Origin: Desulfobacterales bacterium
GTDB taxonomy: Bacteria; Desulfobacterota; Desulfobacteria; Desulfobacterales; JAHEIW01
Reading direction: 5' to 3'
DNA: 64,000 nucleotides
Assembly (NCBI GenBank): GCA_030066985.1
Contig: JASJAN010000004.1
Coordinates: 62,001 to 126,000 of the forward strand
The notes below the pieces were generated by a model that did no database searches, was not told where the DNA came from, and saw only the letters and a list, made by a program, of their open reading frames with translations. Position numbers and translations under genes: made by a program. How positions within the stretch are numbered: the stretch's first letter is position 1; every line of letters starts with the position of its first letter. Below, one piece after another: positions 1 through 64,000 of this stretch.

Positions 1-10
1 AAACATTTAG

Positions 11-310
11 ATTTTGGTTCAGGGCATCGCATAAATGCGGGATTTCACATCTTGATTTTATGAATTAAGGTGTTCAACACGCACAAGGATTAAAGTAAAA
101 CCGGCCTTTAGGGCGTTAGATCTTGTTCGAGGGCCCCTCCAGCCGGCGGGATTTCACGTCTTGATTTTTATAAACACTAAGGTGTTCAACAAGGCTCAAC
201 TAAAATAAACCTAAACGCGTTTCTAAATGCTCGGGTTTTGGTTCAGGGCTCGGCGCGAGGATTGAAATAACCAAAACCGGCTTTTAGGGCGTTAGATCTT
301 GTTCGAGGGC
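11..310. repeat. Duplicated intergenic blocks
   Basis: No gene is visible before 418. Three short modules are each present twice. Module A is at 37-78 and 147-190 (GCGGGATTTCAC through GGTGTTCAAC). Module B is 38 nt long at 97-134 and 273-310 and differs at only one base. Module C (TTTTGGTTCAGGGC) is at about 12-25 and 236-249. The second B copy is the left half of the large palindrome at 273-419, so the copy at 97-134 looks like an orphan half-element. The block probably arose by local duplication around the palindrome. Confidence 0.7.
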
Positions 311-419
311 AAGGCTTGAGCCGGTTCGAAAGTGGAGCGTACACGATCGTACGTGAGCATTTCGAACCGGCTTGTAACGCAGCCATCGGGCAAGAGATGA
401 TGCCCTAAAAGCCGGTTTT
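273..419. repeat. Nested palindromic element, copy 1
   Basis: The outer arms are an exact 18-bp inverted repeat (273-290 with 402-419). The inner arms are an exact 13-bp inverted repeat (AGCCGGTTCGAAA at 319-331, TTTCGAACCGGCT at 360-372) around a 28-nt loop. Within that loop CGTAC (338-342) and GTACG (349-353) can form a further stem. The right outer arm runs into the stop codon (418-420) of the minus-strand usp gene. A related copy lies at 58040-58183 with the same loop length, conserved core flanks (GGGCAAGGC on the left, AACGCAGCCAT on the right), different but still self-complementary arms, and the same position at a stop codon. Function is unknown; a 3' transcript-end structure is plausible. 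Confidence 0.85.
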
Positions 420-942
420 AGGGGAGGCGAACGACTAACACCGGCACCTTCGACCGTCTAATCACCCGCCGTGCGGTGCTGCCCAGCATGACATCTTCCA
501 GCGTACTCTGCCCGTGGGTTCCCATGACAATCAGATCGCATTTAATCTCTTCGGCGCTTTTGATAATCTCCTCGACCGGATTACCCCGCTGGACAATAAT
601 ATCATCGGTGGTAAACCCATCACCCGCCTGCTGCTGCTTTACATCCTCACTGAATTGATGCAGGGCTTCTTTGATGGCCAGATGATCTCGCCTTTTGCCG
701 ATCAGGGCCTCTTTGGCCTCATCCACCTGCTGGGATTTAATTTCCTTCCAGCGATCCTCGCTGATATAACCGATAACACTCTGGTCCAAAAGCGCCGGCA
801 CTTCGGGCAGCACATGAATCATGGTGACAGAGGCCTTGTAAAGGTCGGCCAGGCTGACCGCGTAGGCAAAGGCATAGCGGGCATTTTCGGAAAGATCGGT
901 GGCATATAATATCTTTTTGACATCAACTTTAGGAAGGTCCAT
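418..942 (-). CDS. Universal stress protein (UspA family)
   Basis: A 174-residue UspA-fold protein. The N-terminus (KILYATDLSENARYAFAYA) is the usual first strand and helix of the family, and the C-terminal segment GTHGQSTLEDVMLGS matches the ATP-binding pattern G-x2-G-x9-G-S, so this is the nucleotide-binding subtype. It is somewhat longer than the typical 140-150 residues because of a charged helical insert around residues 55-110. It lies 32 nt downstream of the fused TRAP permease on the same strand and is probably in its operon; in Halomonas the UspA-type protein TeaD modulates a TRAP transporter, which suggests a similar link here by analogy. An AGAGG ribosome-binding site precedes the ATG. 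The stop codon lies in the right arm of a large palindrome. Confidence 0.93.
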   Translation of the reverse strand: MDLPKVDVKKILYATDLSENARYAFAYAVSLADLYKASVTMIHVLPEVPALLDQSVIGYISEDRWKEIKSQQVDEAKEALIGKRRDHLAIKEALHQFSEDVKQQQAGDGFTTDDIIVQRGNPVEEIIKSAEEIKCDLIVMGTHGQSTLEDVMLGSTARRVIRRSKVPVLVVRLP

Positions 943-974
943 TTTTTGCCTCTAAATATATTAAAGAGTACATT

Positions 975-2909
975 TTAGCTGGCCGGCGCTTTTGTAAACA
1001 TGCCTTTTAAGGACTTAAACCAGATGCCGCTCAAAATCCAGGAATACGCATATGTGCCAAACAAAATCAGCACAAATGCTTTGATGATATCCCAGGCGCT
1101 GCCGTTTAAGGAAAAGCCCGGCACATATCCGAATAAAAAGGGTCCCAGATACAGAAATTTGGCAAATTTAAAGGAGGTAAAAGCCGTTTTCCACATATTG
1201 GCCTTGGCAATTGTAGCGCCGGCAAAGGCGGCGATACACACCGGTGGTGTGATGTTGGAGTCCTGCGACAGCCAGTAAACGATCATATGGGCCGCGATTT
1301 CATTGACCCCCAGATGGATCAGGGCCGGTACAGCCACCACCGCTGTAATCAGATAAGCGGCGGTCACCGGGACCCCCATCCCCAGCACCAGGGAAGCCAG
1401 GGCAACAAACAAAATCGTTAACACCAGGGAGCCGCCGGCCAGCTCGATCACAATATCGGCAAAGGTCAGCACCAGCCCGCTGTAAGTGAGCACCCCGATA
1501 ATAATACCGATGACCCCCACGGTGGCACCGATCTTGAGGCTGTTTTCAGCACCGGCCCGAGAGGCTTCCACAAAGCTCATCAGTTCGGTTTTGACATCCG
1601 CTCCTCTGGATTTGCGGTAAACGAGCATAATGGCGGAAAAAATCAAGCCATAGAGCACTAAAAGCTTTGCCGAAAAGACTTTTTCCATAAAAGCTGTACC
1701 GGACTCACCCATTATGGGCGTGAGTATCCAGGGTAAAATCGTCCCGCCCAGGAGCAAAAAGGCGGCTATCCAAAATACCGTTAGGTCGATTCGCGTTTCT
1801 TTGGTTTTGAAGCTGACCGCAACACAGGTGGCCAATCCCAGGATGGCGGAGTAGGCCGGCGAATAACCGGTCAGCATAAAAATCGTAATAACGATTAAGG
1901 GCAATGTATACGGCCATTGTGTTTTTAGAATTTCAGAGGCGCTGTGTTCGCTTTTTTCGCCCCTGATATTGTGCATCTTGGCTTCATAGTGCACCATGAC
2001 AAACACGCTGAAGACATACATAAACGCCGGGAATATGGCTACCAGCATGATTTTAGAATAGGGCACCCCGGTCAGCTCGGCCATGATAAAGCCGCCGGCA
2101 CCCATGATGGGGGGCATAAACATGCCGGAAATGGAGGCCGCCGGTTCGATGCCGCCGGCCACATGGGGCCTGAATCCGGCCTTTTTCATCATGGGGATGG
2201 TAAAGGCACCGGTGGAAACCGTGTTGGCGATGGCGCTGCCGGATATGGAACCGAACAAACCGCTGGCGATGACCGAAACTTTGGCGGGCCCGCCGACGCG
2301 GTGACCCACCGCCGCCAGCGGATAATCGATGAAAAAACGCTGGGCGCCGGACCTTTCCAGAAAGGCGCCGAATAGGACAAATAAGATCACGTAAGTGGCC
2401 AGAACATTGGCCATGATCCCGAATACGCCGTCGCTTTTGTAAAAAATACTGGTACACACCGCCGGAAAGGTGTCGCCCGCGTGGGCAAACAGATCGGGCG
2501 CCAGGTGGCCATAGACCGCATAAAGCAGCATCAGAATTCCGATAATTACAAAAACAAAGCCCACCACCCGACGGGCAAGCTCGATGCCGATCAGAACTCC
2601 GATCATGGCGACGAACATATCAAAAGGCGTCTCGGCACCGGTGCGGTAGTTGATGGCTTCAAAGTTGAGGATCCAGTAGCCAATGCTGAAGATGGAAAGA
2701 AAAATCAGCAGGTAGTCAACGACGCGCAGCCATTTGTGTTTGGATTTATACAGCAAAAATACTAGAATGTAGGTGATGATCACGTATATGCCGCGATGGT
2801 ACTGGGTGGAGGCAGGTTGCACAACAGCCGAATAGGAGTAAAAAAGGACCAGCGAGACGGCCAACACATCAAATACAATTTTCTCGAATCTATTCAATTT
2901 GTCGTACAC
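975..2909 (-). CDS. TRAP transporter fused permease (4TM/12TM, TAXI type)
   Basis: A 644-residue polytopic membrane protein with the small DctQ-like and large DctM-like TRAP subunits fused in one chain, as usual for TAXI-type systems. The N-terminal ~170 residues carry the extra helices. The DctM part contains the family signature around GLFGSISGSAIANTVSTGAF and the following segment rich in PPIMGAGGF, which form the re-entrant transport core. It would work with the TAXI binding protein encoded 200 nt upstream, importing a small anionic solute with Na+ or H+; the substrate cannot be read from sequence. The start is a GTG with a strong GAGGGGGG ribosome-binding site. The gene order (binding protein, permease, Usp) suggests one operon transcribed towards lower coordinates. 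Confidence 0.95.
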   Translation of the reverse strand: MYDKLNRFEKIVFDVLAVSLVLFYSYSAVVQPASTQYHRGIYVIITYILVFLLYKSKHKWLRVVDYLLIFLSIFSIGYWILNFEAINYRTGAETPFDMFVAMIGVLIGIELARRVVGFVFVIIGILMLLYAVYGHLAPDLFAHAGDTFPAVCTSIFYKSDGVFGIMANVLATYVILFVLFGAFLERSGAQRFFIDYPLAAVGHRVGGPAKVSVIASGLFGSISGSAIANTVSTGAFTIPMMKKAGFRPHVAGGIEPAASISGMFMPPIMGAGGFIMAELTGVPYSKIMLVAIFPAFMYVFSVFVMVHYEAKMHNIRGEKSEHSASEILKTQWPYTLPLIVITIFMLTGYSPAYSAILGLATCVAVSFKTKETRIDLTVFWIAAFLLLGGTILPWILTPIMGESGTAFMEKVFSAKLLVLYGLIFSAIMLVYRKSRGADVKTELMSFVEASRAGAENSLKIGATVGVIGIIIGVLTYSGLVLTFADIVIELAGGSLVLTILFVALASLVLGMGVPVTAAYLITAVVAVPALIHLGVNEIAAHMIVYWLSQDSNITPPVCIAAFAGATIAKANMWKTAFTSFKFAKFLYLGPFLFGYVPGFSLNGSAWDIIKAFVLILFGTYAYSWILSGIWFKSLKGMFTKAPAS

Positions 2910-2998
2910 TTTTTTACCCCCCTCTATTGCGTATAGCTTTTAGGATCGGCCATGAAATTCAAAAAAGGAAGATATTGATGCTGTTCCCGTGATGGGTT

Positions 2999-3080
2999 GT
3001 GAGATATGGGATAGCCAGCATCAACTGATACTTGAGCTATACCCATATCTCACGTCTTAGATCAAGCGGTAAAACCGCTT
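2999..3080. other. Inverted repeats between binding protein and permease
   Basis: Two hairpins lie in the 199-nt gap of the TRAP operon. The first pairs GTGAGATATGGG (2999-3010) with CCCATATCTCAC (3042-3053). The second is AAGCGGT-aaa-ACCGCTT (3064-3080). Together with the hairpin at 3088-3114 they form a structured spacer of the kind that often stabilises binding-protein mRNA and lowers permease expression. The function is inferred. Confidence 0.5.
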
Positions 3081-3087
3081 TAGCCTA

Positions 3088-3114
3088 AAATAAAATCGCT
3101 CTGCGGTTTTATTT
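3088..3114 (-). terminator. Hairpin at the 3' end of the TAXI binding-protein gene
   Basis: Read on the minus strand, AAATAAAACCGC pairs with GCGATTTTATTT around a 3-nt loop, with one G-T wobble, and a T-rich tract follows. The hairpin overlaps the stop codon (3109-3111). It is a plausible partial terminator or mRNA-stabilising hairpin separating the abundant binding protein from the permease. Confidence 0.5.
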
Positions 3115-4074
3115 CAGCATGCCTTTTTCTTTCCAGAATTTCTCGGCCCCCGGATGAAACGGGGTAACAATGTTGGTGGCCCCGGTTTCTACGCTCATGT
3201 TTTTGAAGGTCTTTTTCTGACCGTACATGTGCTTGAGGCCTTCATCCGAGTAAACAATGGAAAGCAACTCGTAAACAACTTCCGGGGAAACCTTGGAATT
3301 GGCAACCCACAGGGCGCTGTCCTGGAAAGAGCCGGCATCATAATCTACACCCTTGTAAGTGCCGGCCGGAACCGCCAGTTTGCCGAAATACGGATACTTT
3401 TTATAGAATCCGGAAGCTGCGGCATCCGCATCCAGGTTGACCAGAGCGATATCATTGGTCTGAGCGGCCATGATGACCGCACCGCTCGGAAAGGCGGTAA
3501 ACAGCCAGAAGGCATCCAACTGCTTGTTGCCGAAGGCCGCCGCAGCATCGTTATAACCCATGGCGTTGCGCTCGATCTTGTCCCAAACACCCATATGGGA
3601 GAAGAACAGCTCGCAATTGGCAAAGGCACCGGAGCCGGCATTGCCGACACCGACTTTCTTGCCGACCAGGTCTTTGACGCTTTTGATACCCGAGCCCTGG
3701 CGAACCACCAGCTGGGCCGGTGCGCCGTACAGCCAGGCAACAACCAGCACATCTTCATATTTTTTGGGATCATTTTTCATCTGGCCGTTGCGGCCCAGCC
3801 AGACATGACCGGAATAGACCGTACTCATCTGCTGTCTGCCAGCATTGGTCTTTCTCAAATTTTCAACCGAGCCTGCAGATGTTTGGGCCTTGACGGAAAA
3901 ATTTCCGCTGGCTTTAACCGGATCATAGACCTGGATGCCATTGGCAACCACCTGAAAGGTTCCGCCGGCCGGTCCGCCGCCGAAGATGATTCTTTCTTTG
4001 GCAAACGCACTTCCGGAAAAGGCAAGAGTTAATACACAAGCTGCAATCAGAATGGTAAAAAGTTTGCTTTTCAT
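3109..4074 (-). CDS. TAXI family TRAP solute-binding protein
   Basis: A 321-residue periplasmic protein with a clear Sec signal peptide (positively charged MKSK, hydrophobic helix, cleavage after SGSAFA near residue 25). The mature start ERIIFGGGPAGGTFQVVANG is the hallmark of the TAXI (TRAP-associated extracytoplasmic immunogenic) family. Further family features are the KSVKDLVGKKVGVGNAGSG segment and a NMSVETGATNIVTPFHPGAEKF-like C-terminus. It captures the solute in the periplasm and delivers it to the fused permease encoded downstream. AGGAGA precedes the ATG. Upstream (4075-4287) there is no further gene, so a promoter of the operon probably lies there. Confidence 0.95.
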   Translation of the reverse strand: MKSKLFTILIAACVLTLAFSGSAFAKERIIFGGGPAGGTFQVVANGIQVYDPVKASGNFSVKAQTSAGSVENLRKTNAGRQQMSTVYSGHVWLGRNGQMKNDPKKYEDVLVVAWLYGAPAQLVVRQGSGIKSVKDLVGKKVGVGNAGSGAFANCELFFSHMGVWDKIERNAMGYNDAAAAFGNKQLDAFWLFTAFPSGAVIMAAQTNDIALVNLDADAAASGFYKKYPYFGKLAVPAGTYKGVDYDAGSFQDSALWVANSKVSPEVVYELLSIVYSDEGLKHMYGQKKTFKNMSVETGATNIVTPFHPGAEKFWKEKGMLK

Positions 4075-4287
4075 GGTTATCTTTCTCCTAATAATGTTTG
4101 GTTAATTAACATTCTGGTTTCATACAACGCTGAATCATCATTGTATGAAATGCCATTTCTGTCGTTATCATCATTGATATCAACACGCTTTTCCTTGCAG
4201 ACCACCTCCTTTCAACTTTTCCCCCGGTATGCCTTATGCCGATCAATTGCGACATGTCACCATACCGGCTGACTGAAATATTGACGC

Positions 4288-5475
4288 TCACTTAGACGGT
4301 GTGACAAAATTGGCCGTCGCCAGTTCTTGCGGCCAGACACACTCGAATTTGCCGTCAATGATTTGCAAAACTTGAGTCGGCAAACTATTTTGCCTTTCAA
4401 AGTTTTCATATGAGGTGAACTTCACCGGCCCGAAAGGTGTCACCATGTCGGTTTCATCCAAGGCCGCGCGGATGCCTTCGGGACTGTAAGAATCGGCTCG
4501 TTTCAGGGCTTCAGCAGCCACCAGTAAAGCCGAATAAGCTTCAGCACCATGATAATCGGGCGGAGCACCGTATCGATTCGTATATTGATCGAAATATTGT
4601 TTTGTCCCCGGATACCGCAACTGGGGTGTCCAGAGGGTTGCGGTCAACAAACCATCAGCGCTGGCACCGGCAGTGTTGATGAATTTTTGGCTTGTGAAAC
4701 CGCCGGCTCCGCCGGATAGCAAAGAACTGATTTTGGCCTCGCGGATATTTTTAACCAGCAGGGCCCCATCCTTGAGGTAGGAAACCATGTAGATCACATC
4801 AGGCGGATTCTCTTTGAGGCGCACCACGATCCGTTTAAAATAATCCGGCTTGAGTCTTTCCTTGTGGTAGGGCTCGATGGCGCGCAGCTCGATGTCATTG
4901 CCCCGGCAAAACCACATCATCCGCATGGCGCCACTGGTACCGTAAGGACTGTTTTCATACACGATGGCAATGGATTTGGGCTTGATTTTATTCAGAAAAA
5001 AATCCTCAAGCCCGGTTGTGTAACCCTGGGCAGGGGGGTTCAGACGATAGACGTTTTTCCATTTTCTTTGTGTAATGCGGTCATCGGCAGCGGTGCACAC
5101 CAGCAGGGGACGGTTCAACTTATCGGCCATTCTGGCCATGAATATGGTGTTGCTGCTTTGATAGGCGCCCACGAGCATAATGGCTTTGTTTTTTTCGACC
5201 AGGTCGATAATGGCGGCTTCTCCGGGTTTGGGTTTGCCCTGGTCGTTGGCATACACCAGTTTGAGGGGGCGGCCCTTGATTCCGCCCTGCTTGTTAATCA
5301 TTTCCAGGGCCATTTCAAACGAATTTTTCATCATACCGGCATAGGAATAGGCTTCTGAATGTGGGACGCCGATAATTATGGGTTCAGACGCAGAACCGGT
5401 TACCGGCGCGGCTAAAACTGTGACAATCGTGGAAAAGATGACAAGATAAGATGAAACTTTGAATGTCAGTTTCAT
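4288..5475 (-). CDS. Type 1 periplasmic binding protein (branched-chain amino acid/amide type), orphan
   Basis: A 395-residue exported protein with a signal peptide (cleavage near residue 29, after TGSA) followed by a type 1 periplasmic-binding fold of the Leu/Ile/Val-AmiC class: PIIIGVPHSEAYSYAG at the first strand, the INKQGGIKGRPLKLVYAND motif, and the C-terminal GPVKFTSYENF segment. No permease or ATPase of the branched-chain type is encoded nearby, so it is an orphan in this window. It is clearly paralogous to the product of 9592-10794: both end in a segment resembling the motif WPQ-x-x-AT and share the LxRADxxxPxxIRxAL region. The start has a strong GGAGGTG ribosome-binding site. It may serve a transporter elsewhere or feed ligand to the nearby sensor kinase. 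Confidence 0.88.
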   Translation of the reverse strand: MKLTFKVSSYLVIFSTIVTVLAAPVTGSASEPIIIGVPHSEAYSYAGMMKNSFEMALEMINKQGGIKGRPLKLVYANDQGKPKPGEAAIIDLVEKNKAIMLVGAYQSSNTIFMARMADKLNRPLLVCTAADDRITQRKWKNVYRLNPPAQGYTTGLEDFFLNKIKPKSIAIVYENSPYGTSGAMRMMWFCRGNDIELRAIEPYHKERLKPDYFKRIVVRLKENPPDVIYMVSYLKDGALLVKNIREAKISSLLSGGAGGFTSQKFINTAGASADGLLTATLWTPQLRYPGTKQYFDQYTNRYGAPPDYHGAEAYSALLVAAEALKRADSYSPEGIRAALDETDMVTPFGPVKFTSYENFERQNSLPTQVLQIIDGKFECVWPQELATANFVTPSK

Positions 5476-6222
5476 GATCCACCTCCCATCACGGCCGAAA
5501 AGGCAAATAACAGATCAGTGGAAAGCATCATTACGGTTGACCCTGTCAGGACGGCCAGTTCCTTTAGCAGCAGTCAACGCTATCTTTCAGCAAAATAGCC
5601 ATTGAATAAAAGTGATCCTAGCCGCAGTCATTCAACAAAATGAGCGAGGTGGGTATCGATGCTATTCAGCACACAAAGGGCTATTTGCAATAATACGGTG
5701 TTCATAGGTACAAAATAAGAGGAAAAACTGTCAATTAGATGATTTCTGATTCTTTTGTCAGAAAATTTCTTACATAAAAATAGTTTGCGGTTATCTGGGA
5801 AACTTCAGCTGGATACGTCTGGTATTTTCTCACCACGAAGCGCACGAACCCGCCCGCCTCGCCTGAGCGTCTCGCGATGGCGGGCGTGGGATACACAAAG
5901 GGAACTCACATAAATTTACTTTTACCTTTCGTTTCCTTAGTGGTTAAATTTGTCTCGCTTGAGCTTTCTGTTTAAACAAAAAATGGATTATATACAAATG
6001 TTAAAACACAATCGGCCAATTACAATTGACGGAAGACGGGTCTCAATCAATTTTATCAGGCAATTCAGACACATAAGACTTGATCTTCCGGCAGACTTTT
6101 TTTAAACCATTTGATATGAACAAGCGGTTGGTGTAAGTAAATAAGTGTTAATATTGCCGATGGGACCTATCAGGGATTTGCCGAAAATGGGCAATCGGCT
6201 TTTGGGTCCGGAAATATGAATC
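5476..6222. other. Intergenic region with a palindromic repeat
   Basis: A 747-bp gap between divergent genes with no convincing ORF. At about 5830-5946 it holds a repeat of the ACCACGAAG type: ACCACGAAGCGCACGAA on the left and CCTTAGTGGTT on the right, enclosing a hairpin CGCCCGCC (about 5850) / GGCGGGCG (about 5880). The same terminal words recur at 10805-11005, 13657-13747 and 16520-16790. The remainder should contain the promoters for the binding protein on the left and the histidine kinase on the right, but I see no clear consensus boxes. Confidence 0.6.
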
Positions 6223-8685
6223 ATGAAGCTTCGTATCATTTTAATCGTTTTGTCTTTGCTGGCTTTTTTATCGGCTTCCACCGGCGGGTATCTGTATTAT
6301 TTTTCGTTAAAAGAAGCTGCCCTGAAAGAAGCTGAGCGACAAGCAGATCAGCGCCTGCGAACCATTAAAAAAAATCTGAGCATCTTCCTTGCTGAAAACG
6401 TCAAACCCGTAAAGACCCTGGCCGGCATGCAGACGCTCCGGGTTGCTCTGGCCGAGTCAAATGCCGAAAACCTGGCTGCGGCCAATATCACCCTGGACCA
6501 TTTCAAAAAAACGCTGGCTGCCGATGAGTGTTACCTAATGGATCCCACCGGTAGCACCATTGCTTCGACCAATCGCGATGCGCCCGATAGTTTTGTGGGC
6601 CAAAACTTTGCTTTTAGACCCTATTTTAAAGATGCCATTTCAGGTTACCTCGGCACCTATTTGGCCCTGGGCACCACATCCGGCAAGCGTGGTGCCTATT
6701 ACAGCCATCCGGTGTATGCGGAAAACGGGTATACCCCTGTCGGTATTGTAGTGATCAAAGCTTCGATCGAGTTAATTGAAAGCCAATTGGGAACTGAATT
6801 GGACGAAATTGTGATGGTCAATGATCCCAATGGGGTTATTTTTATTTCCAACCGCAAGGAATGGCTTTATCATCTGTTGTGGAAATACAATGAGAATAAT
6901 ATCCCGCAGATTGAAAAATCCCTGCAATTCGGCACCGGCCCCTGGAGGTGGACCGGTCTGGAATCCAGAGATGATCATATCCTGGACCGTGATGGCAACA
7001 CCTACCAGATCCAGGTGGTGGAATTGGGATCAAACTATCCGGGGTGGAATGTGGTGCATCTGAGCAGGCTGGATGCCATCACGCAGGCCGTCATTGAGCC
7101 CCTGATTAAAACCACCGGCCCCATTGTGCTGGCGTTGTGCGTACTGATCGGTATAGCGGTTTTCTTTTTATACCGTCAGGCCAGCCATGAAATCCGACAG
7201 CGCAGATCAGCAGAGAGAGCGCTGCGCAGCAGCGAGGAGCGCTTTAGATCATTGTATCATCACACACCGGCCATGCTGCACTCCATCGATCCTGAAGGCC
7301 GCTTGGTCAGTGTCAGTGCATACTGGTCGGAGGTTATGGGCTACGATCGCGATGAGGTCATCGGCCGCAAGTTAACTGAGTTTTTTACACCGGATTCCCG
7401 TGAATACGCTGAAACCAGAGTAATTCCTGAATTTTTCAAAACCGGGTTCTGTCAGGATATCTCGTACCAGTTTCTCAAAAAAAATGGTGAAAAAATTGAC
7501 GTTCTGCTTTCGGCCATTGCCGATCGCGATGCCAACGGCAACTTCGCACGATCTTTAGCTGTGTCAATTGATGTCACCCAGCGAAATCGCGCCGAGGAGG
7601 CTTTAAAACAGGCCAAAGAAGAACTCAGTCTGTACTCCAGGGATCTAGAGCGTCTGGTGCGCAAGCAGACTGAGGAAATAACGAATATTTTAACCTATAC
7701 GCCGGCGGTTGTTTACATCAAAGACAAAGCCGGGCGCTACACCCTGGTCAATACCCGCTATGAAGAATTGTTCGAGGTCCGTAACACCGAAATCCGGGGC
7801 AAAACCGATTATGATATATTGCCGCAAAAACTCGCCGACCAATTCCGCGCCAGCGATGCGCAAGTTTTAGAGGAAGGACGGTCTTTGCAGCTCGAAGAAC
7901 ATATCCAGCAATCTGACGGATGGCATACCTATCTGGCAGTTAAGTTTCCCATTTACGATGAATCCGGTGCTATTAGTGGTTTATGCGGGATCTTGAACGA
8001 TATCACCGCCGTCAAAAAGGCCCAGACGCAATTGCGCCGGCTTTCCGGCAGCATTATGGCCAATCAGGAAAAGGAGCGCTCCGCCATAGCGCGGGAACTG
8101 CATGATGAACTGGGGCAGGTATTGACCGCGCTGCGCATGGATTCGGTCTGGATGCATGAGCGCTTGAAAAAAGCTGACCCTGAAGCTGCTGTGCGTGCCT
8201 TGACAATGTGCAGGCTGATCGATAAGAACATCGAGGATGTGCGCGGCATGGCGTTTCGCCTTCGACCCGGTGTTCTCGACGACCTGGGGCTGGTGGATGC
8301 GCTGGAGTGGTATACGGCTGATTTTGAAAAACGCACCGAAATTGCGTGTGTATTCGAACACAATGATATACCCCTTTTGGACGAGACAATTTCAACTGCT
8401 GCCTATCGGATTGCTCAGGAAGCATTGACCAATGTTGCCCGGCATGCAGCAGCCAGTCACGTCGAGGTGGCTCTTAAAACCCAGAATGGTTTTTTGACCC
8501 TGGCGGTGGCCGATGACGGACAGGGTTTTGATGCACTGCATCTGTCTGAATCGGAAGGGCTGGGGGTTGCAGGTATGCGCGAACGCGCCACATTGGTGGG
8601 AGGTTCTCTGGACGTCCAATCGCAGCCGCAAAAAGGGACCCGGGTGTCCTTTAAAGTATCGATTGATGGACAGCCGGGTGGCTAA
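6223..8685 (+). CDS. Membrane sensor histidine kinase (dCache, two PAS, HisKA_3/HATPase)
   Basis: An 820-residue NarL/DegS-type kinase. One transmembrane helix (about 5-27) and a second (about 293-315) flank a ~260-residue periplasmic dCache-like sensor containing the family-typical stretch GQNFAFRPYFKDAISG. Two PAS domains follow (about 340-450 and 485-600), then the dimerisation/phosphoacceptor segment EKERSAIARELHDELGQVL with the phosphorylatable His at residue 627, and a HATPase with EALTNVARHA, DDGQGF and GLGVAGMRERA. The C-terminus has the short linker typical of LuxR-type systems. The cognate response regulator is encoded 200 nt downstream, and both neighbouring outer genes encode orphan type 1 binding proteins, which makes a periplasmic solute the likely signal. 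That last link is inference. Confidence 0.95.
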   Translation: MKLRIILIVLSLLAFLSASTGGYLYYFSLKEAALKEAERQADQRLRTIKKNLSIFLAENVKPVKTLAGMQTLRVALAESNAENLAAANITLDHFKKTLAADECYLMDPTGSTIASTNRDAPDSFVGQNFAFRPYFKDAISGYLGTYLALGTTSGKRGAYYSHPVYAENGYTPVGIVVIKASIELIESQLGTELDEIVMVNDPNGVIFISNRKEWLYHLLWKYNENNIPQIEKSLQFGTGPWRWTGLESRDDHILDRDGNTYQIQVVELGSNYPGWNVVHLSRLDAITQAVIEPLIKTTGPIVLALCVLIGIAVFFLYRQASHEIRQRRSAERALRSSEERFRSLYHHTPAMLHSIDPEGRLVSVSAYWSEVMGYDRDEVIGRKLTEFFTPDSREYAETRVIPEFFKTGFCQDISYQFLKKNGEKIDVLLSAIADRDANGNFARSLAVSIDVTQRNRAEEALKQAKEELSLYSRDLERLVRKQTEEITNILTYTPAVVYIKDKAGRYTLVNTRYEELFEVRNTEIRGKTDYDILPQKLADQFRASDAQVLEEGRSLQLEEHIQQSDGWHTYLAVKFPIYDESGAISGLCGILNDITAVKKAQTQLRRLSGSIMANQEKERSAIARELHDELGQVLTALRMDSVWMHERLKKADPEAAVRALTMCRLIDKNIEDVRGMAFRLRPGVLDDLGLVDALEWYTADFEKRTEIACVFEHNDIPLLDETISTAAYRIAQEALTNVARHAAASHVEVALKTQNGFLTLAVADDGQGFDALHLSESEGLGVAGMRERATLVGGSLDVQSQPQKGTRVSFKVSIDGQPGG

Positions 8686-8718
8686 GGCATTTGGTCTACA
8701 AGGCGCAACCTTTTATTA

Positions 8719-8848
8719 TGGTTTCAGGTGTCGGGTGTCAGGTGTCAGCAAAAAAATGATAGAATGCGGAAATTGATATTCCACGCGTCATCCAGTCGTA
8801 ATTCTGACACCTGACACCTGAAACCTGAACACTGGTAACCTGAAACCA
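8719..8848. repeat. GTGTCAGG palindromic repeat, copy 1
   Basis: This fills the gap between the histidine kinase and response regulator genes. The left half repeats GGTGTC/GGTGTCAG and the right half repeats CTGACACCTGACACCTGAAA and continues to a final CCTGAAACC, so the whole is an imperfect palindrome built from short iterated words. Related copies lie at 26004-26149 and 39909-40176. It separates two genes that would normally be tightly coupled. Confidence 0.75.
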
Positions 8849-8888
8849 TCAAGATTAAGACTTTTGACACGTTTCTGGGAGACGGGAA

Positions 8889-9527
8889 TTGATAAGAGTA
8901 CTGCTGGCAGACGACCATAGCATTGTGCGTGCCGGACTGCGCCGCATCGTCGAAGAAAGTGGTGATATGGAGGTGGTCGCTGAAGCCGACGATGGCCGTG
9001 AAGCTATTCAACTGGTCGAAGAAACAGATCCGGATGTAGCGGTCATCGATATCTCCATGCCCGGACTGGATGGTTTGGAAGTTATCAGCCAGCTACAAAT
9101 CCGCCACCCAAAACTGCCGATTTTGGTGCTGACCATGCATGAGGAGGGACAATATGTGGTTCGTGCCATTCAGGCCGGGGCCATGGGTTACCTCACCAAA
9201 CAATCCGCACCGGAGCAGCTGGTAAAAGCTATTTGCAAAATCCATGAAGGACAACGCTACATCACTGATGAGGCGGCTGAATCTCTGGCGCTGCGGGTGG
9301 CAAAAGGGTCGGATGGCAAATCCCCGCTGGATTCCTTGTCCATGCGAGAATTGCAGGTGCTGCGCCGCCTGGCCATGGGACAGACCAACCGTGAAATTGC
9401 TCGCGCCTATCATATCAGCATCAAAACGGTAGACACTTATCGCGCACGTCTGCTCAAAAAGCTCGGATTACGCAACAATGCGGAGTTATCTCGCTTTGCC
9501 ATGCAGAATCAATTAATTGAGCCCTGA
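8889..9527 (+). CDS. NarL/FixJ-type response regulator
   Basis: A 212-residue two-domain regulator. The receiver domain (1-120) has the acidic pair DD at residues 8-9, the phosphoacceptor Asp54 in AVIDISMPGLDG, the T of VLTMHE and the conserved Lys in YLTKQSAPEQL. The C-terminal LuxR-type helix-turn-helix (about 145-205) contains LSMRELQVLRRLAMGQTNREIA and the recognition segment SIKTVDTYRARLLKKL. It is the evident partner of the histidine kinase upstream. The start is a TTG with GGAGAC upstream. The downstream binding-protein gene (65 nt away) is a reasonable regulatory target. Confidence 0.95.
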   Translation: MIRVLLADDHSIVRAGLRRIVEESGDMEVVAEADDGREAIQLVEETDPDVAVIDISMPGLDGLEVISQLQIRHPKLPILVLTMHEEGQYVVRAIQAGAMGYLTKQSAPEQLVKAICKIHEGQRYITDEAAESLALRVAKGSDGKSPLDSLSMRELQVLRRLAMGQTNREIARAYHISIKTVDTYRARLLKKLGLRNNAELSRFAMQNQLIEP

Positions 9528-9591
9528 TTCAAGCCCGGTTTTTAACGCTGTAACCGTACAATCTTAAGATGTCAATGAGAGGGAAATAAGT

Positions 9592-10794
9592 GTGGTGAGA
9601 AAGGCAGCAATAACAATCAGTTGTATAGCCTTGCTTAGTGGGATCATGCTTTCCAGGGCCTTTGCTGCTGACCCGATTAAGATAGGGGTGTTTTTGCCGC
9701 TTAGCGGTCCCAACGCCGCCATCGGCCAAATTCAAAAAACCGCGGTGCAAATGGCCGCCGCTGAAATCAACCGTGGCGGCGGTATTAAGGAGCGAAAGAT
9801 TGAACTTGTTCTGGCAGACACCAAGGGCACGCCGGATGGAGGGCGGGCTGCCATCATAAAACTCATCCGGCAGGACAGGGTTCTGGTCATCAGCGGCGGT
9901 GTTTCAAGTTCGGCAACCTGGGCTGCAAGTGCCATCGCTCAGCAAAACAAGATCCCGTTTGTGGTGACCAGCGCCGCAGCAGACAAAATTACCGAGCAGG
10001 GGTGGGAATTTGTTTTCAGAATCAATCAACCTATCAGTGAACACCTGCCGGTTCTGACATCATTTTTGTCTTCGGTGGCGCAAGATATCAAATCAGTTGC
10101 CATCGTGCACGCACAGACGCTGCGAAGTTCAGCGGCGGCCAGGCGATTTTACATAAAATCTGAAACGTTGGGCCTTAAGATGGTGGTCAGGGAACGGTTT
10201 GAAGCCAGTGCCGGCAACTTATCTCAGAACCTTGACCGGGTTAAAGCCAAAGATCCCGACCTAATTTACGCCATAACCGACGATGTACAAAACGCCGCCT
10301 TGCTGGCGCGTCAATCTAAAGCCCTCAAGCTGAATCCGAAACTGTTTGTGGTTGAGGGACAGGGGTTTGTTCAATCAGATTTTGCCAAGCAGGCCGCAAC
10401 AGCTGCAGATCATATGGTATCTACCGTTTTGTGGACACCATTGGCACCCCACCACGGCGCGGGCGCATTTCATCAGATATTTATGGACCGGCATGGTACC
10501 CCGCCCGGTCGCTACGGGGCTGAAGCCTATGCCGGAATAAAGGTGATTGCCGACGCCCTCAAGCGCGCTGATCAATGGATACCGGCAACCGTTCGCAATG
10601 CACTGGCCCGCACGAACATGACAACCCTTCTGGGGCCGATTAAATTTGAAGCCTACGATCAAAAAAGCCAGCAAAACAAGCTGCCGGCCTACCTTGTTCA
10701 GTGGATCAACGGTCGTCAAGAGATCATTTGGCCTCAAAAGTTCGCAACCCACAAGGCTGTTTTTCCCGCCTCGATGCACACCGATCGTCAGTAA
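9592..10794 (+). CDS. Type 1 periplasmic binding protein, orphan paralogue
   Basis: A 400-residue exported protein with a signal peptide (cleavage after SRAFA, about residue 25) and a Leu/Ile/Val-type binding fold: PIKIGVFLPLSGPNAAIGQ, the INRGGGIKERKIELVLADTKG motif, and the GPIKFEAYDQ segment near the C-terminus. It resembles the product of 4288-5475 along its length, including the LKRADQWIPATVRNAL region and a C-terminal WPQKFAT. It is immediately downstream of the two-component genes, and no permease or ATPase gene follows. It starts at GTG (a second GTG follows at once) with GAGAGGG upstream. It is either a binding protein for a distant ABC transporter or a sensory accessory of the kinase. 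Confidence 0.88.
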   Translation: MVRKAAITISCIALLSGIMLSRAFAADPIKIGVFLPLSGPNAAIGQIQKTAVQMAAAEINRGGGIKERKIELVLADTKGTPDGGRAAIIKLIRQDRVLVISGGVSSSATWAASAIAQQNKIPFVVTSAAADKITEQGWEFVFRINQPISEHLPVLTSFLSSVAQDIKSVAIVHAQTLRSSAAARRFYIKSETLGLKMVVRERFEASAGNLSQNLDRVKAKDPDLIYAITDDVQNAALLARQSKALKLNPKLFVVEGQGFVQSDFAKQAATAADHMVSTVLWTPLAPHHGAGAFHQIFMDRHGTPPGRYGAEAYAGIKVIADALKRADQWIPATVRNALARTNMTTLLGPIKFEAYDQKSQQNKLPAYLVQWINGRQEIIWPQKFATHKAVFPASMHTDRQ

Positions 10795-11145
10795 GTTTGA
10801 AATTATTCGCACGCAAAGCCGCAAAGCTCGCAAAGAAAAGGGTTTAATGTTTTCTTTAAGTCTCTTTGTGACCATTGTGGGCTTCGCGTTATTCGTGGTG
10901 AATACAAAAAGTTTATATAACCACGAAGGTCACGGAGAACACAAAGAATTAATGCTTTAAACAAACAAGTCTTTGCGCCTTGGCGTCTTTGCGTGAGGCT
11001 TCACCATGCCTCTGGCAGCTTGTAATTCATTTCGCCGATCAGAAAATGACATGATCCGCTTTAATTTTGTTAAGCTACTGCAGAGACGTAAACAAATGGC
11101 AGGAACATGAGGCCAGTGGTTAGAGAAAAGCAGCCAGCGGCCAGA
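10795..11145. repeat. Intergenic repeat cluster (CACGAAG / GCAAAG words)
   Basis: A 351-bp gap between convergent genes without a gene. From about 10805 to 11005 it is built from iterated words such as CGCAAAGCCGCAAAGCTCGC, CTCTTTGTGACC, GGCTTCGCGTTATTCGTGG, ACCACGAAGGTCACGGAG and CTTTGCGCCTTGGCGTCTTT, arranged as inverted copies. It belongs to the same class as the repeats at 5830, 13657 and 16520. The rest (11006-11145) shows nothing recognisable. Confidence 0.65.
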
Positions 11146-13563
11146 TTAGAGATCTTTTTTGAAAAACTCGCTGGTATCGGCAATCTCTCCTGGCTTTAGG
11201 GAGTATTCGGTGGGTTCGGTGCCTTCCTTGAAACAGACAAACACCGTCTCTTTGGATTCGGGGATCGGCAACAGCCCGGTTTCAGCATCAATTTGGGTAA
11301 AGACCACGCCTTCGGGCACCTCAAATATTTTGGGCGTCTTGTCAGCCACAATGCGCTGCATAAAACCCAACCAGATCGGACTGGCTGCTCGGGAACCGGT
11401 TTCGGATTTACCCAGCGGGGCTTCATCATCAAACCCAACCCAGGTGCCGGTAATATAGCGCGCCGTATAGCCCATAAACCAGGCATCAAACAAATTGTTG
11501 GTGGTGCCCGTCTTGCCTGCCACGGGTCGATTGAGCGCTTTAACGCGCCAGCCGGTACCGTGCTTGACCACTCCTTCGAGCAAATGCGTCATCAGATAGG
11601 CAGTGGTTTCATCAATGACTTTAATGCGCTCCGGTGACATTTCTTCGAGCACGTTGCCATCACGATCTTCGATTTTGGTAATAAATACCGGTTCGATCAA
11701 ATACCCCCGATTGGCAAACACCGAGTAGGCCTTGGTCAATTCGAGCAGCGATACACCTGAGGACCCCAGGGCAATCGAAAGATCTTTGCTCAAATCCGAA
11801 TGAATGCCCAGTTTGTTGGCATATTCGATGGCATAATCAATGCCGATATCCTGTAAGATCTTGATGGTGACCACATTGCGCGATTTAGCCAGAGCATCAC
11901 GCATTAATGTGGGACCAAAAAAGCGCTCTTTATAGTTTTTAGGTTTCCAGGTAAAATCGCGTTCCTCATCTTCAAATACGATTGGAGAATCAATGATCAC
12001 CGAAGCAGGGGTATAGAATCGCTCCGGTTCTTCCTCGTAATGTTTATCTAGAGCCGCGGCATAGATCAGCGGTTTAAAGGCTGAGCCCGGTTGTCGCCTG
12101 GATTGGAAGGCGCGATTAAATTGGCTATCGCGAAAATCACGTCCGCCGACAATGGCTTTAACGAATCCTGTCTCAGCCTCTAGGCATAACAAGGCCGCCT
12201 GAGCCTCAGGCTCCTGCTCCAAGGCCAGTTGCCATACATCCGATTCTTCAGTTTTTTCTTTGACCTTAACCCAAATGACATCACCGCTTGTCAGGGCCTC
12301 GCTAGGGCGTTTGACTTTCACCTCGTAATAGGCCACCTCTATATCCGGCTTGCGGGCCCATTCCATATCGGCCAGCGCTATTTTTCCTAAAGAATTTCCA
12401 ATTCGAACCGTGACGGTCTTGTTCTTATTATCGACCTTGATGACCACACCTTTGGTGGTTCGGCCAACAACAAGGGGATCTTTCTCAAGCTCGGCCTGAA
12501 TTTTTTCCGAAAAAGACTCGATCTCTTCCGGCGCCAGCCTTTTTAGCGGTCCCCGGAATCCCTGGCGTTTATCGAGTTCATGCAAGCCCTTTACAATTTC
12601 ATCCTGAGCGATGTTTTGCATCTCGATGTTAGCTGCGGTATAAATTTTAAGACCCTGCGTGTACAAAACCTCGCGGCCGTATTTTTCCTCTACGTAGCGA
12701 CGGACCTGCTCGGTATAATATGGGATTTGCTCAATGTACAAATTTCGGCGCGGCTTAATCTCCACCTCCGTGTTGATGGCCTCGCTGGCCTTGCTCTGGG
12801 GAATATATCCCTCGGCAACCATACGGTTGAGAACATAGATCTGCCTTTGCTTGGCTCTTTCCGGATGCCGAAACGGCGAGTATTTGCTGGGAGCCTGGGG
12901 CAAGCCTGCCAGGATGGCGCATTCAGCCAGATTGAGCTCTGAAATGGATTTGCCGAAATAATTTTCAGCTGCCGCCTCAACCCCGTATGCACCGTGACCC
13001 AAATAGATCTGATTCAAATACAGATATAAGATTTCTTTCTTGTTAAAGGCCTTATCGATCCGATACGCCAGGATGGCCTCTTTGATCTTGCGTGTGTAAG
13101 TTTTTTGGGGGGTCAGCAAGAAAGATTTGGTGACCTGCTGGGTGATGGTGCTGCCGCCCTGAACTATCGTCCCGGCTTCAAGGTTCTTAAAAAAGGCCCG
13201 TAAGATGCTGTAAAAATCGATCCCTTTGTGTTTGTAAAACCGGGAATCTTCAGCGGCAATAAAAGCGTTAATCAACGCCGAGGGCATTTCCTCAAGCGGT
13301 TTTATTATGCGGCGTTCTTCAAAGAATTCAGCAATCTTGCGGCCGTCATCCGAGTAAACCGTAGTGATGATCGGCGGATGATATTGTGTCAAGCTGCTGA
13401 TTTGCGGTAAATTCTTGCTCAGGTAAAAATAGACGCCGACACTGGCCGCCGCGCCCATTAGAACAAGGATAAACCCAAGCAAAAACGACCACAGCAGAAA
13501 TTTCCTGAAAAAATGCCGCTTCTTGGGCTTTAACACGTCAGATTCGGTTTTTCGCTTTGCCAT
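11146..13563 (-). CDS. mrcA: Penicillin-binding protein 1A, bifunctional
   Basis: An 805-residue class A PBP that polymerises and cross-links peptidoglycan in the periplasm. A cytoplasmic basic tail and one transmembrane helix (about 25-50) precede the GT51 glycosyltransferase with the catalytic Glu in AAEDSRFYKHKG and the GGSTITQQVTKSFLL and YLNQIYLGHGAYGVEAAA motifs. An OB-like insert (about 350-440) follows, then the transpeptidase with SxxK in PGSAFKPL, SRN (KSRNVV) and KTGTT. I place the start at the ATG at 13563 (MAKRKTESD), which has GGAGA upstream; an upstream extension to 13611 lacks a good site. A family-typical PBP1A with no missing catalytic residue. Confidence 0.96.
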   Translation of the reverse strand: MAKRKTESDVLKPKKRHFFRKFLLWSFLLGFILVLMGAAASVGVYFYLSKNLPQISSLTQYHPPIITTVYSDDGRKIAEFFEERRIIKPLEEMPSALINAFIAAEDSRFYKHKGIDFYSILRAFFKNLEAGTIVQGGSTITQQVTKSFLLTPQKTYTRKIKEAILAYRIDKAFNKKEILYLYLNQIYLGHGAYGVEAAAENYFGKSISELNLAECAILAGLPQAPSKYSPFRHPERAKQRQIYVLNRMVAEGYIPQSKASEAINTEVEIKPRRNLYIEQIPYYTEQVRRYVEEKYGREVLYTQGLKIYTAANIEMQNIAQDEIVKGLHELDKRQGFRGPLKRLAPEEIESFSEKIQAELEKDPLVVGRTTKGVVIKVDNKNKTVTVRIGNSLGKIALADMEWARKPDIEVAYYEVKVKRPSEALTSGDVIWVKVKEKTEESDVWQLALEQEPEAQAALLCLEAETGFVKAIVGGRDFRDSQFNRAFQSRRQPGSAFKPLIYAAALDKHYEEEPERFYTPASVIIDSPIVFEDEERDFTWKPKNYKERFFGPTLMRDALAKSRNVVTIKILQDIGIDYAIEYANKLGIHSDLSKDLSIALGSSGVSLLELTKAYSVFANRGYLIEPVFITKIEDRDGNVLEEMSPERIKVIDETTAYLMTHLLEGVVKHGTGWRVKALNRPVAGKTGTTNNLFDAWFMGYTARYITGTWVGFDDEAPLGKSETGSRAASPIWLGFMQRIVADKTPKIFEVPEGVVFTQIDAETGLLPIPESKETVFVCFKEGTEPTEYSLKPGEIADTSEFFKKDL

Positions 13564-13656
13564 TATACGGCTATCTCCACAAGCAAGTACCTGCACGGCC
13601 GGGTTGATCAAGCTTAAGTCTTTTCATGAAAATTGAGCGCTTTTCGTGTCAGAATA

Positions 13657-13747
13657 TTTTTAACCTCGAAGGCGCAAAGTTCACAAAAGGACTGAAAGAT
13701 GTTTTGTATCTGTTTTTCTTTGTGCCGCCTCGTGCCTTTGTGGTTAA
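13657..13747. repeat. Short CACGAAG-type palindrome
   Basis: TTAACCTCGAAGGCGCAAAG on the left and CCTCGTGCCTTTGTGGTTAA on the right form an imperfect inverted repeat with an AT-rich centre. It lies in the 389-bp gap between divergent PBP1A and hisI and has the same class of terminal words as the repeats at 5830 and 16520. Confidence 0.6.
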
Positions 13748-13820
13748 ATTAATATCCGTTTTTGCCACCAGGGGCACGAATCTAGATAGTTTTGTAAGGT
13801 TTCGGTTTAAAAGAATTTAA

Positions 13821-13849
13821 TTGACATTCAGTTACGTTACGGTTAGTTA
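13821..13849 (+). promoter_or_regulatory. Possible sigma-70 promoter for hisIG
   Basis: TTGACA at 13821-13826 is followed after 17 nt by TAGTTA. The -35 box is perfect and the -10 box is weak. It lies 104 nt before hisI in an otherwise AT-rich stretch, so it is a candidate only. Confidence 0.3.
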
Positions 13850-13952
13850 CAAAAGTTTGTAATTTTGCATGCTTGTTTTTGAATTCGTTCATATGTCAAA
13901 CTTTAATTTTAACGCCTTTATGGTACAATTTCAACCTGTGATTTTATAAAAA

Positions 13953-14330
13953 ATGATGACACCCGACTTTAAAAAGAGCGGCGGTCTGATTCCGGCAATC
14001 GCTCAGGATTATAAGACCGGTGAGGTGCTGATGTTGGCGTATATGAACCAACAGGCCTGGGAGGAAACCCTAAAAACAGGCAAAGCAACCTATTGGAGCC
14101 GATCGCGACAGGAACTTTGGATCAAAGGCCAATCATCCGGTCATCAGCAAATCGTCAAAGAAATTCGCATCGATTGCGATGCTGACACAGTCCTGTTAAA
14201 AATAGAACAGCTGGGCGGGGCGGCCTGTCACACCGGGCACCGCAGTTGTTTTCATAAAAAGGTTGAAAACGGCTCCGTTCAGATCGTGGGCGAGCCGGTA
14301 TTTGACCCCAAGGAGGTATACGGTAAGTGA
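13953..14330 (+). CDS. hisI: Phosphoribosyl-AMP cyclohydrolase
   Basis: A 125-residue enzyme opening the purine ring of PR-AMP, the third step of histidine biosynthesis. It contains the family segments [39 protein letters not shown], the Mg-binding DCDADT and the zinc-binding CHTGHRSCF. It is the monofunctional form without the HisE pyrophosphohydrolase domain. Its last codons contain the AAGGAGGT ribosome-binding site for hisG, and its stop overlaps the hisG GTG start (GTGA), so the two are translationally coupled. Confidence 0.96.
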
Positions 14331-15202
14331 AGAATCCACTCAAGCTAGGCATTCCTAAAGGTAGTTTACAAAATGCAACGATCGCATTATTCCGGCGTTC
14401 AGGGTGGGATATAAACGTTAATGGCAGAAGTTATTTTCCTGAAATCAATGACAAAAGCATTGAATGCGCCATTTGCCGCGCACAGGAAATGTCCAATTAT
14501 GTTGAAAGCGGCACGCTGGATGCCGGACTGACCGGTAAAGACTGGATTGCTGAGAACGAATCGGACATTCAGGTGGTCAGCGATCTGGTGTATTCCAAAG
14601 TGAGCTCCCGGCCGGCGCGCTGGGTGCTGGCCGTGCCTTACGACTCGCCCATTCAAAAAATTGAAGATTGCGAAGGAAAAAAAATCGCCACCGAGATGAC
14701 CAATTTTACCCGGCGCTATTTTGCAGAACGAAAAATCAATGTCAGTGTTGAATTTTCATGGGGTGCGACCGAAGCTAAGGTTGTGTCCGGTCTTGCCGAT
14801 GCAATCGTGGAGGTGACTGAGACCGAATCCACCATCAAGGCCCATGGCCTGCGCGTGATTCATGAGCTCATGCAGACCAATACCCAGCTGATTGCCAACC
14901 ATGACGCCTGGAAGGATACCGCTAAACGGAATAAAATCAAGCAAATTGCCCTTCTGCTCAAAGGCGCCCTGCGCGGCGAAAAAATGGTGGGTATCAAAAT
15001 GAATGTCCCCAAGGAAAAAATGGAGGAAGTGGTGGACATGCTACCGAGTCTAAATGCACCCACGGTGGCGCCGCTGTATCAATCCAGCTGGTATTCTGTG
15101 GAAATTGTGGTCAAATCCGAAGTCGTGCGCGATCTGATTCCCGAGCTGATGAAACACGGCGCGGAAGGGATCATTGAATATCCGCTGAATAAAGTTTTAT
15201 AG
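14327..15202 (+). CDS. hisG: ATP phosphoribosyltransferase, long form
   Basis: A 291-residue enzyme that commits ATP and PRPP to histidine biosynthesis. The N-terminus [23 protein letters not shown] and the PRPP-binding region around [17 protein letters not shown] are typical. The C-terminal ~75 residues ([17 protein letters not shown] onward) form the ACT-like regulatory domain, so this is the long, histidine-inhibited hexameric form that does not need HisZ. The GTG start overlaps the hisI stop. Pairing of hisI with hisG outside a complete his operon is common in this phylum. Confidence 0.96.
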
Positions 15203-15310
15203 GGTTACGTGTTGCAAGTTAGGATGTCATGCCGGCAATCGATACACGTAATCCGTAACGCGTGGTTCGACAGGCTCACCACCCTGAGCGAGGTCGAAGG
15301 GCAACGCGCA
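15203..15310. repeat. GTTCGACAGGCTCACCACCCTGAG-type repeat
   Basis: Between hisG and the aminotransferase gene lies a palindromic stretch. GGTTCGACAGGCTCACCACC is followed by CTGAGCGAGGTCGAAGG, flanked by CGCGTGG and CAACGCG. It has the form of a common dispersed intergenic repeat, and CCTTCGACCTCGCTCAG can pair with the left side. No coding signal is seen. Confidence 0.55.
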
Positions 15311-15326
15311 TCAAAAGGACCCGATA

Positions 15327-16481
15327 ATGGAATCAAGTCGCACCCGCGAAATGACCTCCTTTATTGTCATGGATGTATTGGAACGGGCTCAGGAACTTGA
15401 ACGTCAAGGTGGCCGCATCATCCATCTGGAGGTTGGTGAGCCTGATTTTGATACGCCGGCCTGCGTCAAAGAAGCGGCCTGCAAAGCCCTTGATGACGGA
15501 TTTACCCATTACACCCATAGTCTGGGCTTGCTTGAGCTCCGGGAGGCCATTTGCGAGTATCATCAACAGCATTATCAGGTATCGGTCGACCCGGACCAGA
15601 TCATCATCACATCCGGCTCATCTCCCGCGATTTTTCTGGTTTTTTCAGCACTGCTTGAAAAAGGAGATGAGGTCATCATCTCAGACCCGCACTATGCCTG
15701 CTATCCAAATTTTGTTAAATTTGTGGACGGCAAGCTCATAACGATCCCGGTATATGAAGAAGATGGTTTCCAATACCGACCTGAAGTCATCCGGGAAAAC
15801 ATCACCCCGCAAACCAAAGCAGTCTTTATCAACTCGCCCTCCAATCCCACCGGCAATCTACTTTCATTTGAACGTATGCAGCAAATTGCCGAGCTGACAA
15901 AATGTGAACCATGCCCTTATATCGTCTCCGATGAGATTTATCACGGGTTGGTGTATGAGGGCCAGGCGCATTCGATTCTGGAATTTTCCGATCATGCTTT
16001 TGTGCTCAATGGATTTTCCAAGCAGTTCGCCATGACCGGGCTGCGCCTGGGTTATGTGATTGCCCCCAAAGCGTTTATCCGCCCCATGCAAAAGATGCAG
16101 CAGAATTTTTTTATTTCCGCCAATGCCATGGTTCAACAGGCAGGCATTGCAGCCCTGAAACATGGCGCCGAAGATGTCGCCCGTATGCAAAAAATCTATA
16201 ATTCACGCCGCATTTTTATGATCCGTCGGTTAAAAGAAATGGGGCTTGGAATTACCGTAGAGCCCACCGGAGCGTTCTACGTTTTTGCCAATGCTAAACA
16301 CATCACTTCCGATTCGTATAATTTGGCCTTCGATATTCTAGAAAAAGCCCATGTGGGTGTTAGCCCGGGAATTGACTTCGGCAATAACGGCGAAGGCTAT
16401 TTACGGTTTTCATATGCCAATTCGATGGAAAACATAGAAGAAGGCATGGATCGGCTCGAGCAATACCTAAAAAGTAAATGA
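15327..16481 (+). CDS. Class I/II pyridoxal-phosphate aminotransferase
   Basis: A 384-residue fold type I aminotransferase, close to aspartate/aromatic aminotransferases. Visible family features are HLEVGEPDFDTP near the N-terminus, THYTHSLGLLELREAI, the NSPSNPTGN substrate/cofactor segment, the SDEIYHGLVYEG cofactor-binding Asp and Tyr, and the Schiff-base lysine in GFSKQFAMTGLRLGY. The final SYANSMENIEEGMDRLEQYL contains the usual C-terminal region. The exact amino-acid substrate cannot be read; a role in aspartate, histidinol-phosphate or aromatic metabolism is possible given hisIG upstream. The ATG at 15327 has AAAGGA upstream. Confidence 0.9.
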   Translation: MESSRTREMTSFIVMDVLERAQELERQGGRIIHLEVGEPDFDTPACVKEAACKALDDGFTHYTHSLGLLELREAICEYHQQHYQVSVDPDQIIITSGSSPAIFLVFSALLEKGDEVIISDPHYACYPNFVKFVDGKLITIPVYEEDGFQYRPEVIRENITPQTKAVFINSPSNPTGNLLSFERMQQIAELTKCEPCPYIVSDEIYHGLVYEGQAHSILEFSDHAFVLNGFSKQFAMTGLRLGYVIAPKAFIRPMQKMQQNFFISANAMVQQAGIAALKHGAEDVARMQKIYNSRRIFMIRRLKEMGLGITVEPTGAFYVFANAKHITSDSYNLAFDILEKAHVGVSPGIDFGNNGEGYLRFSYANSMENIEEGMDRLEQYLKSK

Positions 16482-16519
16482 TCTAAAGCAGCAAAAAGGA
16501 TCGATCCATTTTATCTTAT

Positions 16520-16790
16520 TCATCACGCAAAGTCGCGAAGAAAATCTGCTAATATTTTTTTCTTCCTTTTGTGAACTTCGCGGGCTTCGTGTTCTTCGTG
16601 TTAGGAAAAAACTGATTATTTAACCACGAAGACACGAAGGGCACAAAGTATAAAACTTAAAAAAATTGTTAAACTCTTTGTGAACTTTGTGCTTTTGTGG
16701 TTGAGAAAAGCTGATTATCTATCCACAAAGAATGATGCTTTAAATCTAAATATCTTTGCGCCTTTGCGTCTTTGCGAGAGGCTAAAGGCT
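16520..16790. repeat. Three consecutive CACGAAG/GCAAAG repeats
   Basis: The 332-bp gap before engB is almost entirely made of three palindromes in a row: CATCACGCAAAGTCGCGAAG to CTTCGTGTTCTTCGTGTTAG, then AACCACGAAGACACGAAGGG to GTGCTTTTGTGGTT, then a shorter CCACAAAG to GCCTTTGCGTCTTTGCGAG. Read-through of the last one gives a false N-terminal extension to the engB reading frame (from 16772). Confidence 0.7.
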
Positions 16791-16813
16791 TTCGATCAAA
16801 TAAGGCATTATTT

Positions 16814-17398
16814 ATGATTATAAAATCTGCCGAATTTATCAAAAGCGCCACCCGGCCAGCCCAGTATCCACCGGCACAACTGCCGGAAATTGCTTTTGCC
16901 GGCCGTTCGAACGTGGGCAAATCCAGCCTGATCAACACATTGGTCAATCGCAAACATCTGGTAAAGACCAGTTCAACGCCCGGCCGCACGCAACTGATTA
17001 ATTTTTTTGATATCAATCAGCAGATCGTTTTCGTTGATCTGCCCGGTTACGGGTATGCAAAGGTGCCGCAGTCCGTTCGCAAGAAATGGGGCCCGATGAT
17101 TGAAACCTATCTTTCCAGGCGCATAACCCTGCGGGCAGTGGTGGCTATCATGGATATTCGGCGCACACCGCAGCAGGAGGAATTAAATCTCCTGGGCTGG
17201 CTTAGCCACTATGCCATCAGCGCCATTGTGGTTTTAACCAAAACCGATAAGCTTTCCAAAAGTAAATCGGCCCAACAATATCGCCGCATTGCGGAGACCC
17301 TGACACTCAATCCTGATGATCTGATCCTTTTTTCCGCAAAAACCCGCCGCGGCCGCGACACCCTCTGGAAGGCAATTCAATCATTCGTTTACGAATAA
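16814..17398 (+). CDS. engB: Ribosome biogenesis GTP-binding protein EngB/YsxC
   Basis: A 194-residue TrmE-Era-EngA superfamily GTPase acting in assembly of the large ribosomal subunit. The G motifs are clear: G1 GRSNVGKSS, G2 region STPGRTQ, G3 DLPGYGYAKVP, G4 TKTDK and a final FSAKTRRGRDTLW (G5 and beyond). I choose the ATG at 16814 (MIIKSAEFIKSA), the family's usual N-terminus, because an upstream TTG frame is translated repeat DNA. The next gene, era, is another ribosome-assembly GTPase, separated by a large structured repeat. Confidence 0.95.
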   Translation: MIIKSAEFIKSATRPAQYPPAQLPEIAFAGRSNVGKSSLINTLVNRKHLVKTSSTPGRTQLINFFDINQQIVFVDLPGYGYAKVPQSVRKKWGPMIETYLSRRITLRAVVAIMDIRRTPQQEELNLLGWLSHYAISAIVVLTKTDKLSKSKSAQQYRRIAETLTLNPDDLILFSAKTRRGRDTLWKAIQSFVYE

Positions 17399-17530
17399 GT
17401 TGCACCATTAAGCCAATATAAGCGTCTTTGTCCTGCTCGACGATTTACAATCGGTTGTTTAACCCTTACCTTCTTTTATAAAAGTATTTACGATACTTTC
17501 CGCACAAAGTTTGTTGGCGTCTTATTATTG

Positions 17531-17847
17531 ACCGCAAAGACGCAGAGTCCGCAGAGAATTAAGTTTATTTGCCTTGTCGCTGACCAGCCGTCGCTTTCAG
17601 CTATGGCCTGGCATGGACGCCGACAAGGCAAAAACATCTCAACCCTGCGGGTTATAAAAATTGATTCTTAACTTTATCGTGAATTCAGCAACAAAATGTT
17701 TCCATAGTATCATTTAACAGCTGATGCTTAAAATCTGTATATTACTTGCCGGAGGCGGATTGTCTTTTGTTTTCCGTCCTCTCAACGGAAAACAAAAGAA
17801 AAAAATTATCTCTGCGGCCTCTGCGCCTTGAGCACAGCGGGCGGTGC
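17531..17847 (-). repeat. Kissing-hairpin element, copy in reverse orientation (K1)
   Basis: Terminal inverted repeats (ACCGCAAAGACGCAGAG at 17531 and the complementary CTCTGCGGCCTCTGCGCC to 17847) enclose two strong hairpins. One stem is TTTGCCTTGTCG (17568-17579) with CGACAAGGCAAA (17621-17632). The other is the 15-bp stem 17763-17777 with 17785-17799 around the loop CCTCTCA. It matches the elements at 31660, 55351 and 56791 in reverse orientation, and its right end is the reverse complement of the left end of the 55351 copy. The first hairpin's loop carries an extra ~32 nt compared with the 9-nt loop elsewhere. It lies between engB and era and explains most of that 456-bp gap. Confidence 0.8.
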
Positions 17848-17854
17848 AATAGAA

Positions 17855-18763
17855 ATGTCTAACACGTCCGACACATACGAAGATTTCAAGTCCGGCTACG
17901 TCGCCATCGTCGGGGCGCCCAATGCCGGAAAATCCACTCTGCTAAATCGTCTGCTGGGTGAAAAGATTTCCATTACCTCCAAAAAACCCCAGACCACCCG
18001 TAATCGAATCCTGGGCGTTGTACATCAACCCAACACACAGATCGTCTTTATCGACACCCCGGGAATATTTAAAGCCAAAGATACGCTAAATTTGCGGATT
18101 GTGGATACGGCCCTGGCCGCCATAGATGAGGCTGATTTAATTCTTTTTGTTCTGGATGCAGCCCATCCGGATCCAACCTCGGAATACTTTTTGGCCAAAC
18201 GCCTTCAAAAGCAGGAACGACCGGTTATTGTAGCGCTCAACAAAATCGATCAGATCCAAAAAACAGACTTGCTGGCGGTCATTCAAAAATGGTCAACGGA
18301 ATATTATTTTGAAGTCATCATACCGATCTCAGCAACCGAAGGCACCCAGATCGAATCACTTCTGACAGCCATGCAGAATATGCTGCCCACCGGCCCGCCG
18401 TATTTTCCGGAAGATGCCCTGACGGATTTATCGGAACGGTTTATCGCTGCGGAGATGATTCGCGAAACGATTTTCCGTCTGACCGGTGAGGAGATCCCCT
18501 ATGCCACAGCGGTCACAGTGGATACCTTTAAGGAAGAAAAGAAGGGCAAACTGGTCCACATTGAGGCCACCATTCACCTGGAACGCGGATCCCAGAAGGG
18601 CATCATCATCGGCAAGGAGGGTAACAAGCTCAAGCGCATCGGCATCGAATCGCGCAAAAAAATTGAGCAGATGCTGGAAACCAGGGTATTTTTAAAGCTA
18701 TTTGTGCGGGTCCAGAAGAACTGGCGGAAGGATACCAGGGCCCTGCGCAAGTTCGGCTACTAA
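17855..18763 (+). CDS. era: GTPase Era
   Basis: A 302-residue GTPase with a C-terminal KH domain, which binds the 3' end of 16S rRNA and checks 30S maturation. Motifs: G1 GAPNAGKST, the PQTTR switch I, G3 DTPGI, G4 NKIDQ and the KH segment GSQKGIIIGKEGNKLKRIG. The ATG at 17855 is chosen because the TTG at 17828 lies within the repeat end. The length is typical of the family. It sits just after the kissing-hairpin element, in the same direction as engB. Confidence 0.96.
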   Translation: MSNTSDTYEDFKSGYVAIVGAPNAGKSTLLNRLLGEKISITSKKPQTTRNRILGVVHQPNTQIVFIDTPGIFKAKDTLNLRIVDTALAAIDEADLILFVLDAAHPDPTSEYFLAKRLQKQERPVIVALNKIDQIQKTDLLAVIQKWSTEYYFEVIIPISATEGTQIESLLTAMQNMLPTGPPYFPEDALTDLSERFIAAEMIRETIFRLTGEEIPYATAVTVDTFKEEKKGKLVHIEATIHLERGSQKGIIIGKEGNKLKRIGIESRKKIEQMLETRVFLKLFVRVQKNWRKDTRALRKFGY

Positions 18764-18794
18764 AAGCGATCTTAAAAATGCATCAGGGTATTCT

Positions 18795-18903
18795 GGTTGA
18801 GCCCGTTGCCCGTTTGCCCGTTGGCCGGTTAGTTCGAATAAGACACCTTCCTATTATATCGGGCTCAACGGGCTAAACCCGCCAGCGGCGGGCAAACCTA
18901 TTT
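18795..18903. repeat. GAGCCCGTT palindrome, copy 1
   Basis: GGTTGAGCCCGTTGCCCGTT on the left and GGGCTCAACGGGCTAAACCC on the right are imperfect inverted halves built from iterated CCCGTT and AACGGGC words, with a small CCGCC/GGCGG hairpin near the right end. It sits between the convergent era and caspase-like genes. Copies at 25046 and 34693 share the same design. Confidence 0.75.
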
Positions 18904-18908
18904 TGTGG

Positions 18909-20834
18909 TCAGCGGGTGATGCTTAGGATCAGGCTGCCTTCAACGGTTCCTTTTTTGACCGGGTGCTGTTCCTGCCCGGTGGCCCGGGGCACCCTGTCGG
19001 AAACATAGCGGTAGGCCTCATCCACTGTAACCAACCCATCACCGTCCGTGTCCGCCGGTCCTTTCAAACCCTCCAGCAGGTAATAGGTGAACACCCCGTG
19101 CTGAAGTTCGTCCCGTTCCACGCTGACCTCGTTGGCGGCGCTGGCAGTGATAATCACTTTGCCGCGGCCAGCTGCAACCCGATCCAGAAAGGTGTCGGCA
19201 ATATTGGCCCGCATACCGGTGATGCTGACGGTACGCCCACCGCTGGCCCCGCTGTAGCAGGCGTCCGCGATGAAAATAAGGCGTTCGGAGCGGATGCGGT
19301 TAAAAATCAGGGCCAGATCCCGCATGGGCAGGGCGGTTGAAAACAGGTCCGACGGGTCGGTATCGTAGGTCAGAATGTATTTCTCGAGCCCATCGCCGTC
19401 TAGGCTCATGGCATCGCGCTCGGTGGCCCCGTGACCGGCAAAGAAGATGATGACCATATCGTCTGAATCGGCAGCCCCTTTCAGCCCGGTTCCCAGGGCG
19501 CTTCTCAGCTTTCGCAATGTGGCCTGCTTGTTGAGCAGCACGGTAATATTTTCAGCGGGGACGAGGTTCTTTTCCACCAAAAGACGCTTAAAGGCCCTGG
19601 CATCGTTGACCGCGTATTTAAGCTTCGGAAGCTGTGGATAATCGTTGATGCCCACCACAACCGCCCAGACGTTCCGCCGGCTGGGTGTGTAATGCACGCT
19701 CACCACTTTTTCGGTGACCAGTCCGTCGGTGTCGGTTACCCGCACCTTGATGCGGTTCTCACCATGGTTCAGCGGTACCGCCTGATCGAAATTGGATCGG
19801 CGGGGGGCATCCCCGGACACCGTTATTAGACCTCGGACGCCATCGGTTGCCACGGGCTGACCGTTGACCAGGATCTCCAGATTCATGATCCCGCGGTCGT
19901 CTTCCACAGCACCTCTGATTCGCACCGAATCAACCTCCAGCTTGCGGCCGTCTTCAGGACCGGTCAAGATGACAAACGGAGGCACTTTGGCACCTTCTCC
20001 GATTTTGCTCATCAATTCCTTTTCGCGCTGCGATTTTTCTTCAAGCTCCTGGCTCAACTGAGTTGATTTCTCTTTTTCCTGCTGCAGCTGAAGCGTCATT
20101 TCATCCAGCTGCTTTAGTTTTGCGGTCAATTCCTCCAGGCGGTTTTCCAGCTCTTGTACCTGGGCCGCATTTTGCTGGCCGGCTGCGCCTGACAGGTCCT
20201 GTTTAGAGTCTTCCAGTTTTTTGATTTCTTCTTTAGTTGCCGAAATTTGCTGTGACGCTTTTGCCTGGGCGATATCGTAGTCTCTTAGTTCTCGAGCCTG
20301 CGAAAGGGCGTCTGCAATACCTCGATGTTCGGGGTTCATTTTTTGCAGCCCTTCTAAAAACGTGCTGATCTGGCTATAATCTTTGGTTTTCCAGACAATA
20401 ATGATGATGTCGTAATGGCCACTGTTATCCAAGTGATAGTTGTCAATAATACCTAAGGATAGACTGCCCGATGTGAGGGATTCAAAAGTGCCGCCGTGTA
20501 CATGATAAAAAAGTGTTTGCCAACCGCCGTTGATCCATTTTGCTATGGTTCTGTAAGTTGCATCCGCTGGGGGTGCGTTTTTCCAACGGCGTATCTCGCC
20601 ATCAACCATAATGGAAACATATTCGCCGGCAGTCAGATCTATTTTAGTGTCTTTTTTCTCAATGTGCCCATACAGTTTAAAGGTCTTAAATTCGCGTATG
20701 TAAGATGGCATCTGCTCAGGAGAATTGATTTCCGGGGCTGTTGAACAACCGGCAAAGATCAGCCCGATTGCACAGCAAACCCAAATTGTTACTCTTAAAA
20801 TAGCAAGCCTGTCTTGGAAGCCTTCTTTTTTCAT
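18909..20834 (-). CDS. Caspase-like (C14) lipoprotein with lectin-like, coiled-coil and Ig-like regions
   Basis: A 641-residue protein. A lipobox (IFAGC, Cys30) predicts a lipoprotein. Residues about 45-150 resemble PA-IL/LecA-type calcium-dependent beta-sandwich domains, ending in SGSLSLGIIDNYHLDNSG. Residues about 175-280 form a Glu/Gln/Lys-rich coiled coil, about 285-390 look like an Ig-like module (VDSVRIRGAVEDDRGI), and 395-615 form a caspase-fold peptidase with VVVGINDYP, the catalytic His468 in FFAGHG and Cys526 in DACYSG. DTDGDGLVTVDEAYRY at 595-610 looks like an EF-hand calcium loop. Both catalytic residues are present, so it is probably active. A second lipoprotein gene lies just upstream. 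The biological role is unknown. Confidence 0.85.
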   Translation of the reverse strand: MKKEGFQDRLAILRVTIWVCCAIGLIFAGCSTAPEINSPEQMPSYIREFKTFKLYGHIEKKDTKIDLTAGEYVSIMVDGEIRRWKNAPPADATYRTIAKWINGGWQTLFYHVHGGTFESLTSGSLSLGIIDNYHLDNSGHYDIIIIVWKTKDYSQISTFLEGLQKMNPEHRGIADALSQARELRDYDIAQAKASQQISATKEEIKKLEDSKQDLSGAAGQQNAAQVQELENRLEELTAKLKQLDEMTLQLQQEKEKSTQLSQELEEKSQREKELMSKIGEGAKVPPFVILTGPEDGRKLEVDSVRIRGAVEDDRGIMNLEILVNGQPVATDGVRGLITVSGDAPRRSNFDQAVPLNHGENRIKVRVTDTDGLVTEKVVSVHYTPSRRNVWAVVVGINDYPQLPKLKYAVNDARAFKRLLVEKNLVPAENITVLLNKQATLRKLRSALGTGLKGAADSDDMVIIFFAGHGATERDAMSLDGDGLEKYILTYDTDPSDLFSTALPMRDLALIFNRIRSERLIFIADACYSGASGGRTVSITGMRANIADTFLDRVAAGRGKVIITASAANEVSVERDELQHGVFTYYLLEGLKGPADTDGDGLVTVDEAYRYVSDRVPRATGQEQHPVKKGTVEGSLILSITR

Positions 20835-20875
20835 GGTGTCACAACCCTTGAAGATTAAAACCGATAAAACAAATG

Positions 20876-20898
20876 AAGCGACGTCATTGGCGTCGCTT
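20876..20898 (-). terminator. Hairpin between two lipoprotein genes
   Basis: An exact 8-bp stem AAGCGACG / CGTCGCTT with a 7-nt loop lies downstream of the DUF3568 gene and 42 nt before the caspase-like gene. On the minus strand it is followed by CATTTGTTTT, a modest T tract. It could be a weak intrinsic terminator or attenuator. Confidence 0.42.
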
Positions 20899-20950
20899 TA
20901 GACCAGATAGATAGACCGCATCCGGTTTCAAAAAATTCAACTGGTGTAAT

Positions 20951-21352
20951 TTACAGATGTGAAAAAATTCTATCGTGAAAGGCTTCAGATCTTTTGCGAT
21001 CACCGAAGGTGCCGACGCGAACACCGACTTCGGTCAAATTTTCATCCAATCGTTTTAGGTTAATGGTAAAGCTCTGTCCAGCGGTCATTTTGCCTTTGAT
21101 AACACCAATGGATTCGTCTTGCTTTTGGGATTCGATTGTCAGATTTAGATCTTTAACAGATTGAATCGCTGCTTTCCAGGTATCATCCATTGAGGCTTCG
21201 TAGTTTCGTTTGAGATTCCCCTGTGCGTAAATATACGCACCTGTGCCCACCGCCGCTGTGGCGCCGATAGCCACCATCTCGCGCGAGCAGGCCGTGAGGC
21301 CGATCAGAAAACAGCACAGCAATGCAACCAGCTGAAGTCTTCTCTGGTTCAT
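20951..21352 (-). CDS. DUF3568-type small lipoprotein
   Basis: A 133-residue predicted lipoprotein: basic N-terminus MNQRRLQ, hydrophobic helix and lipobox GLTAC (Cys about 22), then a glycine/alanine-rich helix IGATAAVGTGAYIYAQG and a conserved-looking domain with YEASMDDTWKAAIQSVKDLN and DESIGVIKGKM, which matches the DUF3568 pattern as I recall it. The function of that family is unknown. The start at 21352 is fixed by AAAGGAGGAATT immediately upstream; an open frame reaching 21433 has no such site. It is upstream of the caspase-like lipoprotein gene on the same strand, so an envelope-associated pair is possible. Confidence 0.8.
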   Translation of the reverse strand: MNQRRLQLVALLCCFLIGLTACSREMVAIGATAAVGTGAYIYAQGNLKRNYEASMDDTWKAAIQSVKDLNLTIESQKQDESIGVIKGKMTAGQSFTINLKRLDENLTEVGVRVGTFGDRKRSEAFHDRIFSHL

Positions 21353-21451
21353 AATTCCTCCTTTACAAAAAGGGCATGGGGAAATACCCGCGGGCAGGCA
21401 GTAAAAAATATCAGACTCATCAGGCCCTGTCAATTTCTAGAGTCTTAAATT

Positions 21452-22369
21452 CTATTGCTGAATCAAAACTCTCAAATTTCTTCCCAGGACATCAAAATAT
21501 TCCATTATGCCGGACTTCCTGAGCTTTTCAATTGTCTCCACTGGCAATTTCTCTTCGGAAACGCCCTTTAAAATCAGATCTGTTTCTTCATTCTCAAAAG
21601 TCACACCGTTCACGATCCATTTAACAACCTCCTTATTGGCCGGGCATACCTTCTGACAGATCATACAGCCCACCAGGCTGTTGTGCCAGGCCGGCGATAA
21701 CCAGTCCGGAAAATTCTGCGAACTTTCATTGAAAAATGTCAGGCAACGCTCGGCATGCAACTGGAAGCGATCCAAACCAATGGCTTTGGTAGGGCAGGCC
21801 TTCAAACAGGCACTGCAATTTTCGCAATTGTCCAAAATGGTCGCCTCACCCCAGCTTTCCACTTGGCATGGAAAATCGGAGATAAACACTGCCGGTCGAT
21901 GAAAGCTTCCCATCCCCTTTACATAGGTAATGTTGTTTTTGCCATACTGCGCCAGTCCGCTGCGCACCGCCAAAAGTTTATCGGGCAGTCTGACTTTCTG
22001 AAGATGGTATCCCAGCGGTTCAAGATCGGCTTTGAGAATATCCGCCACTTCATTATCGATGGCAAAATAATAGGTGGGGGGAACAACAACCGGATAAGAC
22101 TTATCTTCGCGCGAAAAGACAACTTTTATCTGGGGCTGCGGGATGGATGCAACGATAAGCGATTGAGCCCCTTTTAATTTCGTGTGGCAGGCAAAATCAA
22201 ATGAGGCCAGATAGGCGTCGTACAAATCCGGGTCCAGCAATCCTTCTTGGTAAAGGGTCATTATTTCGGTTTCAAGCTCTTTGACATGCTCGATGGAAAC
22301 AATTTTAATTTTCAGACCCTGTTTTTCCATGCTTTCATGCAAAGCCCTGCTTGAGAGTGTAGCGTCCAT
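21452..22369 (-). CDS. QueG-like double [4Fe-4S] protein
   Basis: A 305-residue cytoplasmic protein. The middle section has the iron-sulfur motif CENCSACLKACP and a later pair CMICQKVCP with the lone Cys of HAERCLTFFN, the layout of the two [4Fe-4S] clusters in epoxyqueuosine reductase (QueG) and reductive-dehalogenase relatives. The section VRSGLAQYGKNNITYVKGMGSF also resembles QueG. It is shorter than QueG (about 350-380 residues), lacks its HEAT-like C-terminus, and has a different N-terminal domain, so true queuosine activity is uncertain. The ATG at 22369 has AAAGGAGATC upstream. The adjacent GFA-type gene (15 nt upstream) suggests a shared operon. Confidence 0.8.
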   Translation of the reverse strand: MDATLSSRALHESMEKQGLKIKIVSIEHVKELETEIMTLYQEGLLDPDLYDAYLASFDFACHTKLKGAQSLIVASIPQPQIKVVFSREDKSYPVVVPPTYYFAIDNEVADILKADLEPLGYHLQKVRLPDKLLAVRSGLAQYGKNNITYVKGMGSFHRPAVFISDFPCQVESWGEATILDNCENCSACLKACPTKAIGLDRFQLHAERCLTFFNESSQNFPDWLSPAWHNSLVGCMICQKVCPANKEVVKWIVNGVTFENEETDLILKGVSEEKLPVETIEKLRKSGIMEYFDVLGRNLRVLIQQ

Positions 22370-22384
22370 TTCTGATCTCCTTTT

Positions 22385-22813
22385 TTATGTGATCCATCTT
22401 TCCTCGAATTGCGGAAGATCATCCTCGATTTTATAGTAATCCGCGATCTGGCTGCACCAGACATGGCCCATTGTTTTCAGTTTTGTCGGTGCAACCAATG
22501 ACCCGGCCGCGATGGCTATGGTGGGTTGATCTTTGGGGTGCCAGAATAGCGATGACCCGCATTCCGAGCAAAATCCACGGTGAACATTGGGCGTTTCATC
22601 AGTGATTGATTTAAACCACTTCAAGCTTTTTTGCTGGATGATGTTTAGCTGTTCGACTTTAACGCTTGTGTAGGCGCCATAATTGCCGTGAAATTTCATG
22701 CATTTAGAGCAGTGGCAATTGACAATGTCCCTCAGCTCACCATAAATTTCATACTGAACTTCTCCACATAAACAACCGCCTGTCGTTTTCTTTCGAATAT
22801 GATTATTTTCCAT
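22385..22813 (-). CDS. GFA-fold (glutathione-dependent formaldehyde-activating/CENP-V) zinc protein
   Basis: A 142-residue protein of the Mss4-like GFA family. Zinc-ligand motifs are evident: GGCLCGEVQYEIYG, VNCHCSKCMKFHG and RGFCSECGSSLFW. Families of this fold include S-hydroxymethylglutathione synthase-like and many uncharacterised small proteins; glutathione is unlikely to be abundant in this kind of organism, so the formaldehyde name should be read only as the family label. GGAGGTG lies 7 nt before the ATG. It is probably co-transcribed with the QueG-like gene. Confidence 0.88.
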   Translation of the reverse strand: MENNHIRKKTTGGCLCGEVQYEIYGELRDIVNCHCSKCMKFHGNYGAYTSVKVEQLNIIQQKSLKWFKSITDETPNVHRGFCSECGSSLFWHPKDQPTIAIAAGSLVAPTKLKTMGHVWCSQIADYYKIEDDLPQFEERWIT

Positions 22814-22889
22814 TTGACTACACCTCCCGGCTTAAAGTTGCATGGTGAATGCCAATAGCAGCTTATTGTTTCAGGCCTAAGTTGAGCGA

Positions 22890-22990
22890 TTGTCGAGGTT
22901 GCCGCAGCTACACGGCAGATGTTGTTTCGCTATAGTTTTCTATGCGGAACGACATCTAATCCGCCTGAGGCGGAGTAAGATCGGCAATCC
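22890..22990. repeat. Multi-stem intergenic structure
   Basis: GATGTTGTTTCGC (22918-22930) pairs with GCGGAACGACATC (22944-22956), with two wobbles, and the loop contains a further ATAG-TTTT-CTAT stem. It is flanked by TGCCG/CGGCA (about 22900-22916) and CCGCC-TGA-GGCGG (22961-22973), and the ensemble is closed by GGTTGCCG (22897-22904) with CGGCAATCC (22982-22990). It lies upstream of the GFA gene in a 398-bp gap. It resembles a branched palindromic repeat; no coding signal is seen. Confidence 0.5.
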
Positions 22991-23100
22991 CAGAGGGTTT
23001 CAAATTTCAAAAAATACAAATCGATAGAATTCACTGGAAAAAAAGACATCGTGACTCCTTTTTGAAATTTTAAACGCTCAATTTAGGTCAGATTAAAGTG

Positions 23101-23192
23101 CTTGACAAGCATATAACCACCTATTAAGTTTTAGACAGTTATATTATTAATTCACATTTTCTAACCTGTCAAGTAATTTTTGATGGTTATAT
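23101..23192 (+). promoter_or_regulatory. Promoter and nested inverted repeats before the CGNR gene
   Basis: TTGACA (23102-23107) and, after 17 nt, TAAGTT (23125-23130) form a candidate promoter. Two nested perfect inverted repeats span the same stretch: CTTGACA (23101-23107) with TGTCAAG (23167-23173), and ATATAACCA (23111-23119) with TGGTTATAT (23184-23192). They overlap the -35 box and the ribosome-binding region, which fits operator sites for an autoregulating repressor. Confidence 0.4.
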
Positions 23193-23211
23193 AAAATTTG
23201 AAGGAAATCAG

Positions 23212-23841
23212 ATGGCAGATGAAAAAAAACACGCCGTCAACTTGAGCCTTCTGGGCGGTCGACCCTGCCTGGATTTTGTCAACACCCTGGATTGGCGCGG
23301 CAGGAAACGGCCAACAGAATTTTTGAAGACCTACGCGGATCTGATTGCTTGGAGCCAGCATGCCGGCACCATGTCACGGAAGGCTGCCAAACGTATTACC
23401 CAATTATCCGAAAGCCAGCCAGCAAAACAAACCTGGGCTTTAAAACAGGCCATTCAGCTCAGGGAGACAATTTATCGAATATTTTCTTCGCTGGCAGATG
23501 GCAAAGCCGCCCCAAATAAAGATCTGGTAATATTCAATCAATTTTTTTCACGAACCATGAAGAAATCCAAAATTGTCAAAACCCCGCAGGGCTATAGATG
23601 GGATTTAGCGGAAGATCATGCCGATTTGGAGTGGATTTTAAGTCCGTTGATTCGATCCGCTGCGGATCTGTTGATTTCACAGGAGTTGAAAAGGGTCAAA
23701 AAGTGCGGCGATCCGGCATGCGGCTGGCTTTTTCTGGATACCAGCCGAAATCGCAGCCGGCGCTGGTGCAATATGAACGATTGCGGCAACCGCGCCAAAG
23801 CCAGCCGGTTTTACAAGAAAAAAACAGGCAAACGAAAATGA
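23212..23841 (+). CDS. CGNR zinc-finger / ABATE-domain protein
   Basis: A 209-residue protein of the ABATE-CGNR family. The N-terminal ABATE domain shows LSLLGGRPCLDFVNTLDWRG and FLKTYADLIAWSQHAG; the C-terminal zinc finger has CGDPACGWLFLDTSRNRSRRWCNMNDCGNRAKASRFY with the defining CGNR. These proteins are predicted transcription regulators of stress or sugar-related genes. GAAGGAAATCAG precedes the ATG at 23212. The gene is divergent from the GFA/QueG-like pair, and the inverted repeats between them could be its operator. Confidence 0.9.
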   Translation: MADEKKHAVNLSLLGGRPCLDFVNTLDWRGRKRPTEFLKTYADLIAWSQHAGTMSRKAAKRITQLSESQPAKQTWALKQAIQLRETIYRIFSSLADGKAAPNKDLVIFNQFFSRTMKKSKIVKTPQGYRWDLAEDHADLEWILSPLIRSAADLLISQELKRVKKCGDPACGWLFLDTSRNRSRRWCNMNDCGNRAKASRFYKKKTGKRK

Positions 23842-23946
23842 TGCAACCAGCAGCAGGCAAGAAAATTTTTCTGCGGGCATAAACCGGTGGTGAAGAAAAT
23901 TATCAGCCCTGCTTGCTGTGGGATTCACTGTCTGAATGCGTGAGGA

Positions 23947-24942
23947 TTATTGGCTTTCCAATTTTCGTTTGGACATATAAGCAAGCACTTCACTGGTGGA
24001 CAGCCGACGGCTTCCGGGACCGATCCGGACATAAAAGTCCTCATCTTTTCCAAATTTAAGAAATGCCGCCGAGGGTGAGGGCTGGCATTCAATCAGCAGC
24101 ACCTTTTTTTCTTCCACCGGTATCAGCTGAAAGCGTATAAAGCCGGAATGCTCCAGCCCAATACGCTGCTGAAGGCAATTGTTGACATGCAAAAGATATT
24201 TATCCTCGTTATCAAACTGATCCGCCTCGGTGCCGAGGATTTGCCCGTCATCGGTGACGCCCACCAGCAACACACCGCCATCAGTATTTAAAAAGGCCAC
24301 CACGGACTTGAGCCAGGCCTTCTCGATGCCCTTCTCTGAGCGATCGGTTTTTAAATTCCAGCGCAGTGTGGATTTAAATTCCAGGCGGTCACTTTCTCCG
24401 CTGCTGATCAACTTCTGGATCTTTTCCCGGTAAGCGTTTAAATCGGTGGAGCCGGATCGCAGCTCATCTTTCAACTGGCTGGCCAGCTGCTGATTTTGGG
24501 TCAGCAACGCTTGGTGCTGACGATGAACCTCAAGCTGACGCGATACGCGGGCCACGACTTCATCGGGCTCAAAGGGTTTGGTAATAAAGTCCACCGCCCC
24601 TAATGAAAGACCGCGTACTTTTTCCTTGGTATCGTGCAGAGCGGTCAAAAAAATGATGACTGTATTCTGGGTGGCTTCATCCGCTTTTAATCGCGCGCAG
24701 GTTTCATATCCGTCAATACCGGGCATCATGATGTCCAGCAGAATAAGATCGGGGGATGCCTGCTGTGCGATCCGCAGGGCGTCTTCACCGGACTTAGCAC
24801 TCAATAGGCGGTATCCCTGACCCTGCAGCGTCTGGTGCAGCATCTGAAGGTTGAGGACATTATCATCGACCAGCAAAACAACCGGCGTTGCCGAATCTGT
24901 GTTTGGATTTTGATCTTTTGGGCCGTTGCTGAGTTTATTCAT
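23947..24942 (-). CDS. Response regulator with AlbA_2/Schlafen-type output domain
   Basis: A 331-residue fusion. Residues about 20-140 form a receiver domain: LLVDDN, phosphoacceptor Asp in LILLDIMMPGIDGYE, the T of IFLTALHD and the Lys in FITKPFEPDEV. A coiled-coil linker (about 145-185) leads to an AlbA_2-type domain (about 190-320) with SDRLEFKSTLRWN, FLNTDGGVLLVGVTDDGQI and YVRIGPGSRRLS, the DNA/nucleic-acid-binding fold seen in Schlafen-like and many bacterial ATP-associated regulators. This output is unusual for a response regulator. No histidine kinase gene is adjacent. The ATG at 24942 follows a TCTCAGAATCAA-type stretch with only a weak ribosome-binding site. Confidence 0.85.
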   Translation of the reverse strand: MNKLSNGPKDQNPNTDSATPVVLLVDDNVLNLQMLHQTLQGQGYRLLSAKSGEDALRIAQQASPDLILLDIMMPGIDGYETCARLKADEATQNTVIIFLTALHDTKEKVRGLSLGAVDFITKPFEPDEVVARVSRQLEVHRQHQALLTQNQQLASQLKDELRSGSTDLNAYREKIQKLISSGESDRLEFKSTLRWNLKTDRSEKGIEKAWLKSVVAFLNTDGGVLLVGVTDDGQILGTEADQFDNEDKYLLHVNNCLQQRIGLEHSGFIRFQLIPVEEKKVLLIECQPSPSAAFLKFGKDEDFYVRIGPGSRRLSTSEVLAYMSKRKLESQ

Positions 24943-25045
24943 TTGATTCTGAGAAAAAGCGATAGCGGGTTTATCAATACCTGAATTGGGTCGTAAAGTC
25001 CGCCCAGATTAAAAAAAATATGGTTGCCTGTCAAATATTTTAGGT

Positions 25046-25141
25046 TGGCCCGTTGAGCCGGTTGAGCCCGTTGCCCGTTTACTGATTAAAGATAAGATCT
25101 GAGGGGATTACCTTCCAAACGGGCTCAACCGGCTCAACCTA
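25046..25141. repeat. GAGCCCGTT palindrome, copy 2
   Basis: GTTGAGCCGGTTGAGCCCGT on the left pairs with ACGGGCTCAACCGGCTCAAC on the right: a near-perfect long inverted repeat around an AT-rich centre. It occupies the middle of the 303-bp divergent gap before comB. It has the same design as 18795-18903 and 34693-34797. Confidence 0.8.
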
Positions 25142-25245
25142 ATTTCAGACAGATTTTGACAGGACTTGCAATAAAGAGTCTAATTCGCTAATACCATATC
25201 CTTTGATTATTAACGCTCGATTAGAACCATAATGAATAGGTAGCG

Positions 25246-25947
25246 ATGCAGGTCATTCATAACCGTTTCCTGGCCGGCGCTGAAGCCGCAAGAGGGCTGA
25301 CGGTCATCATCGATGTTTTTCGTGCGTTTACCTGCACCCCACTACTGTATTCGCTGGGCATTGAAAAATCGATCCTGGTGGCCTCGCCACAGGAAGCATT
25401 TGCGCTCAAAAGAGACCGCAATGATGTCCTGCTGGTTGGCGAAATCGGCGGTGTCCCTATTGAAGGCTTTGACCTGGGAAATTCGCCCAGTCAAATTCGT
25501 CAAAAGGAGCCTTCTTTTTTTAAAGGCTGCACAGTTGTCCAACGAACCTCCGCCGGTGTGCAGGGTGCGCTGGCGGCCCTGGAAGTTGCCGACGAGGTTC
25601 TGGTGGCCGGTTATACGGTGGCCCGGGCCACCGCCGACTATATTATTGCCCAAAAACCAAAATTGGTCAGCCTAGTGGCCATGGGGTGGGAGCTCAAAGA
25701 GCGGGCCCCGGAGGATGAGGGCTGTGCGCGTTATATTGCGCATCTGCTGGGTGCCGGGGACTACGATCACAACAAAGCCCTGGGAGAAATCGTCTCCAAT
25801 GAAACCGCCCAGCGGTTTTTACGAGCCGACAGCCCCTATTTTCCGGCCGAGGACCCCATTTTGTGTCTGCAGCGGGATATGTACAATTTTGCACTACGCG
25901 TCGAACGCGACCAGGCGCATGTTGTGGTTAAAAAAGCGTTAATCTAA
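25246..25947 (+). CDS. comB: 2-phosphosulfolactate phosphatase family (ComB-like)
   Basis: A 233-residue ComB-family protein. Family features: DVFRAFTCTPLLYSLG near the N-terminus, GEIGGVPIEGFDLGNSP, the QRTSAGVQGAL segment, and AMGWELKERAPEDEGCARYI with the acidic metal-binding residues. In methanogens ComB dephosphorylates phosphosulfolactate during coenzyme M synthesis; bacterial relatives often occur without that pathway and their substrate is unproven. No other coenzyme M genes are in the window. It is followed by a radical SAM gene on the same strand after a repeat. Confidence 0.88.
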   Translation: MQVIHNRFLAGAEAARGLTVIIDVFRAFTCTPLLYSLGIEKSILVASPQEAFALKRDRNDVLLVGEIGGVPIEGFDLGNSPSQIRQKEPSFFKGCTVVQRTSAGVQGALAALEVADEVLVAGYTVARATADYIIAQKPKLVSLVAMGWELKERAPEDEGCARYIAHLLGAGDYDHNKALGEIVSNETAQRFLRADSPYFPAEDPILCLQRDMYNFALRVERDQAHVVVKKALI

Positions 25948-26003
25948 GCGTTATTACAAATCTGCTATTGCAGTACGGGCTCGATGGTATTATCTTGTAC
26001 ACC

Positions 26004-26149
26004 TTTAGGTGTCAGGTGTCAGGTTTCGGGTGTCAGCAAAAGATGACATTATGCGGGCCCGGAAATCACGAATCTAATCGGCCCTTAATATTGGCATCAA
26101 GCCAGTCCCTGACACCAGAATCCGCCTGCGGCGGAACACCTGAAACCAT
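26004..26149. repeat. GTGTCAGG palindromic repeat, copy 2
   Basis: The left half TTTAGGTGTCAGGTGTCAGG and GGGTGTCAGCAAAA face a right half CCCTGACACC and ACACCTGAAACC, which also contains a CCGCCTGCGGCGG hairpin. It lies between comB and the radical SAM gene. Same family as 8719-8848 and 39909-40176. Confidence 0.75.
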
Positions 26150-26233
26150 TTATAAAGCGCTTTGGTAAAATTAAGACCAATTACTTATATTCTGAACGCA
26201 GATCGAGTTACTTTGATATAGGACCACGCATCC

Positions 26234-27361
26234 ATGCGTTTTAACAACTTCTGGGATTATCGCCGAATCATATTCTCCAAAGGCTTTGCATCCGCGGCAT
26301 GGCAGTCGCGAAAAAATGTGCTGGCCTATGCTCAGGACCGTCAATTGGCGGCCGGTCCTTACATGGCCGAACTGGATGTCACCTATCGCTGCAACTGCCG
26401 CTGCCAGATGTGCCAGCGCTGGAAAGATCCCCGCACCGATGAGCTGCAGGCAGATGAATATGAGGCCTTAGCCGCAGAGCTGCACAAGATGGGTTCTCAT
26501 CAAATCAGTATTGCCGGCGGCGAGCCGTTAATGCGCGACGATGTATTTGACATCATCAACAGTTTTTCCGGCAGGGGAATGTCCGTTAATATATGTACCA
26601 ACGGTCTGTTGATTGAAACGTTACACGAACAAATTTGCCGCTCAAAAGCCACCTGTGTGACCGTCAGCCTGGACGGCGCTTCTGCCGACAGTCATGACAC
26701 CATCAGGGGCGTCGCGGGTTCCTACCGCCAGATTGAAAGCGGTATCCGGAAGCTCCTATCACACCCCCGCTCGTCTCGCCCGATCGTGCGCGTGCGTATG
26801 ACCATCTCCAATCAGAATGTGAACGAAATGCGGGAATTCTACGAAAAATGGGAGGCTGTGGTCGATGATGTGCTGTTTCAGCCGGTGCATCATTGCAGCG
26901 ACGCCTATTACACCGGCATGGACGAAAGCGACTTGCATCTGGATCCCGAATTGATTGCCGAGCAAATCGAAGCAACACCGCTTTCAAAGGATGGTTATCT
27001 GAACCGTCTGATTGACAGCCTGAAGGCCCACGGGTCGTTTCCTCAGCAGCAATGCTTTGCCGCGGTATTGATGGCCCGTATTGATCCCTGGGGCAATGTT
27101 TATCCCTGCCTCGAGCAGCATGTCAGTGTCGGCTCCATCCGCCAATCCGATTTTAAAACCATCTGGAATTCGCAACGCATCCAAAGAGAGCGCGATCAGC
27201 TGGCCACCGACCGCCCCTGCAGCTGCTGGTACAATAACACGGCCATCATCGGCCATTACGGCAATTTGCTGAAAAAGACCCGCATCCAATCATTATGGGA
27301 TCTGGCCCGCCATAACGTCACCTGCCGTGTTCCGGCAGTTTCTTCGGGAAAGAAAATTTAA
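26234..27361 (+). CDS. Radical SAM/SPASM protein
   Basis: A 375-residue radical SAM enzyme. The [4Fe-4S]/SAM motif is C53-x3-C57-x2-C60 within ELDVTYRCNCRCQMCQRW. ISIAGGEPLMRDD is the SAM-binding GGE motif and VSLDGA the later barrel strand. The C-terminal section has CFAAVLMARIDPWGNVYPC and a final CSCWYNN, a SPASM-like auxiliary cluster region. Relatives include heme-maturation, peptide-modifying and MoaA-like proteins; the substrate cannot be assigned. No precursor-peptide gene is evident next to it. An N-terminal ~40 residues rich in aromatic and basic residues precedes the barrel. Confidence 0.9.
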   Translation: MRFNNFWDYRRIIFSKGFASAAWQSRKNVLAYAQDRQLAAGPYMAELDVTYRCNCRCQMCQRWKDPRTDELQADEYEALAAELHKMGSHQISIAGGEPLMRDDVFDIINSFSGRGMSVNICTNGLLIETLHEQICRSKATCVTVSLDGASADSHDTIRGVAGSYRQIESGIRKLLSHPRSSRPIVRVRMTISNQNVNEMREFYEKWEAVVDDVLFQPVHHCSDAYYTGMDESDLHLDPELIAEQIEATPLSKDGYLNRLIDSLKAHGSFPQQQCFAAVLMARIDPWGNVYPCLEQHVSVGSIRQSDFKTIWNSQRIQRERDQLATDRPCSCWYNNTAIIGHYGNLLKKTRIQSLWDLARHNVTCRVPAVSSGKKI

Positions 27362-27389
27362 TTCGGACAAAGCGGTTGACGATAAGAAA

Positions 27390-29096
27390 TCACGAACGCG
27401 TGGTACCGATGAGCCCCTTGCCGGTCTGCTTAATATGAAACATGGCCTGATCCGCTAAGGCCAGCAGGCCTTCGCGATTATTGGTGTCATCCGGAAATGT
27501 GGCGATCCCAAAACTGGCCCCTAAATTCACATGGTAACCGGCTTTGGTTAAATATTTCGTATACATCATCTTTTCACGTATTTGCCCAACCAATGTGCTG
27601 GCCTGAGCCTTACCAAACCCGGGCAGTACGACCACAAACTCGTCACCGCCATAAGCAACGCCGAAGCATGGCCTCGAGAGACAGCTTTTGATGGTCTGAG
27701 CGACTTCCTTTAATGCCTGGCTCCCATTCAGGTGGCCATAGGTATCCACCACACGCTTGAAGTTATCCATATCCATAAACACCAAAGAAAATGGTTTCTG
27801 CGTGAGCTTGCTTTCATCAATGAGTTTATCCAATTTTTGATAAAGGTGGCGCGTGTTATAAAGCCCGGTTAAATTATCGTGGATCGCAAGATTACGGAAT
27901 TTTTTGCGATCACGCCGAAGCTCTTTTTCCAGAGCCTTCTTTTTGGTGTTGTCGACTATAATGCCTTCAATAATGGCACCGCTCCTGTCATTTTTAATAT
28001 ATCGAATATTGGCCAGTATCCATACCGGCTTTCCATCCTTGCGCTTAAGCTGCAGTTCATGATTTTCGACAGAACCTTTTTTGCGCACTGCGCGGATCAT
28101 CCGGTCGCGGTCCTCAGAATTAAAATAAAACTTATAGCCACCTTCATTAAGAGACATCACCTCATCAACAGAATCATATCCCAGAATCCGGGCATAGGCC
28201 GGGTTGATGCGAATCAGCTCTCCGGACGGCCGACTTTGAAACATACCCTGCACAGCATTTTGGTACATGTTGCGGTATCGTTGTTCTGCCTTTTTCAGCT
28301 CCTCCTGAGCTTCCTTTAAATCAGTAAGATCCGTCAGAAAATACATAAAGCCGGACATCTGGTTGTTTTCATCATTGAGTGTGCTGCGGCTAAAAAGCAT
28401 TGGGATCAGGCGGCCGTCTTTAGCGCGAAATAAGGCTTCAAAGCTGAAATGATCGGGACTCGCGGATATGAAAATAAGGGAGGTTTTGTCGTAAAATTGA
28501 TCGACGGATCGACCGTTAAAATCATCCCGCTCATAACCTGACTTCTTTAACAGGGCTTTATTGACTTCGATGATCATCCGATCCTCATCCAGCAGCATGA
28601 ATCCTTCAGATCGGCTTTCAAGAACGCGATGGTACCTGTCTTCAGCCTGTTTCCTTTTGGTGATATCTGTCAAAACGTACAGCGTGGCGGGCTGATCATT
28701 CCAGGAGAACAGATTCGCTTTTAACTCTACCCATATGGTCCCTCCTTTTTTGTCCACAATTCTAAAAGAAACCATTTCAGGGTGTGAGTGACCTTCAAGG
28801 GCCCTTTCATGCTGCTGCACAACCATGTCACGATCCTTTTGATGGATAAAGTCGGACATGGGTTTTGACGTCAGCTCGTCTTGCGAATATCCAAAAAGCG
28901 CTTCAGCTTTGGGATTGACGTATTGAAAGCGCCCATTTTGCGCCACCAGTATGGCATCATTGGCACTTTCAACCAATTTGCGATATTTCAATTCGTTGTA
29001 CTGCAGCAGCTCTTTTTTCAGGCGGCAGTCCTTGAGCTCTTCTTTAAGTAATGCAACCTCTTGCGACAGTTGCTGGGGTGATGGATATGAATTCAT
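27390..29096 (-). CDS. Diguanylate cyclase with three PAS domains
   Basis: A 568-residue cytoplasmic protein. A short coiled coil (1-30) precedes three PAS domains (about 32-150, 155-275, 285-400; the first contains YVNPKAEALFGYSQDEL), and a C-terminal GGDEF domain begins with DNLTGLYNTRHLYQKL. The active-site motif is intact (YGGDEFVVVLPG), so c-di-GMP synthesis is expected. The inhibitory I-site RxxD five residues before GGDEF is missing (RPCF in that position), so product inhibition by this route is unlikely. There is no transmembrane segment, so the PAS domains should sense a cytoplasmic signal. Confidence 0.94.
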   Translation of the reverse strand: MNSYPSPQQLSQEVALLKEELKDCRLKKELLQYNELKYRKLVESANDAILVAQNGRFQYVNPKAEALFGYSQDELTSKPMSDFIHQKDRDMVVQQHERALEGHSHPEMVSFRIVDKKGGTIWVELKANLFSWNDQPATLYVLTDITKRKQAEDRYHRVLESRSEGFMLLDEDRMIIEVNKALLKKSGYERDDFNGRSVDQFYDKTSLIFISASPDHFSFEALFRAKDGRLIPMLFSRSTLNDENNQMSGFMYFLTDLTDLKEAQEELKKAEQRYRNMYQNAVQGMFQSRPSGELIRINPAYARILGYDSVDEVMSLNEGGYKFYFNSEDRDRMIRAVRKKGSVENHELQLKRKDGKPVWILANIRYIKNDRSGAIIEGIIVDNTKKKALEKELRRDRKKFRNLAIHDNLTGLYNTRHLYQKLDKLIDESKLTQKPFSLVFMDMDNFKRVVDTYGHLNGSQALKEVAQTIKSCLSRPCFGVAYGGDEFVVVLPGFGKAQASTLVGQIREKMMYTKYLTKAGYHVNLGASFGIATFPDDTNNREGLLALADQAMFHIKQTGKGLIGTTRS

Positions 29097-29290
29097 AGCC
29101 CTACCCTTATTTTTTAATCGATTAATTTTTAGATCGAATATTCCGGGGGCAATAATCTTGATTAAAGCTAGGAAGTAATCGGAAGATTGTCAATCATCTT
29201 GAATTTAAACTGGTTATAGATAGATAGCATAAACATATCCAAACGAAAAAGTAAAATGATTTCGGTGAATGATGTTTGCAGGCCCAGTAA

Positions 29291-30286
29291 CTATTTCGGC
29301 AAGTTTTCAAAATTGGCAAAGCGGTAATTTTTGTTGGGATCAGGTGAAATCCGCGTCGTGGTTTTATTTTTCAAATGGTAAGCATATATTTGATACTTAC
29401 CGGATCGATTGGAATCATATATCACACAGCTTTCATCCGTTGTCCATCTGGGGTATTCACAAATGTAATCTTTATTCATCTCCGTAATAATGATTTGATT
29501 TTCAACTTTTAGATCGGCGATATTCAAATCCGCTATGGCGATGACAACATCGTTATAGGTGTATAGTTTGCGGTCGTTGTCAAGCATATAGGCCACTTTG
29601 GTTTCGCTGGGCGAGACGCTTAATTTATGCCAGAGTTTTTCCGTCGGGCGTGTGATCTCTTCATAATTGCCAGGCTTGCCGGGATTTGGTGTCAGCAGAA
29701 ATGATTTGGAATAGTCAGCCCCCTTGCGATCAATAAAGATGCGACCGTCCTTCAGACCGCTGAAAGCCCATTCATAGTAGGCATTGCTGGGATGGGAAAC
29801 CAATTGCTCATCGCCAACTGCTCCGTTTGCCGGAATTAAAAAAATCTGGTTTTTCCAGCCCCTTTCGATCGAACGCCGGTTAAAAATGACCCGATTGCTG
29901 CCATCGCGTGTCCAGGTGGGGTTGAAATGGGGATAATCTGCGTTTGTCAATTCTCTAAATCCGGTTCCATCGATATTGATCACACATATTTTGGTTCGCC
30001 AGGTATGAAAACCACGGTCTTTGCTGACGAAACGAAAAAACGTCAGCATATCGCCGGCTTGCGACCAGACGGGTTTAAAATCACGGCGACCGACGGTAAG
30101 CGTTATGGGTGCTGCGTCTTGCTGGTTAATGGTAATCTGCAGGTTTTCAGACGATGCCCAGCGTTCTGCAAATGTTATATTGCCGGGCGTCAGGGGGATA
30201 TCGGCATATTCAGCATCATTGGCCGAGCAGGCAATGCAGAGCATTATACCAGCGATGAATGCAGCGATCATGACATGGCGCTTCAT
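29291..30286 (-). CDS. Secreted TolB-like beta-propeller protein
   Basis: A 331-residue exported protein: MKRHVMIAAFIAGIMLCIACSAN is a lipoprotein-type signal (Cys about 20). The rest repeats PD40/WD40-like blades, such as FKPVWSQAGDMLTFF, ICVINIDGTGFRELT, HFNPTWTRDGSNRVIFNR and YPRWTTDESCVIYDSNRSG. This is the TolB-type six-bladed propeller pattern, used for protein binding. The start at 30286 is set by AAAGGAGGG directly upstream; the open frame continues further upstream but overlaps the neighbouring gene. The small lipoprotein gene at 30303 lies just upstream, and the two are probably co-transcribed. Confidence 0.82.
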   Translation of the reverse strand: MKRHVMIAAFIAGIMLCIACSANDAEYADIPLTPGNITFAERWASSENLQITINQQDAAPITLTVGRRDFKPVWSQAGDMLTFFRFVSKDRGFHTWRTKICVINIDGTGFRELTNADYPHFNPTWTRDGSNRVIFNRRSIERGWKNQIFLIPANGAVGDEQLVSHPSNAYYEWAFSGLKDGRIFIDRKGADYSKSFLLTPNPGKPGNYEEITRPTEKLWHKLSVSPSETKVAYMLDNDRKLYTYNDVVIAIADLNIADLKVENQIIITEMNKDYICEYPRWTTDESCVIYDSNRSGKYQIYAYHLKNKTTTRISPDPNKNYRFANFENLPK

Positions 30287-30302
30287 TTTTTCCCTCCTTT
30301 TT

Positions 30303-30704
30303 TCATTTTTCTTCTGGAAAGTATCTTCGTTTGCTGCCGGTACCAACGACCACCCTGTTTGCATCCAATGCCGTGACGGTAATTTTATAGCGGCCGGGCA
30401 CATCCGGCGGGCAGGGGCCCTGCAGTTCTTCAATGGCACCTAGCTTAATGATGCCCGATCCATCATTTTCAATGGTTACTTCGCCGTGATTGTGGATGTA
30501 AACACTGTCGAACATACTTATCTCAAGAAATTGGGTGTTTGCCGGTAGACCGCCAATGCGTATCTCAGGGTTGCCCATCGAACAGGCCTGGATGCCGTCC
30601 CATGAAAAATCTACTGCAAGATCAACGGCATCCGGGCTGACATCCGAACAAGTCAAACTGCAGAAACTGGCCAAAATCAAACACATACAAAATACGAATT
30701 TCAT
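30303..30704 (-). CDS. Small lipoprotein resembling a degenerate PEBP/YbhB domain
   Basis: A 133-residue predicted lipoprotein (lipobox CSLTC, Cys about 19). Three segments recall the phosphatidylethanolamine-binding protein (YbhB/YbcL) fold: DFSWDGIQACSMGNPEIRIG with GLPANTQFLEISMFD, then the HNHGEV region, and GPCPPDVPGRYKITVTALDA, which parallels the PEBP signature GPCPP..HRY.F.VYALD. The Asp and His of the PEBP ligand site are only partly kept. It is shorter than normal PEBPs (about 150-180 residues), so the assignment is an inference. It is upstream of the TolB-like gene on the same strand. Confidence 0.6.
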   Translation of the reverse strand: MKFVFCMCLILASFCSLTCSDVSPDAVDLAVDFSWDGIQACSMGNPEIRIGGLPANTQFLEISMFDSVYIHNHGEVTIENDGSGIIKLGAIEELQGPCPPDVPGRYKITVTALDANRVVVGTGSKRRYFPEEK

Positions 30705-30869
30705 CGCTAGATCCTCATCTGGAAATTAAAATTACCGAATCGGGAGGTAGGCATATTTATAAAGTACAATTGTACAAAAATCAAGTACATTTATCTTAGG
30801 GTCCAAATAATGATCACGTAAGGTGTCAGGCTGGAAGTTGAAATGACATTTTTGACAAAAAAGGCGAAA

Positions 30870-31646
30870 TCATCGATCGGCCAGCGCGGTGAGCACTTTT
30901 TTCATCATGGCCGCATCTTTGTATGGTTGGGGCGATTCACAGATCAGGGTGATATCAACCTTGTGCTTGAGCAGCGCCAAGGCCAGGGGCTCAAAAAATT
31001 TTTTGGTGGTTTTGAGATGTTTGCGCTCGCCCTTGGGGCCAAAGGCGATGCCGGAAAAATGGGCGTGAAATTTTTTAGGAAGCTTTTTTAAGATCTTGCC
31101 ATAATCCACTTTGCCCTGATCGCGGGCATACAGATGGGCAAAGTCAACGCATATGCCACAACCGGTTTCCTTTTTGAGGCTTAACAGCTCTTCGATGGAG
31201 CCGAATTGAGACGCTTTGCCGGTAACCTCCGGGCATAGTGTGACTTTCCAGCGGTTATTCTTGATCCGGCGCTGAATTTCCCGGATGGCTTTTTTGACCA
31301 TGACATAGGTCTTTTCGGCGCTTTTCTTCTGATAAAATCCGGCGTGAAATACTACGTTTTTAGCACCTAGGGCATGCGCTCGCTGGCATGAGTCCAAAAT
31401 GCGCTTTTTGCTGGCCTGGATCTTTTCTTTTTCATCGGATGCCAGATTGATGTAATAGGGCGCGTGCACCGATAAGACAATGCCGTTGTCTTTAGCCAGC
31501 ACCCCCACCTGCCGCGCGTCCCGCACAGACATCCGCACGCCGTACGTGAACGCCACCTCCATGCAATCCAGCTGCATGCGAGCCACTTTACGCACACCCG
31601 CCAGATTGCCCAGCCCTTCCGATCCTGCCGGTCCAATTTTTATCAT
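30870..31646 (-). CDS. Endonuclease IV-like TIM-barrel protein
   Basis: A 258-residue AP-endonuclease family 2 protein, close to archaeal-type Nfo. Predicted metal ligands appear in order: VHAPYYINL, NVVFHAGFYQK, LCPEVTGKASQFGS, GICVDFAHLYA, HAHFSGIAFGPKGERKHL and ICESPQPYKDA. The barrel is complete and the length fits the compact family. Endonuclease IV cleaves abasic sites in DNA repair, but related xylose-isomerase-like barrels have other substrates. It is followed (upstream on this strand) by lysA after a large kissing-hairpin element. Confidence 0.85.
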   Translation of the reverse strand: MIKIGPAGSEGLGNLAGVRKVARMQLDCMEVAFTYGVRMSVRDARQVGVLAKDNGIVLSVHAPYYINLASDEKEKIQASKKRILDSCQRAHALGAKNVVFHAGFYQKKSAEKTYVMVKKAIREIQRRIKNNRWKVTLCPEVTGKASQFGSIEELLSLKKETGCGICVDFAHLYARDQGKVDYGKILKKLPKKFHAHFSGIAFGPKGERKHLKTTKKFFEPLALALLKHKVDITLICESPQPYKDAAMMKKVLTALADR

Positions 31647-31659
31647 TTTTTTATGTTAG

Positions 31660-31922
31660 TTTCACCGCAAAGACGCAGAGGCCGCAAAGGTTTTTTTCTT
31701 ATTTCTTTTCGCTGAGAGGGCGAAAAGAAATAAACTTAAGCCCTATGTTCTTTAATACCAATGAAACATATAGCATAAGTAAAAGAAATGCCTTAAAAAT
31801 AGTTTATATTCTCAATAAATAAGATCCTGCCGCGCAGCGGTTGAGCGATTTTCATTTGTCGGCGCCTCAGCGACAAATGAAAAAAATAAACTCTCTGCGA
31901 ACTCTGCGCCTCTGCGGTGAGA
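31660..31922 (+). repeat. Kissing-hairpin element (K2)
   Basis: Terminal inverted repeats (TTCACCGCAAAGACGCAGAG at 31660 and CTCTGCGCCTCTGCGGTGAG ending at 31922) enclose two hairpins. Hairpin 1 is TTATTTCTTTTCGC / GCGAAAAGAAATAA (31699-31733) with loop TGAGAGG. Hairpin 2 is TTTTCATTTGTCG / CGACAAATGAAAA (31849-31883) with loop GCGCCTCAG. A small GCCGC/GCGGC hairpin precedes hairpin 2. The hairpin 1 loop GAG and the loop 2 CTC are complementary. It sits between lysA and the endonuclease IV-like gene. Confidence 0.85.
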
Positions 31923-31932
31923 TAAAATTAAA

Positions 31933-33237
31933 TCAAGAAGCAGCCCTCAGGTTTTCTAATGCATCCCCTGAGGAGTCGGACGGTTGCAGCACCTGCGGTG
32001 CGAAGTTCAAGGTGGTAAAAAGATCAGCTATGGTTTCTTCGCGTCGGATCAGCTCTACGGATCCATCGCGGCGCAGCAGCACTTCTTTAGGCCGCAGACG
32101 GCCGTTGTAGTTAAACCCCATGGAATGCCCGTGTGCGCCGGTATCGTGAATCAACAAACGATCACCATCTTGAATTTCAGGCAGCAATCGCTGGATGGCA
32201 AACTTATCATTGTTTTCACACAATGAGCCGACCACATCCACCTTCTCAAAATTATCTTTGGGATGTTTCCCGATGACGCTGATATGATGGTAAGCCCCGT
32301 ATATCGCAGGTCGCATCAAGGCCGACATACAGGCATCGACACCAATATATTTACGATAGATGTCTTTTTGATTGATAGCGGTGGTTACCAACACACCGTG
32401 CGACCCGGTCATGTAGCGCCCGCTTTCAATGTAAAATTGCGGTTCATAGCCGTTTTGCGCTTTATAGTCACTAAACAGACCGGTGATTTCAGCGGCCATG
32501 GCCTCAATATCCAACGGTTTTTGCCCGGGTTTGTAGGGAATGCCCAACCCGCCGCCAATGTTAACAAATTCAATGCGGATATCCAGGGCTTTTGACACCC
32601 GCGCCGCCACATCCAGCAGCATGGCTGCGGTTTGAACCATATAGGCTGCATCCAATTCATTGGACACCAGCATGGTATGCAGCCCGAAGCGGCGCGCGCC
32701 CCGGGCTTTAGCAGCCTGATAGGCCTCGATAATCTGCGTATCGGCAACACCGTATTTTGACTCCATTGGATCGCCGATGATGCTGTTGCCGCTGCGGCTC
32801 GGGCCGGGGTTGTAGCGAAAGCTGATGGTCTCGGGCATCTGCGGCACTTTGCCAATCAAAGAGATATCGTCCAAGTTCAAAATGCAGCCGCCATCGGCAT
32901 CCGCCACCTCAAATTCTGCTGCGGTCGTGTTGTTGGAAGAAAACATGATATCTTCGCCCCGGGCGCCGATTTGACGGCTGAGTACCAGCTCCGAAACGGA
33001 GCTACAATCAAAGCCGAATCCCAGATCCTGCATGATCTGCAGAATCCGCGGGTTGGGCAGCGCCTTGACGGCATAATATTCTCGGAATCCATTCAGCCTG
33101 GAGAAGGCCCTAATAAAATTCTGACCGGTTTCCCGAATACCGGCTTCGTCATAAATGTGAAACGGGGTTCCATAATAATCGCAGATTTCATCCAAGATGG
33201 GTAACAATCGGTTTTCAAATGTCGCTGACATGGGCAT
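31933..33237 (-). CDS. lysA: Diaminopimelate decarboxylase-like PLP enzyme
   Basis: A 434-residue fold type III decarboxylase. The PLP lysine is in YYAVKALPNP, followed by FGFDCSSVSELVLS, the phosphate-binding GGGLGIPYKPG, and a Cys-Glu pair in GSLCENNDKFA that contributes substrate recognition across the dimer; HDTGAHGHSMGFNYNGRLRP is also typical. Diaminopimelate decarboxylase is the best fit because dapL lies upstream. Carboxynorspermidine decarboxylases are related and cannot be fully excluded. It should catalyse the last step of lysine synthesis. It is separated from dapL by 184 nt of repeat DNA. Confidence 0.88.
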   Translation of the reverse strand: MPMSATFENRLLPILDEICDYYGTPFHIYDEAGIRETGQNFIRAFSRLNGFREYYAVKALPNPRILQIMQDLGFGFDCSSVSELVLSRQIGARGEDIMFSSNNTTAAEFEVADADGGCILNLDDISLIGKVPQMPETISFRYNPGPSRSGNSIIGDPMESKYGVADTQIIEAYQAAKARGARRFGLHTMLVSNELDAAYMVQTAAMLLDVAARVSKALDIRIEFVNIGGGLGIPYKPGQKPLDIEAMAAEITGLFSDYKAQNGYEPQFYIESGRYMTGSHGVLVTTAINQKDIYRKYIGVDACMSALMRPAIYGAYHHISVIGKHPKDNFEKVDVVGSLCENNDKFAIQRLLPEIQDGDRLLIHDTGAHGHSMGFNYNGRLRPKEVLLRRDGSVELIRREETIADLFTTLNFAPQVLQPSDSSGDALENLRAAS

Positions 33238-33244
33238 CGTTCTT

Positions 33245-33345
33245 CACTCCGTTCAGGGTTCCCGTCTTCGCTCTGTCGAGCTACGCCGCGGCGAGCAGGG
33301 TTCAGGGTTCAAAGGTTCCGCGTTGCGGGTTGCGGGTTACAAGCA
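33245..33345. repeat. GGTTCAGGGTTC-type repeat, copy 1
   Basis: GTTCAGGGTTCCCGTCTTCG, CGAGCTACGCCGCGG, and GGTTCAGGGTTCAAAGGTTC followed by TTGCGGGTTGCGGGTTAC fill the gap between lysA and dapL. The inverted relative at 35392-35460 contains the complementary words GAACCTTTGAACG, CCGCGGCGTAGCTTGA and GCGAAGCCGGGAACC. A third relative at 59341-59385 has become coding. Confidence 0.7.
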
Positions 33346-33421
33346 GTTGGTAGTCACCAGATCAAATGCCAATAACCAATAACAAGTAACTAATAACCGC
33401 TAAAAATTTCATAAGAAATTT

Positions 33422-34645
33422 TTAGCTGAGTGCCTGCTTGATTCTTTGCATGGCAAGCGCAACGTTTTGGGAATCATTGAAGGCACTGAGGCGGATGAAG
33501 CCTTCGCCGCAGCGGCCGAATCCGGCGCCCGGGGTGCAGACCACACCGGCTTTTTCGAGCAGCCGGTCAAAAAAGGCCCAGGAATCGGTTTGACCATAAA
33601 TCCAGATATAAGGCGAATTCTCACCGCCCACACATTCATAGCCCAGGGCCTCCATTTCCTTGCGTATCAAAGCCGCATTTTTAAGATAATAATCGATTAA
33701 GTCCTTGGCCTGTTTACGACCGGTATCACTGTAAATGGCTTCGGCAGCCCGCTGGACCGGATAGGATACGGCGTTGAATTTAGTGGACTGGCGCCGGAAC
33801 CATAAATCATGAACCGAATGGGCCTGGCCGTCTGCCGTGTAGGCCGTGCAGGATGTCGGCACCACGGTATAGGCACAGCGGGTTCCGGTGAAACCGGCGG
33901 TTTTGGAAAAGCTTCTGAATTCAATGGCCACTTCGCGGGCGCCGTCAATTTCAAAAATCGATTTGGGTAGATCCGAATCCTGGATGAAGGACTCATAAGC
34001 CGCATCAAAAAGGATCAGCGCCTTGTTTTCGCGAGCAAAATCCACCCAGGTCTGAAGTTGCGCTTTTGTAATCGTCGCCCCGGTGGGATTGTTGGGAAAA
34101 CACAAATAAATCAGATCGACATCTTGGGGCGGCAAATCGGGGATGAAACTGTTTTGCCGGGTACTTTCCAGGTAAATGATGCCGTCATAGCGGCCGTCAT
34201 TAAACGCTCCGGTGCGGCCGGCCATCACGTTGGTATCCAGATAAACCGGATATACCGGATCGGGAATCGCAATGTGAATGTCGGTGGCAAAAATCTCCTG
34301 GATATTGCCGGTGTCACATTTGGCGCCATCGCTGACAAATATTTCCTCGGCGGATATATCGGCGCCCCGCTTCTGATAGTCTGTGCCGGCAATTTTTTCA
34401 CGTAAGAATTCATAGCCCTGTTCAGGCCCATATCCACGGAAGGTGGCGGCAGCGCCCATTTCAGCGACACCTTGCTGAAAGGCTTCGATGCAGGCTTGCG
34501 GCAGGGGCCGGGTCACATCGCCGATTCCCAGCTTGATGATCTCTGCATCCGGGTTTTGTGCTTGAAATTCATCGGTCCGCCGCCTGATTTCCGAAAAAAG
34601 ATACGATGCCTGCAGCTTCAAATAATTTTCGTTGATTTTAATCAT
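33422..34645 (-). CDS. dapL: LL-diaminopimelate aminotransferase
   Basis: A 407-residue class I/II aminotransferase of the DapL branch, which converts tetrahydrodipicolinate directly to LL-diaminopimelate. Diagnostic regions: [60 protein letters not shown] and the PLP lysine in [20 protein letters not shown]. The DapL pathway is found in several anaerobic phyla. The ATG at 34645 has GAGGTGG upstream; a slightly longer open frame (34663) is less likely. It pairs with lysA downstream and an Lrp regulator gene upstream. dapA, dapB and dapF are not in the window. Confidence 0.95.
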
Positions 34646-34692
34646 AGTTTTCCACCTCATCATTCATTATTAGGACCATGGTAATTGTACAT

Positions 34693-34797
34693 GCTCGGTT
34701 GAGCCCGTTGGCCGGTTTCCCGTTAGCCGGTTATAAAAGGATTTCTATCTGATTCTTTAACGGGCTCAACGGGCAACGGGTAAATCGGCTCAACCTA
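34693..34797. repeat. GAGCCCGTT palindrome, copy 3
   Basis: GGTTGAGCCCGTTGGCCGGT on the left faces ACGGGCTCAACGGGCAACGG and GGCTCAACC on the right around an AT-rich core. It fills the gap between dapL and the Lrp-type gene and touches the latter's stop codon. Same family as 18795 and 25046. Confidence 0.8.
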
Positions 34798-35250
34798 GCT
34801 TTCGATGGGAATGCGGGCCGTCTCCTTATACGTCGACAACACAATGGCTGTCTGGGTGGATTGGACCCCCGCGATGGCGGCAATTTTATCGCGAATCAAT
34901 CCGCTAAGCGCCTCGGTGTCAGCTGCCCGTACTTTGACCAGAAAGGCGTCTTCACCGGCCACGTAATGCACCTCCTGCACCGCGGGCAATTTGGAGAGCG
35001 TTTGACCGACTTTAATCTCGGCATCCAGTTTTTTCAATTTGACGTTCACAAAAGCCACTAGGCTTTTGGCAAACCGTTTCGGATTCAGCCTGACCTCGTA
35101 GCCATCGATGAAGCCCTGTTTTTCCAGCTTGCGGATACGTTCCAGCACGGCCGATGGCGCCATGCCCACCTGCCGCGCGACCTCAACATTGGGAATCCGG
35201 GCTTTTTTCTGTAAAATCTTCAGTATTTTTAGGCTAACGTCATCAATCAT
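34795..35250 (-). CDS. Lrp/AsnC family transcription regulator
   Basis: A 151-residue regulator: the N-terminal winged HTH (IDDVSLKILKILQKKARIPN, VEVARQVGMAPSAVLERIRKLEKQGFIDG) is followed by the RAM/ACT-like ligand-binding domain (AKSLVAFVNVKLKKLDAEIK, HYVAGEDAFLVKVRAAD). It is on the same strand as dapL and lysA, so feedback by lysine or another amino acid is plausible. The gene is preceded by TTGACA on the minus strand (35298-35303), a candidate -35 box, with an AT-rich -10 region. Confidence 0.95.
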   Translation of the reverse strand: MIDDVSLKILKILQKKARIPNVEVARQVGMAPSAVLERIRKLEKQGFIDGYEVRLNPKRFAKSLVAFVNVKLKKLDAEIKVGQTLSKLPAVQEVHYVAGEDAFLVKVRAADTEALSGLIRDKIAAIAGVQSTQTAIVLSTYKETARIPIES

Positions 35251-35354
35251 TCTTAAATAATCCTTTTTTACAGATAATTATTCATTATAATTTAGTTTGT
35301 CAAGAATTTTTTTCGGTATTTTCCGGCCTATGACGACGCTTCAACTGTTTCCCA

Positions 35355-35460
35355 AATATTGTAAGGGCGGGGGTAAACCCCGCTCCCTACATCCTGAACC
35401 TTTGAACGCTGCTTGCCGCGGCGTAGCTTGATAGAGCGAAGCCGGGAACCTATGAACCTT
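35355..35460. repeat. GGTTCAGGGTTC-type repeat, inverted copy, with a GGGCGGGG hairpin
   Basis: A GC-rich hairpin (GGGCGGGGGT-aa-ACCCCGCTCCC, about 35364-35390) is followed by CCTGAACCTTTGAACG, CCGCGGCGTAGCTTGATAG and GAAGCCGGGAACC, the inverted counterpart of 33245-33345. The block lies in the 316-bp gap between the Lrp gene and polX. I see nothing else in the gap beyond the Lrp promoter region. Confidence 0.65.
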
Positions 35461-35566
35461 TCTGCACATTAAGCCTCAAAACGATCCCTTTCCGCTCTGG
35501 CGAGCTTGGGTCTTCGCGCTTCGCGCTACGCCCCCACTAAGACGCCCGGGCAAGCACGTCAGGCCG

Positions 35567-37297
35567 CTAACCCATAGTGGTTTTGAGCAATTTGCGCACC
35601 TGGGGTAAAGTTCGGGTATTGAGCACATCCTTTTTTTCCAGCCAGCCGCGCCGGGCCTGACCGACGCCAAATTCGAGGTCATTGAGCGCATCGACGCTGT
35701 GGGCATCGGAGTTGATGGATACCAGAACCCCCTCATCTTTGGCCATCTGACAGTAGATGTCCGTCAGGTCCAGGCGCTTGGGATTGGCATTGAGCTCCAA
35801 AAAACAGCCGCGTTCAGCCGCTTTATGAATGACGCGGGTCAGATCGACCCGATAGGGCTCACGCTGATTGATCTTGCGGCCGGTGGGATGGGCCAGCATG
35901 CTGAAATAGCGGCGATCCATGGCGCGCAGGATACGCTCGGTCTGTTTTTCAAGCGACAGGTTGAAATGGCTGTGAACCGTTCCCACCACCAGGTCCAACC
36001 GCGCTAGATCCGTATCCGATAGATCCAGGGTGCCGTCTTTTAAAATCTCAACTTCAAGGCCTTTGAGTATCTGGATGCCTTTCAGGCGATCGTTGAGACG
36101 CTCGATTTCATCAAGCTGTTGCATCAAACGCTTTGCACCCAGGCCGCCGGCGATCTTAAGCCGCCCGGAATGTTCGGTAATGGCGATATAGGTCAATCCC
36201 TGCCGTTTGGCCGCCAGCGCCATTTCTTCAAGACTGTTGTGCCCGTCGCTGGCAGCGGTATGAATGTGCAAATCCCCTTTGAGGTCTTTGCGTTCAACCA
36301 ATTGCGGCAGGCGATTTTCAGCTGCAGCCTCAATCTCGCCGCGATTTTCCCTGAGCTCCGGCGGTATCAGGGATAATTCCAAAGCGCGGTAAACAGAAGC
36401 TTCTGTGCGGCCGGCCACCTGTTTTTCAAACCGAAACACGCCGTACTCATTTATTTTTAGGCCCTTTTGCTGCCCCAGTCGCCGGATGGCGATATTGTGG
36501 TCTTTGCTGCCGGTAAAATACTGTAGGGCTGCGCCGAAGCTGGCAGGTTCCACCAATCGAAGGTCGACCTGCAAACCGGATCTTAAAATGATGCTGGCCT
36601 TTGTCGTGCCGCCGGCTAAAACCTTTTCGATGGCATCATATTCCAGAAAGCGTCGCATGACCGGGCTGTTTTTGCGAGCGGTGACCAGAATGTCCAGATC
36701 GCCGACGGTTTCACGCGAACGCCTGTAACTGCCGGCTACCGCTACCATGTTGACCCCGGTCACTTTCTTCAAAAAATCAAGCAGGCTGTCGACCGTGGGC
36801 TTGACCGTTGCCCTTTTAAAGCGCTTTGCCGTTTGCACCCGGGCGTCAATGGCCTCTAAAATGGCTTTTTCCGTTTTGGGGCCAAACCCATCCATAGCAC
36901 TGATACGCCCTTTGCGGGCCGCCGAAGAAAGCTGCGCCAGGGTCTTGATCTTCAGTTTTTTGTATAGAATTCGCACCCGCTTGGGGCCCAGGTTGGGGAG
37001 CTTTAACAACTCGATGACCGATGAGGGAATGCGCTTTTGCAGCTTGATTAGCGCCTGAGCCGTACCGGTTTCCAGGATCTCGTGAATTTTGGCCGCCAAG
37101 TCTTTGCCGATACCCGGCAGCTGCGTCAGATCTTCTCCGGCGGCTACCATCTCTCTGAGTTCCGTGCCCAGGCTGCTGACCGAATGGGCGGCATTGCGAT
37201 AGGCCCGAATACGAAAGGGATTTTCGCCTTCGATTTCTAAATAATCAGCAATGCTTGTAAATATCTCAGCAATGTCACTATTTTGAACAGGCATCAT
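35567..37297 (-). CDS. polX: PolX family DNA polymerase with C-terminal PHP domain
   Basis: A 576-residue PolX. An N-terminal HhH 8-kDa domain (residues 1-90, DLTQLPGIGKDLAAKIHEI) and a second HhH region precede the polymerase palm with the catalytic aspartates in VGDLDILV and QVDLRLV. The C-terminal PHP phosphoesterase (about 335-575) starts at KGDLHIHTAASDGHNSLEEM and includes further His/Asp ligands (MLAHPTGRK, SINSDAHSVD); it supplies 3'-5' exonuclease activity. This is the domain order and size of the bacterial base-excision-repair PolX. The start is an ATG doublet at 37297/37294. Confidence 0.96.
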   Translation of the reverse strand: MMPVQNSDIAEIFTSIADYLEIEGENPFRIRAYRNAAHSVSSLGTELREMVAAGEDLTQLPGIGKDLAAKIHEILETGTAQALIKLQKRIPSSVIELLKLPNLGPKRVRILYKKLKIKTLAQLSSAARKGRISAMDGFGPKTEKAILEAIDARVQTAKRFKRATVKPTVDSLLDFLKKVTGVNMVAVAGSYRRSRETVGDLDILVTARKNSPVMRRFLEYDAIEKVLAGGTTKASIILRSGLQVDLRLVEPASFGAALQYFTGSKDHNIAIRRLGQQKGLKINEYGVFRFEKQVAGRTEASVYRALELSLIPPELRENRGEIEAAAENRLPQLVERKDLKGDLHIHTAASDGHNSLEEMALAAKRQGLTYIAITEHSGRLKIAGGLGAKRLMQQLDEIERLNDRLKGIQILKGLEVEILKDGTLDLSDTDLARLDLVVGTVHSHFNLSLEKQTERILRAMDRRYFSMLAHPTGRKINQREPYRVDLTRVIHKAAERGCFLELNANPKRLDLTDIYCQMAKDEGVLVSINSDAHSVDALNDLEFGVGQARRGWLEKKDVLNTRTLPQVRKLLKTTMG

Positions 37298-37344
37298 GGG
37301 GGTCGGTTGGGTTTAAGAATATGTCATCTAAAACGCCTGATGAT

Positions 37345-39219
37345 TTAACTTGCCGTGTCAATTTCAAAATTGCATTTCAGTACCAACATGCCTTCTTCCA
37401 TTTTGGTTTCGATTTTGTAAGGCAGTTTGTTAAACAGCTTGATCATGCCTTTATTGGTCGACAGCATATAGGCAACCAGGCTGGTAATACCGTTTTCACG
37501 GGCCGCTTCGGTAATTTTTTCAAGCAGGACGCTGGCAATGCCTTTGCCCTGCCATTCTTTGGAAACCGAAAAGGCCACTTCCGCAACGGTTCCCTCTTCC
37601 AGCGCATACATCCCGAGACCGATAATTTTTTCAAATCCAACCTCGCCGGTAACAGCCACGATCGACAGGTTCTTAATATAGTCGACCTGAAACATGCCTT
37701 CCATGTCTTCTCGATAAAAACTCCTACGGATACTGAAAAACCGGGTCTGGACGTCTTTTTCATCCATGCCGTAAAAATGCTCCTGAATGCGGCGGCCATC
37801 AACTTGTTTTGCCGGCCGAAACGTGACTTCGACTCCATCGTAGACCCGTTCTTCTTCCATTCTGGCCGGATAGACACCAAACAGGGATTCGTTCAGCGAT
37901 CGATTGCGATCGATGATTCCTTTTTCCTGGGCGGTGTGAAACAGCTCATCGCGAAAATCCGGATGGGCCAAACTGATCATCGCCATGGCTCTTTCCTCAA
38001 CATTTTTGCCAAAAAGATTGACCATGCCAAATTCACTGACCACATACGAAACATATCCTTTGGGAACCAGTATGGACCCCACATCTGATTTTGGGATAAT
38101 CCGGCTGGTTTTGTCGTCCATGCTGCGGGCGGAAATGACAATAATCGATTTGCCCAAAGGCGACATGGTGGCCCCCATGATAAAATCGAGCATACCGGTA
38201 ACCCCTGAAAAATGGTTCTGAGGCAGGGCATCGCCAAAAACCTGTCCGGTCAAGTCCATGGTGCGCGCAAAATTAATGGCCACCATTTTATGGTTTTGAG
38301 AAATAATGGCTGGATGGTTGACATAATCCGAAGGTCGAAATTCAAGGGCCACATTGTTGTCCAACGCTTGATATAATTTTTGACTGCCAATGGCGCCGCT
38401 GGCAATGAGTTTGCCTTCATTCAAATTTTTATAGCGATTGGTGACCACACCTTTGGACAGCAGTTCCATTAGATCATCGGTTAAAATTTCGGTATGAACG
38501 CCCAGATCGTTTTTGTCTGCCAAAGCTTCCGCGATTGGCCTGGAAAGCTCCGCCAATCCAAGCTGCACGGTGGCGCCATCATCCACCAGATTCGCTGTTA
38601 TGTTTGCAATGTCGGCAGCGGATTCATATTCGGGCAAATCATATGCGCTCAACAACTCCTCTTCATGCTCGACGATCACATCCACGTCATTTAGATGAAT
38701 GAAGCTGTGTCCCGGCACGCGGGGCATTTTGGGATTGACCTGAGCGATGACCACATCCGCGGATTGGGCCGCTGCCAGGGTGACATCCACTGAAATTCCC
38801 AGACTCATCCAGCCATGCTCATCCGGTGGTGATACCTGGATTAAAGCAAAATGCAGCGGAAAAAGCCTTTTTTTGAATAAATTGGGAACCGCGCACAGGT
38901 TCATGGGGGTAATAAAGCGTCTATTGGCGCGCAGACCCGCTGTTTGGTCGGAGCCCTGATATATGGACCTTATATTAAATGTATGCCCCCGGTATTCATC
39001 TGCCATCAGTGCTAAGAGGGAGCCTTCGACACTGAGCAGACGCACAATTTCGACATCTGAATAATAGGTGGCATTATCCATAAGCGCAGCGACCAGATGC
39101 TGGGGCTCTCCACAGGAAGAGCCGATAAAAACCCTTTGGCCGGCGCGGATCATGCGAACCGCTGAATCGGCAGGCTGAAGCTTGGCTTTGTAATTGTCTT
39201 CTAATGTGTTGGCTTTCAT
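37345..39219 (-). CDS. Acetyl-CoA hydrolase/CoA-transferase fused to GNAT acetyltransferase
   Basis: A 624-residue fusion. Residues about 1-440 are an acetyl-CoA hydrolase/transferase of the 4-hydroxybutyrate CoA-transferase class, with GSSCGEPQHLVAALM near the start, SASGAIGSQKLYQALDNN-type glycine-rich region and AINFARTMDLTGQVFGD. Residues about 470-610 form a GNAT domain with the acetyl-CoA-binding EWQGKGIASVLLEKITEAA. A fused architecture of this kind is recurrent in anaerobic Deltaproteobacteria as I recall it; the acyl acceptor of the GNAT part is unknown. It may regulate or use acetyl-CoA flux. Confidence 0.92.
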   Translation of the reverse strand: MKANTLEDNYKAKLQPADSAVRMIRAGQRVFIGSSCGEPQHLVAALMDNATYYSDVEIVRLLSVEGSLLALMADEYRGHTFNIRSIYQGSDQTAGLRANRRFITPMNLCAVPNLFKKRLFPLHFALIQVSPPDEHGWMSLGISVDVTLAAAQSADVVIAQVNPKMPRVPGHSFIHLNDVDVIVEHEEELLSAYDLPEYESAADIANITANLVDDGATVQLGLAELSRPIAEALADKNDLGVHTEILTDDLMELLSKGVVTNRYKNLNEGKLIASGAIGSQKLYQALDNNVALEFRPSDYVNHPAIISQNHKMVAINFARTMDLTGQVFGDALPQNHFSGVTGMLDFIMGATMSPLGKSIIVISARSMDDKTSRIIPKSDVGSILVPKGYVSYVVSEFGMVNLFGKNVEERAMAMISLAHPDFRDELFHTAQEKGIIDRNRSLNESLFGVYPARMEEERVYDGVEVTFRPAKQVDGRRIQEHFYGMDEKDVQTRFFSIRRSFYREDMEGMFQVDYIKNLSIVAVTGEVGFEKIIGLGMYALEEGTVAEVAFSVSKEWQGKGIASVLLEKITEAARENGITSLVAYMLSTNKGMIKLFNKLPYKIETKMEEGMLVLKCNFEIDTAS

Positions 39220-39294
39220 TTGAGGATCCCTTTTTGTGATTGATGGCAGTAACGATGGCGTTAGCGTTTTGCGTTCTTAATTGATAAAAAACTG

Positions 39295-39322
39295 TTGACT
39301 TTTATTTTTTAATCCGTATTGT
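39295..39322 (+). promoter_or_regulatory. Candidate sigma-70 promoter of the leader at 39329
   Basis: TTGACT (39295-39300), a 16-nt spacer and TATTGT (39317-39322) match the sigma-70 consensus well, on the plus strand in the 370-bp gap divergent from the CoA hydrolase gene. Transcription would begin near 39329 and produce a ~240-nt leader ending in an intrinsic terminator. Confidence 0.5.
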
Positions 39323-39328
39323 AGCGGA

Positions 39329-39571
39329 CTTTTGTAAGGGTGTTAAAAAATGCTGGGTTAATCAAGCGTTGCTTTGCAACACCATCCACGGCATATGATG
39401 GATTTATCACTGAAGCATAAAATAGCAACAACCAATCAAACTGTTTTACATCCGCATGAATTTGTGCGTTCTGGCAATGGAGTTGTTTACCATCTTAAGT
39501 TTTTAAATTCGATTTCCCAGACTGAGTAGCATTGAACGGCAGGGTCTTTTTCGTCTCTGCCGATTTTTTTT
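39329..39571 (+). ncRNA. Candidate regulatory leader or small RNA ending in an intrinsic terminator
   Basis: The predicted transcript runs from near 39329 to a terminator at 39537-39571: CGGCAGGG (39537-39544) pairs with CTCTGCCG (39555-39562), followed by eight T residues (39564-39571). Upstream stems include GTTGC-ttt-GCAAC (39368-39380) and CCATC/GATGG (39383-39401). The terminator ends 18 nt before the ATG of the 83-residue gene and just before its AAAGGAG site, so either this is a free small RNA or the gene is under transcription attenuation. I do not recognise a known riboswitch class. Confidence 0.4.
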
Positions 39572-39589
39572 CTTTAAAGGAGATAAATT

Positions 39590-39841
39590 ATGTATTTTGA
39601 AGCCGTTTTTCAACCGTCAAGTGAAAGTGAATATGATGCTAGCGCCACCGAATTTGTGGGCAAAAAAGTCGCCGTTCAAGAAGGCTGGATCCTGGAAGAA
39701 GGCCCTCACAAAGGTCAGCAATGCTTTTATATGCCCAACTCAACCGTTGGCTGCATTCCCGCCAGTGATCTGCAAGAGATCAAAAGCGTGCCCTACGTCC
39801 AGTGGCGAGACACACATGAGATGATCGGATTGGGCGCATAA
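39590..39841 (+). CDS. Small conserved-looking cytoplasmic protein, function unknown
   Basis: An 83-residue protein without signal peptide or membrane segment. AAAGGAGATAAATT directly precedes the ATG, a very good ribosome-binding site. The sequence reads as an ordered small domain: aromatic N-terminus MYFEAVFQPSS, VGKKVAVQEGWILEEGPHKG, two cysteines (GQQCFYMPNST, VGCIPASDL) and a final VPYVQWRDTHEM. I do not recognise the family. The intrinsic terminator immediately upstream suggests regulated expression. Confidence 0.7.
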   Translation: MYFEAVFQPSSESEYDASATEFVGKKVAVQEGWILEEGPHKGQQCFYMPNSTVGCIPASDLQEIKSVPYVQWRDTHEMIGLGA

Positions 39842-39908
39842 AGTCGTATATTTTTCTCCAGTCGCGGCTATGAATGGATTCAATTTCAAATCATAAAGCA
39901 CAATCACT

Positions 39909-40176
39909 ATGGTTTCGGGTGTCAGTGTTCAGGTGTCAGTAAGCAAATGATTTACGGTAAAATAAAGTTTCGTCTGCTTTTTTCGTCATCTGCATTTTGT
40001 ATTCTTTAGTTTGACCAACTTGCCCTGATACCAGAAACTTAACACTGAATCTGCCAATGGCGGAAGTTTTGAATCCTGACACCTGAACACTGACACTATT
40101 TTTTTGCTGACACCTGCCTGCCAGGCCGTAGCTTTCCAAGCGAAGGCTGGACACCTATAAACCTGCCTTCCTTACT
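39909..40176. repeat. GTGTCAGG palindromic repeat, copy 3
   Basis: In the 496-bp gap before the cytosine deaminase gene the left words GGTTTCGGGTGTCAG and TTCAGGTGTCAG face CCTGACACCTGAACACTGACAC and GCTGACACCTGCCTGCCAGG on the right; the right part is longer and partly duplicated. Same family as 8719 and 26004. The remaining ~160 bp up to 40337 probably holds the deaminase promoter; a false N-terminal extension of its frame starts at 40275. Confidence 0.7.
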
Positions 40177-40337
40177 TTTGGGTTGACACCACATGACAAT
40201 ATTTCTTAGTGGTGATACCATCGATTTAAAAGGTTCCAATCAAGCTCCCCTCAATACGCTTCGGATTCGGCCAGATGTGTTTAGGCCGGCAACGAAGATA
40301 TCAATGCATGGCACCTTATCAGAAAAAGGAGCTGCAC

Positions 40338-41618
40338 ATGGATCTTATTGTCAGAAATGCCCGCCTGGCGGATAGGGAAAAACTGGTCGATCTGGCTGTT
40401 CGGGCCGGTACTTTTGCTGAAATAGGTCCCGGACTCAAGATCCAGGCCCAAACCGAAATTAATGCCGACGGACATCTGGTCTGCCCGCCCTTTATCGATC
40501 CGCATTTGCATCTGGATGCCGCGCTGACCGCTGGAATCCCACGCTACAATATCAGCGGCAGCCACCCGGAAGGTATCCAGGTATGGGGTGAATATAAAAA
40601 TGCCTATCCCCAATTTGAAGATTTTAAAGATCGCGCGCGGCGAGCTATTGAGTGGGAAGTTGCCCAGGGCACGCTTTACATCCGCACCCATATCGATATC
40701 TGCGACCCCGGCCTGACGGCTCTAAAATACATGCTACAGCTGAGGGAAGAAGTCAGCGATATCGCCGAAATCCAGATCGTGGCCTTTCCGCAGGACGGCA
40801 TCCTTTCCTATTCCAAGGCACCGGATTTGTTACGCGAAGCCTTAACGCTGGGCGCCGATCTGGTCGGCGGCATCCCCCATTGTGAATGGACCCGGGAAGA
40901 TGGCGTTGCATCCATCGGTATCGTCTATGCGCTGGCGGAAGAATTTGACCGTATGATCGACGTGCATTGTGATGAAACCGATGATGAACATTCGCGTTTT
41001 CTTGAAGTGCTGGCCTCTGAGGCAATCAAACGCGGTTTTGAACATCGCGTCTCAGCCGGCCATACCACCGCCATGCACTCCTATAACAACGCTTATGCAT
41101 TTAAACTTCAGGGTTTGTTGAGTCGCGCCGGAGTGAATATTATCGCCAATCCTTTTGATAACACGGTGCTGCAGGCGCGCTTTGACACCTACCCGAAACG
41201 CCGCGGCATAACGCGGGTCAAGGAACTACTGGCCGCCGGCATCAATGTCAGTCTGGGCCACGATTCCATTATGGATCCCTGGTATCCGCTGGGTAAAGGC
41301 GATATGCTGGCGGCGGCCCAGCTGGCCATCCATGTTTGTCATATGTCGGGCTTTGACGAAATGCAGCAGATGTTTGATACGATTACCATCAATTCGGCCA
41401 AAACCTTCGGTATCGCCGATTCCTATGGTATTGCGCCCGGTTGCCGGGCTGATTTTGTCATTTTGGATGCCCGCAGCGTGCTGGATGCGCTGCGCCTGTG
41501 CCCGGCGCGTTTAACGGTGGCCAAATCCGGCCGTGTGGTGGCTGAAACCCAGCCGTCACAGAGCCGGATTCAGTATGGCAAAGAGCAAAAACCGATTGAT
41601 TTCCAATATCATCGTTAG
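40338..41618 (+). CDS. codA: Cytosine deaminase-family amidohydrolase
   Basis: A 426-residue amidohydrolase, closest to E. coli CodA. Metal-site and substrate motifs are in place: FIDPHLHLD (HxH), VHCDETDDEHSR (His and Glu), AGHTTAM (His), and GHDSIMDPWYPLG with the catalytic Asp. The segment QARFDTYPKRRGITRVKELL is a strong CodA hallmark. It would deaminate cytosine to uracil or act on a related cyclic amide. The ATG at 40338 (MDLIVRNARLAD) is chosen because AAAAAGGAG precedes it at the right distance. It stands alone, followed by a palindrome and a trans-sulfuration gene. Confidence 0.92.
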   Translation: MDLIVRNARLADREKLVDLAVRAGTFAEIGPGLKIQAQTEINADGHLVCPPFIDPHLHLDAALTAGIPRYNISGSHPEGIQVWGEYKNAYPQFEDFKDRARRAIEWEVAQGTLYIRTHIDICDPGLTALKYMLQLREEVSDIAEIQIVAFPQDGILSYSKAPDLLREALTLGADLVGGIPHCEWTREDGVASIGIVYALAEEFDRMIDVHCDETDDEHSRFLEVLASEAIKRGFEHRVSAGHTTAMHSYNNAYAFKLQGLLSRAGVNIIANPFDNTVLQARFDTYPKRRGITRVKELLAAGINVSLGHDSIMDPWYPLGKGDMLAAAQLAIHVCHMSGFDEMQQMFDTITINSAKTFGIADSYGIAPGCRADFVILDARSVLDALRLCPARLTVAKSGRVVAETQPSQSRIQYGKEQKPIDFQYHR

Positions 41619-41667
41619 ATACGTTATCCATTTTGCTAGCAAATGTCGAATTAGGATCTTGGAGGTG

Positions 41668-41826
41668 CCTTTTGCTATCAGCGATATCTTAGTTATAGGC
41701 AAAAACGCTCACCGGCGCCCTATATTTGGGATTCTCGATACCATGCATTTTGAGCTGCGTTTTGCTGCTGGAATCCCAAATATGAGGGCCACGGTGCGGT
41801 GGAATTGATATCGCTGCAGGCAAAAG
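41668..41826. repeat. Large nested palindrome between codA and the trans-sulfuration gene
   Basis: The outer arms CCTTTTGC-tat-CAGCGATATC (41668-41687) and GATATCGCTG-cag-GCAAAAGG (41807-41826) pair except for 3 central bases. The inner arms CGCCCTATATTTGGGATTC (41716-41734) and GAATCCCAAATATGAGGGC (41771-41789) pair with few mismatches around a 36-nt loop. This accounts for most of the 269-bp gap. It does not share sequence with the other palindrome families here. Confidence 0.75.
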
Positions 41827-41887
41827 GACATCTCTGAGATCCCATCGAATTTTCATTTCAAATAACCCATATCAAAAGGACTGTCGC

Positions 41888-43012
41888 ATGCAAAAAAGCA
41901 CCCGTTGCGTTCACAGTGGTACCGCCAAAGACCCCCTTACCAGAGGCCTTAACACACCCATCTTTACCTCCTCGTCTTTTGAATATCTGGATACCGACCA
42001 CAACGTGTATCCACGCTACTTTAACATTCCCAATCAAAAAGCGGTGGTCGACAAACTCTGCGCCCTGGAAAATGCCGAAGACGGCCTGCTGTTCAGCTCG
42101 GGCATGGCGGCCATCAGCACGGCCATGCTGGCCTTTCTCGGCAGTGGCGATCACGTTGTGCTGCAAAAAGATATTTACGGCGGCACCCATCATTTTGTAA
42201 CCGCAGATTTTAAGCGCTTCGGCATCGAATTTACCTTTGTTAGCAATGAGGCTGACGACATTGAAAAAGCGGTCACAGCAAACACCAAAATCATTTACAT
42301 TGAAACGCCATCCAACCCGCTGCTGCTGGTTACCGACATCGCATCTACCGCTCAAATCGCCAAACATCACAATGCGTTGAGCATCATTGACAACACCTTT
42401 GCAACGCCGATCAATCAAAATCCGCTGGATCTGGGTATCGACATTGTGGCCCACAGCGGCACCAAGTATCTGGGCGGCCACAGCGATTTGTGCTGCGGCG
42501 CGGTTGTCACACGCCGGGAACTCGCCGATAAAATCGCGGCAACCGCCGCTAATCTGGGCGGCAGCATGAACGCCATGACCTGTTATCTGCTGGAAAGAAG
42601 TTTAAAAACCCTGGGGGTCAGGGTCGATAAACACAACCGCAATGCCCAGATCATCGCCGAACATCTGCAAAAAGACGCACGCATTCAAAAAGTCTTTTAT
42701 CCCGGTCTGGAAGACCACCCGGGACATGTGTTGGCCAAAAAGCAAATGCGCGGCTTTGGCGGCATGCTGGCATTTGAATTGGGCGGGCAGTCACCGGAAC
42801 ACTTCTTAAAAAACCTGAAAGTGATCACTCCGGCCCTTAGCCTCGGCGGGGTGGAAACCATTATCTGTTCACCGGCAACCACATCCCATCAGAAAATCTC
42901 TGCGGCCGAACGCGCTGAACTGGGAATTACCGACAACACCCTGCGTCTGTCGGTGGGCATCGAAGATCCGGATGACATCATTGCGGATATTGACAGGGCT
43001 TTGTCCGGTTAG
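41888..43012 (+). CDS. Trans-sulfuration PLP enzyme (cystathionine gamma-lyase/synthase or MetC-like)
   Basis: A 374-residue Cys/Met-metabolism PLP enzyme. Family segments: TRCVHSGTAKDP, TSSSFEYLDTDH, FSSGMAAISTAMLAFL, ETPSNPLLLVTDI, DNTFATPINQNPL, and the PLP lysine in AHSGTKYLGGHSDL. The C-terminus GGVETIICSPATTSHQ is the substrate-binding end of the family. The sequence alone does not separate gamma-synthase, gamma-lyase, beta-lyase and related methionine or homocysteine lyases. AAAAGGAC precedes the ATG weakly. It lies between codA and a DUF427 gene on the same strand. Confidence 0.93.
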   Translation: MQKSTRCVHSGTAKDPLTRGLNTPIFTSSSFEYLDTDHNVYPRYFNIPNQKAVVDKLCALENAEDGLLFSSGMAAISTAMLAFLGSGDHVVLQKDIYGGTHHFVTADFKRFGIEFTFVSNEADDIEKAVTANTKIIYIETPSNPLLLVTDIASTAQIAKHHNALSIIDNTFATPINQNPLDLGIDIVAHSGTKYLGGHSDLCCGAVVTRRELADKIAATAANLGGSMNAMTCYLLERSLKTLGVRVDKHNRNAQIIAEHLQKDARIQKVFYPGLEDHPGHVLAKKQMRGFGGMLAFELGGQSPEHFLKNLKVITPALSLGGVETIICSPATTSHQKISAAERAELGITDNTLRLSVGIEDPDDIIADIDRALSG

Positions 43013-43060
43013 AGGACGAGAATGTGGCCCATACTCGTCGTCGTTCTCGTGCTCGTCCTC
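43012..43060. repeat. CGAGGACGAG-type hairpin at the stop codon
   Basis: GAGGACGAG (43012-43020) and CTCGTCCTC (43052-43060) are a perfect 9-bp inverted repeat; the left arm starts at the last base of the stop codon of the trans-sulfuration gene. The spacer is itself rich in CTCGTCGTCG-like words. It is another short dispersed-repeat type and possibly a transcript-end structure. Confidence 0.6.
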
Positions 43061-43158
43061 GAATGTATTATCTTCAAGATATTTAATGAGCACCGTGCCA
43101 TGATTTAGCAGTTGCACCCATAGGCCGACAAAACAATTGGCATCCAGGAGAAAAAACC

Positions 43159-43440
43159 ATGAAAGCTTTGCGCGATGATCTGGTTCTGGCAGAAAGCGAT
43201 CAGACGATTGTCATCGAAGGCAACCATTATTTTCCGCCGGAATCCATCAAAACAGAATATTTTCAAAAAAGCGATAAACACACCACCTGCCCCTGGAAAG
43301 GTCAGGCCAGCTATTATCACATCGTCATCGGTGATAAGGTCGAGCAGAATGCAGCCTGGTATTATCCGGAGCCCAGGGACAAGGCTAAGCAGATCAAAAA
43401 TTACGTGGCTTTTTACAAAAGCGTCGTGGAAATCTCATAA
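43159..43440 (+). CDS. DUF427 family protein
   Basis: A 93-residue small cytoplasmic protein of the DUF427 family. Visible family pattern: VLAESDQTIVIEGNHYFPPES, HTTCPWKGQASYYHI and NAAWYYPEPRDKAKQIKNYVAFY. It has no signal or membrane segment. The family is widespread and of unknown biochemical function; a conserved Cys-Pro-Trp-Lys stretch is a likely functional site. CAGGAG precedes the ATG. It lies downstream of the trans-sulfuration gene after a hairpin and may share its transcript. Confidence 0.9.
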   Translation: MKALRDDLVLAESDQTIVIEGNHYFPPESIKTEYFQKSDKHTTCPWKGQASYYHIVIGDKVEQNAAWYYPEPRDKAKQIKNYVAFYKSVVEIS

Positions 43441-43585
43441 AGATTGAATTTTTGATAAAATGCTGGCAATTATAGCGATCTTGCAATAGCTAGCAAACTT
43501 TCCTTTCAAGCGGCTTGCCGAACCGTGGCTGCTTGGCAATCATATTTGATTTAAACTGATAAGCTCAAAAAAATGGGGGAAAATT

Positions 43586-43834
43586 ATGGGAATTCTATCA
43601 TGGATTATTCTAGGGCTGGTTGTGGGAATTATCGCCAAATTGCTGATGCCCGGCAAGGATCCGGGCGGTATTTTTATGACCATTATCCTTGGGATTGCAG
43701 GCGCTATTGGTGGCGGTTTTATCAGCTCGGCAATCGGTTTCGGCAAGGTCACCGGCTTTGATTTTCGCAGCCTGGTCATTGCCGTCGGTGGCGCTGTACT
43801 CCTGCTCATTATTTACAGAAAGTTTAAAAAATAA
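43586..43834 (+). CDS. GlsB/YeaQ/YmgE family small membrane protein
   Basis: An 82-residue protein with three hydrophobic helices: MGILSWIILGLVVGIIAKLL, FMTIILGIAGAIGGGFISSAI and SLVIAVGGAVLLLIIY. The MPGKDPGGIFMTIILGIAGA segment is the hallmark of the transglycosylase-associated (GlsB/YeaQ) family, usually induced by membrane or osmotic stress. GGGGGAAAATT precedes the ATG. The following oligopeptide-binding protein gene begins 10 nt after its stop, so the two are probably co-transcribed. Confidence 0.92.
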   Translation: MGILSWIILGLVVGIIAKLLMPGKDPGGIFMTIILGIAGAIGGGFISSAIGFGKVTGFDFRSLVIAVGGAVLLLIIYRKFKK

Positions 43835-43844
43835 CGCTTGTGAA

Positions 43845-45587
43845 ATGAAACCCATACTGAAATTCATTGTCGGACTACTCATTCTTATTATCGGTGCTGC
43901 GGATGCACCGGCCGGCGTTAAAAATCCGGATACCTTTATTTTGGCCACTTACGGTACCCTGCGTACCCTGGACCCGGCCGCTTGCTATGATACCACTGGC
44001 AGCCAGCGTATCTTGAATATCTACGAGCCCCTCATCTTTTTTGATGGATCCAAAACCGAAGCATTCATTCCCGTTTTGGCCACACAGGTCCCATCGCTTG
44101 AAAACGGCGCTATTTCAGCTGACGGGACCACCTATGTGTTTACCATCCGTAAGGGTGTTAAATTTCATAGCGGCGCTGAACTCACCCCGCAGGATGTGGC
44201 TTACTCGTTTAAGCGCAACATGATAGTGGATCCCGATGGTGGCCCCATGTGGATGCTGCTCGAGGCCCTGACCGGCAAAAATTCGACCCGCGATGAAAAC
44301 GGTAAAATCTGGCCGGGTATTTTTAAAATGATCGATTATGCCATCAGCGCCACAGATGACAAGGTGATCATCCGTCTGCCCAGGCCCTATCCGCCGCTGC
44401 TGGGAATTCTGGCCAACTCTTCGTCGGTGGTTATCAATCGGCAATGGGCCATTGCTAACGGATGCTGGGACGGCCGTATCGACCAGGCGGCAAAATTCAA
44501 TAACCCGGCACCTGGCCATGAGCCATTGTCAAAAGTGGCCAACGGTACCGGTGCATTTCGCTTTAAGTCCTGGGAGCCTTCCAAGCAATTCGTTTTCGAG
44601 CGCTTTGACGGATACTGGGGCACCAAGCCCAAGCTCAAAAGAACGATTGTCAAATATGTAAAAGAATGGAGCACCCGCAAGCTCATGCTGCAAAACGGCG
44701 ATGCAGACCGGGTGACGGTGGACATCCCCTATGTGCCAGAAGTTAAGGCCATGCGGGGATTAAAGATCTTCAACGTGCCCCAGCTATCAGTATCATTTGC
44801 GCTTTTCTGCCAGAAAATTGATCCGACGGGCAATCCCAACATCGGCAGTGGCCGCCTCGACGGCAACGGTATTCCGTCGGATTTTTTTTCCGATATTCAT
44901 GTCCGCAAAGCGTTTTTACACGCCATGGATCGCGAAACCTATCGCCAGGATGTCTTTGATAATCTGGTGATCATGCCCACCAGCCCGAACATTGAAGGGC
45001 TGCCGTATCATATAACCGTGCCACATTATGCCTTTGATTTGGATAAGGCCCGGGAGCACCTGCAGAAGGCCTGGGACGGCCGGGTATGGGACAACGGGTT
45101 CAAAATGGTGATCACCTACAATTCGGGCAATGCCATGCGCGAGGCGGCTGCGATGATGCTGTCTGAAAACATCATGTCGCTCAACCCCAAATTCAGCATT
45201 GAGATTCGAAACGTCGAGTGGAAGGATTATCTGGTTGAATATCGCAGCTATCGATACCCGATTTTTATAACCGGCTGGGCAGCCGATTATGCGGACCCCC
45301 ATAACTTTTTACACACCTTTATGCACTCACGAGGGGTTTACGGCAGATTTATGGCATACAAAAATGATACCGTCGACCGGCTGTGTGAGGCTGGTATTGT
45401 CACGGTTGAACCGGATAAACGCGCTGAAATATACACCCGTCTGCAGCATCTGTGGTACGAAGAAGCCATCGGTATCCCGCTGTACCAGCAGATCAATATC
45501 CGTGCATACCGCGATTGGGTGGACGGCTATGTGCCCAATGCCATGCTCACCGATGCCTGGGAAGATCTTAAACGCCTCCAAAAATAA
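43845..45587 (+). CDS. Family 5 (oligopeptide/dipeptide-type) ABC solute-binding protein
   Basis: A 580-residue exported binding protein. Signal peptide MKPILKFIVGLLILIIGAADAPAG (cleavage about residue 24), then NPDTFILATYGTLRTLDPAA, the EPLIFFDG region, the WKFTIRKGVKFHSGAELTPQ-like family signature (VFTIRKGVKFHSGAELTPQD here), DVAYSFKRNM, and a C-terminus with LWYEEAIGIPLYQQINIRAYRD. It is longer than average, with an extra segment near residues 100-150. I choose the ATG at 43845 because the longer open frame from 43689 overlaps the GlsB gene. No permease genes are adjacent; the opp genes at 54-59 kb lack their own binding protein and are a possible partner. Confidence 0.92.
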   Translation: MKPILKFIVGLLILIIGAADAPAGVKNPDTFILATYGTLRTLDPAACYDTTGSQRILNIYEPLIFFDGSKTEAFIPVLATQVPSLENGAISADGTTYVFTIRKGVKFHSGAELTPQDVAYSFKRNMIVDPDGGPMWMLLEALTGKNSTRDENGKIWPGIFKMIDYAISATDDKVIIRLPRPYPPLLGILANSSSVVINRQWAIANGCWDGRIDQAAKFNNPAPGHEPLSKVANGTGAFRFKSWEPSKQFVFERFDGYWGTKPKLKRTIVKYVKEWSTRKLMLQNGDADRVTVDIPYVPEVKAMRGLKIFNVPQLSVSFALFCQKIDPTGNPNIGSGRLDGNGIPSDFFSDIHVRKAFLHAMDRETYRQDVFDNLVIMPTSPNIEGLPYHITVPHYAFDLDKAREHLQKAWDGRVWDNGFKMVITYNSGNAMREAAAMMLSENIMSLNPKFSIEIRNVEWKDYLVEYRSYRYPIFITGWAADYADPHNFLHTFMHSRGVYGRFMAYKNDTVDRLCEAGIVTVEPDKRAEIYTRLQHLWYEEAIGIPLYQQINIRAYRDWVDGYVPNAMLTDAWEDLKRLQK

Positions 45588-45615
45588 AGATCCCGCGATA
45601 ACGCGGGATCTTTTT
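45586..45615 (+). terminator. Rho-independent terminator after the family 5 binding-protein gene
   Basis: AAAGATCCCGCG and CGCGGGATCTTT form a perfect 12-bp stem with a 4-nt loop, followed by a run of T residues, immediately at the stop codon. It terminates the GlsB/binding-protein transcript and, on the other strand, the gene ending at 45678. Confidence 0.88.
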
Positions 45616-45677
45616 AATTTTCGATTCGTCAGTGGTGCCTGAAGTTGACGAGCAGAACCTGCCCGTTAGCCAGGCCG

Positions 45678-46334
45678 TCAGCCGATCACCTTAAAATTCA
45701 GCACCAGATTCTTATGCCTAATTTGCTGACCGGCGCGGGTAAGCATACCGGGCTGGTAGCCGCTGGCTTCCCAGGCACTGATCCAGTAATCCACTATTTC
45801 ATTGACCGCAACATTATAGAGCCTATCGGTAATTTCGCGTTTCATGCGTTGGCGGCAAGGCAGGCGATAATCTTTGATCAGGCCGTCAATATGAGGTTTT
45901 ACACTGACCGTATCAACCCGCTGGAAGCCATCGTACTCCACCTTTTCCGGTATCAGATGCGCAGGTGTCTTGTAATCATCCGGAGAAATCGTTTCGGCCA
46001 GAAAGCAGGCCAGCACGCCAAAGGCATGAGCGGTATTAAAATCTTCATGTCGGCCGTCTTTTAAATCCTTGATCAAATTCTGGTAAACCATCTCTGTATC
46101 ATAGGGATTAATCGAATATGGGCTGTGACGGTGTCTTTCCTTAAAATGCATCCCGGCCGAGACCGTCTCCATATTGCTGAGCAGGTATTCTTTGAGCTCC
46201 GGAGGAGAAAATTCAATGGCATCATAGACCAGCTGGTCGCGGGTCAATGATTTAAAGGCAAGACCATTGCCCGGATATGACACAATGACGGCCAGCGCCA
46301 GGAAAAATAGTATTTTAAATAATTTCGAGTACAT
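45678..46334 (-). CDS. Exported protein of unknown function
   Basis: A 218-residue protein with a clear signal peptide (MYSKLFKILFFLALAVIVSYPGNGLA). The mature part is helical and His-rich: IEFSPPELKEYLLSNMETVS, HFKERHRHSPYS, FNTAHAFGVLACFLAETIS and KREITDRLYNVAVNEIVDYWI. The helical make-up with scattered His/Asp/Glu recalls the P1-nuclease/phospholipase C superfamily, but I cannot assign it. AAAGGAGAG before the ATG at 46334 fixes the start. It is divergent from the M48-like lipoprotein gene. Confidence 0.75.
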   Translation of the reverse strand: MYSKLFKILFFLALAVIVSYPGNGLAFKSLTRDQLVYDAIEFSPPELKEYLLSNMETVSAGMHFKERHRHSPYSINPYDTEMVYQNLIKDLKDGRHEDFNTAHAFGVLACFLAETISPDDYKTPAHLIPEKVEYDGFQRVDTVSVKPHIDGLIKDYRLPCRQRMKREITDRLYNVAVNEIVDYWISAWEASGYQPGMLTRAGQQIRHKNLVLNFKVIG

Positions 46335-46606
46335 AACAATACTCTCCTTTGTTAAAAGCGTTGGTGGCACTCTGAATGTAAACTGTTGATAATGTTATTT
46401 TATTTTATCGGCCAAAATCATAAAAACTTTAAAAAATCCCTGTTTTTTATTTAAGGCTTTTCATTGGCGCCCAGTTGTGTTACACAGTGGTAACTTTATT
46501 GGCTGATGATGCTGGATGCAGACAGCTAAATAGCATTTTTTTTCTTACGAGCAGCGTTGATGACGAACAAATCCATATCACCACTGAGTAGATAGGAAGA
46601 TCCTGC

Positions 46607-47530
46607 ATGCTACCATCAAAAGCCCTTGCCAAGACCACCCATCGTATCGCATTTGCGGTCATACTGTCCGCCGGGATTCTTTTTTCGACAAATGCCTGCA
46701 CCGTCAAAGTGCGCCCCATTGAACCCGGCACCATCCCCAAAATAGATGCCATGGCTCCAGGCGAATCCGCATATGGTCAAAAAATATTTGACGATTTGTG
46801 CGATGATCATGAGTTGAATTCCGACCCGAAGCGCATGAATAAGCTCGTGACCATTTTTGACGAGCTAATACAGGCCGCCGAAGCCGACCACCTTCCCTGG
46901 CACCTGCATCTTTTTGACGATCCGGAAATCGTCGATGTCCGCGCAGTTCACGGCAACTATGTTTTTGTATGGTCCGGCTTTCTGGATGCCGCCCAAAACA
47001 ACGATGAGATCGCCGCCGTCATGTCTTGTGAAATTGCCCACGTGCTGGCCCGGCATACGTATCCGGTGGAATTTACCCTGTGGACAGATGTATTTTTTGA
47101 TGTGGCCGAATTGGCCACCAGCATTGCCATCCTGCAGGCCACTCAGGGTGCGGTGATGATTTCAGGCCGGGGCTGGATGAAATGGGCCTATGTCGAGCTG
47201 GCAGATCTGGATGCGCTTGACCGCGAATACAATTTAAAAGAGGAGCAGGAAGCGACGGAAATTGCGATGCTGATTATGGAGCGTGCCAAGTACTCACCGG
47301 ATGCGATGCTCACATTCTGGCAGCGTATTGAAGAGGACGAAGCCCTGCGCAAAAAGGCAAAGCCGCTCAAACGCGATCTTTCTGCGCTGGAGCGCACTAA
47401 ACTGATAGAAGAGCTGTTACCGCAAACGGCAGCACAGCCGCAGACATCACCTCAGAAACAACCCCACATCCCGGACGAAATGCAATCCAGCCAGCGCGAC
47501 TTTAATTCCGTAAAACGCACCGTTCAATGA
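46607..47530 (+). CDS. M48-like lipoprotein with an altered zinc motif (CEIAH)
   Basis: A 307-residue predicted lipoprotein (signal peptide with lipobox STNAC, Cys31). The fold is that of M48 peptidases (BepA/LoiP type): FDELIQAAEADHLPWHLHL, VRAVHGNYVFVWSGFLDAA and NNDEIAAVMSCEIAHVLARH. The zinc motif HExxH reads CEIAH (residues 141-145), so the first metal His is a Cys. The later ExxxD-like segment is EEQEATEIA (about 212-220), with Asp replaced by Thr. It may have lost protease activity, use Cys as a ligand, or act as a chaperone. The C-terminus is Gln/Pro-rich. It has a GATAGGAAG-type ribosome-binding site. Confidence 0.83.
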   Translation: MLPSKALAKTTHRIAFAVILSAGILFSTNACTVKVRPIEPGTIPKIDAMAPGESAYGQKIFDDLCDDHELNSDPKRMNKLVTIFDELIQAAEADHLPWHLHLFDDPEIVDVRAVHGNYVFVWSGFLDAAQNNDEIAAVMSCEIAHVLARHTYPVEFTLWTDVFFDVAELATSIAILQATQGAVMISGRGWMKWAYVELADLDALDREYNLKEEQEATEIAMLIMERAKYSPDAMLTFWQRIEEDEALRKKAKPLKRDLSALERTKLIEELLPQTAAQPQTSPQKQPHIPDEMQSSQRDFNSVKRTVQ

Positions 47531-47594
47531 TGTCCGGTCGATACCGTCATCGTAACTGACGTCTTTTTTGTGAATTTTATGATGTGATGCGGAT

Positions 47595-47677
47595 TTCTGC
47601 CCCTGAAGAAATGGGTTTATTTGGGGCGGGGCTAAAGATGAGCGCTCAGACTTCCTAGCCCCTGCTTTGGGGCAGAA
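47595..47677. repeat. Nested hairpin TTCTGCCCC/GGGGCAGAA
   Basis: Outer 9-bp arms (47595-47603, 47669-47677) and inner GGGGCTA/TAGCCCC arms (47628-47634, 47656-47662) form a nested palindrome in the 911-bp gap after the M48-like gene. Together with the terminator-like hairpin that follows it explains about a sixth of this gap. Confidence 0.55.
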
Positions 47678-47707
47678 TAATAGGCCAATTTGAGCAACTA
47701 AATGCAC

Positions 47708-47739
47708 AAGGCGGCTCGCGCTAGCTAAAGCCGCCTTTT
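47708..47739. terminator. Bidirectional-looking terminator hairpin
   Basis: AAGGCGGCT and AGCCGCCTT form a perfect 9-bp stem with a 12-nt loop, followed by TTT on the plus strand. It could end the M48-like transcript and, on the minus strand, that of the small ORF at 47822. Confidence 0.5.
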
Positions 47740-47821
47740 CAATAGCTGAAGTTTTTTTCGAACCGGTCGATTTCAACATTGAAAGTTTTTAAGAGGGAGG
47801 CGCGCCGACACCACCGCCGAA

Positions 47822-48067
47822 TCAGGCAAGGACATGAAGCACACAAACATGGGCATAAGAGGGTAATGCGAACCACTTATTTACCCCAAATATGCCCATC
47901 ACCTCTGCTAAAATTTGGGATTTGTTACCCTCTTTGCAGTTGGAGGCGACCGTTTCGGTTTCATGGTCAAATTTCACCTGACAGTCGTATTTTTTCGCGA
48001 TGCTGTTAATAATCTTGGATATGATTTCAATGTTGTAATTGATTTTTACGATTCTGAATGCGTCCAT
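47822..48067 (-). CDS. Possible small protein, unknown
   Basis: An 81-codon frame starting at ATG (48067) with GGGGGTGG seven nt upstream. MDAFRIVKINYNIEIISKII and KKYDCQVKFDHETETVASNC read like an amphipathic small domain, but the last ~20 residues look less protein-like. I do not recognise it. Neighbouring DNA up to 48441 shows direct CAAATGCCG repeats (48292, 48361) and GGCAAGT/ACTTGCC arms but no other gene. Treat as tentative. Confidence 0.4.
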   Translation of the reverse strand: MDAFRIVKINYNIEIISKIINSIAKKYDCQVKFDHETETVASNCKEGNKSQILAEVMGIFGVNKWFALPSYAHVCVLHVLA

Positions 48068-48441
48068 TTTTCCACCCCCGGGATGCCTTATGGTGTTCCC
48101 GGAGCGTATTGTGTTTTTAAACTTGTTTAGATCAAAACCTGTGCCATATTAGAGTCGATTCCTATTTTGGCGATGTATTTTAGACCTGTTAATTTTAACC
48201 TTTTGTAATTATTTTAAATAAATCATCGGCCGCACCGGCCGTGTCGGCAGATGGGGTTTTAGCCCTGAAGACCATTCGGCGTCTCATGGGCAAATGCCGC
48301 ATAAAATTCTTCCGGACAGGCAAGTGCCCCACGATTTCCCACGGAAATGACTTGCCGTTTCAAATGCCGTTCCTATTTTTAGACAATAGTCCATCACCCT
48401 TCTTGAACGCCATTGCATTGCAGACACATAGGAGGTTTGAT

Positions 48442-49494
48442 ATGCGGTACAAACTTTTGGGGAAAAGCGGTTTAAGGGTTTCTGAGCTTTGTCTGGGAAC
48501 CATGACCTTTGGAGACGATTGGGGCTGGGGGTCATCAAAAAACGAAAGCCGGTCAGTGTATGATGCGTTTGTGGAATCCGGCGGAAATTTCATTGACACC
48601 GCAGATCTTTACACCAACGGCACCAGCGAAAGTTTTTTAGGTGAATTCATGGCATCCGATCGTGAGCGCATCGTGCTGGCCACCAAATATACCAACACCG
48701 CTCCCGGCAGCGATCCCAACGCCGCAGGCAATCAGCGCAAAAATATGATGCAGTCCGTCGAAGCCAGCCTGCAGCGACTCAAAACAGACTATATCGATCT
48801 TTACTGGCTGCACGTTTGGGATTTTACGACACCCGTAGAAGAGGTCATGCGCGCTTTTGACGATCTGGTGCGCCAGGGAAAGGTTTTGTATATCGGCATT
48901 TCGGATGCACCGGCCTGGATAGTTGCCCGGGCCAACATGCTGGCCGAATTGCGTGGCTGGACCTCGTTTGTCGGTCTGCAGATTGAGTACAGCCTGATTG
49001 AGCGCACCTCGGAGCGAGAACTGTTGCCCATGGCCCGCGAACTGGATCTTGGTGTTACGGCGTGGTCGCCGCTGGCCGGCGGACTGCTGACCGGCAAATA
49101 CGCGCCCGACGCAAATTCGGACGGTGCAGAAAAGCGGCTGGAACATCCCATGATGGCGCCGCTGGTTGATATCGATGAGCGCAAACAGGCCATTGCCGCA
49201 ACAGTGGCAGAGATTGCGGATGCGATCGGTAAGACGGCGGCCCAGGTGGCCCTGAACTGGCTGCGTCAGCAGCCCGGTGTGGTGATTCCAATTATTGGTG
49301 CGCGTCGTTTGTCCCAGTTAAAAGACAATCTGGCCTGCGTAGAGTTCTCTCTTGACGAAGAACACCTGCAAAGACTCAACGATGTCAGCCGGATTGAACT
49401 GGGCTTTCCCCATGATTTCTTCACAAATGAGCTGGTGCAAAATTTTGCTTTTGGCGGCATGCGGGACTTGATTGATAACCATCGACAATTTTAA
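48442..49494 (+). CDS. Aldo/keto reductase
   Basis: A 350-residue (beta/alpha)8 aldo/keto reductase of the YajO/potassium-channel-beta-like group. Catalytic tetrad positions are recognisable: GGNFIDTADLYTNG (Asp, Tyr), RIVLATKYTN (Lys) and DLYWLHVWD (His). VTAWSPLAGGLLTGKY and IGARRLSQLKDNL are the NADP-binding C-terminal motifs. AGGAGG precedes the ATG at 48442, which fixes the start; a longer open frame from 48241 is not supported. Substrate unknown. Its stop overlaps that of the convergent small gene. Confidence 0.95.
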   Translation: MRYKLLGKSGLRVSELCLGTMTFGDDWGWGSSKNESRSVYDAFVESGGNFIDTADLYTNGTSESFLGEFMASDRERIVLATKYTNTAPGSDPNAAGNQRKNMMQSVEASLQRLKTDYIDLYWLHVWDFTTPVEEVMRAFDDLVRQGKVLYIGISDAPAWIVARANMLAELRGWTSFVGLQIEYSLIERTSERELLPMARELDLGVTAWSPLAGGLLTGKYAPDANSDGAEKRLEHPMMAPLVDIDERKQAIAATVAEIADAIGKTAAQVALNWLRQQPGVVIPIIGARRLSQLKDNLACVEFSLDEEHLQRLNDVSRIELGFPHDFFTNELVQNFAFGGMRDLIDNHRQF

Positions 49495-49844
49495 GCGGTT
49501 TGCTTGGCCTTGCGCTTTAAGGCCACCACACAGCCCTTGAGTCTTTGAATTTTTTCTTCAAGACCGGAGGTCACGTATTGCTCGGCAACATCATCGGGCA
49601 TAAACAACCACGCCGGAGCGGTGCCGACCGACTCGGTAATGGTGTCAATATTGGGTGAACGCTCACCATAAACCCGGATCAAATGCGCCCTTGTCTGATC
49701 ATTCCAGGCAGCGTATTCTTTTGATTGAATGGGTTGATTCAGCAACATCTGCTCTGCGGCTTCAATCTGCCGGGTCAGTAATTGAACGCCGGATGCCGGA
49801 TCGACGGGGTCAACTGAATTTTGGGAATCATTGGGATTCTGCAT
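49491..49844 (-). CDS. Small helical protein, unknown
   Basis: A 117-residue protein with a predicted helical pattern: LLTRQIEAAEQMLLNQPIQS, AAWNDQTRAHLIRVYGERSP and GLEEKIQRLKGCVVALKRKA. It resembles the short N-terminal helical module found before nucleotide-binding or TIR-like domains in some bacterial proteins, but stands alone here, so this is only a weak hint. It is convergent with the aldo/keto reductase gene, overlapping by 4 nt. GGAGAAAAGC precedes the ATG. Confidence 0.6.
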   Translation of the reverse strand: MQNPNDSQNSVDPVDPASGVQLLTRQIEAAEQMLLNQPIQSKEYAAWNDQTRAHLIRVYGERSPNIDTITESVGTAPAWLFMPDDVAEQYVTSGLEEKIQRLKGCVVALKRKAKQTA

Positions 49845-49962
49845 GGCTGCTTTTCTCCTTGTACCAGGTCATAAAATAATGGATAGAAGCAGATGGTTAA
49901 AGTTCGACCCCCTTGCTCTTTGTGCATAGGGTGAGCATAAGGTCCCACCGGTGGCATCGCAC

Positions 49963-50124
49963 TTAGGCTAGAAACCGTCTGCGACAGTCATCCGCACATT
50001 TTTCAAAATCGAACGGGCAAACCGGGGTGCCATCTGATTTTTCATAACACAGTTTGCTTGCTAAGTAGCATTCTTCAATGCAGTCTTCAAAGACCGCTTT
50101 TTTGGCATTATTTTCTTCAGGCAT
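49963..50124 (-). CDS. Small six-cysteine protein
   Basis: A 53-residue protein starting at ATG 50124 with GGAGG upstream; the open frame extends further upstream but without a site. It holds six cysteines: DCIEECYLASKLCYEKSDG and VCPFDFEKCADDCRRRFLA. Such spacing could form disulfides or a small metal site. It has no signal peptide. Function unknown. Confidence 0.55.
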   Translation of the reverse strand: MPEENNAKKAVFEDCIEECYLASKLCYEKSDGTPVCPFDFEKCADDCRRRFLA

Positions 50125-50349
50125 GGACCCATCCTCCAGAGTTGTTGTGGCTACAAGCGCCGGCCAGCTTGGATATGATCGCCACGAGCGGCAAATAGCA
50201 GGTACGCGGTTCCCAATTGTTGCGGGTGAACCCAATCACGATCATAAGTTCAACGAATTAAGTGATGGGCCTTTGTGATATATATTGAATAAATTATAGG
50301 GTAAGCATTTTGGAACGATTTTCCAGATGTTTCCTTTTTAAAATGGCTT

Positions 50350-50991
50350 TTAATTGAAACTTGAGGTGAGCCTGTCTTTTACAATATCCTTTTGCGAGTC
50401 TTTCCAGCCATAGACCGATTGTAAAAAAAGTCTGCATTCATCACAAAAACGAAGACCGCGACCATCCACAATCGCCCGCACATAGCCCCGATACCCAAAC
50501 TTATTAAACTCGCCTCTACTCATAGGACATAAGGATCCATCCGGCGCCGGCCTAAAGGATGCGTGATCGGTCAATCCAAAATTATGACCGACTTCGTGCA
50601 GGGCCACTTTGGTGGTGCGATCAATCAGCAGGTCGATTTCTGCCTCGGAACCGATATGGTCGGGTGTTAGTTTTTTGGTTGAAACAACCGCAACATCATT
50701 ATTGGGATTTTTCCCGCCGAGAATGGAGTTATAAAATTCATCGTCATCATCTATTTTGAGATCCGCATCGGTAATCCCCAGCGTGTTTCCTATGTATTCT
50801 TCACCCAGGATCAGCGTCAGCAGCCGCGCATCGATGCTGTCTATCATGGGCGATTCATGATGGGCTAAATCAATCTCACCGATGATACCGTGAAAAGATG
50901 CCAGCAAACCATTACCGATCTCTTTAAGACTGCTGATGGTAATGTGACTGCCAATCCGAACCAGGTTTAATTTAGAGTTAGCTGCAAGCAT
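50350..50991 (-). CDS. amzA: Archaemetzincin-like zinc metalloprotease
   Basis: A 213-residue protein of the archaemetzincin family. The zinc-binding region reads HEVGHNFGLTDH: the HExxHxxGxx consensus with Asp at the usual third-ligand position and a His right after. It is followed by CPMSRGEF (family CxMN/S segment) and CDECRLFL (the CxxC of the extra zinc site); a Cys earlier in DGSLCPM completes the pattern. Archaemetzincins are found in archaea, bacteria and vertebrates; their physiological substrates are largely unknown. The gene begins 2 nt after the stop of the histidine kinase gene on the same strand, so the two are probably co-transcribed. Confidence 0.85.
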   Translation of the reverse strand: MLAANSKLNLVRIGSHITISSLKEIGNGLLASFHGIIGEIDLAHHESPMIDSIDARLLTLILGEEYIGNTLGITDADLKIDDDDEFYNSILGGKNPNNDVAVVSTKKLTPDHIGSEAEIDLLIDRTTKVALHEVGHNFGLTDHASFRPAPDGSLCPMSRGEFNKFGYRGYVRAIVDGRGLRFCDECRLFLQSVYGWKDSQKDIVKDRLTSSFN

Positions 50992-50993
50992 TT

Positions 50994-52259
50994 TTATCTC
51001 TTTGATTTCTTTTGAACCCCAGCCGGTAGATATATATAAAATGCGGTGCCGCGCCCTTTTTGGGACTCCACATTAATATAACCATCGTGGCTCTTTACGA
51101 TCCCATAAACCGATGCCAATCCAAGACCGGTGCCTTTGCCGGTTTTTTTGGTTGTAAAAAAGGGATCAAAGATCCGGTGCTGAATTTTTTTGTCGATCCC
51201 CATGCCTTTGTCCGAAACCGTGATCTTAAGGTATTTCCCCGGTTTCGGCTCATAAAGATGGCTTTTGATATCCCGGTGGGTCACATTTTTGGTTTTAAGA
51301 AGTATATCCCCCCCATCCGGCATTGCGTCTGCTGCATTAATATAAAGATTTAACAGCATATGTTCTATCTGGCCCTGGTCGGCTTCAATGGTATGCGGCC
51401 GCTGGGTAAAATCTTTGTAGATAGTGATTTCCTTTTTCATTTTTTGAAATGTGTGAGAGGTCTTTTCAATAATTTCGTTGATCGCAATTGCTCTGGAGCG
51501 ATACCTTCCCTTGCGCGCATAACCCATCAACTGCTGGGTGAGTTCAGCGCCTTCCTCAACGGCGGTTTCGATTTTTGTTAAATCCTCGTAATGGGGATGC
51601 TTAGCGTCGATATCCATCAGCAGCAATGATGCGTGCCCCTGGATACCCATCAAAAGGTTGTTAAATGCATGCGCAATCCCGCCTGCCAGAGTGCCGATGG
51701 CTTCCAGGCGGGCCGTAAACTGGAGCTGAGCGTCCAGTTTTCTTTTTTGGGTAATATTGCGGACAAAATTTAAAGTGGCTGGCTGCCCTTTCCAGAGAAT
51801 CCGCACCGCAGTGTGCTCCACCCATATTTGCCTGCCCTTTTTGCTGATAACCCTGAAAGAATGGGTGACCGGGACTTTTCCACCTTTTAATTTTTTCTGA
51901 TGACGCTCAAGCACCAGAGCTTTGTCTTTAGGGTGAATGAGCTCGGCAATTGCTGTGGTGGATAACTCCTCATCGCTGTAGCCCAGAACCGTTTTCGCGC
52001 GTCGATTGGCAAATCGAATCAGGTTGTCCTGAATGATGAAAATGGCATCCCGGGCTTTATTAAACATAAGCTTATACTGCTGCTCCAACTCGCGAAGCTC
52101 CGCTTCTGTTTTGATCCGCTGCTGCAATTCTTCTTCGAGCGCTTTGATTCTGTCCGTTAATTCTTTGGTTGTCGGGTGTTTATCCATTAAAGGCGCGTCC
52201 ATTTTCACGGGTTGCCCGGTAGATTTATTGCGTTTTTGCGTTCCTTGATGCTGCATCAT
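50994..52259 (-). CDS. PAS-domain sensor histidine kinase
   Basis: A 421-residue soluble histidine kinase. An N-terminal coiled coil (about 25-70, ELTDRIKALEEELQQRI) precedes one PAS domain (about 70-190). The phosphoacceptor region is GTLAGGIAHAFNNLLMGIQG (His in GIAHAFNN, where Ala replaces the more usual Asp after His), and the HATPase has NLYINAADAMPDGG, VSDKGMGIDK and GTGLGLASVYGIV. No transmembrane segment and no receiver domain are present, so a response regulator elsewhere must be its partner. The archaemetzincin gene follows 2 nt later. Confidence 0.93.
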   Translation of the reverse strand: MMQHQGTQKRNKSTGQPVKMDAPLMDKHPTTKELTDRIKALEEELQQRIKTEAELRELEQQYKLMFNKARDAIFIIQDNLIRFANRRAKTVLGYSDEELSTTAIAELIHPKDKALVLERHQKKLKGGKVPVTHSFRVISKKGRQIWVEHTAVRILWKGQPATLNFVRNITQKRKLDAQLQFTARLEAIGTLAGGIAHAFNNLLMGIQGHASLLLMDIDAKHPHYEDLTKIETAVEEGAELTQQLMGYARKGRYRSRAIAINEIIEKTSHTFQKMKKEITIYKDFTQRPHTIEADQGQIEHMLLNLYINAADAMPDGGDILLKTKNVTHRDIKSHLYEPKPGKYLKITVSDKGMGIDKKIQHRIFDPFFTTKKTGKGTGLGLASVYGIVKSHDGYINVESQKGRGTAFYIYLPAGVQKKSKR

Positions 52260-52540
52260 CTTCTCATGCCTTATTTAGGTTCTATATATTATAATATCGG
52301 CCGTTTAGTGGAAAAAGATAAGCTATATTCCTGTATACGAAAATAATTGCCAGGATTTGAACAGGCAAGATGCGTACCAGATATTGATTGTAAAATTTTT
52401 TTAAATAATATTCGTTATTTAGAATAGGGCTCTTCTTTGGCGGGAACGACGCTGAACAAAAATCGTCAGTTCGTCTGTCAATATGCGGTAAGGGCAAATT
52501 CAAACCGTTGCCAAACCACGGTTAAGAATTTATATGTATT

Positions 52541-53311
52541 TTAAATAGTTAGACTTGCATGAATTTCCCTGATGGCCTGCGCGGCCAGCCCGGCTTTATC
52601 AGCCATTTGAATCGCACGATCACATCGCGCCGGGGCCGAGCGGCCGATGCATTTATGATTAGGATCTGCTTGGATGGCTTTTTCCAAATCCGCAAGCAGG
52701 CGCTCACGGGGCAAATCCAATTGCACCAGCCACTCCTGTAGCTCGATGACTTCCACAGCGACATTGCGGGCCAGTTCGTTGTTTTTGTCCCACAGATGCG
52801 TCACTGTTCCGCCGGTTTTCAGCCCGGCGATATTTATTGTCAAAACAAACAAGTTCTTTAAGACCAGCTGCAACAACAAGTCTTGCTCATTGGCCAGACG
52901 GCGGCTGGGTATGCCGAGGCTATCCAGAGATATTTTGATCATATCTGCCTGGGGGCCATAAATCACAGAAGGCATCAGGACCTTGACAGCCTGTCCTTTT
53001 TTCTTTTCAAACCAGACTGATATTACCGTGGGGTTGCTGATATGGTGCCTTTGCCAGTCGTCCGGCAGAAGCTCGTTTTGTAAAAGCCCCATACGGCCGC
53101 GCCAACTTTCGGGTACAGCGACCAGGACATCATCCAAATCCTTTTCGGCTACCGCCACCAGAACCAATACCGGGTCTGGTATTTTGGGGGCCACATCGGC
53201 AATGCTCACGGACCGGTTTATCGGATAGACTGGATATCCGCAGCGCAATAACCCTCGGGCAAAAACGCCCCCCATTTCTCCGATTCCGATAATCGCAATG
53301 GCTTGATTCAT
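52541..53311 (-). CDS. Rossmann-fold NAD(P)-binding protein, ketopantoate reductase-like
   Basis: A 256-residue protein with an N-terminal dinucleotide-binding motif (AIIGIGEMGGVFARGLLRCG, GxGxxG) followed by a helical C-terminal domain (LQLVLKNLFVLTINIAGLK, CDRAIQMADKAGLAAQAIREIH), the layout of ketopantoate reductase and 6-phosphogluconate-dehydrogenase-like families. Size and topology fit a small reductase, but substrate-specific residues are not clear to me. GGGGGA precedes the ATG. It is on the same strand as the nicotinamidase gene, 104 nt downstream of it. Confidence 0.75.
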   Translation of the reverse strand: MNQAIAIIGIGEMGGVFARGLLRCGYPVYPINRSVSIADVAPKIPDPVLVLVAVAEKDLDDVLVAVPESWRGRMGLLQNELLPDDWQRHHISNPTVISVWFEKKKGQAVKVLMPSVIYGPQADMIKISLDSLGIPSRRLANEQDLLLQLVLKNLFVLTINIAGLKTGGTVTHLWDKNNELARNVAVEVIELQEWLVQLDLPRERLLADLEKAIQADPNHKCIGRSAPARCDRAIQMADKAGLAAQAIREIHASLTI

Positions 53312-53415
53312 GATCCCCCATATTTAAAACTACATTCCAGCCGGGATGCTGGAAAACCACGGGCATCCCAATTTGATTTAGCTCTCATGGTCATCGCCGG
53401 TTTGATTGGCGGCGC

Positions 53416-54066
53416 CTATTGTATCTCTTTAAGCAGGGAAATGTCTTTGGCCTTCATTTCTTCTAAGGCTACTGCCGTGGTATCCGCTGCCACGCCTTTG
53501 GACAAACCCTCAACCACCGTCACTTTATACCCGGCGTCGACGGCATCAAGGGCGGTAAGTTTTACACAATAATCGGTGGCAATGCCGTAGATAATCAGCT
53601 CCTGGATACCGTTTTGCTTTAAAATCTGATCCATCTCTGTTTCAGCACCGCCGTCATCCTTGAAGCCGGAATAGCTGTCGTAGCGTTTATCTTTTCCTTT
53701 TTTGACAATCGCCACAAACAGATTCTGATCCAACAGAACTTCCGCGTTTGGGGTTTTCTGAACGCAATGCGGTGGCCACAGCACCTGGGTGCGACCTTCG
53801 AGCTGGATGGTCTCGAATGGCTTTTTGCCGGCATGATTCGAATAAAAAGATACATGCTCGGGCGGGTGCCAGTCCTGGGTGGCAAAAATCGGATACCCTT
53901 TTTCTTTGAGCATCTGTGTGGTTTTCGCCACTTTTTCAACAAACGCCTGGTCTGTTCCATCGGCCGCAAGGGAGCCGTTTTTGTATGTGGTAAAATCGCC
54001 CTGCATGTCGACAACAATGACGCCTATTTTCTCAGCCGTGCTGGCTGAACTTTTAACCGTCACCAT
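53416..54066 (-). CDS. pncA: Nicotinamidase/isochorismatase family hydrolase
   Basis: A 216-residue isochorismatase-fold hydrolase that fits nicotinamidase (nicotinamide to nicotinate in NAD salvage). The catalytic triad is recognisable: Asp in VVDMQGDFT, a Lys around VKKGKDKRYDSYSGF, and Cys in GIATDYCVKLTALDA. The metal site includes DWHPPEHVSFYSNH. The ATG at 54066 (MVTVKSS) has TAGGAGAC upstream; a TTG seven codons earlier is less likely. Confidence 0.88.
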   Translation of the reverse strand: MVTVKSSASTAEKIGVIVVDMQGDFTTYKNGSLAADGTDQAFVEKVAKTTQMLKEKGYPIFATQDWHPPEHVSFYSNHAGKKPFETIQLEGRTQVLWPPHCVQKTPNAEVLLDQNLFVAIVKKGKDKRYDSYSGFKDDGGAETEMDQILKQNGIQELIIYGIATDYCVKLTALDAVDAGYKVTVVEGLSKGVAADTTAVALEEMKAKDISLLKEIQ

Positions 54067-54303
54067 ATAAAGGTCTCCTATAAGCAATCTTAGGGTGAAA
54101 AGCTATTATGCTTTCACGAGCAACCTCTTTTCGCTAAATTAAGGTTTTGTCTGACAACCTGATGACCGCCGCTAAAAAACCCGTTCCCAGGATATGAGAA
54201 GGGGTTGTGTTTTGTGAATTGCATTTGAAGTCCTGTCAAAAAGGAGGATGGATAGTTATGCAGCAGCCGTCCATTTATTCGTATCAGTAATCCGGTTTTT
54301 GAG

Positions 54304-55338
54304 TCAAGGATTACCAAAAGTATCGGCAATCAGTCGGGTCATTTCATGCTGTCGATGGCAGGCAACCCGATGGCCGCTTGCAGCCGCTTCAAGTGTTGGC
54401 TCTTCTGCCCGGCAATGATCAATGACAAACGGGCAACGGGTATGAAAACGGCATCCTGCCGGCGGGCTGGCAGGATCGGGCACATCGCCGCTCAATACAA
54501 TGCGTTGCTGTGGGGGGGCAACATCTGGTATCGGGATCGCTGACAGCAGGGCATGCGTATACGGATGCAAGGGTCTGGAAAAAATCACACCGGTATCGGC
54601 CAGTTCCATGATTTTACCCAAATACATTACCGCCACCCGGTCACTGATGTATTTGACCACCAGAAGATGATGGGTGACAAACATATAGGTCAATTGCAAC
54701 CTTTGTTGCAAAGATTTTAACAGATTAAGAATCTGAGACTGCACCGATACGTCCAGGGCTGAGGTGGGTTCATCGAGCACGATAAACTCCGGGTCCGTGG
54801 CAATTGCCCGGGCAACGGCAATTCGTTGCCTCTGTCCCCCGGAAAATTCATGTGGGTAGCGCAGCAGGTGATCGCGGGTTAACCCCACCTGCTCGAGTAG
54901 AGTCAGCACCCGGTCTTCAAGTTCGCGACCGCCCATGCGTTGCAATGTTTTAATGGGCTCGGCAACGATATGTTTGACCAACATGCGCGGATCCAGGGAG
55001 GTGGTTGGGTCCTGGAAAACCATCTGAAATTTGCTGCGCAGGCCCAGTTTTTTAATACGGGACCTGTTTATGCGCGCCAGGTCGGCTGTCCCTTTGGATG
55101 CCGCATCGGCGGGGGTGTAATAGATATGGCCGTCGGTGGGCTTGAAGAGACGCACTATGGCCTTTCCGGCAGTGGTTTTGCCGCAGCCCGATTCGCCCAC
55201 CACCCCCAGACATTCTCCGCGGTAGATAGCCAAATCGATGCCATCCAGCGCCCTGACAGCACCAATTTCCCTACGCAGTACACCCCCTTGAATGGCATAG
55301 TGCTTTTTCAGATTTTTCAACTCGAGTATTTTTTCCAT
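54304..55338 (-). CDS. oppF: Oligopeptide-type ABC transporter ATP-binding protein (OppF)
   Basis: A 344-residue ATPase: Walker A GESGCGKTTAGK, signature SGGQRQRIAVARAI, Walker B FIVLDEPTSALD, and the C-terminal oligopeptide/dipeptide extension with SPPAGCRFHTRCPFVIDHC. It energises peptide or nickel-type uptake together with OppD, OppB and OppC, encoded upstream on the same strand. The ATG at 55338 (MEKILELKN) is the likely start, though no clear ribosome-binding site is visible because the region upstream is repeat DNA. Confidence 0.93.
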   Translation of the reverse strand: MEKILELKNLKKHYAIQGGVLRREIGAVRALDGIDLAIYRGECLGVVGESGCGKTTAGKAIVRLFKPTDGHIYYTPADAASKGTADLARINRSRIKKLGLRSKFQMVFQDPTTSLDPRMLVKHIVAEPIKTLQRMGGRELEDRVLTLLEQVGLTRDHLLRYPHEFSGGQRQRIAVARAIATDPEFIVLDEPTSALDVSVQSQILNLLKSLQQRLQLTYMFVTHHLLVVKYISDRVAVMYLGKIMELADTGVIFSRPLHPYTHALLSAIPIPDVAPPQQRIVLSGDVPDPASPPAGCRFHTRCPFVIDHCRAEEPTLEAAASGHRVACHRQHEMTRLIADTFGNP

Positions 55339-55350
55339 TATTCTGTTATT

Positions 55351-55614
55351 CACCGCCCGCTTCGCTCAAGGCGCAGAGTTCGCAGAGAGTTTTTTTTAAT
55401 TTTGCTTTTCGTTGAGAGGACGAAAAGCAAAAAACAATCTGCTGTCGCATATATCGTATATGATATAAACCACATTAGTTAACCGGTACTTAAAAGAAAT
55501 TAGGTTCAAAATCAGTTTTTTATAATCCGCAGGATTGAGATGTTTTGCCTTGTCGGCGTCTCAGCGACAAGGCAAAGAAACTATCCTCTGCGATCTCTGC
55601 GTCTCTGCGGTGAG
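55351..55614 (+). repeat. Kissing-hairpin element (K3)
   Basis: It lies between oppD and oppF. The left end (CACCGCCCGCTTCGCTCAAG) and right end (CTCTGCGTCTCTGCGGTGAG) are terminal inverted repeats. Hairpin 1 is TTTTGCTTTTCGT / ACGAAAAGCAAAA (55400-55432) with loop TGAGAGG; hairpin 2 is TTTGCCTTGTCG / CGACAAGGCAAA (55544-55576) with loop GCGTCTCAG. TGAGA in loop 1 is complementary to TCTCA in loop 2. The right end abuts the oppD stop codon. Confidence 0.87.
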
Positions 55615-56775
55615 TCACTTTTCCGCTGCGGCCCAATAGCAGGCCACCAGGTGATTTTTTCCAATCTCGGTCATTTCGGGAAAAGCCTCCTGGCAAACCG
55701 CCATCGCGTGCGGGCAGCGGGGGTGGAACCGGCAGCCGCCCGGCGGCATCACCAAATTGGGCACATGGCCGTCAATGCTTTTCAGGCCATCTTCCATAGA
55801 AAATTTGGGGACCGCATCCAGCAATGCCCGGCTATATGGGTGCAACGGTCGCTGGAAAAGGTCTTTGACATCGGCCACTTCACACAAATTGCCGGCATAC
55901 ATGACACCGACCCGATCACAGGTTTCGGCCACCACACCCAGGTCATGGGTGATCAGTAAAATAGAGGAAATCACTTCATGTTTTAGCTGTCGCAGAAGCT
56001 CCAGGATCTGGGCTTGAATGGTCACGTCCAGATTGGAAGTGGCCTCATCGGCTATAAGCAATACAGGGTTGCAGGCCAGCGCGATAGCAATAACGATACG
56101 CTGCTTCATGCCGCCGGATAGATTATGGGGATATTGATCTGCAATCTGTTCGGGATTGGACAGACCCAGTTTGGCCATAATTCCAACCGCGCGCTGTCTG
56201 GCTTCTTTCTTCAGATGACTCTGCCAGCGTTGTATTATTGGAATCCGTGCCAGCAGCTGAAGCAGCAGGCCATCCGGCTGCCGGGTAGCAAAACCATAAA
56301 CAGCCTTTAAATATTGTTTAAGCGGTGGAAAGGTGCGACAATCAGCTGATTCAAGCTCATTGAGGACGGTTGCGCACAATTTCTGTTTTTGATGAAATAA
56401 AAAGCTTTCAGCCACCTGATCCCCAATGCTCATGGTGGGGTTCAGGGCCGCATTGGGCTCTTGAAAGATCATGGAAATCCGATCCCCGCGCAAGCTTTCC
56501 ATAAAGGCCTCAGATTGCGCCAGCAGATCCATGCCCGCTGCTTGTCGTTTTTCATCTAAATAGACAATGACCTTGCCGCCTTCAATGCGTCCCGGCTCCG
56601 GCACAATGCGCATGATGGAGCGCACCGTGACACTTTTACCGCAGCCGGATTCACCTACCAGCCCAAAGGTGGCACCATGATCCACCACCAGGCTCACTTT
56701 GTTAAGCGCTTTGACCACACCCTCATAGGTGTAGAAGTTGGTCACCAGATTTTCAGTCTCTAACAATTTCGCCAT
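55615..56775 (-). CDS. oppD: Oligopeptide-type ABC transporter ATP-binding protein (OppD)
   Basis: A 386-residue ATPase. Walker A GESGCGKSVTVR, Q-loop MIFQEPNAALNP, signature LSGGMKQRIVIAIAL, Walker B LLIADEATSNLD, and the C-terminal GGCRFHPRCPHAMAVC extension. It is about 50-60 residues longer than standard OppD because of an insert between the Q-loop and signature (about 145-215, LNELESADCRTFPPLKQYL onward). The first half of a heteromeric ATPase pair with OppF. A kissing-hairpin element lies on each side of the gene. Confidence 0.94.
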   Translation of the reverse strand: MAKLLETENLVTNFYTYEGVVKALNKVSLVVDHGATFGLVGESGCGKSVTVRSIMRIVPEPGRIEGGKVIVYLDEKRQAAGMDLLAQSEAFMESLRGDRISMIFQEPNAALNPTMSIGDQVAESFLFHQKQKLCATVLNELESADCRTFPPLKQYLKAVYGFATRQPDGLLLQLLARIPIIQRWQSHLKKEARQRAVGIMAKLGLSNPEQIADQYPHNLSGGMKQRIVIAIALACNPVLLIADEATSNLDVTIQAQILELLRQLKHEVISSILLITHDLGVVAETCDRVGVMYAGNLCEVADVKDLFQRPLHPYSRALLDAVPKFSMEDGLKSIDGHVPNLVMPPGGCRFHPRCPHAMAVCQEAFPEMTEIGKNHLVACYWAAAEK

Positions 56776-56790
56776 TATGAGTGCTCTTTT

Positions 56791-57001
56791 TTCTCACCGC
56801 AGAGACGCAGAGGGCGCAAAGGTTTTTATCTTATTTCTTTTCGCTGAGAGGGCGAAAAGAAATAAACTTAAGCCCTAATAATGTTTAAATTATTTAAAAT
56901 TAATCCTGCCGCGCAGCGGCTGAGGATTTTCATTTGTCGGCGTCTCAGCGACAAATGAAAAAAATTTACTCTTTGCGATCTCTGCGTCTCTGCGGTGAAA
57001 A
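56791..57001 (+). repeat. Kissing-hairpin element (K4)
   Basis: The most regular copy. Terminal inverted repeats of 31 nt at 56791-56821 and 56971-57001 differ at three positions. Hairpin 1: TTATTTCTTTTCGC / GCGAAAAGAAATAA (56831-56865), loop TGAGAGG. A middle hairpin ATCCTGCCGC-gca-GCGGC-tg-AGGAT (56903-56927). Hairpin 2: TTTTCATTTGTCG / CGACAAATGAAAA (56927-56961), loop GCGTCTCAG. Loop 1 (with its closing C: CTGAGA) is complementary to TCTCAG of loop 2. It sits between oppC and oppD. Confidence 0.9.
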
Positions 57002-57008
57002 CATCAAA

Positions 57009-57914
57009 CTACCTTCTTCTCAGTTTCGGGTCGAAGGCGTCACGCAAAGCATCGCCGATCAAGTTCCAGCCCAGAACAAAAAGAACGATGCAGCCACCGG
57101 GGATCACAATCGTATACCAAAATTTCAGGGGATCATCGGGAGGGCCGACAATATAGTTGCGCGCCAGCGCCACCATTTGTCCCCAATCAGCATACCCTTT
57201 GGGCGCGCCCAGACCCACAAAACTCATAAAGGAAGCGGTAATCACCATCGAACCCATGTCCATGGTCGCCATGATCAAAGCTGGATAAATGGCATTCGGC
57301 AGAATGTGGCGTAAAATTATCTTTAGATCCGATACGCCCATGATTTTGGCCGCCTGAACGAAATCCTGGTCCCGCAGTGTTAGAATCTCAGAGCGAATCA
57401 CGCGCACATACCAGCGCCAGCCCACCAGTGCCAGCGCAATCATAATTTTGTCGAGCCCCCGCCCAAAGGCCACTACAATTGTCATGGCCAGCACCAAAGT
57501 GGGTATGGCCCACATGATATCGGTGATCCGCATGAGCACCTCATCAACGACACCGCCATAATATCCGGAGATAGCCCCTAAAGCGATTCCCACCAGCGCG
57601 GCAAAGCCCACCACAAAAAGCCCAATTTTAAATGCCGTACGGGTGCCCCAGACCACACCATAAAAAATATCATACTGACCAGAGGCTGTGCCGAAGATAT
57701 GGGATTTGCTGGGCGGTTTGGGGGTCGGTGAAAAACCTTTGTGCGGCATCAAATACGGATTGTGGGCGTATTTCGGCGGGGCGATGACAGGTGCCAGCAC
57801 CGCTACCGCCAAAAAAAACAGGACCAAAATGAACCCGATCACTGCTGAAGGATTTCTAAAAATGCGATGCAGTGTAAATTTAAGCTCACGCAGTCTGGGA
57901 TGTTGGTCGGTCAT
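57009..57914 (-). CDS. oppC: Oligopeptide-type ABC transporter permease (OppC)
   Basis: A 301-residue inner-membrane permease. A short cytoplasmic N-terminus and first helix (AVIGFILVLFFLAVAVLAPVIAPPK) precede a large periplasmic loop, and the C-terminal BPD permease domain contains the EAA-type motif GVSDLKIILRHILPNAIYPAL. The start is the ATG at 57914. Its downstream neighbour oppD is separated by a repeat element. It partners OppB in the translocation pore. Confidence 0.94.
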   Translation of the reverse strand: MTDQHPRLRELKFTLHRIFRNPSAVIGFILVLFFLAVAVLAPVIAPPKYAHNPYLMPHKGFSPTPKPPSKSHIFGTASGQYDIFYGVVWGTRTAFKIGLFVVGFAALVGIALGAISGYYGGVVDEVLMRITDIMWAIPTLVLAMTIVVAFGRGLDKIMIALALVGWRWYVRVIRSEILTLRDQDFVQAAKIMGVSDLKIILRHILPNAIYPALIMATMDMGSMVITASFMSFVGLGAPKGYADWGQMVALARNYIVGPPDDPLKFWYTIVIPGGCIVLFVLGWNLIGDALRDAFDPKLRRR

Positions 57915-58039
57915 GTACAAAATCTCTACATTTGTTAGATAATTTTAATTTAAATAATACGATATCCAATTCGTCATCGTGATCTCAGCGATGATTGTGA
58001 TAAAAAATAGCTATCAGATCTTTTTAAGATATGAAATTT

Positions 58040-58183
58040 AAAGAGGTCTTAAAAATAGCAGATCATGTCCAAGGGCAAGGCGAAAACCGATTCAAAAGTG
58101 GAGCATACACGATAGTATTCGAGCATTTTGAATCGGTTTTTAACACAGCCATTGGGCATTAGATGCATTTTAAAGACCTCTTT
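58040..58183. repeat. Nested palindromic element, copy 2
   Basis: Outer arms AAAGAGGTCTTAAAA (58040-58054) and TTTTAAAGACCTCTTT (58168-58183) pair with a one-base bulge. Inner arms of 15 bp (58083-58097 with 58126-58140) are exact around a 28-nt loop. In the loop CATAC/GTATT can form a stem with A-T at the position that is G-C in copy 1. Core flanks GGGCAAGGC and AACACAGCCAT match copy 1 at 273-419. The right arm ends in the oppB stop codon (58183-58185). It sits between oppB and oppC. Confidence 0.87.
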
Positions 58184-59214
58184 TAGTTCAGTCTGATTCT
58201 GGGATCGATATACGCATACAATATATCCAGCGTCAGATTGGTGATCACAAATACGACGGCCATAAACAGGCAAATGCACATCAATACCGGTATATCGAGT
58301 TGGACGGCGGACTCTGCCAGCCACCAGCCGATTCCGTGGCGGTTAAAAACCACTTCAACAGCCACACTGCCTTCCATTGAATAGGCCACCAACTGACCGG
58401 CCACCGTGATAACCGGCAACAGGGCATTGCGCCGGGCGTGTTTGATATAAACCGTTTTCTTGTCTGCGCCCTTGGCGATGGCCGTAATCACATATTCTTT
58501 GGAGAGTTCTTCAATCATGCCCGAGCGCATCACCCGCATATTTAAGGCTACCACAACGATCACATAAGTGAGCACGGGCAAAACCAGATGCGACAGGGCA
58601 TTTAGGGTAATATCCAAGCGCCCGTTTAAAATCCCATCAACTGTGTACAAACCGGTGTAACGCTTGAATGAGTCGGGATTGTCCAGGATGAACATGGTCA
58701 GCTGATCGCTGATGACCCCCGGCGAAAAAATCTGAAAATAGCCGTAAAAAACCATCAGCAATACCAGTGCGAAAAGAAAGGTCGGCAATGACCAGCCAAT
58801 AATGGCCATAATGCGGGTGCTATGATCGATCCACGTATCGCGATGAATACCGGACAAGGTCCCCAGCCAGATGCCGAAAATGATCACTATCGGAGCGGCA
58901 AGTAAATTCATCTCTAGCGTAACGGGAAAATAATTCCAGAAGGCCTCGGACACAGGCCGGCTGGCCACAAGTGACCAACCCAGGTTGCCCTTAAAAACCT
59001 CTTTTATCCAGCGCACGTATTGGATGTGAAATGGATCATCCAGACCGAATTGCTTAATAATCCGGGGAATGTCTTTGGCTTGCTGAGGTGAAGTGACGAA
59101 GGTGGCCGCTCTGCGTTCGGGGCTGAAGGTCATCAAAATGCCAAAAATCAATACGGATACCCCGAACAGTACAAATATCAGCAACAATGACCGGCGCGTA
59201 ATATAGGCAAGCAT
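58183..59214 (-). CDS. oppB: Oligopeptide-type ABC transporter permease (OppB)
   Basis: A 343-residue permease with about six helices: MLAYITRRSLLLIFVLFGVS at the N-terminus, the family segment FGLDDPFHIQYVRWIKEVFKG for the periplasmic region, then the BPD domain with RMSGMIEELSKEYVITAIAKG-like motif (MRSGMIEELSKEYVITAIAKG here) and ARRNALLPVITVAGQ. The ATG at 59214 is chosen because the open frame further upstream (to 59310) is repeat-like. It is the first gene of a four-gene opp operon; no binding protein gene precedes it. Confidence 0.93.
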   Translation of the reverse strand: MLAYITRRSLLLIFVLFGVSVLIFGILMTFSPERRAATFVTSPQQAKDIPRIIKQFGLDDPFHIQYVRWIKEVFKGNLGWSLVASRPVSEAFWNYFPVTLEMNLLAAPIVIIFGIWLGTLSGIHRDTWIDHSTRIMAIIGWSLPTFLFALVLLMVFYGYFQIFSPGVISDQLTMFILDNPDSFKRYTGLYTVDGILNGRLDITLNALSHLVLPVLTYVIVVVALNMRVMRSGMIEELSKEYVITAIAKGADKKTVYIKHARRNALLPVITVAGQLVAYSMEGSVAVEVVFNRHGIGWWLAESAVQLDIPVLMCICLFMAVVFVITNLTLDILYAYIDPRIRLN

Positions 59215-59340
59215 AGGTTTCAGGTTGAGCCTTGAGCACGTTAGGCCAGCCGAAGGCCCCCTCAAAACGGGATAGGGCCGTCTCCGATGGACTGCCGGTA
59301 ACGCACTCACCGATAGATTGTTAGTATTCTTATAATACTG

Positions 59341-61767
59341 TCAACTTTTTGAATCTTGCATCTTTGAACCCTGAACCTTTGAACCCAAGTACGCCTGCGT
59401 ATCTTCGGGCATCGCGGTAAATTGCAGTCGCAGATGTGCGCCAGTTGCCGTGACCGGTGATTTATCAGGTGGCAAAACTTTTGCGTACCATTCAGACAGT
59501 TCGCTGGTTTCGGGAGCGGACAACACAATTCTCAAATTAGTGTAGGCGGCCAGCTGTTGGTCTAAAACCACTCGGGCTGAATCTTCTCCCAGGTGGGTCA
59601 ACCGGCCGGCAATCCCTGTGTCGGAAACGGTTTTACCTTCGAGTAGAAAACATTCAATGGCCAACGGTGAATTCAGAGGTGTGAGGGGAGCCGTCTTTTT
59701 TGGCGGCAAAGAAACCTGGTAGGGCTCACCGATGCCGATGACATCGTAGAGCGTAACCGGTGCATCGAGGCCTTTGAATTTGACCTCTTTGGTGCCCTCA
59801 ATTTGCAGCTCGGTCCGGATCCGGTCATGGGTGGTCGGGCTGATGAGGATCTGGCCGCCAACAGTAAACGATTCAATGCGATAGGCAGCATTGATGGGCG
59901 TGCCCACAGCACCATAAGAGGCCCGGCGTTCCGAGCCAATGTTACCCACCACCACCTCACCGGTGTTGATACCAATGCCCATTGCCAGCTCCGGCAGCTT
60001 GAGCCGGCGTTGTTCGGCATTGACCGCCAGCAGCGCATTTTGCATCTCAATGGCACAAGCCACTGCCCGCTCGGGGTCATCGTCGGCATTCAGAGGCGCA
60101 CCGAAAAAAGCGAGAATGCCGTCACCCAAAAATTCATTCACCGTTCCCTGATAGCGCGCCATCACATCCACCATAACCTCAAAATAGCGGTTCATGATTT
60201 CAATCACCTGGTGGGGGGAAAGCCGGGAAGTCAGGGCGGTAAATCCCCTCAAATCCGATACCAAAAAAGTGACCTCACGGTTTTCGCCGCTCATTTTGAG
60301 GCCTTCGGGAGAACCCAATAGCGACTCGACCACCTCATTGCTCAGATAGCGACCAAATGTGTCGCGAATAAAGTCCCGCTGGTGTAAGCTTTCCATCTTT
60401 TCTTTTTCTTCCACAATATAGCGATAAACGACGACGGCAATCACCGCAAAACCGATCATCAGCACGGGCCGCACAATATTCAAAATCACCTGCGCGTAAA
60501 AAAAACTGACCATCACTATGGCAATGTAAGCAAGCGCTACCAAACCCGTGCCCAAAGAAATTGCAAGCGAAGAAAAACGAACGCACAGTAAAAAGAGCAC
60601 TGCCATCAGCAGGGCTTCGATGAGCAGCATTTGCCGATCCGAAAGCGCTTTAAAAAATGATTCAGTCAGAATGTTGTGAATAACATTGGCATGCACCCCG
60701 CTTAAAGGGTAGCTCGTATCGGTCGGCACCGGACCCACATCCGTTGATCCGGTTGATACGTCTGATATAACGACGATCTTGCCTTTGAGCTCTTCAGCCC
60801 AGATTTCCAGCTCATCTCGATCATCGGAGGCGCGCAATATGTCAGCAAAATTGTAATGATCCATGCGCTCCCAGGGGCCGATGAAGTTAACAATCATATC
60901 TCCCTGGCGATCTATGGGAATGTGAATATCCCGCGGCGCAGCGCCCGGCCGTTTGGCATCCTTTAAGATAATCGATCGGCCGGGTTTGACCAGAATTTTT
61001 CCCGGCGGCACCTGAAGATAATCGCAGGCCACCAGCAGCGGCAAGAGCGGATAAAACGCATCTTCATATCGCACCAGCAATGGAACCCGGCGCAGGACGC
61101 CATCCGGGTCAAATTTAACGCTCAATGACCCCAGACCGCGGGAAGCATGGGCCAGTTCAGCATAGGTCGTCAGAGGATTATCGCCCATGTAAAGCCTGCC
61201 ACCGGCAGTATCTGCTCCCACATTCCATTGGGTTTGAATCAGGTAGCTTCTGCCCTTTGATGCCATCTTTTTGGGGCTACCCCGTTCACCGGGTTTGCGC
61301 AATTCCAGTGCCAGACCGAAATAGGCGTTGTCGGCAACTTTGACCGCCTCAATCAGTTCTTGATCGTCTTGTTCATTAATTTTGGCTGCAAAAATGAAAT
61401 CATAAACCTGGGCCGACACCTGCATGGATTTTAGATTGCGAACCAGCTCGGCAAAATGGCGCCGATTCAAATACAGGTTTTTGAGCCGCTCGATACTGGT
61501 GTTGTTAAAATCTACATGCACCACGGTATTATCATAGGCCGGGCGAAGGGCTTCTGACCTGGAGCGCAGAATGAAGAGTTGATCGACGGTTTGGGAATTC
61601 CAGATTTCAAAGACATTTGGCAACAGCCAAAAACAGAGATGGGCCGCAATGAATGCGCCTAAGATTAAGACCAGTGGTGTGCGTATGTTGCGCGATTTAC
61701 TTGTGGTCAATCGTGAAGGTCCTGCTAAAAAACGTGTCAGCTGAAATCTCAACGGCATATTTCGCAA
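59341..61767 (-). CDS. CHASE2 domain adenylate/guanylate cyclase (class III)
   Basis: An 808-residue membrane cyclase. An N-terminal helix precedes a large extracytoplasmic CHASE2 sensor (about 45-350; LRSRSEALRPAYDNTVVHVDF near the start, TSYPLSGVHANVIHNIL near the end), three helices (about 355-425), and a class III cyclase domain (about 460-640) with metal-binding Asp in FLVSDLRGFTAL and LGDGILAFFG, and GINTGEVVVGNIGSERR. A C-terminal region (about 685-780) may be PilZ-like. The last 14 residues (GSKVQGSKMQDSKS) are encoded by a GGTTCAAAGGTTCAGGG-type repeat that has extended the frame. It overlaps the DUF4384 gene by 71 nt. Confidence 0.92.
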   Translation of the reverse strand: MRNMPLRFQLTRFLAGPSRLTTSKSRNIRTPLVLILGAFIAAHLCFWLLPNVFEIWNSQTVDQLFILRSRSEALRPAYDNTVVHVDFNNTSIERLKNLYLNRRHFAELVRNLKSMQVSAQVYDFIFAAKINEQDDQELIEAVKVADNAYFGLALELRKPGERGSPKKMASKGRSYLIQTQWNVGADTAGGRLYMGDNPLTTYAELAHASRGLGSLSVKFDPDGVLRRVPLLVRYEDAFYPLLPLLVACDYLQVPPGKILVKPGRSIILKDAKRPGAAPRDIHIPIDRQGDMIVNFIGPWERMDHYNFADILRASDDRDELEIWAEELKGKIVVISDVSTGSTDVGPVPTDTSYPLSGVHANVIHNILTESFFKALSDRQMLLIEALLMAVLFLLCVRFSSLAISLGTGLVALAYIAIVMVSFFYAQVILNIVRPVLMIGFAVIAVVVYRYIVEEKEKMESLHQRDFIRDTFGRYLSNEVVESLLGSPEGLKMSGENREVTFLVSDLRGFTALTSRLSPHQVIEIMNRYFEVMVDVMARYQGTVNEFLGDGILAFFGAPLNADDDPERAVACAIEMQNALLAVNAEQRRLKLPELAMGIGINTGEVVVGNIGSERRASYGAVGTPINAAYRIESFTVGGQILISPTTHDRIRTELQIEGTKEVKFKGLDAPVTLYDVIGIGEPYQVSLPPKKTAPLTPLNSPLAIECFLLEGKTVSDTGIAGRLTHLGEDSARVVLDQQLAAYTNLRIVLSAPETSELSEWYAKVLPPDKSPVTATGAHLRLQFTAMPEDTQAYLGSKVQGSKMQDSKS

Positions 61768-62398
61768 TGTCGTGCGTCTTTACAGTTTCAGCCTTTTCAG
61801 TTCCTCGCAAATTTCCGATAATGTTCACCGGCCGCTCGGCATAGGTTTTAAATTTCAGATGTTGTTTCCTGAGTCTACGAATTTCGGCCAGGATCTTTTT
61901 TGCCAGAGGTGGTTTTTTGGCCTTATCGGCACTTTCATATTCGTTGATCAGCGCCTCCAAATCGACCAGGCGCTTGATGGAAGCCAGCAGATAGAAGCGT
62001 TCTTCTCCAGTGTGGGCGTCCAGTTCAAACCATTGATCATCTTTAGGGATATAATGATGACCCGCCAGGGTATATTCAGCGCTCTGTAATTGAAATCGCT
62101 GGGGAAACAATACACTGAGCTCACCCTGTGAGCTGCGGTAGATGAGATAGACAAAACTGTTCTGATTGACACTCAAAAAAAATTTGATCTGGTCGCCAGT
62201 TTTTAAAACCGTGTCTTTTGTAACAGCTTCAAATTTGGATCCATTGGCTTTTTTCAGTGCGCCGAACGCCCACTGAAATTGCAAATTTGCTTCCTGTGGT
62301 GCCGAAGTCTCTTGGGCATATGAAACCGAACGACTTTCTATATACAACACACAAACAAGGGTGGCCAAGACGATACTGATAACGTGAAGCGTTCTCAT
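61697..62398 (-). CDS. DUF4384 domain exported protein
   Basis: A 233-residue protein with an N-terminal signal (MRTLHVISIVLATLVCVLYI and cleavage after YAQ). The DUF4384 pattern is seen in LKTGDQIKFFLSVNQNSFVYLIYRSSQGELSVLFP and in YTLAGHHYIPKDDQWFELDAHTG, followed by EERFYLLASIKRL. DUF4384 proteins occur in secreted contexts, often next to caspase-like or FecR-type proteins. The gene precedes and overlaps the CHASE2 cyclase gene by 71 nt, so translational coupling is likely and it may belong to the same signalling unit. Confidence 0.85.
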   Translation of the reverse strand: MRTLHVISIVLATLVCVLYIESRSVSYAQETSAPQEANLQFQWAFGALKKANGSKFEAVTKDTVLKTGDQIKFFLSVNQNSFVYLIYRSSQGELSVLFPQRFQLQSAEYTLAGHHYIPKDDQWFELDAHTGEERFYLLASIKRLVDLEALINEYESADKAKKPPLAKKILAEIRRLRKQHLKFKTYAERPVNIIGNLRGTEKAETVKTHDIAKYAVEISADTFFSRTFTIDHK

Positions 62399-62641
62399 TT
62401 CGTATTCACCTGATCGATAATTGAATTAACTATTCTGGACCGACTGATCCTAACCGATAGTCAATTGTACACCAATGTTGTTTCAGGACACAGCATATAA
62501 CAGAACAATACGCATTGGAAAGGTGTTACTCGCGAGTATTTTAAGAAAAGGAAATTTCCCTGTCAAAAGAAAAATGGAAAAGAGCGAATTGTTAATTTCC
62601 ACTAATTTCAATCTACCGGTCTTGGGGTACTCAATGAGACA

Positions 62642-64000
62642 TTAAGTTTCAGGTACATGCTCGATCACGCGCACATCTTTCCAGCGGCCCTGACGGTAAC
62701 GCCAATAAGAGGTGATAAAAAGGGTAAAAACAAAACCGGTGGCGCAGCTCCAGGCAAAATAGAGCCCGGCACCAAAGATGTGCACACCAATAACCAGAGG
62801 CAGGATCATAACCACCACAGACAGAATGCCGATGCTTAACATGATAAAACGCGTGTCACCGGCGCCTTTGAGCACACCGATACAGACCATATAGAGGGCA
62901 TCAAAAAATATATAAGCGGAGACAAATCGCAGCAGCACGGTCCCGATGTCGCTGATGGCCGCAAAGTTTTCAGACGCCGCGTCCTGGGGCCTAAAAAGCT
63001 CGAGCAGCGGCCCCGGAAACACCAGGAAAAAAACAAATAGCAGCGAGATGTAAACCAGCACGATGTGAATCGTGGCCCTGGTGGCGGCAATGGCCTCAGG
63101 GACCTGATTGCGACCCAGGGCCTGCCCCACCAGAGTGCTGGTTCCCAGCGAAAAACCCATCAACGGCATAAAGGCCAGCGAGTTAATTGAAAAGACCACA
63201 TTGGTGGCGGCCAGCTCGAGCTTGCCGATCCGTCCGACCATAAAAATAAAGAAGGTAAACGCAAAAATATCCAGACTAAACTGAATGGCACTGGGGATGC
63301 CGTAACGCATCAGACGCCCGAAAAGATTGGCATCAAAGGCGCGGTGGCTTAAGACCTTAAACACCCGATCATTTTTTTGTGTAAACACCATAAAGGCAAA
63401 GATTAAACTGACCAGCGACCAGGACATCACCGTGGCAATACCGGCACCAAAGATCCCCCATTGCGGGAAAAACCAGATGCCATTAATCAGAGCGTAGTCC
63501 AAGGGAATATTGAAAAGGGTGCCAATCAGCGTGATGACCATCACCAAACGCGTCTGGCCCCGTCCGCTAAAAAAACACGACAGGGCGGTCCCCCAAATAT
63601 AGATCCCCGATCCCAAGCACAGAACCTTGAAATAAATCGCCTCCAGCACCTGCACCTCAGGCGGGTGCCCCCCGAAAGCAAACAGCGGCTGGGCTAAATA
63701 GCTCAGACCGACCATTAAAATTGCAGAAAGAATCGAAAAATATATCCCTTGCCACAGGGCTGCGCCGACACGCTGCGATCGGCCCGATCCGACATACTGG
63801 GCCACAAAGACGTTTAGGTACTGGGCGGTACCCAAAAAAATAGAAATAAATAAAAAGGCGGCAATGCCGGCCGGAAGCGCTGCCGCAATGGCATCCAGAG
63901 AATAATTGGCCAGAAAAACCCGGTCGGTAAACTCCATGATCATGGTCGAAGACATGCTGATGACCAGCGGCAAACTGATCCGCAATACCTGCCGGTAGGG
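62642..64000 (-). CDS. MATE family efflux protein, N-terminus beyond the window
   Basis: A polytopic MATE (multidrug/oligosaccharide-lipid/polysaccharide flippase) transporter. The reading frame remains open to the last base of the window, and the final codons translate as PYRQVLRISLPL, which is the usual MATE N-terminal region before helix 1, so the start codon lies just past the end. Family segments: ISMSSTMIMEFTDRVFLANYS, GTALSCFFSGRGQTRLVM, MRYGIPSAIQFSLDIFAFTF and GFSLGTSTLVGQALGRNQVPEA. Substrate not predictable. Confidence 0.93.
   Translation of the reverse strand, partial: PYRQVLRISLPLVISMSSTMIMEFTDRVFLANYSLDAIAAALPAGIAAFLFISIFLGTAQYLNVFVAQYVGSGRSQRVGAALWQGIYFSILSAILMVGLSYLAQPLFAFGGHPPEVQVLEAIYFKVLCLGSGIYIWGTALSCFFSGRGQTRLVMVITLIGTLFNIPLDYALINGIWFFPQWGIFGAGIATVMSWSLVSLIFAFMVFTQKNDRVFKVLSHRAFDANLFGRLMRYGIPSAIQFSLDIFAFTFFIFMVGRIGKLELAATNVVFSINSLAFMPLMGFSLGTSTLVGQALGRNQVPEAIAATRATIHIVLVYISLLFVFFLVFPGPLLELFRPQDAASENFAAISDIGTVLLRFVSAYIFFDALYMVCIGVLKGAGDTRFIMLSIGILSVVVMILPLVIGVHIFGAGLYFAWSCATGFVFTLFITSYWRYRQGRWKDVRVIEHVPET

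Follow-up and report, generated by a model that had tools for sequence, protein, structure and literature searches.

Within the 64-kb window, the whole stretch of DNA analysed here, four complete hairpin-ended elements occupy the narrow gaps of ysxC/era, of an nfo-like/lysA-like gene pair and of opp genes (Table 1). All four lie at the places given in an initial annotation of the sequence, and the terminal inverted repeats (TIRs) and both main hairpins described there are present in each. Element bounds were taken from TCACC or TGACC to GGTGA or GGTGC. Read inward, each end consists of a TIR of tandem 8-9-mers (TCACCGCAGAGACGCAGAGNNCGCAGAG), followed by hairpin A and then by the small hairpin B. 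The TIR is built from three tandem units, TCACCGCAGAG-ACGCAGAG-NNCGCAGAG, with tandem 8-9-mers of the CRCNRA type in all four window copies, and an A/T spacer separates it from hairpin A. Hairpin A has an 11-14 bp stem of variable sequence and the loop TGAGA(G/C)G, and hairpin B, a second small covarying hairpin found at every end, has the loop TNC. The right end repeats the left in inverted orientation, and the whole element is an inverted repeat. Folding of the 56791 copy is far more stable than that of shuffled sequences, both as DNA (z -12.2) and as RNA (z -11.9).

Table 1. Positions of the four elements in the window and of the parts of copy 4
Feature	Position	Strand	Context or detail
Copy 1	17529-17847		between ysxC-like gene and era; hairpins A 17568-17632 and 17760-17802, the latter with inward loop TTGAGAGGA
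Copy 2	31662-31920		between deoxyribonuclease IV-like (nfo-like) and lysA-like genes; hairpins A 31699-31733 and 31849-31883
Copy 3	55350-55613		between oppD-like and oppF-like genes; hairpins A 55400-55432 and 55544-55576; left TIR is variant TCACCGCCCGCTTCGCTCAAGGCGCAGAG
Copy 4	56794-56998		mirror-ended, gene-less; between oppC-like and oppD-like genes
Copy 4, left TIR	56794-56821	+	TCACCGCAGAGACGCAGAGGGCGCAAAG, three tandem units
Copy 4, left hairpin A	56831-56865	+	14-bp stem TTATTTCTTTTCGC; loop TGAGAGG 56845-56851
Copy 4, right hairpin B	56908-56920	-	stem GCCGC/GCGGC, 3-nt loop
Copy 4, right hairpin A	56927-56961	-	13-bp stem; loop 56940-56948, GCGTCTCAG on +, CTGAGACGC inward
Copy 4, right TIR	56971-56998	-	inverted copy

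Variation within this design is recurrent. A variant TIR, in which CCGCTTCGCTCAAG or the similar GAGCGAAGCGGGC stands in place of part of the first units, is found in the window at 55350-55380 and 17820-17847, recurs in several genomes and is also present at loci L207 and L251. Foreign short palindromic inserts recur in the loop of hairpin A directly after TGA, leaving the stem unbroken, in the window (17587-17613) and at L064, L070, L251 and L384.

The family is not limited to the window. In the 5.07 Mb genome (G000), 77 element pieces were found by blastn, and a covariance model trained on 22 ends retrieved 74 ends. Across the 22 ends, 91.5% of hairpin A stem cells are paired (shuffled mean 71.4%), with 70 stem changes on both sides against a shuffled mean of 23.1 and none of 500 shuffles as high; pairing falls to 54-61% when the partner is shifted by one column. 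The T-rich stems of G000 have GC-rich counterparts in Desulfacinum infernum, where the loop CTGAGACGC is unchanged. In 41 distinct hairpin A stems, collected from several genomes, Watson-Crick pairs number 476, G-U pairs one and other pairs 15, C-A accounting for eight of the mismatches. The annotation had likened the combination of loop conservation and stem covariation to a DNA fold recognised by a recombinase, a view strengthened by the GC-rich Desulfacinum stems under the same loop and by covariation that is Watson-Crick only. The stem covariation is real, and two loops depart from the motif: in the left hairpin A of copy 1 the stem is kept while about 34 nt have been inserted in the loop and TGAGA is gone, and the right loop of copy 2 has been changed on that side alone to TGAGG (inward).

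The scarcity of G-U pairs favours a DNA hairpin over RNA as the structure that is kept. One alternative is that the hairpins are RNA elements with a part in the processing, stability or termination of mRNAs from operons such as opp. The elements lie between operon genes and would be transcribed, and the RNA fold is very stable; nevertheless, RNA stems normally tolerate G-U, and the C-A mismatches, which are G-U on the opposite strand, do not rescue this explanation because any transcript reads the two ends of an element in opposite senses. A role in RNA would also leave the mirror-image ends and the TIR without function, and it fits poorly with the absence of elements from the same site in congeners and with the nuclease gene inside autonomous versions described below; Rfam gave no match anywhere in the window, and on balance an RNA function is improbable. 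Less probable still, and very much so, is a kissing contact between the two hairpin loops (TGAGA with TCTCA) that draws the ends together, as the annotation had suggested. TGAGA is present in both loops of most complete copies, but the complementarity is automatic, since the right end mirrors the left: read inward from either end the loop is (N)TGAGA(N)G, and the two loops that had been distinguished are one motif on two strands. A kissing contact is also at odds with the one-sided, uncompensated A-to-G loop changes in copy 2 and L015, with the frequent mismatch between ends at loop position 6, and with the occurrence of the same loop on elements with unrelated stems at their two ends, as would be seen for a protein-recognised motif. 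No compensatory changes between the two loops of one element were seen among the complete copies compared, only one-sided ones. Copy 1, in which the insertion destroys one loop motif while the stem and TIR persist, comes close to what the annotation itself had said would argue against kissing, namely copies that lose complementarity and keep the terminal arms. The elements may represent a natural case of DNA hairpins kept by shape through Watson-Crick-only covariation.

Copies are 85-90% alike at unrelated loci, and homology stops exactly at TCACC and GGTGA. Eleven sites were compared with two congeners (G001 and G002) by queries of joined flanks, about nine of them being fully covered. Of these sites, three lack an element in one of the congeners (L003 and L018 in G001, L011 in G002). 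At L007, L018 and L022, a congener carries an element with the same borders and an interior nearer to copies elsewhere, while at L005 in G001 the left half has been retained and the right half is different; at L007 in G002 the element is the same by descent. The two opp sites carry other repeats in congeners, and in the same opp gaps (L303-L306) the ACAGGATT type is found in congeners and the CGCAGAG type in two other genomes. These comparisons document, at the level of sequence, the dispersal of discrete units, their presence or absence between congeners and the replacement of interiors in place. Neither a target-site duplication nor a base-precise integration site could be read, as intergenic divergence blurs the comparison with empty sites.

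The exact element TIR is found in many phyla, including Acidobacteriota, Planctomycetota, Chloroflexi, Gammaproteobacteria, Desulfobacterota and Elusimicrobia, and interiors between these TIRs differ greatly. In three loci, including ones from Acidobacteria and Planctomycetes, TIR pairs 440-720 bp apart enclose a single open reading frame (ORF), which encodes a GxxExxY protein (PF13366/TIGR04256, both profile matches confirmed), a PD-(D/E)XK nuclease. At 128 loci, the TIR pairs were found to enclose no transposase gene, and no gene but GxxExxY recurred between them. In 105 proteins compared, conservation of the putative catalytic residues E25, D65, E75 and K77 is 99-100%. At L248, in a genome of the same order as the window (G028), the arrangement is TIR-hairpin A (TGAGAGG)-GxxExxY-hairpin A-TIR, and similar arrangements are present at L251, L254, L313 and L318. 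In appearance, the window copies are elements of this type minus the gene. The presumed autonomous members consist of a tandem-unit TIR, one GxxExxY gene and a second TIR within approximately 0.45-0.7 kb, with hairpins on both sides of the gene in a minority of GxxExxY elements. In Sphingomonas parapaucimobilis, the fabD-fabG gap contains a GxxExxY element that has tandem-unit ends of its own, and the fabD-fabG pair of S. paeninsulae is without it, an empty site. No solved structure related to GxxExxY was found, and AlphaFold on four sequences gave no usable fold (pLDDT 39). At L134 (1304-1840), a TIR pair surrounds a 154-aa ORF with an E-A-K motif and without a Pfam match, possibly a second nuclease type with the same ends.

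Association of GxxExxY with TIRs is general. When the upstream flank of each gene was aligned to the reverse complement of its downstream flank, with no motif assumed and a score of at least 30 counted, inverted flanks were found for 14 of 27 GxxExxY genes against 1 of 140 control placements in a first set, and for 37 of 49 against 2 of 196 in a second; about a quarter of the tested genes have no detectable TIR pair. All the flanking repeats are tandem units, of several types (ACGCAGAG, ACACAGAG, ACACAAAG, ACACGAA, ACGCAGATT, ACACAGAC and ACAGGAT). Mapped on a tree of 65 proteins, TIR unit type requires 12 changes, compared with a shuffled mean of 33.9 (0 of 200 shuffles as low); paralogs from one genome (G026) group with proteins of the same type from other genomes, and the proteins of the hairpin-bearing L248, L251 and L318 form one supported clade. 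GxxExxY is present in 26 of 30 genomes picked solely for the TIR and in 65 of 198 across the phylum, counts obtained at unequal E cutoffs (1e-10 and 1e-15, respectively). Among 40 relatives, the number of ends correlates with the GxxExxY count (rho 0.63, p 1e-5) better than with that of RAYT genes (rho 0.34). As judged from sequence comparison, the same ends and hairpins enclose GxxExxY elsewhere, TIRs flank the gene generally, and protein and TIR type have evolved together. Neither the element nor GxxExxY matched any of 50,697 phage records; plasmids gave no element match and GxxExxY in eight records, and viral contigs gave no relative by single-sequence search and one by profile search.

The family link between the window elements and GxxExxY elements is strong. 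The four elements are best explained, with a probability of about 0.6, as non-autonomous, MITE-like members of a selfish family of GxxExxY-nuclease elements that spreads by homing-like, TIR-bounded repair. The G000 assembly (97.8% complete) holds only two GxxExxY genes, with TIRs of the ACACGAA and ACGCAGATT types, and a cognate hairpin-clade GxxExxY for the CGCAGAG hairpin elements was not found in it; the window copies are therefore classed as non-autonomous derivatives, and their current activity is unproven. Co-evolution of protein and TIR suggests that the nuclease may act on the TIR. In the proposed mechanism, it would recognise the TIR, and in the hairpin clade also a DNA cruciform formed by extrusion of the hairpin, and would cut DNA of the family. 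The break would then be repaired by copying another family member by way of the common TIR, a process expected to disperse interiors and end modules and to mix them, with gene-less copies riding along, and possibly to allow entry into new sites. Recognition of the hairpin as a DNA shape, or its re-copying on itself, may explain why the stems stay perfect and yet changeable, the loop and TIR being read as sequence. Such break-driven copying would account for the swapped interiors, the mixed left and right modules, the lack of a visible target duplication and the abundance of gene-less copies.

The main rival to this explanation is that the elements are MITE- or REPIN-like and owe their movement to a conventional enzyme (RAYT/Y1 or a DDE transposase); GxxExxY would then only be carried along frequently or profit from the TIRs. 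Mirror-ended hairpin elements in which no target duplication is seen resemble the REPINs that RAYTs mobilise (PMC3116915, PMC3733652), RAYTs occur in 36 of the 40 relatives, and the missing cognate GxxExxY in G000, together with the want of a target site readable to the base, keeps the passenger explanation in first place among the rivals. It is nonetheless rather unlikely. The REP/REPIN mark is a GTAG or CGTC tag at the foot of the hairpin (PMC3733652), and 0 of 41 hairpins here have one. RAYT number is only weakly correlated with end count, no gene other than GxxExxY recurs between TIR pairs, and the tracking of GxxExxY phylogeny by TIR type is unexpected for a passenger. RAYTs were rejected as the mobilising enzyme because their loci are without the element TIR (a real TIR pair at 0 of 30), and the RAYT of G000 itself has a different terminal repeat: the gene, at L117 on contig C2, lies between the arms of another inverted repeat, GGGGACGCCCATAAAATTATAAG, which is unrelated to the window elements.

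Members of the GxxExxY-nuclease family share features with several known systems. Like REPINs and BIMEs with their RAYTs, the window elements are short and intergenic, have two inverted hairpin ends and no visible target duplication, and are non-autonomous copies of a single-gene system; unlike them, they have no GTAG/CGTC tag, a long tandem-unit TIR, a stem that is not conserved and no RAYT linkage, the partner being a PD-(D/E)XK nuclease. Bacterial MITEs of IS elements are similarly TIR-bounded, internally deleted and alike in their ends to gene-bearing copies, whereas the partner here is GxxExxY, and no DDE transposase partner was found and no target duplication seen. Free-standing homing endonuclease genes, some of which encode PD-(D/E)XK enzymes such as I-SspI, resemble the family as tiny nuclease-only elements with in-place replacement at fixed sites and spread by break repair, the latter presumed here; they differ from it in that the present elements have their own TIRs and hairpins, lie at many unrelated intergenic sites and include more gene-less derivatives than gene-bearing copies. 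The Rpn/PDDEXK_2 'recombination-promoting nucleases' and TnsA of Tn7 are PD-(D/E)XK nucleases with a link to DNA mobility, as GxxExxY appears to have, but belong to different Pfam families; TnsA needs TnsB, and Rpn is not known to have a tandem-unit TIR.

The family is apparently widespread and undescribed, and open-access papers contained nothing linking GxxExxY/PF13366 or these repeats to mobility. There is a fair chance that their enzyme basis sets these small TIR-bounded selfish elements apart as a separate superfamily. It is proposed more tentatively, at somewhat less than even odds, that GxxExxY elements constitute a new mobile-DNA superfamily in many bacterial phyla, in which a lone 120-aa PD-(D/E)XK nuclease recognises its own tandem-unit TIRs (and in one clade DNA hairpins of free sequence with fixed shape and loop), and spreads and overwrites copies by homing-like repair without a known transposase or recombinase. 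No classical transposase would be needed in such a possible mobile system. Annotated GxxExxY proteins occur in many phyla and have no known role, and their own terminal repeats give them a testable function; the tie to GxxExxY would also explain a large class of intergenic repeats built from tandem units (CGCAGAG, CACAGAG, CACGAA and ACAGGATT types), apparently unexplained before.

Further intergenic tandem-unit inverted repeats, of the CGCAAAG, CACGAAG and CACAAAG types, are present in the window at 10812-10993 and 16600-16776; their architecture is like that of the element TIRs, without hairpin A. Beside era, a gene on the minus strand (18909-20834) encodes a protein of 641 aa whose caspase-like domain is of the EACC1-associated type (match to NF047832 below the curated cut-off).
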